IMG/VR virus record: IMGVR_UViG_3300006921_000180
Span: 1 to 22,323 of that record
Strand: one strand, 5' to 3'
Source: a virus
DNA length: 22,323 nucleotides
The first letter of the stretch is position 1. Every line of letters starts with the position of its first letter. The position numbers and the translations under genes were made by a program. The notes under the pieces are model-generated. The model saw only the letters and a program-made list of their open reading frames with translations, was not told the origin of the DNA and did not search any database. Positions 1 to 22,323 of this stretch are shown here, piece by piece.

Positions 1-2678
1 ACTAAGTTTTGAGTGCTACCACCATTAGGTATAGTAATATCCCCTGTAAACGTGGGGTCGTCAAACATAGTAGTTTTACTTTCATTAGTTACATTCCCTA
101 AACCTACATCAGAAGCAGTTGTATTAGTGTTTAGTAATTCATTTGCTGTTATTAGAGTAGAACCATTTGATTTGAAAATATTACTTCCTAGCACAGCCCC
201 AACAGTAGCATTGTTTGCAGGTGCATTTGTGGTTCCCGCAACATCAGACCAGTTTGTATTAGCATTCTTTACTATGGCTGCTGTTAATGCAGTTGAACCG
301 TCAGTGTCAAACATGTTTGTTCCTAGAATAGAACCAACAGTTGCACCACTAGCAGGTAGTGTAGAGAATACTGTTCCTGTTCCACTACCACTGCTTACTA
401 ATTGATTAGCAGTTATCTTAGTTAAGAAATCTTTCATTTTAACTTTTTTATAAGCACTTGCCCCTGTATCATATATAGAGATAATATCATTATCAATGTC
501 TCCACCTGTGCCTAAATCTGTAGCACTATCATATGCAAAACTAACCTTAGCCGTGTTTGCTGTAATTGCATTCGCTTGGGTAGATGTTATGCCCGTTTTA
601 GAAGTATTAGCAGCAATAGCATCTGCTTGTGTAGATGTTATTCCTGTCTTAGCAGTATTAGCAGTAATAGCACTTGCTTGACTACTAGTTATTCCTGTCT
701 TAGCAGTATTCGCTGTAATAGCATCTGCTTGTGATGTAGTAATTCCTGTTTTTGCTGTGTTAGCACTTACTGCCGAAGCATCTGTATAACTTATTTTAGC
801 ATTATTAGCAGTAATATGCCCTGCCTGAGTGCTTGTTATTCCTGTCTTTGCTGTATTATTACTAATTGCTGTGGCTTGTGTAGATGTTATACCTACTTTA
901 GCAGTATTTGCAGCAACTGCTGATGCATCAGTATAACTAATTTTAGATGTGTTAGCAGTTATAGCATCAGCCTGTGTTGATGTTATCCCTGTTTTAGCCG
1001 AGTTATCACTTATGGCAGTTGCCTGTGTTGATGTTATACCTGTCTTTGCTGTGTTTAGTGCTATTGCATCTACTTGAGCAGTAGTTGCACCAACTGTTGC
1101 CCCATCTGTTACATTACCTAATCCTACATTTGCTTTTGTTATAGTAACATTTCCTGTTAAAGCATGTCCATTAACTGTTGTGCTAGTGCTTACTTTATTA
1201 CCTAATGATTGAATTAATCCACCTGATACTGTGCTGTCTAATAGATAGTCTTCTAGTTGTGCTAATGTATCAACAGCATTAGAATCTGCACCAAGTAATG
1301 CATCTATTTTAGCGGCGGCCTTACTTTCAATATATGTATCTGTTAATGTATCTGTTCTACTTTTAGCCGTAGCAAGGTCAGAAGCCTGTGTAGTAGTAAT
1401 TCCAACCTTTGCACTATTTGCAGTTATAGCATTTGCTTGGGAAGTAGTAATACCAACCTTTGCTGTATTATCACTAATAGCAGTTGCTTGAGTAGAAGTA
1501 ATACCAACCTTTGCTGTATTATTACTAATAGCCGTAGCCTGTGTTGAGGTAATACCTACCTTACTAGTATTGTTACTAATAGCAGTTGCTTGAGTAGATG
1601 TTATACCTACTTTATTTGTATTATCAGAAATAGCAGTTGCTTGAGTAGTAGTTATTCCTACTTTAGCAGTATTTGCTGCAATGTCTGATACTTGAGAACT
1701 TGTAGCACCAACAGTAGCACCTGCTGCAATACCCGCAACTTTAGTATTCATAGCGTCTACATCAATAGCACCTGTAACAGTTAATCGGTCTGATTTAACT
1801 TTCATAGCATCTAAATCAATAGCACCACTAACAGTTAGATTACTTATTTTAGTAGCGTCTGCGGTTGGTATTCTTTTATGATTACTACCATCTGGTATAT
1901 CATCTAAATCACCACTAACATCAGTAAGCCCAATACTCAAATCTGTTTTCATTTGAGCAACTGTTCTACCTTCTATTTTAGTTCCATCAACTCTTAGAAA
2001 GTCATTGTCTGCTACATTTGCATTTGCTTCTAATATGCTTCCATCAGAAATACCTTTATTGTGAGTGCTTAGTAAAGTAGCATTAGTGCTTCCTATACTT
2101 GGTAAAGAAATAATGCCTGTATTACCTGGTAAAGAAATAGTGCCTTCTTTATTTATCCTCATTGTTTCTGTGCCATTATTTACTGCTGTAAACTTAGAAT
2201 CTAATTTCTTTATTCCATAGAATTGTATTGGTCTAGCACCTGGACTTGCCCCTGCTAAAACTTTAACTAAACAAACAGGTATATCCCCTGCTGTCAAAGA
2301 AGCCACTAATATATTGCTAGTGGTATTTGCACCACTTACAGAACCTGTTGCTGTTCTTAATGATAGAGTAGTAGCACCTTTTGCTATTACCAAGAAAGCA
2401 TAATGGTCTTTTGCACCACTTGAATCTAAAGTATCGCTTACAGCACCTACAGAAGTTGTTTTATATTCTCCTTCATCAAACCAACCTCCAGAAGTTACAG
2501 TAAATGTGCTTCCGTTTTGAATTACATTTAATCCATGCGCTACAAAAGAACCTGCACTTTGTTGATTTAATGCATTTAGAATACCTGTATGAATACTATC
2601 GGTTCCATCTACTAAACCAGTTGGGTCATCTGCTGTTCCTAATGTGCTTATTCCATCTGTATTTGTCTGTGTTCCCAT
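1..2678 (-). CDS. Tail fibre, repeat-rich, C-terminus cut by window edge
   Basis: The minus frame starting at ATG 2678 stays open to the window edge, giving 892 visible residues. I checked the frame at several points along its length. The start overlaps the stop of the upstream gene (TAATG) and has a strong GAGGTGG Shine-Dalgarno. Residues 1-180 form a beta-rich head. Around 270-315 a roughly 19-residue unit (VSGAIDLDAM / VTGAIDVDAM) occurs twice. Arrays of a 17-residue repeat (consensus AKxGITSTQAxAITANT) follow near residues 338-439 and 544-709. Between them are two motifs usual in phage fibres: an AVDTLAQLEDYL-like helix and GLGNVTDGATVGA. After the arrays, a roughly 56-residue block beginning ATVGSILGTN / ATVGAVLGSN occurs twice, then GLGNVTNESK. 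The role is probably host recognition at the tail tip. The receptor-binding tip lies outside the window. Family by motif style; confidence is high for fibre, none for receptor. Confidence 0.85.
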   Translation of the reverse strand, partial: MGTQTNTDGISTLGTADDPTGLVDGTDSIHTGILNALNQQSAGSFVAHGLNVIQNGSTFTVTSGGWFDEGEYKTTSVGAVSDTLDSSGAKDHYAFLVIAKGATTLSLRTATGSVSGANTTSNILVASLTAGDIPVCLVKVLAGASPGARPIQFYGIKKLDSKFTAVNNGTETMRINKEGTISLPGNTGIISLPSIGSTNATLLSTHNKGISDGSILEANANVADNDFLRVDGTKIEGRTVAQMKTDLSIGLTDVSGDLDDIPDGSNHKRIPTADATKISNLTVSGAIDLDAMKVKSDRLTVTGAIDVDAMNTKVAGIAAGATVGATSSQVSDIAANTAKVGITTTQATAISDNTNKVGITSTQATAISNNTSKVGITSTQATAISNNTAKVGITSTQATAISDNTAKVGITTSQANAITANSAKVGITTTQASDLATAKSRTDTLTDTYIESKAAAKIDALLGADSNAVDTLAQLEDYLLDSTVSGGLIQSLGNKVSTSTTVNGHALTGNVTITKANVGLGNVTDGATVGATTAQVDAIALNTAKTGITSTQATAISDNSAKTGITSTQADAITANTSKISYTDASAVAANTAKVGITSTQATAISNNTAKTGITSTQAGHITANNAKISYTDASAVSANTAKTGITTSQADAITANTAKTGITSSQASAITANTAKTGITSTQADAIAANTSKTGITSTQANAITANTAKVSFAYDSATDLGTGGDIDNDIISIYDTGASAYKKVKMKDFLTKITANQLVSSGSGTGTVFSTLPASGATVGSILGTNMFDTDGSTALTAAIVKNANTNWSDVAGTTNAPANNATVGAVLGSNIFKSNGSTLITANELLNTNTTASDVGLGNVTNESKTTMFDDPTFTGDITIPNGGSTQNL
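552..1049 (-). repeat. Fibre repeat array A: 51-bp units with a duplicated 147-bp super-unit
   Basis: Ten in-frame units. Eight are 17 residues (51 bp) of the AKTGITSTQADAITANT type and two are 15 residues of the AKISYTDASAVSANT type. The order 17+17+15 occurs twice in a row (1049-903 and 902-756), so a 49-residue super-unit seems to have been duplicated. Four simple 17-residue units follow (755-552). Units are similar but not identical in DNA. The regular Asn-Thr and Gly-Ile positions fit a trimeric beta or coiled shaft; that fold is inferred. Confidence 0.85.
1362..1667 (-). repeat. Fibre repeat array B: six 51-bp units
   Basis: Six consecutive 17-residue units of the type AKVGITSTQATAISDNT begin at coordinates 1667, 1616, 1565, 1514, 1463 and 1412. 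The last unit is degenerate (ends SDLATAK). A degenerate copy with GATVGATSSQ precedes the array at about 1668-1722. The middle four units are the closest to one another. The array is in frame with the fibre gene and probably forms part of its shaft. Confidence 0.85.
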
Positions 2679-3070
2679 TATTCCACCTCAAGTCTAAGAG
2701 TAAATGTAATTGTTTCAGAAGCAGTTAATGGCCCCACATCATCAAACACAATACGAGAAAGCATATTACCGCCTTCTGCCGCATCAAATATTCCTATTTC
2801 TGAAATGGTATTTGATGATATATCTGCCCCTGTGAAAGTTACAGTATAAACTAATGTGTTGCCTACTAAATCTGGAGTAGATGTTTTTGCATCACCTACT
2901 TGGTTGTCTAATGTCGTTTGAGAAGGTGATGTGCTGTCTCCTCCATTACCTACTCTTATATATCTAAAATTACTATCTGTTCTAGTACCACTAGTGGTAG
3001 CATAAGTAATGTTATCTTGTAGGCCTGTTATAAGTTTAGCCACTTGTTTCTTACCTTCTGTTACAATCAT
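2678..3070 (-). CDS. Tail-fibre adaptor / collar-like protein (130 aa)
   Basis: Small beta-rich protein directly upstream of the fibre gene. Its N-terminus is a short helix (KKQVAKLITGL). The C-terminal half carries the pattern FTGADISSNTISEIGIFDA followed by GNMLSRIVF, which resembles the 'EIGLFD..GNLLAR..F' motif of phage tail-collar or fibre-attachment domains. It probably links the fibre to the tail tip. The start has a strong GGAGGT six bases upstream of ATG 3070. The stop overlaps the fibre start by one base, so the two are likely coupled. Family assignment rests on the motif and position, not on a search. Confidence 0.6.
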   Translation of the reverse strand: MIVTEGKKQVAKLITGLQDNITYATTSGTRTDSNFRYIRVGNGGDSTSPSQTTLDNQVGDAKTSTPDLVGNTLVYTVTFTGADISSNTISEIGIFDAAEGGNMLSRIVFDDVGPLTASETITFTLRLEVE

Positions 3071-3141
3071 AAATTAACCTCCGTTATTACGGTTACTTCT
3101 GAAGGTAATTGTAATACTGTTCCTATACTAATTAAAGCCAA
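3067..3141 (-). CDS. Candidate 24-codon micro-ORF between hub and adaptor genes
   Basis: A TTG codon at 3141 lies 7 bases after a near-perfect Shine-Dalgarno (AGGAGGG, 3155-3149) inside the last codons of the hub gene. The frame runs 24 codons, and its TGA overlaps the ATG of the 130-aa gene (ATGA, 3070-3067). The peptide is beta-prone (for example GTVLQLPSEVTVITEV) with no Cys, Trp or charged clusters. A strong ribosome site pointing at no other start, plus the ATGA overlap, supports translation. It could be a separate tiny tail component, a coupling leader, or a C-terminal extension of the hub reached by +1 frameshifting. No function is known. Confidence 0.45.
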   Translation of the reverse strand: MALISIGTVLQLPSEVTVITEVNL

Positions 3142-6100
3142 TTATAGTCCCTCCTGTTGTAGATGTTAGAGCATAGTGTAAAGATTTCTCCTTCGGTGCT
3201 ATGTTATCTATCAGCATCTTACCCGTAAGTGTTTTATTTATGTTTCTAGTCAAAAGCCCTGTGAAGCCCTTATCTTGATTTAAACTAATTTCAGACAGCC
3301 TTTCTGCTATCGTTTTATTAAACGTGCCAACCGTGATTTTGGAAATGGTAGACATCACATTTTCTATCTCAAAAACGATATAATCATCAGCAGGGATGTT
3401 GTGATTTGGGAAGTCTAAGGTTAGAATATCTCCCGCTTTCATTAACTCAAATCCTGTCTTTTCTAAAGTCAATTCTATTTTTCTAAATCCCGCCTGATGT
3501 ATTTCTAATAAATTGTGGGCTTTAATTCTTGCCTCTTCGGAGTTTTTAATATTACTATCTATATGTTTTATAGTCCTTTTAATATTACTAGGAGTTTCTA
3601 CTTCTGCTTTTACGTTATCCCCAATCACTAATATTTTATTTGCCTTATCAAAAAGACTAGTGTTGCTTTCTACTGATATTAAATTAGAACCATCATTATA
3701 TTTTAATGAAAACTTTCTTCTTGAATCATAATTATTTAAATCTTTAATTGTTATATTGTTATTATCAAAAACATAATCTAATCCTCTTTTAGATGCTAGA
3801 TAGTTTATTGATGAGAATATATCTTGCTCATTAAACTCGGTGTTAAGTATAAATGGTGTTCTATCGTATTTTGTAATTTCATCATTCTTTATTGGTTTAT
3901 AGTATATATTAGAAACAACAACAGTAGTCCCTGCACTAGCAGTAGTAACCTTACCAATTAATCTACCGTCTTGATTGTAGAGAACATCATCTACACTAAT
4001 ACCTGAATGGTTTTCAGTAAATGTAATAGTTGTGCCAGAAGTATTTGCGTTTACTATATTACCTGTAAATGCCATATTCTTTAATGAAGTAGTAGTGGAG
4101 ATTTCATTCTCTTCTAGTATCTCTAACATTGCCTGTTCAACATCTGTTCCTATTGATATTGTAGTGCCAATAAATGCTTCTGTGGCGTTTGAATTAGAAG
4201 GAGTGTGTCTTGTCTCTATTGTAAATGTTTCACCAAAAGACACTACACCATATCCTGTTAATTTTCCATCATAAGAAAACCGTAGACTGTCTGTGGTTTC
4301 TGAAACAATAATGTTCTTTTCTTGTTTGTTTCTACCATCAGTAATGTAACAGTTCAATGAATCTCCATCAGCAAACAAGGCCTTAGCATCAGCGAGTGTT
4401 CTTCTATCAATATAAGTATTGAATGTATCTATATTCAATAACAAATACATCGAGTATAGCCCTTGTTGATATGCTAAGTATTCTGGGAAATCATCTGCGG
4501 TGTCTCCTTCTGTTTGTGAAACCGATGCATCTGCCCCACTTTCATCTTCTATTGTAGTAACAAAGTTTTGATGTAGACTTGTATACTTTAATCCTGTATC
4601 AAACATCTTGTTTACTTCAAAGTAATCTGGAGTATCTTCAAATGTAGTCTCTGATATTCTCATTAGTCTAAATGTCGTTCCAACACTACTTGTAGTCAAT
4701 GTCTTATCTAGGGTTATAGTATGGCTTGTATCATCACCACTTGTCCCTGTTACGTGTGTTATTATTTTACCGATATAATCTGGGCTTCCTTTAATTGCAT
4801 GACTTGCGGCATTTTCTAAACTAGGAATATATTTATTACCCATCTTTTCTGATACTAAATAATATCCTTCCAAGTTAGGAACAAAGTCTAACCATAGGTT
4901 ATCGCTAGAATCATTCATTGTTAAACTAAAAGATGTAGCATTAGTAGATGTAAGAATCAATCTAGGTTTGATAAAGGTCTGTGCTTGGAATAACCCTCCT
5001 TCATTTGCAGAACCATTTGTATGTGTTTCCTGCCTACTTCCCCATGTTCTATTCGTTCCATTAGGTGCAGAATAAATATGTCTTTGTGTTTTAGTGCCAC
5101 ATATAGCAAAATCGTCTTCTTTTGTATTAATAGTTATATTTGGAGAAAGTTGGTTTAACCCTGTTGAACCTGTAAAATGAGTTTCGTTTTCATAAGCATC
5201 ATATTTTGTCATAGTTCCATGAGTGCCTGGGTCTAAAGGTGCAGAAGTGGGTAAATTAAAACTATCTTCAGTTTGCCCAGAAAATGACTTTTTCATATTT
5301 TTAAACATAAGTATGCTTTTACCATATAGGTCTGCTTTGTTTCCTATTTTATATTGTTTACCATCATCTCTCACGTTAGCATTTCCTTCTGTTGTTGTGG
5401 TAGGTTTTGCTAAACCATAAACTACTTTAGATGGGTGATACCATATAGGGTTAGTCGAAGAATCCCATTCCTTTGCTTCGTGAAATAAAGACCAATAATC
5501 TGTTTCATCAAAACCACTACCATCATTTATAAGACTAGATATTAAAGGAATCCAAACATTTTGTGCGTCAAACTTATTATCTGAATCACCCTTTAGTAAT
5601 TTAAACTGAAAATAGTCTTTATGAATATTAGGTAAAGCAATATAATTATTTAACATTCTAAAGGGATTTGTGCCTATGGTGTCAATTCCAAAATTAGTAT
5701 CTGCTAGAGTGCTGAATAGTTTCTGTCTAATAATGTATACTTTTTCATCAGGTACAGGCGCAGCCCCATATAATACAATCTGAGTACCAGAAATGCTCAA
5801 AGAAGTTACATTTGTAACTCCTGTATGAACTTCTCCTAGTATAGTTCCGTCTGCTCTATAAATAATATCAGACCCTTGTAAAGTCATATTGGCCTCACTA
5901 CTACCAGAAGCATCTGTTATAGTATCAAAAGACACTGAATTACCAGCAGAATATGTATTAACTAAAGCATTATACAATACCTTCATTCTAGGATATTTAA
6001 AATTAGTAATCTTATCATAATCATTATTTCCGGCAACACTTTCATAATCAATTGGATTCATATGCCAATCAAAGGTTGCTTCAACTAACCTCATTACTCC

Positions 6101-9100
6101 AAATCTTTTTAGTTGATTTGTTGTTTTATTTGATGTAGTTATTTCTACTCTTTCATAGTTTGCATCCGAAAGTTCTGTTTGTGTATTACTTCCTGTATAC
6201 TTTTCATGAGCAACTACGCTTCCTTCCTGTCCTTTGGTTTTTAAGAGTAAACCATATTCATTCATTTCTTGAGTAGCGTATTGTAGGCTGTTCCATCTTA
6301 ATTTAGAGTCTGGATATACGTCTCCTATTGAAAGTAATTCATAGTTTTTAGCCCTGTAATCTATATTTTCTAGTTGTTTCCAATTAACAGTATTAACACC
6401 ACTAAGAATATCCCAATATTCAACAGGGGCTTTTCTATTAACTAATCCCATATCAGCACCTGTCCAGATATTAGAGCCAGAATGAGGCATTAGGCTTGGT
6501 GTTAAATCTGTTAAACTAGTTATTTTTTCACCAGATGCCTTTATTTGAAACATAGGAGTAGCCGCAGTTATACGTTGAGTCTTTTTACTATTATCATAAA
6601 TCGAATCATGTGTCTCTTTAATTGTTCCTTCTGAAAACCTTTGAAGTCCCCAATATCTAAACGTGCTTTTGGGAGTATAGTAAGTCGTAGGTGCATCCTT
6701 TAGTCCATGTATGAAACCCCCATTAGGTATATTAGAATTAACCATATATAAATAACGCAATTCTGTGCCGTAAACATCATCCGATTCATTAGTATCAATA
6801 CTACCTAATACCACAGGGAAGTTCGGTGCTAATCTAATTGTAGTGTTAGTATCTGAGGATGTATCAATACTAATAACACTAAAATACATACTAGAAACTG
6901 TTTGAACATTTTTATAATCAATTGATGCTCTATTTTCTTTGCTTAATTTTAATGCAAAATTAGAATCTAACCCTTCACTTATTGATTTAATATCTGTTAT
7001 ATCATATCCTATTGAATTATCTTGGTTATACGAACCTGTTGCAGAAGTATTGAGTAGTTTAGAATAAGACAAAGCAACTGTTCCTTCAACAACATTTATT
7101 TTATTCCCATCATTAAATATTAATCCGTTATTACCAAGACTAGAGAAATCAGTAGGATGAGTAGTTAGTTTAGTATTCGCGGCCAATGCCTTTGTCCCTG
7201 CAATATAATTTGCTTCTAATGGTGTTATTACTTTTAATGTAGTAGAAACATTAGCATCAGTTTTTCCAGCAATTATTAAAATAGTTGGAGAACCACTATG
7301 AGAAGATATTTCTCCTATCAATTCATTAGCATCGTTAAATAGTAAACTTTTATTTATAATTGTATCATCACCAGAAACTAAAGTAATAGCACTTCCACTT
7401 ACTGAAGATTTATTTGCGATTGTAGTTGTAGGAATAAAGACAGGAGGGAGAGTAGAATAAATTATATCATCAGACTTATGTAGATTTTTATTAGTTGTAT
7501 TGTTTAATAAAACACTTGTATTATCTCTACCGTTTACAGTATAAGTTAGCATCCCATTTTCATTTTTAGAATTAATGTCTTCTACTGTCCCATTGAAGAC
7601 CTCATCTTCAATACAATAACCTCCTTGATAATAATACATAAAGTCTTTTTTGTTTGTTGATGGTTGATAAAAGGTTTTATTTGTTAATAGTTTTATGTGA
7701 TTGTGATTTTTATCTCCATAATCTATTTCAATATTAAAACCATAAAACTCTTTATTTAATAGGCTTAGTGTTTTCTTGTATAAACTTGTATCGTTTTTAC
7801 TTACAGTTTTTTCATTTATAGTTAATCTTTGTAGTGTGTTTGATTCATAAACTGCTTCTGTATCAATAGGACATAATGTGTTCAATCCACCATTCCAACA
7901 CATAATAAATACATCTTGTCCTGAATCAATAAACTCATTAGCATGCGATGAAGTTAAAGGAATCCATTGTTTATCCTTTGCTTGTTTTTTATGAGTTACT
8001 TGTATTGATTGTGTTTTAGAACCAACAGCAGCAATAGTTCCGACTCTATAATATACTTCTTTTATTTTTAATATAGTATCTGTTTTAATTACTTGATTAG
8101 TTTTATAATCAATTGTAGGTTTCCAATCTAACGCGCTAGTCTCATGTATATTTTTTAAATTAATTTGAAAAGTTGTTCCTATACTAGAGTAAGTAGTGGT
8201 AGCGGTAAATGGTAATTTAACATCACTTGTTGTTGAAGTGTGTAAAGATTTAGTTACAGAATACTTTTCGTCTTCTTTAATTTTTAAGAATTGTATTCCG
8301 TTATTATCCATTACAGTTGTAGATGCGAATTGACTAAGTTTATTCTTTGGGTTATTGACAGCAACAGACATTACAGGATTTATTGCATTGTTCTTTTTAT
8401 GTGACGTTTTATAATATGTGTATCTATTAGGGCCAGATAAATCTGCATGTCTAGCATTTACAGAATTAGCAGTAGCGTATGAAGTATGTGCAGAAGAACG
8501 GTCATTTATGTTTCTTCTAGCATTTCTAAAGGCATCTTTCCATTTACACGGATTGAATGAATATGTAGTTGTCGAGCCTGTCTCATAATCTGTTGGCTGA
8601 TTTGTAATTCCAATCTCACCATCTTTGTTATACATTCTATCTACTAATACTGCATGTTGATTCATAGAACCGTAGTCTTCAATATCCGTTCCATACTCTC
8701 TTTCTGTTCTAAACACCGATTGATGTATTGTTCTACCTACATGGATATTAGTATCTGAATTGGCTGTTGATGATAAAGTAGATGTTATTGTATTAACTGC
8801 ATATTCTAAAGTTAATGAAGGACTAGAATATGATATTACATTACCCATATATATGTAGTTTCCATTATTTAATTTTTGATATACGCTTTGTCCTATTATT
8901 CCTGTAAAATTAGTGCTAACTAAAACTGCATTGTTTAGATATTGAGATTTTGTATTGGTTAGAGTAAATGTCCCTTTAGTATCCCAATCAAAGCACCTAC
9001 AAGTAGTTAAATTGTATTTAGTTCCATAATCTAATCTATCTTCATTCTGTAATCTATCATTATAAAAATACCATGTCGGTCTTGATACTTCACTACCTGC

Positions 9101-9847
9101 ATCATATTTATCTGTTATAAAAGTTACAGGACTACTGTTATCATAATCATCATTAGTAGATGTCCCTAATTCAGTCCCATCCCCACGAAGCCCATAACTT
9201 ACAGCAACAACGCTAGTATCTGAAACTAATGGCCCTTTATAGATTTCAAAATTAGTATCTTTAGCAATTGCTTCTGGATATTTAGGTTCAAACTCAAAGC
9301 CATCACCATGTTCATCAAAAGAAATAATGTTAGTTATCTTCGCAAAATGAGGTCTAATACTAGGTGTGCTATCTGATGTTGAGTGTGCTATTTGAGGATT
9401 AATTAAAACAAAATAATCGTATGTATCTAAATCCATATTCAAACTGCTATTACCAACAAGCAACTGATTAGCGTGGTCGTCAGAATTAGTTGCACTTGTG
9501 CTTGTATAAGTCCTTATTTTAAAGGAAGTAGTTTGTTGTTTATTTTTACCATACGTTGCATCTGATACTATATTTGGTTTATTAGTGCTTGGATATATTC
9601 TATTTACTATTGCAGAATGACTAGCATTAGATATTTCACCTTCATAATGAGTGTTTCTAATTTCAAAAAAGTTAGCAGATAACCCACTATGTTCAGCATT
9701 TATATTAGTGCATTTTAATACAGGATTTACTGATGTGTTCTTAAATGCTACATCACCTGTAAATGCATTACCCTTGTTTGCGTAAGTATAATTTATATTC
9801 GTGTTACCATATTTACCGGCATTCAAAACATAAACATATCTTTCCAT
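3128..9847 (-). CDS. Giant tail-tip / baseplate hub protein (2239 aa)
   Basis: By far the largest gene, placed after the tape measure and distal-tail genes where siphoviruses encode the tail-associated hub. Two separated segments look like halves of a gp27/Mu gp44-type hub. Residues about 741-788 contain FNGTVEDI... then TVNGRDNTSVLL (the hub-typical 'GRDxxxxLL'). Residues about 1995-2190 contain SSINYLASKRGLDYVF, VIGDNVKAEVE, the helix SEEARIKAHNLLE, and LMKAGDILTLDF. About 1,200 residues of mostly beta-rich sequence separate them. A short module (roughly 'vgd.iyn.dG.liGeV...tsltls') appears near residues 316-356, 822-862, 1321-1369 and 1946-1986. The start ATG overlaps the upstream TAA by one base. 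It likely caps the tube, binds fibres and helps penetrate the host envelope. No lysozyme or peptidase motif was recognised. Confidence 0.7.
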   Translation of the reverse strand: MERYVYVLNAGKYGNTNINYTYANKGNAFTGDVAFKNTSVNPVLKCTNINAEHSGLSANFFEIRNTHYEGEISNASHSAIVNRIYPSTNKPNIVSDATYGKNKQQTTSFKIRTYTSTSATNSDDHANQLLVGNSSLNMDLDTYDYFVLINPQIAHSTSDSTPSIRPHFAKITNIISFDEHGDGFEFEPKYPEAIAKDTNFEIYKGPLVSDTSVVAVSYGLRGDGTELGTSTNDDYDNSSPVTFITDKYDAGSEVSRPTWYFYNDRLQNEDRLDYGTKYNLTTCRCFDWDTKGTFTLTNTKSQYLNNAVLVSTNFTGIIGQSVYQKLNNGNYIYMGNVISYSSPSLTLEYAVNTITSTLSSTANSDTNIHVGRTIHQSVFRTEREYGTDIEDYGSMNQHAVLVDRMYNKDGEIGITNQPTDYETGSTTTYSFNPCKWKDAFRNARRNINDRSSAHTSYATANSVNARHADLSGPNRYTYYKTSHKKNNAINPVMSVAVNNPKNKLSQFASTTVMDNNGIQFLKIKEDEKYSVTKSLHTSTTSDVKLPFTATTTYSSIGTTFQINLKNIHETSALDWKPTIDYKTNQVIKTDTILKIKEVYYRVGTIAAVGSKTQSIQVTHKKQAKDKQWIPLTSSHANEFIDSGQDVFIMCWNGGLNTLCPIDTEAVYESNTLQRLTINEKTVSKNDTSLYKKTLSLLNKEFYGFNIEIDYGDKNHNHIKLLTNKTFYQPSTNKKDFMYYYQGGYCIEDEVFNGTVEDINSKNENGMLTYTVNGRDNTSVLLNNTTNKNLHKSDDIIYSTLPPVFIPTTTIANKSSVSGSAITLVSGDDTIINKSLLFNDANELIGEISSHSGSPTILIIAGKTDANVSTTLKVITPLEANYIAGTKALAANTKLTTHPTDFSSLGNNGLIFNDGNKINVVEGTVALSYSKLLNTSATGSYNQDNSIGYDITDIKSISEGLDSNFALKLSKENRASIDYKNVQTVSSMYFSVISIDTSSDTNTTIRLAPNFPVVLGSIDTNESDDVYGTELRYLYMVNSNIPNGGFIHGLKDAPTTYYTPKSTFRYWGLQRFSEGTIKETHDSIYDNSKKTQRITAATPMFQIKASGEKITSLTDLTPSLMPHSGSNIWTGADMGLVNRKAPVEYWDILSGVNTVNWKQLENIDYRAKNYELLSIGDVYPDSKLRWNSLQYATQEMNEYGLLLKTKGQEGSVVAHEKYTGSNTQTELSDANYERVEITTSNKTTNQLKRFGVMRLVEATFDWHMNPIDYESVAGNNDYDKITNFKYPRMKVLYNALVNTYSAGNSVSFDTITDASGSSEANMTLQGSDIIYRADGTILGEVHTGVTNVTSLSISGTQIVLYGAAPVPDEKVYIIRQKLFSTLADTNFGIDTIGTNPFRMLNNYIALPNIHKDYFQFKLLKGDSDNKFDAQNVWIPLISSLINDGSGFDETDYWSLFHEAKEWDSSTNPIWYHPSKVVYGLAKPTTTTEGNANVRDDGKQYKIGNKADLYGKSILMFKNMKKSFSGQTEDSFNLPTSAPLDPGTHGTMTKYDAYENETHFTGSTGLNQLSPNITINTKEDDFAICGTKTQRHIYSAPNGTNRTWGSRQETHTNGSANEGGLFQAQTFIKPRLILTSTNATSFSLTMNDSSDNLWLDFVPNLEGYYLVSEKMGNKYIPSLENAASHAIKGSPDYIGKIITHVTGTSGDDTSHTITLDKTLTTSSVGTTFRLMRISETTFEDTPDYFEVNKMFDTGLKYTSLHQNFVTTIEDESGADASVSQTEGDTADDFPEYLAYQQGLYSMYLLLNIDTFNTYIDRRTLADAKALFADGDSLNCYITDGRNKQEKNIIVSETTDSLRFSYDGKLTGYGVVSFGETFTIETRHTPSNSNATEAFIGTTISIGTDVEQAMLEILEENEISTTTSLKNMAFTGNIVNANTSGTTITFTENHSGISVDDVLYNQDGRLIGKVTTASAGTTVVVSNIYYKPIKNDEITKYDRTPFILNTEFNEQDIFSSINYLASKRGLDYVFDNNNITIKDLNNYDSRRKFSLKYNDGSNLISVESNTSLFDKANKILVIGDNVKAEVETPSNIKRTIKHIDSNIKNSEEARIKAHNLLEIHQAGFRKIELTLEKTGFELMKAGDILTLDFPNHNIPADDYIVFEIENVMSTISKITVGTFNKTIAERLSEISLNQDKGFTGLLTRNINKTLTGKMLIDNIAPKEKSLHYALTSTTGGTIIGFN

Positions 9848-10869
9848 TATAAATCACCAAACCTATAATAAAATATAGTATCATTATATCCTATATTTAG
9901 AGTAGTTGATGCAACACTAGGTTCTGCTGTTTTATACATCGCTATTTCGTATAGTTCTCCCATGAATTGAGTATTGGTTGTATTAGGGTCTCTACCGATA
10001 TAACAATCAGTAGTGCCAAAATTAAAGTCAGTAATAGTAATTTTATCTTCAACAAGTAAAATATTATTTATAAATAATCTTATCTTTCCATCAGTATGAA
10101 CACAACAAGTTATTTTATACATCGTATCCATATAAAATGCTTCTTTAGGTTGATGTATAAACAACTTAGGAGTCCAATTGTCTCCGCTAGATAATGTAAA
10201 AGTAGTTAATGAAGGAATAGTTTGCACAGTCCCTAAACTAACGCCATTTGCATTGAATATTTCTTTACCTACTGCTAACAGACTAGTGCTTTCACACGTA
10301 ACAGTTGTGCTATTATTAGGTTTAGTGGTGCTATCATCGAATTGTTTTAGTCTAGTAGAAATACCATCATAGAAACCAGATGAATCATAATAACCATAAA
10401 GCCTATCTCTTGGAGATATTATAGTATTTGTTTCTACAATTTCTGAACCAATCTTAGCACATAGTTTGTATTCTGCGGGTTGATTAAAGTTATGACTAGT
10501 AGTATTTTGTAAATACAATTCAAAGCCATCACTATGGAATATCATCATCTTGTGTGTATTTCTATTAGCAGGTGTAAAATAGGCTTGGCTTTGATAGTGT
10601 GTTAGATTAGCAGTATTTGTTCCAATACTAGGTGGAGTTTTTTCTGAATCTATAACACCTACTCCTGTCAAAGAACCAAATCCGTTTACATCATAAGGAG
10701 TAATTATTGCTTCTATACTAAATGATGTATTATGTCCCCAAAGTCCTTGTCTTAATCCTAAAGCAGTTGAAGCACTATCATTTTTATCAGCGTATTTTAA
10801 TTGTAGATATGCATCGCACATTACAGGGAAGACTAACGATTTTGTATTTCCTACAAATACTCCTGGCAT
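9847..10869 (-). CDS. LamG / concanavalin-like tail-tip protein (340 aa)
   Basis: Residues 246-315 read as the second half of a LamG-type jelly roll: MYKITCCVHTDGKIRLFINN, a short strand, then TDCYIGRD...QFMGELYEIAMYK. Residues about 45-130 (FSIEAIITPYD..., KMMIFHSDGFELYLQN) fit the first half. Between them, residues 187-232 carry the 'VGKEIFNANGVSLGTV' module that recurs in the adjacent hub. LamG folds commonly bind glycans, so a role in host-surface binding or tip assembly is plausible. It starts with a GAGG site that overlaps the TGA of the upstream gene, and its stop overlaps the hub start (TAATG). Fold assignment is by eye; the substrate is unknown. Confidence 0.65.
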   Translation of the reverse strand: MPGVFVGNTKSLVFPVMCDAYLQLKYADKNDSASTALGLRQGLWGHNTSFSIEAIITPYDVNGFGSLTGVGVIDSEKTPPSIGTNTANLTHYQSQAYFTPANRNTHKMMIFHSDGFELYLQNTTSHNFNQPAEYKLCAKIGSEIVETNTIISPRDRLYGYYDSSGFYDGISTRLKQFDDSTTKPNNSTTVTCESTSLLAVGKEIFNANGVSLGTVQTIPSLTTFTLSSGDNWTPKLFIHQPKEAFYMDTMYKITCCVHTDGKIRLFINNILLVEDKITITDFNFGTTDCYIGRDPNTTNTQFMGELYEIAMYKTAEPSVASTTLNIGYNDTIFYYRFGDL

Positions 10870-10878
10870 ATATATTCC

Positions 10879-11613
10879 TCAAAATGTTGTGTTAATAAAG
10901 TCTGAAACTAATGTGGAAGATTGAATAAACGTCATACTGAAACCAATATGAGGTGTTTCTGCACCCGCTATATCAGTAGAAAAGGTAGACACAAAACCTC
11001 TAAGTCCTTCTATTTCATCAGTAGTTGTTTGGAAGTAATCGAATGTTTTCTTTGTATGTCCAAAAGACCAAGATGTTACATCGTAACTTCTATTTGCGAA
11101 ATGAAATGGTATTAATGGTAATTCATTTAATGGAGTAGTTTTAGTTACATTAATGTGGCCTGTGCCATTTGAAGTATTTCTATATTCAAAATTATTATCA
11201 GCCCTACTTGGTATTAACAATATTAATTTACTAATGTTTTGGTCTTCATGCACGAAAGAAGAATCAACATATGAATGTAATAATTGAGCGACTTCATAAG
11301 AGGTTAAAGATACTGTTTTAGCACTTGATTCATCTCCTCCCTTAAACTTAGTAATTTCTTGTTCGCGTATCGTGCCTTGTAATTGCACTTCTTTTCTTGC
11401 CGCCCCTAAATCCATAACCATTGTTGATGATTCTCCAGAAATTACACCAGAGAATGGAATATCAAATGGAAATGCATTCTTAGATGTGCTTATACTTACT
11501 GAATCACATAATAAAGATATTCTATTTGTATGTATAGTGTTCGCTTCTGAAGGATTTTCTGCTGATGCCCTTCTACTTAATTCAATCATTACTCTATTTG
11601 TTGCCGCTACCAT
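10879..11613 (-). CDS. Putative distal tail (Dit-like) protein (244 aa)
   Basis: Positioned directly after the tape measure gene and before the tip genes, where the distal tail or adaptor ring is normally encoded. It is beta-rich, with a central stretch (FPFDIPFSGVISGES..., then ARKEVQLQGTI) that resembles the 'strand-G-x-I' pattern of tail-ring proteins. The C-terminus (HIGFSMTFIQSS) is also typical of tail-tube-fold proteins. No catalytic motif is seen. Only one base separates its ATG from the tape measure stop, implying coupling. The function rests mainly on gene order; it could also be a LysM-less tail completion protein. Confidence 0.5.
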   Translation of the reverse strand: MVAATNRVMIELSRRASAENPSEANTIHTNRISLLCDSVSISTSKNAFPFDIPFSGVISGESSTMVMDLGAARKEVQLQGTIREQEITKFKGGDESSAKTVSLTSYEVAQLLHSYVDSSFVHEDQNISKLILLIPSRADNNFEYRNTSNGTGHINVTKTTPLNELPLIPFHFANRSYDVTSWSFGHTKKTFDYFQTTTDEIEGLRGFVSTFSTDIAGAETPHIGFSMTFIQSSTLVSDFINTTF

Positions 11614-11614
11614 T

Positions 11615-13141
11615 TTAGAATCCCGTTCCTGTTGTTCCTGTTCTATTCATTCTTAGATTAATTTCTTTAGCAACCTTATTTGCTATATCTTTTATCTCTG
11701 AATCGGATGCACCCACCCTACCATTCACATGAACATTTATTGTAGTTGAGCCACCACCACTAACCGCCATTCCATTTGGATATACTTGTGAGCCTCTAGG
11801 CAAAGATACTAATTCTGGCCCTCTTTCTCCAACTATTTGTAATGGAGTATTAACAGTTCCACCACTTGCATGGAAACTTAATTTCTTTGAAATATAACTT
11901 TTAGCGGCACCCCAAAGATTTTGTAATACATCGTAAAAAGTCTTGAATACACTATGTATAATTACGGCTAATGCTGTTAAAATTACCTTAGCGACATTAA
12001 ACAGTATTCTTGCTACTAATGGTAATACTTGTGTAAACCATATTTTTAATACTTTTATAATATCACCATCAAATATTGCTCGGAACAATTCTTTCATAAC
12101 ATAATATAATTCAATAATTTGTTCTTTTATTTGTATAAATAAATGTTCATTCTTTCTAGCCCACTCTCTAACAGGGCCAAATGCTTTTCTTAAAGCCATG
12201 AATACGATAATAATTAAAGGTAAATAGATTAAGAATCCCATTAAAGCCTTTACTACTACTTGAAGAATCGCTTTACTCATAGCAGTAAGAGCCGGCATTA
12301 ATTTATCCTTAAAACTTTTAGCAACTCTACCCATTCTTTTACGAAACTTATTTGCTTCCTTTAATCTTGCTTGTTCAGCCTTAAACTTCTTTGCACCATA
12401 TACTACACCTCGTTTATCTGCTTTCCCGTATCTTTCGCTAAGGGTGCTTTTTTCTGCACCACCTTTAGTAAAAAAACCATATGCTGATTTACCCATTGAC
12501 AATGCTTTTCTACCTGCTCTCATTGGTGCAACGTCCCCTAGTATAGTTCCTTTTCTTAAAGTTCCTTTTTGTTCACTACCATCGGCATTAATTTTGCCCT
12601 TTCTATTAAAAATACCTCCGAATTGTTTAGCAGAATATGGTAATCTCATCTGCTTTTTTAGTTTTTTATTATCTTTCTTCATTTGCCTTCTAAACTTTTT
12701 ATGTGCGGAAGCATAAGTTTTTTGTGTAAAATAGAATGCTTTTTCTTCATCTTTTAATCTAGCCATATACACACTAAAAACATCATCTGCTTTTTGTTTT
12801 TTAGTTATCTTTCCTATGTTTTTAGAAAACATACTATATTTGTTTTCTACTCTTTCAAAAGCACCCGTTAATTTCTGAGCCGCATCAAGGCTGTTCAAAG
12901 TGTTTTGTAATGCTTTATCTTGTGCTTTATAATATAATTCAAACAAGTTAGATACTGAACGTAGCCTTGCTTGAAACTTCCATAAACCACTACCAGAACT
13001 CAATCTAGCAAGAATAGTCCACCATTTATTACTAGCATCTCCTAAGTCTCCAAAAGCCCTAGTTAAAGATGTAGCATTTGACTCTAATACTTGCATATCA
13101 TTTGCTAATTGCGATACATACTTTTTTGTATCATCTGCCAT
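11615..13141 (-). CDS. Tail tape measure protein (508 aa)
   Basis: Shows the usual tape-measure layout. Residues 1-165 are helical. Residues 145-285 are strongly basic (Lys/Arg-rich, with SAKQFGGIFNRKGK and repeated KK/RK). Two long hydrophobic segments lie at 291-319 (with FLIYLPLIIIVFMAL) and 372-398. The C-terminus (423-508) has the hallmark block FHASGGTVNTPLQIVGERGPELVSLP..., a Gly/Ser linker, INVHVNGRVG and a final short helix. Tape length sets tail length; 508 residues at about 0.15 nm each gives roughly 75 nm. The hydrophobic segments are expected to enter the host membrane during DNA delivery. The ATG lies just after the end of the frameshifted chaperone ORF (TGA at 13148-13146). Confidence 0.88.
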   Translation of the reverse strand: MADDTKKYVSQLANDMQVLESNATSLTRAFGDLGDASNKWWTILARLSSGSGLWKFQARLRSVSNLFELYYKAQDKALQNTLNSLDAAQKLTGAFERVENKYSMFSKNIGKITKKQKADDVFSVYMARLKDEEKAFYFTQKTYASAHKKFRRQMKKDNKKLKKQMRLPYSAKQFGGIFNRKGKINADGSEQKGTLRKGTILGDVAPMRAGRKALSMGKSAYGFFTKGGAEKSTLSERYGKADKRGVVYGAKKFKAEQARLKEANKFRKRMGRVAKSFKDKLMPALTAMSKAILQVVVKALMGFLIYLPLIIIVFMALRKAFGPVREWARKNEHLFIQIKEQIIELYYVMKELFRAIFDGDIIKVLKIWFTQVLPLVARILFNVAKVILTALAVIIHSVFKTFYDVLQNLWGAAKSYISKKLSFHASGGTVNTPLQIVGERGPELVSLPRGSQVYPNGMAVSGGGSTTINVHVNGRVGASDSEIKDIANKVAKEINLRMNRTGTTGTGF

Positions 13142-13145
13142 AATA

Positions 13146-13702
13146 TCACTTCATTTTTTCCATTTCTTCTTGTTCTATTTTCTTTGCTTGTGTATGTATT
13201 GCTAACATACTAAGTATTATGTTAGCAGGTGTGTTGTATGCTTCTAAAGGACTTACCTTAAAAGCAATACAATATGAATATAAAAGGATGCGAGAGCCTA
13301 TTACGGGATTAACTTCCCTTCCCTTTAAGGCTCTACGAACATCCTTTAGTTTCCCGTATCAGCCCCCATGAGGTCATCAAACGGGTTTGGTAACACTTCT
13401 TTTAATTGCGCCCCAATGAATGGAGATAAACGCATTAATTCTAGTGTGTTTAACTGTGGTTCTGTTTTTTCTATAAAGTTTTCAACCATAAACTTATACA
13501 TCTTGTTTAAATCTAAATCTAAACTTTGTGTATCTGCATCTAGTTTCATTACTGTCCCTAGTGCTTGTTCTACTTGAAGCCATGTAGGTTCTTTAACCCA
13601 CACCTTCAATACATCTTCTGAAGTTTCGTCTACTTTCAAAATATGACATTCTGTTTCTATTGCGGCAAATAGCCGGTTCTTATCACTTACTATGTTTTCC
13701 AT
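13146..13702 (-). CDS. Tail assembly chaperone long form (GT-like) made by -1 frameshift, 185 aa
   Basis: The first 118 residues are shared with the short form. A -1 slip at GGGAAAC (13355-13349) reads on from CTA at 13349 for 67 more codons to TGA at 13148-13146. The extension is a convincing protein: a basic start (LKDVRRALKGRE), a helix with ILLYSYCIAFKVSPLEAYN, and a charged helical end (AKKIEQEEMEKMK). In the -1 frame a TGA stands at 13361-13359, two codons before the heptamer, and the first in-frame ATG is near the end, so the extension cannot be started independently. In lambda the analogous gpG/gpGT pair coats the tape measure protein during tail assembly; position just before the tape measure agrees. 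Product by inference. Confidence 0.82.
13201..13226. repeat. 9-bp perfect inverted repeat inside the chaperone extension
   Basis: gctaacata and tatgttagc flank an eight-base loop (ctaagtat). It lies in the codons for PANIILSMLA of the frameshifted extension, about 120 bases after the slippery site. It could be an mRNA hairpin affecting translation or stability ahead of the tape measure gene, or a by-product of codon choice. Confidence 0.5.
13283..13355 (-). promoter_or_regulatory. Programmed -1 frameshift signal: GGGAAAC heptamer plus stem-loop
   Basis: The heptamer G GGA AAC (13355-13349) is in the correct X XXY YYZ phase for the zero frame and differs from lambda's GGGAAAG only in the last base. 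Next comes a long hairpin. Positions 13347-13340 (AAAGGAUG) pair with 13290-13283 (CAUCCUUU). The two bases at 13337-13336 pair with 13292-13291. Positions 13334-13328 (AGAGCCU) pair perfectly with 13299-13293 (AGGCUCU). A small apical GGGA/UCCC pair closes a six-base loop. If the weak A-U base of the stem is melted, the spacer is about 4-5 bases, within reach of normal frameshift stimulators. Confidence 0.85.
13346..13702 (-). CDS. Tail assembly chaperone short form (G-like, 118 aa)
   Basis: Lies between the tail tube and tape measure genes, the fixed place of gpG-type chaperones. The acidic, mostly helical protein contains VWVKEPTWLQVEQALG, an acidic run (LDADTQSLDLDLN) and a C-terminal segment (MRLSPFIGAQLKEVLPNPFD). 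The start ATG 13702 has a GGTGG site about 7 bases upstream. The zero frame ends at TAA 13348-13346 immediately after the slippery heptamer. It should be more abundant than the frameshifted form, as in known siphoviruses. No sequence search was possible, so family membership rests on position, size and the frameshift architecture. Confidence 0.8.
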   Translation of the reverse strand: MENIVSDKNRLFAAIETECHILKVDETSEDVLKVWVKEPTWLQVEQALGTVMKLDADTQSLDLDLNKMYKFMVENFIEKTEPQLNTLELMRLSPFIGAQLKEVLPNPFDDLMGADTGN

Positions 13703-13751
13703 TTTCTTTTTCCACCTTCAACTTTAACTAACAAACAAACAATGTTAGTGG

Positions 13752-13759
13752 AATATAAA
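13752..13759 (-). promoter_or_regulatory. Candidate TATA box for the chaperone / tape measure genes
   Basis: TTTATATT on the minus strand, in the only sizeable gap of the window, about 50 bases upstream of ATG 13702. An archaeal start site about 25 bases downstream would leave a leader of about 25 bases carrying the GGTGG ribosome site. No clear BRE is seen, and the region is AT-rich anyway. If the host is bacterial this reading fails, since no good -35/-10 pair was found. Confidence 0.3.
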
Positions 13760-13764
13760 TATTA

Positions 13765-13783
13765 GCCTAAATCCTTTTTAGGC
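13765..13783. terminator. Perfect 7-bp hairpin after the tail tube gene
   Basis: gcctaaa / tttaggc with a five-base loop. It lies about 120 bases after the tail tube stop and just before the TATA-like box. On the minus transcript it is followed by UAAUAUUUAUAUU, which is AU-rich but not a clean U tract. It could separate the abundant tube transcript from the chaperone/tape measure transcript, by termination or by RNA processing. It overlaps the last codons of the candidate 33-codon ORF. Confidence 0.35.
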
Positions 13784-13868
13784 CTCCTAAGATGGACAAA
13801 AACTTTCCATTCTTGTGTGTTAAGACCCACTCTTTTGTAGATTCTTTTTTAATTTTTGTCACCACCAT
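13767..13868 (-). CDS. Possible 33-residue basic protein in the tube-chaperone gap
   Basis: An ATG at 13868 opens 33 codons ending in TAG 13769-13767. The peptide is basic, with a plausible folded segment (KEWVLTHKNGKFLSILGG). No Shine-Dalgarno is visible upstream; a TATA-like AT-rich stretch at about 13881-13900 would allow a leaderless transcript. The gene would end within the 7-bp hairpin. Against it: short length, no ribosome site and no overlap with neighbours. Listed because the rest of the window is packed with genes and this 199-base gap is otherwise unexplained. Confidence 0.35.
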   Translation of the reverse strand: MVVTKIKKESTKEWVLTHKNGKFLSILGGLKRI

Positions 13869-13901
13869 ATCAGAAAAGGATTATTTATGTTTTTATGTTA
13901 T

Positions 13902-16037
13902 TTAACTAAGTATTGTCCACTTTCCTTGATATGTGCAAGAGTGTAATGTTCTAGCCTGGGCTGTTAGGTTTACTTCTATTGCCCCTTTATCATCTGGGAA
14001 AGGCACATCTACTTGTGTAGTAAGATAGTCATTAAACTTCATTACAATTTTATCAGTTGCAGATTTAGCAAACTCTATTTCAATCAATCCTATTGTATTA
14101 TCAGTTTCATTTTGGTTTCTTAATTCATCCCATATTGTTCTATCAGTCATCATCATAGTTAGATTAATTTCATATGTTCTTTGTCCGGCAGTATGCGCGC
14201 TAGCCATTGTTCTATCATAATTACCAATGTAACGATGTGGAGTTATACTATTATTAATTGTAACACTACCACTTTTAATTCTACCAAGTGTTTGTCCATA
14301 CATTTTGATAGTTCCATCAGAATACATGTAAGGGTTATTATCAGAATCTGTGCTGCTAAAATTAAACAGGCCACTTGTAGTCCTTACTTGTCTTTTAGGC
14401 ACATAGTTAGTTTCAGCACGATGAGCCTTTCTGGAAACTGCACTAATTGAAGTAGTAACTTCTTGTCCTTCTTCAAAGTTTAATGTTAATGTATTAACTT
14501 GACAACCTGTGTATATGTAAGACATTAGATTTTGTGTATTTGCATCTTGGAAATAATCAGCATTAGGAACATTACCTTTTTCATGTGTTACTTCTAATGC
14601 AAATGAAGGTAATTCACCTGTATCATTTTCTGTAATAGTGTATGTAATATCCGATGTAATTTCATCATAGTCTGCTTTAGAATCAGCACCTAATACTGCT
14701 GTAAATGTAGCATTAACATTACCTGTGGTGATAGGACTAATAGTTGGCACACCACTATAACCACTTCCTTTGTTAGTGATAGTAACTGATTCTATTTCTC
14801 CTCCTATAACTAATTGTGTTTTTGATAATGGGTGAGAACTACCTGTTAAAGTAACAGGGGTTGCTACATAACCACCAAATGTTGATTCAACAGTAATAAC
14901 TGCACCACTAACAGTAGCAGTTAAACCATTTTGCGAATTAATAAGAGTAGATAAAGCAGTAGCAACTTGTGCCGCACCATCACTACTACTTATTGTATTA
15001 ACTTCAACATATGTTGTGGTTCCACTAACAGTAGGTTGTGAAGCACCTGCATTATCAATATCAAACCAGAATGTATATACTACTGCTGATGCTGATGCAC
15101 CTGTAGCACTTGGAGTTTTAATGGTTATACTTTTACTATCATAATTACTTCCAGTCTCGGTTGTGCAAGTGATAGTATGCTTTTCTTTAGTTAGTGCATA
15201 TGTAGCCGTTGCATTGCCTGTTATTGTTAATGGTTGCGATACAGAAAAAGGTATTTGCGAACCATCATTAGTTATTGTAATTGAGTTTAATTTATCTGCT
15301 GTTGCACTAACACCGTTAAATGGAGGTAATATTCTACTATCTTCTACTCTGTATATTTCACTACCACCAGAAGGTAATGCATATGCTTTACCTGCGGTTA
15401 AACCAGATGCTAATGTGTTTGAATTACCGGATGTATGAGATAATGTCATATTTCCTAAAGCATAGTATAACCAAGAACCATTATTTAGAGAGCAATCAAT
15501 AGATGCTTCACCTACTGTTTCAGCACCTTTGAATTGATAACCAAAGTTTCTTGTTCCACCTAATGCTAGATTAGATTGCTTCATCTCCGCATCAATGCTA
15601 GGCGGGGTAAATGTGTTTACTAAGCCTAACCAATTATCTGATAACAAGGAAGGTTTTCCATCAATCATATCAGGAGAATATACAGGCGCACCAAATGCTA
15701 GAATCGTGCATTTATATTTATCACCGCTAGTTGCTGATAACGCTTGAGAAAATGTTATTGAGTTTGCATCATTAGATTCTATGAGTAATGTTTGAGTATG
15801 ATTTTGATTAACATTAGAAGAATTGTATTTATCTATCTTAGCCATACATCCTTGATAAATATTAGTAACTAATCTTTTGTCGTTGGCTACTGTCCATTCT
15901 AAAGTTGTTGTATCATTGGTTTTTGTTGCTAGTAAGTTATGGGTAGTATCACCAAATGCTTCAGATAGATTAAAATCTCTTTCTGGTATCATTGTTGCCG
16001 ATGCACCTGCACCTGTATATATTTCATTTACTGTCAT
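13902..16037 (-). CDS. Major tail tube protein with inserted domains (711 aa)
   Basis: The tube-fold core seems split. Residues about 140-197 (NTFTPPSIDAEMKQSN..., GYQFKGAETVGEASIDC, WLYYALG) and about 500-711 (IYTGCQVNTLTLNFEEGQEV..., SAVSRKAHR, GAIEVNLTAQAR) match the usual phage tail-tube pattern. Between them are inserts. Residues 318-400 are an 'xYTFWFDIDN...TYVEVNTISSSDGAAQVATALS' domain common as a decoration in phage tail proteins. Residues 412-452 carry a GSGYSGVPT motif. At 711 residues it is about two to three times the usual tube subunit, so inserts probably project from the tail surface. AAAGGTG precedes ATG 16037. No separate sheath gene is seen, which favours a non-contractile tail. 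Confidence 0.8.
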   Translation of the reverse strand: MTVNEIYTGAGASATMIPERDFNLSEAFGDTTHNLLATKTNDTTTLEWTVANDKRLVTNIYQGCMAKIDKYNSSNVNQNHTQTLLIESNDANSITFSQALSATSGDKYKCTILAFGAPVYSPDMIDGKPSLLSDNWLGLVNTFTPPSIDAEMKQSNLALGGTRNFGYQFKGAETVGEASIDCSLNNGSWLYYALGNMTLSHTSGNSNTLASGLTAGKAYALPSGGSEIYRVEDSRILPPFNGVSATADKLNSITITNDGSQIPFSVSQPLTITGNATATYALTKEKHTITCTTETGSNYDSKSITIKTPSATGASASAVVYTFWFDIDNAGASQPTVSGTTTYVEVNTISSSDGAAQVATALSTLINSQNGLTATVSGAVITVESTFGGYVATPVTLTGSSHPLSKTQLVIGGEIESVTITNKGSGYSGVPTISPITTGNVNATFTAVLGADSKADYDEITSDITYTITENDTGELPSFALEVTHEKGNVPNADYFQDANTQNLMSYIYTGCQVNTLTLNFEEGQEVTTSISAVSRKAHRAETNYVPKRQVRTTSGLFNFSSTDSDNNPYMYSDGTIKMYGQTLGRIKSGSVTINNSITPHRYIGNYDRTMASAHTAGQRTYEINLTMMMTDRTIWDELRNQNETDNTIGLIEIEFAKSATDKIVMKFNDYLTTQVDVPFPDDKGAIEVNLTAQARTLHSCTYQGKWTILS

Positions 16038-16053
16038 TTATTTCACCTTTTAT

Positions 16054-16560
16054 TTATGTAGTTCTTCCAAATCTTTTCATAGTTACAGACATCTTATAAC
16101 CTAACAATCTTTTACCTCTATCATTAGCCTCACTTCTTCCTGTAATCTCAATTAAGTCTGCGGTATATGTGCTTGACCCCTCAATAACGCTCGGTCTAAG
16201 CCCGTTCCTCTCTATGATGTGCCGGACTATCTGATATAAACTTTGCAGACGAGTCCGTGAAAATGTTAAATCCGCCCAATCTTTTTGATGTAAAACTCTT
16301 AGGTGTATTGTAAATGAATATTCTTCATTTCTTACACCCCAATCTATGGTAGGATGGGTTATTGAGGCACTATCTTCGTAAACAATAATGACTGATTTTT
16401 CATCGGCATCAACCCTTCTTCCTTTGTTTGGTTCAAATGACCTAACATCTATGAAATTGATTGCAGTAACAGCCGGCTTATGTTCGTTAATACCTGCGGC
16501 GGTTCTAGCATCTTGCCAATTATCTTCTAATAATTTTAAAACAAAGGTGACTTCATCCAT
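16054..16560 (-). CDS. Tail terminator-like protein (168 aa)
   Basis: Sits directly upstream of the tail tube gene, the usual place of the tail terminator (gpU/HK97 gp10-11 region). It starts with a helix (VTFVLKLLEDNW), followed by a strand with SVIIVYEDSASITHP, then RNEEYSFTIHLRVLHQ and the helix SRTRLQSLYQIVRHIIERN. It ends with a strand rich in basic residues (LGYKMSVTMKRFGR). This alternation fits the alpha-beta fold of terminators, which cap the finished tube and meet the head. GAGGGG lies a few bases before ATG 16560, inside the end of the upstream gene. Assignment by order and fold pattern. Confidence 0.65.
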   Translation of the reverse strand: MDEVTFVLKLLEDNWQDARTAAGINEHKPAVTAINFIDVRSFEPNKGRRVDADEKSVIIVYEDSASITHPTIDWGVRNEEYSFTIHLRVLHQKDWADLTFSRTRLQSLYQIVRHIIERNGLRPSVIEGSSTYTADLIEITGRSEANDRGKRLLGYKMSVTMKRFGRTT

Positions 16561-16562
16561 GT

Positions 16563-16787
16563 TTAACCCCTCATTAATTGTTGATATATTTGTTCTTGTA
16601 GCATGTCATATACTATCTTGTCAGCATACCTTTTAGCGGCTTCATCTAATTCTTCTTTAATCCATTGTTCAGTCATTTCAGTTGATACAGGTAAGCCTAA
16701 TTGCTTTTCTATTTTTTCTCTATTTTTTAATTTGTCTGCTATGGTATTCGCCTTTAACAGCAACTCATTATAGTGAAGTTTATTCAT
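16563..16787 (-). CDS. Small helical neck-region protein (74 aa)
   Basis: A charged, almost all-helical protein (LLLKANTIADKLKNREKIEKQLG, then WIKEELDEAAKRYADKIVYDMLQEQIYQQLM) between the adaptor and terminator genes. In siphoviruses this slot often holds an HK97 gp10-like neck protein, but those are longer (about 110-150 residues), so this may be reduced or unrelated. I prefer ATG 16787, two bases after the upstream stop. A TTG at 16796 would add three residues and overlap the upstream gene by 8 bases. Neither has a strong ribosome site, which suggests translation by reinitiation. Function unknown. Confidence 0.65.
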   Translation of the reverse strand: MNKLHYNELLLKANTIADKLKNREKIEKQLGLPVSTEMTEQWIKEELDEAAKRYADKIVYDMLQEQIYQQLMRG

Positions 16788-16788
16788 A

Positions 16789-17892
16789 TTAATCAAGTAA
16801 GTATATCAAGTTCTTTTTGCCGTCTAATATAGCGTTGGCTTCTGTTGTTAGAATCTCATGTTTTTTAGTTATATCTATGTTAGAGCCTGTTTCAGCAATT
16901 AATATAGTATTATCATCAGTAACTAATATTTCTGCGGCTACAAGTTTAGTCGTTGCTTCATGTATAGATGAAGGGACTCTACCTCTACCTCTTTCATATG
17001 TTACTCTTATTGAATGATTAGTGTGATAAGGATAATTTGTTCTAAAGAATATCTTTCCTTCTTCATTAATAACCCAATATTCTTCAGTCCTACCACTTGT
17101 TTGATTATCAGTAAATGAATAACTTGTTGTATCTGTTCCTAATAACTGATTTAAAGTGCATATAGTCCCTGCATCTGAAGGTAACTTAGAAGAAATATAA
17201 ACAGATTTACCATCTTCTGTTGGACAAGCATAGAAAAAATCAGATATGTTTCTTGTATCTGTAGTGTTTCTTGTTTGTTTTTGAGTCTTTTGTCCAGTAA
17301 ACGGTGCTGTTTTTGAAGGATATACTTCATTAATTGCGGCACATATTTCTAATACAGTTGTTTTTTGTCCAAAGTGGTCGTAAAAACCATTCGCAGTATT
17401 CTCAGTTAATTCAAAGGTAAGCCCACCAACACCAAATGTTAGTTTGAATGTTCCTGTTTGTGCTGTTGTAGGTGGAGTATAAGTGCAAGAAGCCGATGCC
17501 ATATCAACATAAGTATCTCCTTGCCATACTTCTAATCTTAATATCTTTCTAATCTTCTCACTATTTAGTTGAATGAAACCAACATAGTCTTTACTAGTCC
17601 TAACAGGGTATGCACCTTGTTGATATGGGTCAAAATTATGAACTTCTTTTTCTATTATTTCCGGCCTAAAAGACATCTTTAATTTTTCATCAATTCTACC
17701 TTCAGTCCTTTTAATTATTTTACCTACTGCTGTTATATCTGGAGTAGAAGTGCTTGTAAATGCACCACATTGTAATAAATCTGATACATCAGTATGAGTA
17801 GTATAGTATCCTATACCTTCTAAATAATCTCCAATATTTTGAGTGCCTGATAAAGTTGGAAGATAGTCGCTTTCTGTTTTTAGTCTACTCAT
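16789..17892 (-). CDS. Head-tail connector / adaptor-like protein (367 aa)
   Basis: Two ends look like the helical head-tail adaptor (gp6 type). Residues 48-75 (TPDITAVGKIIKRTEGRIDEKLKMSFRP) read as a typical adaptor helix. Residues 295-367 contain IRVTYERGRGRVPSSIHEATTKLVAAEIL plus a C-terminal helix. Between them lies a beta-rich insert at about 135-265, with GTFKLTFGVGGLTFELTEN and TTVLEICAAINE, reminiscent of the insert in the tail tube protein. The usual adaptor is 100-200 residues, so the insert explains the size. The start ATG overlaps the upstream TGA (ATGA at 17892-17889). It probably joins portal to tail. Confidence 0.6.
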   Translation of the reverse strand: MSRLKTESDYLPTLSGTQNIGDYLEGIGYYTTHTDVSDLLQCGAFTSTSTPDITAVGKIIKRTEGRIDEKLKMSFRPEIIEKEVHNFDPYQQGAYPVRTSKDYVGFIQLNSEKIRKILRLEVWQGDTYVDMASASCTYTPPTTAQTGTFKLTFGVGGLTFELTENTANGFYDHFGQKTTVLEICAAINEVYPSKTAPFTGQKTQKQTRNTTDTRNISDFFYACPTEDGKSVYISSKLPSDAGTICTLNQLLGTDTTSYSFTDNQTSGRTEEYWVINEEGKIFFRTNYPYHTNHSIRVTYERGRGRVPSSIHEATTKLVAAEILVTDDNTILIAETGSNIDITKKHEILTTEANAILDGKKNLIYLLD

Positions 17893-19841
17893 TGTATCGC
17901 CTTCTGTAAGTCATTTAATTGTTTTTTAATGTAGAATAGAATTGTATTTGTTCTACTATCAATGTAAACCCGTTGTCCTCCGGCATCTGTTCCACCCATT
18001 AAATTAGTTTTACTGCCATATGTCTCTTTATCAGGATTGAAAGTATAAGCACCTGATAGTTTATATTTTTCAGCACTTCCTGTAGCCATACTTCTTTTTT
18101 CTGGCTTTCTCTCACTATGCATTCGTCCTATTTTATATTCAGTAGATACAGCATATGATACGCTTACTAAACTAAATACATCATATATATTCTCTAATAT
18201 ATATTCAGCATTACCACTTATACTTATATCCTCATCATTTAGTAAATCCTCTCTTCCTTTTCTCTCTTCATCTGTTGGGTGAACAACTGATAATACAATA
18301 ACCATAGTGCCTACTTTGTTTGGTATTAATGCCCTATCTAAATGGTTTTTTAATTCTCTTGAATTAGATGCCCCATTTTTTAAATCAATTACAGCAGTCT
18401 CTAAATTAGTCCAACTGTTATTAGTAAAGAATGTTTTATCTGAATCCTTGTTATGTAATATAGAACGGTTTTTTGTTGGCAATACATTACTTCTATCTTT
18501 TCTAGTTTTAACTGTTTCTTTAGTATATTGTGCCTGTTCAAACTCATTCATACCTAATGGTTTTTTCATATTAGATTTAAACTCTACAACATCACTTATC
18601 AATGCCTTTTCCCTTTTAATAAATCCTTTTTTGCCAGGGACTTTACCCTCGTCTAAAAGAGCGTCATATGCTGTTTGTGTCATAACACCTGCATCAAGCA
18701 TTTCACCTGCTAATTGAGCAATTTCATCCATTTGACCTTCCCTAAATTGTCTAACTATTTCTTCTGCATCCAAATCTCCACTAGATACTTCATCTTCATA
18801 ATCAAATTGTTTTTCTTCATGTAAAGTATTCCATGCGATTTTAAGATTTATTCTTTCTAGTGTTTCTTCTTCTAATTCAGATAATGTATAATCAGGATGA
18901 GGATTGTATACTTTTATATTACTATAATCATATTTATCATCTTCCTTAATTTCATCCTCTGGCATGTTTTCTTCTTTAATAATTAATTCTAAAGACTTTT
19001 TAATTTTCTTTGCTTGTTCCATTGCTTCTGCTAATGCTTGTTCGGTATTATCCCTACTACCCTGTTTATCTTTAGGCGCAGTTGGGGCTATATCTCCTCT
19101 TCTACCTCTTAAAACTTCAACTGATATACCTGCTTCCTCAAACAATTTCTCCATTATTCTTTGAAAATCTATTTCAATAACATATTCTTGTTCTTGAAAT
19201 GTAGCCTTATGAGTTCCATAACGTAGTGGTAATTTAACAGGGGATTTATTACTTACTTCAATGGTAAAATAACGATTGCCATCATCCGTAGTATTTATTT
19301 TTTCTAAAGCAGGTTCATAAGGAAGTTGTTTATCAGATGCTTGCCATATCTTTTTACTTTCCATGCCTTTTGTATGTGAAGACATTATATGGTCTGTGCC
19401 TATTTCAGTATTAACATCTGAAACTCTAACAGTTTTACCTTCATCAGTTAGTCCAGATTCTCCAGATAATGCTCTTTCTATTTGTTCATAATTACCAACG
19501 TATGGTTTTAATTTTTCTAATAATTCTGCTGTTGTTAATTCCTGTATTGCTTTCCAAGCATAATCAACATGTAGTTTATATTCGTTTTCATCAAAATCTA
19601 AATCTTTATCTTCTTCAGCAACCTTATTCATAAAACTAGGCATTAAAAAATAAGTTAAATCATCTTCTATATCATTATAGTTATTATCACTAAATGGAGA
19701 ACAAATGTATTGTAGCATTAATTTAAACAATGGGTGATTATCTACATCACCACCTCTCATGCTAGAATCGAGTTCTAACTTTTGTCCTATTGTGTAGTCT
19801 CGTCTACTATATCTAATAGTTACGGGTATGTTGATGTCCAT
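17889..19841 (-). CDS. Large acidic protein of unknown function (650 aa)
   Basis: Not recognised. The protein is hydrophilic and acidic, with no signal peptide or membrane segment. Residues about 265-345 are highly charged and helical (coiled-coil-like), including ALAEAMEQAKKIKKSLELII and a run of acidic residues (PEDEIKEDDKYDY). The C-terminal third alternates strands and helices (GTMVIVLSVVHPTDEERKG, EYILENIYDVFSLVSVSYAV) and ends VYIDSRTNTILFYIKKQ. It lies between the Q/P-rich protein and the adaptor, hence likely a virion or head-assembly protein. GAGGGGT precedes ATG 19841, and its TGA overlaps the next ATG. It could be a neck or internal virion protein; sure only that it is a real gene. 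Confidence 0.8.
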   Translation of the reverse strand: MDINIPVTIRYSRRDYTIGQKLELDSSMRGGDVDNHPLFKLMLQYICSPFSDNNYNDIEDDLTYFLMPSFMNKVAEEDKDLDFDENEYKLHVDYAWKAIQELTTAELLEKLKPYVGNYEQIERALSGESGLTDEGKTVRVSDVNTEIGTDHIMSSHTKGMESKKIWQASDKQLPYEPALEKINTTDDGNRYFTIEVSNKSPVKLPLRYGTHKATFQEQEYVIEIDFQRIMEKLFEEAGISVEVLRGRRGDIAPTAPKDKQGSRDNTEQALAEAMEQAKKIKKSLELIIKEENMPEDEIKEDDKYDYSNIKVYNPHPDYTLSELEEETLERINLKIAWNTLHEEKQFDYEDEVSSGDLDAEEIVRQFREGQMDEIAQLAGEMLDAGVMTQTAYDALLDEGKVPGKKGFIKREKALISDVVEFKSNMKKPLGMNEFEQAQYTKETVKTRKDRSNVLPTKNRSILHNKDSDKTFFTNNSWTNLETAVIDLKNGASNSRELKNHLDRALIPNKVGTMVIVLSVVHPTDEERKGREDLLNDEDISISGNAEYILENIYDVFSLVSVSYAVSTEYKIGRMHSERKPEKRSMATGSAEKYKLSGAYTFNPDKETYGSKTNLMGGTDAGGQRVYIDSRTNTILFYIKKQLNDLQKAIQ

Positions 19842-19850
19842 CTAAACCCC

Positions 19851-20588
19851 TCATGCTAACCAAGCCGCCCATGCCGCACCCTTTTGAATCATCTTTCCTA
19901 GTCCTATACCAGAACCTGGGGGTGTATACGATGGTTGTCCGGTAGCAGGGTCTATCCAATAGGGATTACCCATTGTATCATAACCTTGCGGCGGTACAGG
20001 GTATCCTGATGGATTGTTCATTGCTTGATGTTGTTGTTGCATCATATTATTTGCTTGAACCATTGGGTTTCCTCCACTAATTTGTGCAGGGTTTAATCCA
20101 CCCGCATTAGGTAATCCTTGTTGCGGTTGATATTGTTGTGTAGGTTGTTGATATTGTTGTTGTGGTGCTTGTCCTTGAGGCAAACTAGGAGTAAATCCTT
20201 GAGTCTCTAAATATTGTTGTCTAGCCATTTTTCTTTGAACAACTACCTCGGTATTTACTGCCGCCGCAAGTAATGCTTGAACATCTAATGTAATATTTGC
20301 TTGTGTTATACCATTATAGTCAGTTAAACAATCAGGGTGTATTACCATTTCTCCACTAGAACCTTGAGATAATTTTAGTTTAGAAAGAAGTTGGCTTACT
20401 ACTCTTTCGGTAGTATCTTCCATAAGTTTTTCTAATGCCATCAAAAAACCTTCACCATGATATTCAAAAAACTCTTCTACATGATTTGTTTGTAATGTTA
20501 AAAGGTTATTAGTTGCCTTAAAATTGGCCGCCGATTGTGCGTCTATCGCTGATACTATATTGCTGTTACTTGTTCCTAATAATCCCAT
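19851..20588 (-). CDS. Gln/Pro-rich protein of unknown function (245 aa)
   Basis: Two-part protein. Residues 1-125 are helical, including VEEFFEYHGEGFLMALEKLMED and TTERVVSQLLSKLK. Residues about 130-225 are low complexity, rich in Gln, Pro, Tyr, Gly and Asn (QQQYQQPTQQYQPQQ, YPVPPQGYDTMGNPYW). The end, GKMIQKGAAWAAWLA, is a short amphipathic stretch that might touch a membrane or partner. The disordered Q/P tail resembles flexible linkers of scaffold or capsid-interacting proteins, but there is no firm match. Only one base separates its ATG from the upstream stop, so translation is probably coupled. Confidence 0.75.
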   Translation of the reverse strand: MGLLGTSNSNIVSAIDAQSAANFKATNNLLTLQTNHVEEFFEYHGEGFLMALEKLMEDTTERVVSQLLSKLKLSQGSSGEMVIHPDCLTDYNGITQANITLDVQALLAAAVNTEVVVQRKMARQQYLETQGFTPSLPQGQAPQQQYQQPTQQYQPQQGLPNAGGLNPAQISGGNPMVQANNMMQQQHQAMNNPSGYPVPPQGYDTMGNPYWIDPATGQPSYTPPGSGIGLGKMIQKGAAWAAWLA

Positions 20589-20589
20589 A

Positions 20590-21300
20590 TTATTCTACTC
20601 CTTCTAAAAATACATTGTCTATTTGTTGCGCTAGTGATTCTTCTGGTAATGATTGTTGTTTAATACTAGTGCCTGTTGTCATTAATGATATTACTCTGTT
20701 ATTAATTGCGTGACTTTCCATCGTTAATCTGAATAACTCATCTTCCGGTGTTTCTACCGACATTTGAGGAGGGCGTATAGTCCAACCACTTGCCGACAAT
20801 GCTTCAATATCGGATTGCCTTAATGAAGTTAGCGGTGCAGATTGAAGCATCTTAGGAACAGTCGGTTTAGGAATATATGCACTAAATGACAATCCATGTT
20901 CGTCTGCTATAATTTGTTGTTCTAGCATTTCATATTGTTTATGTAATTGTGCGTGTTTATTACAATATGTTCCTCTCATGGGATAACCTTTTCTAACTTT
21001 GTGTAAAGGTAAAGGGGGTCTAGCAGGGTCTGATGATTCCCATACTTTATGTGTTCCACATACTACACATCTATCTCTAGTATTAAACTTAAATCCTATC
21101 GGCATTTTTAAGAATGTTTTTTTCTCCGGCCATAAAATCTTAACCATTTCTTTAACTTGTTTTTTTGGCTTACTACTTTTGTATTCATATTTCATTACTG
21201 AACCTGCGGCTCTAGCATACTTTATTGGTGGTAAAAACGCATTGTTTACAGTAGCGTTACTTGCACCAATTAAACTTGGGGGTTGGTATGTCATCGTCAT
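20590..21300 (-). CDS. Protein with a Cys2/Cys-His zinc site (236 aa)
   Basis: A likely zinc-binding site is formed by C78-x2-C81 (CVVCG) and C113-x2-H116 (YCNKH), about 31 residues apart, as in treble-clef or zinc-ribbon folds. The N-terminal part is basic (KSSKPKKQVKEMVK), and the segment between the cysteine pairs is Pro/Lys-rich. The C-terminal half (142-236) has two predicted helical parts and a Pro-rich link. It could bind nucleic acid or a protein partner during assembly or regulation. AAGGAG, 10 bases upstream of the ATG, lies inside the preceding 22-codon ORF, whose TGA overlaps this start (ATGA). Exact function unknown. Confidence 0.75.
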   Translation of the reverse strand: MTMTYQPPSLIGASNATVNNAFLPPIKYARAAGSVMKYEYKSSKPKKQVKEMVKILWPEKKTFLKMPIGFKFNTRDRCVVCGTHKVWESSDPARPPLPLHKVRKGYPMRGTYCNKHAQLHKQYEMLEQQIIADEHGLSFSAYIPKPTVPKMLQSAPLTSLRQSDIEALSASGWTIRPPQMSVETPEDELFRLTMESHAINNRVISLMTTGTSIKQQSLPEESLAQQIDNVFLEGVE

Positions 21301-21365
21301 TTATTTCTCTCCTTACATTCTTTACATTGACAAAGCATTCCCATTGAGCAGTTATCTGTTATCAT
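21297..21365 (-). CDS. 22-residue Cys-rich micro-ORF locked between GTPase and zinc protein genes
   Basis: ATG 21365 shares a base with the GTPase stop (TAATG), and its TGA overlaps the next gene's ATG (ATGA, 21300-21297), so it fits the gap exactly. GAGG lies 7 bases before the start. The peptide has four cysteines, C6-x5-C12-x-C14-x2-C17 (LCQCKECKERNK near the end), enough to bind one zinc. It may be a real micro-protein, perhaps working with the zinc-site protein encoded next, or a coupling leader that carries the next gene's AAGGAG. The double overlap argues strongly that ribosomes read it. Confidence 0.6.
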   Translation of the reverse strand: MITDNCSMGMLCQCKECKERNK

Positions 21366-22033
21366 TAGTAGTCCTCTATCATTGTTGTAATTCCTCGATA
21401 AACCATTTCTGCTTCTGACTTTGCACTTACTATATATTTATGAGTCGGTATTCCTTTATCGTTTAGTTTTTGCATTCCGTCTTTAAACGCCTCAAATATT
21501 GGATGTTTTTGTATATCTGTATATTCGTATCGGTCTTTCCAAATATCAAACTTATTCGCCCATACGCCTACTGCTATTGGATAGTCATGTATTTTTTTCT
21601 TACCTGATTTGTTTATTATATCCCAATGGTTTGATGTTATACAATCTACTAAAAACTTCCAACACAATTGCTGTTCTATATCTATATGTTTTGCTAAATG
21701 TCTATCATCAATCATAAAAATAATATATTTTACTTTCCTACGTTTCATGTCTAATAGCCATTCGCCCCAGTATAATGATTCACCTCCTATGTCTGATGTT
21801 CTTATTGTGTGTGTATCTCCATCAATTTTAATTGTTTTCCTAAGCGGTTTATGTGCGCCTACTGTTCTTTCTTTAATTTCTGGAACATCACCTCTAGTCC
21901 GTAGTTGATGATGTAAGGTAGTTTTACCTACTTGAGTAGCACCGTATATTCCAAAAGAATGAGGATTAATTTTTTTCCAAAATAATCCTATTTGTTCAAC
22001 TATAATTATAGCAAAACCTGCCATTACCGACAT
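21365..22033 (-). CDS. Ras/Arf-like small GTPase (222 aa)
   Basis: All five G motifs are present and well spaced: G1 GATQVGKT (31-38), G2 T57 in RTVG, G3 DIGG (81-84), G4 NKFD (160-163) and G5 SAK (203-205). The DxGG form is like Arf, G-alpha and Rag/Gtr proteins, but the residue at the catalytic Gln position is Glu (E85), suggesting slow hydrolysis or another mechanism. Residues 4-19 are hydrophobic (AGFAIIIVEQIGLFW), a possible membrane anchor. GAGG precedes ATG 22033 by 7 bases. It follows a small membrane protein and precedes the Cys-rich micro-ORF. Small GTPases are rare in tailed viruses. It might steer virion assembly, membrane association or a host pathway; the role is unknown. Confidence 0.85.
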   Translation of the reverse strand: MSVMAGFAIIIVEQIGLFWKKINPHSFGIYGATQVGKTTLHHQLRTRGDVPEIKERTVGAHKPLRKTIKIDGDTHTIRTSDIGGESLYWGEWLLDMKRRKVKYIIFMIDDRHLAKHIDIEQQLCWKFLVDCITSNHWDIINKSGKKKIHDYPIAVGVWANKFDIWKDRYEYTDIQKHPIFEAFKDGMQKLNDKGIPTHKYIVSAKSEAEMVYRGITTMIEDY

Positions 22034-22042
22034 ATTAATTCC

Positions 22043-22267
22043 TCAAAATAAATGATGATAAAAGTTCCAAAAACCCTCCCATGCCGAAGCATACATGTTT
22101 ATGCCTAATAGTGGAAGAAAGTGTCCTACACAGAATCCTGTAACTGTTGATATAGCACCCCAAAAATAAAATCTTGCTCTTAGAAACCAAACATCAGCAG
22201 AATGCGCTCTTTGCATATCGTATGCTAGAGCAGTTTCATCCATTCCAAATGCTATTGTTTCCAACAT
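22043..22267 (-). CDS. Small membrane protein (74 aa)
   Basis: A single hydrophobic segment at residues about 33-56 (FYFWGAISTVTGFCVGHFLPLLGI) is preceded by two arginines (RAR), which suggests the N-terminus inside the cell. The C-terminus is aromatic (WEGFWNFYHHLF). There is no signal peptidase motif. Only nine bases separate it from the GTPase gene, so both are probably made together; a membrane anchor or receptor for the GTPase is one idea. A holin is also possible, but the tiny size with one segment and no dual start does not decide it. GTGAT precedes the ATG at moderate strength. Confidence 0.7.
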   Translation of the reverse strand: MLETIAFGMDETALAYDMQRAHSADVWFLRARFYFWGAISTVTGFCVGHFLPLLGINMYASAWEGFWNFYHHLF

Positions 22268-22276
22268 CTATATCAC

Positions 22277-22323
22277 TTAGGGTTCAAGTCTCGCCAGAAA
22301 GGAAGGCTTTACTTCTTGCACAG
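22277..22323 (-). CDS. C-terminal end of an upstream gene (14 residues visible)
   Basis: One minus frame from the window edge reads VQEVKPSFLARLEP and stops at TAA 22279-22277, nine bases before the membrane protein start. The other frames stop too and give less protein-like reads. With so little sequence the product cannot be named; it is listed because gene packing makes a gene end here likely. Confidence 0.4.
   Translation of the reverse strand, partial: VQEVKPSFLARLEP

Follow-up and report, generated by a model that had tools for sequence, protein, structure and literature searches.

A Ras-like small GTPase gene in a conserved block of head-module genes in magrovirus-like marine archaeal tailed viruses

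In cells, small GTPases are a hallmark of membrane regulation; those encoded by viruses are known mainly as genes of giant viruses. We know of no tailed virus in which a late virion step depends on a small GTPase, and to our knowledge the exit of archaeal tailed viruses from their hosts is itself poorly understood. Among prokaryotic GTPases, MglA has a G3 motif without the Asp found in other GTPases, and the group 1 MglA proteins carry an intrinsic arginine finger, an Arg adjacent to the G2 threonine (PMC4316618). The Ras mutant Q61E has a raised intrinsic GTPase activity (PMC2987813, PMC10515638). The gene content of the magroviruses of marine group II archaea (PMC10160649, PMC10768690, PMC12999244) is matched by longer relatives of the DNA analysed here, and in a group A magrovirus the ligase gene lies next to that of the prohead protease (PMC7318539). 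No GTPase is mentioned in these magrovirus papers, and an earlier annotation elsewhere is possible.

The DNA analysed (the window) is the whole stretch of 22,323 nucleotides in IMG/VR virus record IMGVR_UViG_3300006921_000180, positions 1 to 22,323. The features that concern us, together with the evidence for each, are:

16789-17892, minus strand: neck/head-completion-like protein, phrog_17057 (PHROG match, relation to gp125)
17889-19841, minus strand: long variable protein of 650 aa, after the block (open reading frame, comparison with sister loci)
19851-20588, minus strand: 'MGLFGT' protein of 245 aa, fifth gene of the block, with a conserved N-terminal part, a Q/P-rich middle and a short conserved C-terminal stretch, AWAkWLa (open reading frame, loci, consensus)
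20590-21300, minus strand: zinc-finger-like protein (CVVCG...YCxKH) of 236 aa, fourth gene of the block (open reading frame, loci, consensus)
21365-22033, minus strand: predicted small GTPase of 222 aa, with a hydrophobic to amphipathic helix at the N-terminus (residues 2-22) and, after it, a G domain of Ras/Arf-like type that contains G1-G5 (open reading frame, motifs, AF2 model, fold matches)
22043-22267, minus strand: TM1, 74 aa, with a single predicted transmembrane (TM) helix; its N-terminal motif, lAYdlqRAHSAD, is conserved (open reading frame, TM prediction, consensus)
22277-22323, minus strand: C-terminal end of TM2 (...VQEVKPSFLARLEP stop), the rest being lost at the contig end (window sequence, full-length homologues)

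At the other end of the window, positions 3-2678 (minus strand) hold the end of a presumed tail-fibre gene, in whose translation a unit of about 14 residues (variants of AISDNTAKVGITSTQA) is repeated in tandem many times.

The original prediction had placed a small GTPase with a full set of G1-G5 motifs at 21365-22033, and the open reading frame is indeed real and, by motifs and predicted fold, of the bona fide Ras-superfamily type. G1 reads G31-A-T-Q-V-G36-K37-T38-T39, G2 is T57, G3 is D81-I-G83-G84-E85, G4 is N160-K161-F-D163 and G5 is S203-A204-K205; each element of the pattern for the Ras-like small GTPase superfamily (GxxxxGK[ST], a G2 Thr, DxxG, [NT]KxD and SA[KL]) is represented, which assigns the predicted protein to that superfamily by sequence. 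Relatives were sought in IMG/VR by three overlapping scans giving 208, 226 and 387 confirmed stretches, up to 80 of which were used from each, and the matches listed in these scans and in scans with the capsid gene supplied 154 distinct full-length GTPases, the lowest identity to the window being 53%. Residues G31, G36, K37, T38, T39, T57, D81, G83, G84, N160, K161, D163, S203, A204 and K205 are invariant in all 154, so the predicted motif set is complete across the family, and this invariance is far above chance. Pairwise dN/dS values between the window gene and seven relatives are 0.07-0.14; the gene is under purifying selection. A chance motif match is ruled out by the 154 conserved relatives and the low dN/dS, and an ATPase or other P-loop class by the NKxD and SAK motifs together with the fold. 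As judged from sequence and model, the gene product would be a GTP-binding, most likely GTP-hydrolysing small G protein. We also considered a defence or anti-defence gene, for which there was no PADLOC match.

An AF2 model of the GTPase was built from 37 diverse sequences (pLDDT 72, pTM 0.73) and superseded one from 23 less diverse sequences (pLDDT 66). It predicts the helix at 2-22, then a canonical G domain, a single-domain Ras-like alpha/beta fold with the canonical order of strands and helices, and an extra short hairpin near 136-145. The best fold match found with VIA-align is ARF6 (Z 15.5, 161 residues, 2.6 A), followed by Arf1 (Z 15.2), Arl1 (15.0), SR-beta (14.7), the Asgard ArfR GerdArfR1 (14.2), G-alpha (14.1), Rag (13.9) and Rab (about 13.7); this ranking covers the structures listed by the searches, and the absence of MglA and Rup from among them carries no weight. 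The predicted fold is closest to Arf and SR-beta, with Rab, Rag and G-alpha within about 2 Z units (about 13-15.5), a range over which Z does not separate the subfamilies. Structural comparison, which had been proposed as a check, thus points to a fold of the Arf/SR-beta/G-alpha/Rag type and not to another class of ATPase. By sequence, the window GTPase has sub-threshold matches to MMR_HSR1, SRPRB, Ras and Roc in Pfam and to TIGR00231 (small_GTP), with none above the curated Pfam or NCBIfam cut-offs and none to a PDB sequence.

The motif DIGGE had been taken to stand in place of DxGGQ, and the protein accordingly to be a slow switch or to need a partner for catalysis. E85 (codon GAA), at the position of Ras Gln61, was read correctly, and the window thus lacks the DxGGQ with catalytic Gln that is characteristic of Arf, Sar and SR-beta, but the substitution is not family-wide: Glu occupies position 85 in 93 of the 154 relatives and Gln, giving DxGGQ, in the other 61, with no third residue. 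In a maximum-likelihood analysis of 63 sequences with column 85 removed, the tree requires at least five switches between the two; Glu and Gln replace each other repeatedly under strict constraint. Because they interchange, and because Ras Q61E is raised in activity, Glu85 is no argument for a slow enzyme, and that interpretation is rejected; nor is a need for a partner supported, since Arg56, adjoining the G2 Thr57, is invariant (154/154). GTP would be hydrolysed by way of Glu/Gln85 and an in-cis arginine finger, Arg56, so that an external GAP arginine would not be needed. From sequence and from the analogy with MglA it is reasonable to infer catalysis in cis by Arg56, a putative role that falls in the region of the P-loop and switch I, the lowest-confidence parts of the AF2 model.

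Across the loci compared, the gene order is DNA-ligase-domain protein, prohead protease, major capsid protein (MCP), two or three small proteins, TM2, TM1, GTPase, zinc-finger-like protein, MGLFGT protein, variable long protein, neck protein and tail proteins; a portal-like gene lies further upstream (L418:1-1009). The GTPase always sits between the capsid and neck genes and is a core gene, and the question of whether it is always beside the tail block is answered for the IMG/VR loci: it is always beside the head/tail block. TM1 adjoins the GTPase in 281/281 loci with a median gap of 6 bases (it lies 9 bases upstream in the window), and the gaps around the GTPase are short, with medians of 6-13 bases. 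Loci were also collected by capsid protein, independently of the GTPase. Over the interval from the MCP to the neck gene (phrog_17057) as right border, all five block genes are present in 202 loci, none in 50 loci, which belong to related archaeal tailed viruses, and only some in 0; therefore, the five genes come and go as a unit. These loci are IMG/VR fragments among which contigs can recur, so distinct proteins were counted as well, and the same all-or-none split is seen in 115 distinct capsid proteins with the block and 38 without. In the nearest capsid group the GTPase is present in 56/56 loci with enough sequence.

Median pairwise identity is 0.64 for the GTPase and 0.65 for the MCP, compared with 0.57 for the MGLFGT protein and the protease, 0.53 for the zinc-finger-like protein, 0.50-0.52 for the neck and ligase-domain proteins and 0.48-0.49 for the TM proteins; the GTPase is conserved about as strongly as the major capsid protein. 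No Pfam or PHROG family of known function explains its four neighbours in the block, the zinc-finger-like protein having a weak match to phrog_30888 (unknown function). By hydrophobicity both TM1 and TM2 contain TM-like helices, and for the full-length TM2 homologues, of about 125-150 aa, two TM helices are predicted, while their C-termini carry a conserved 'FL' motif. Otherwise variable, the TM2 tail has at its very end a short conserved peptide, P-S/T-F-L (consensus FL), seen for example at window 22277-22323 (minus strand), which has the look of a docking motif.

A membrane location had been suggested for the GTPase from its hydrophobic N-terminus. The helix at 2-22 is real, hydrophobic and conserved, with a nearly invariant Glu13 (149/154), but in most members it falls below typical TM hydrophobicity and is between transmembrane and amphipathic in type: Kyte-Doolittle means reach 2.06, the median is 0.56, and a TM-like mean is found in 23/154 relatives, the others being closer to amphipathic. 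Given this helix and the two adjoining predicted TM proteins, membrane association of the GTPase is plausible.

The window neck gene is related to those of the Druskaviridae haloviruses, the C-terminal part of its product being related to gp125 of halovirus HVTV-1. The longer relatives have a capsid protein with 26-29% identity to the HVTV-1 MCP, and their Pfam matches include a prohead protease, an SU10-type MCP, a DNA-ligase-domain protein, a terminase, a PolB split in two, ERCC4, and portal-like, RFC-like, TFB-like and UvrD-like proteins. By gene content these viruses look like magroviruses (order Magrovirales) with a Druskaviridae-related head module; the longer relatives, in contrast to the window itself, carry what appears to be the Magrovirales replication set (PolB, clamp loader, ERCC4 nuclease) and a predicted ATP-dependent ligase next to the prohead protease. 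We infer from this kinship that the hosts are Poseidoniales (marine group II archaea). No MCM gene was found in the long contigs and a chaperonin was found in one sister contig only, so we do not place the viruses in Aoguangviridae or Apasviridae. A sister magrovirus-like clade has the same protease, MCP, decoration and neck genes and never the GTPase; there the long protein (about 600-950 aa) and then the neck protein come straight after a small gene of the capsid-decoration type. A profile search for the GTPase in 12 records of block-less relatives (up to 111 kb) gave no match.

Several other features of these genomes were observed. The family B DNA polymerase is encoded by two open reading frames (L420:62-1762 and L420:2103-3029) in most long contigs of the GTPase clade and by one in the sister contigs. 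The gene immediately ahead of that for the prohead protease (L064:3226-5847 and homologues in the two clades) encodes an ATP-dependent DNA ligase domain (PF01068, E 1.4e-28), which is odd among head genes. Many unrelated small late proteins begin with the tag 'M..W..ILK', present in 27/364 open reading frames against about 0.6 expected from internal motif density; sites are in the G001, G003 and G013 contigs (L416-L430), for example L417:15186-15860 and L417:15857-16189, G003 at 42.8-56.1 kb and G013 at 72.6-77.0 kb. In one virus a 71-aa open reading frame with the tag (L031:10669-10884) lies between the GTPase and zinc-finger-like genes. The tag is similar to the sequences that target T4 head proteins to the capsid (PMC5694885) and may, by this analogy, mark proteins packaged in the head.

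The original prediction had called such a GTPase very unusual in a tailed virus, and the searches agree: there are, at the sensitivity of these searches, no relatives in 50,697 phage records (INPHARED, tblastn) and no PHROG match, and in the BFVD viral structure library the significant fold matches are only in giant viruses (GTP-binding, Ras-like or uncharacterised proteins). A pattern scan of 84,980 genomes, reaching fairly close relatives only, found no close cellular relative, and its sole match is a viral contig. This contig, L082 (NZMJ01000101.1), filed under a Maricaulis sp. MAG, has a complete viral head block with a GTPase 77% identical to that of the window, and is evidently viral DNA binned with the MAG. 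Recent capture of the GTPase from a host is rejected on the lack of a close cellular relative in that scan and on the viral head block of the Maricaulis match.

Fixed gene order, short gaps and capsid-like identity argue for a link of the GTPase with late, virion-related functions. The reading that we favour, tentatively and at somewhat less than an even chance, is a membrane-bound GTPase switch acting with TM1 and TM2 in a late step, assembly or completion or exit, at the host membrane. The GTPase would be expressed together with the virion genes, and its N-terminal helix and the two small membrane proteins encoded directly before it would keep it at the cytoplasmic membrane of the host; its nucleotide state would turn the membrane-bound complex on or off, and at a late stage this complex would serve head assembly or completion, or virus exit, as a platform for membrane docking or timing. 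Against this, heads of the same kind are made by related archaeal tailed viruses that do not carry the block, which is therefore not a general requirement of assembly. A fuller version, in which a five-gene complex (GTPase, two membrane proteins, zinc-finger-like protein and linker protein) is an obligatory GTP-driven membrane switch tying late virion building or exit to a small GTPase in marine archaeal tailed viruses, is more doubtful.

We rank a platform for assembly or exit above an entry role, a host-directed effector, a lysis timer and a non-hydrolysing structural switch. An entry role, in which virions (or their necks) would carry the GTPase along with its membrane partners and these would act on the next host's membrane as DNA is delivered, is unlikely, if not strongly so. 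The gene position between capsid-decoration and neck genes, a conservation equal to that of the MCP and the membrane-interacting partners TM1 and TM2 would all suit such a component, but no packaging signal was seen, the GTPase being without the N-terminal W..ILK tag of many other late proteins (the tag as a packaging mark is a guess), and we know of no precedent for a GTP switch inside a virion, which also speaks against it.

Slightly less probable again is a host-directed effector, a GTPase that would imitate or disturb a Ras-like switch of the cell (in polarity, vesicle formation or division) and so remodel the infected archaeon. The fold is common to cellular Arf/Rab-type switches and Rab-like GTPases occur in giant viruses; however, this GTPase is strictly embedded in a virion gene block, is very highly conserved and has no close cellular relative in the genomes scanned, and no roadblock/MglB-type partner (Robl_LC7) was matched in six contigs of 80-99 kb, a weaker test than one on full genomes. 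A role in polarity or in altering host cell biology, as first suggested, gives way to a virion-related job, to which the strict linkage with virion genes rather points.

An exit or lysis timer, in which TM1 and TM2 are holin-like or membrane-remodelling proteins whose timing is set by the GTPase, is improbable: two small TM proteins (with one and two helices) do lie directly before the GTPase, and no known family explains the four neighbours otherwise, but TM2 differs from simple holins in its C-terminal tail, which is long, charged and conserved, and in the conserved peptide at its C-terminus. We give very little credence to a nucleotide-gated structural part, with GTP as a cofactor or one-shot switch in the head or neck without repeated hydrolysis, since Glu85 in the majority of members and the position beside head genes are outweighed by the Gln/Glu interchange and the higher activity of Ras Q61E, which argue that both states are catalytically competent, and by the invariant R56.

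Our preferred reading, a late membrane switch, raises the question of GTP control of tailed-virus assembly at, or exit through, the archaeal membrane; here a small GTPase is among the core genes of a widespread group of marine archaeal viruses and is locked to two membrane proteins.

Among known systems, Magrovirales and Druskaviridae agree with these viruses in their prohead protease, HK97-type capsid protein, neck gene and gene order, whereas Druskaviridae and the sister magrovirus-like clade are without the five-gene block. The Rab/Ras-like GTPases of giant viruses (e.g. the mimivirus Rab, PDB 5xc5) are likewise virus-encoded proteins of Ras-like fold, but the viruses that encode them infect eukaryotes, whereas the gene described here belongs to the core set of archaeal tailed viruses, and the genome scan found no close relative of it in cells. 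MglA is similarly a single-domain GTPase of the prokaryotic world with an Arg adjacent to the G2 threonine (R56-T57 here, 154/154; PMC4316618), but the viral GTPase keeps the G3 Asp (D81 in 154/154); this Asp, and the lack of a roadblock gene in the six contigs, rule out membership of MglA. With Arf, Sar and SR-beta, including the Asgard ArfR, the viral protein shares the predicted fold and DxGG in G3, and its predicted N-terminal helix before the G domain may, like theirs, interact with the membrane; it differs in its place in a tailed-virus head module, in Glu instead of Gln in 60% of members, in A/S and not W before DxGG, and in Arg56 beside the G2 Thr.
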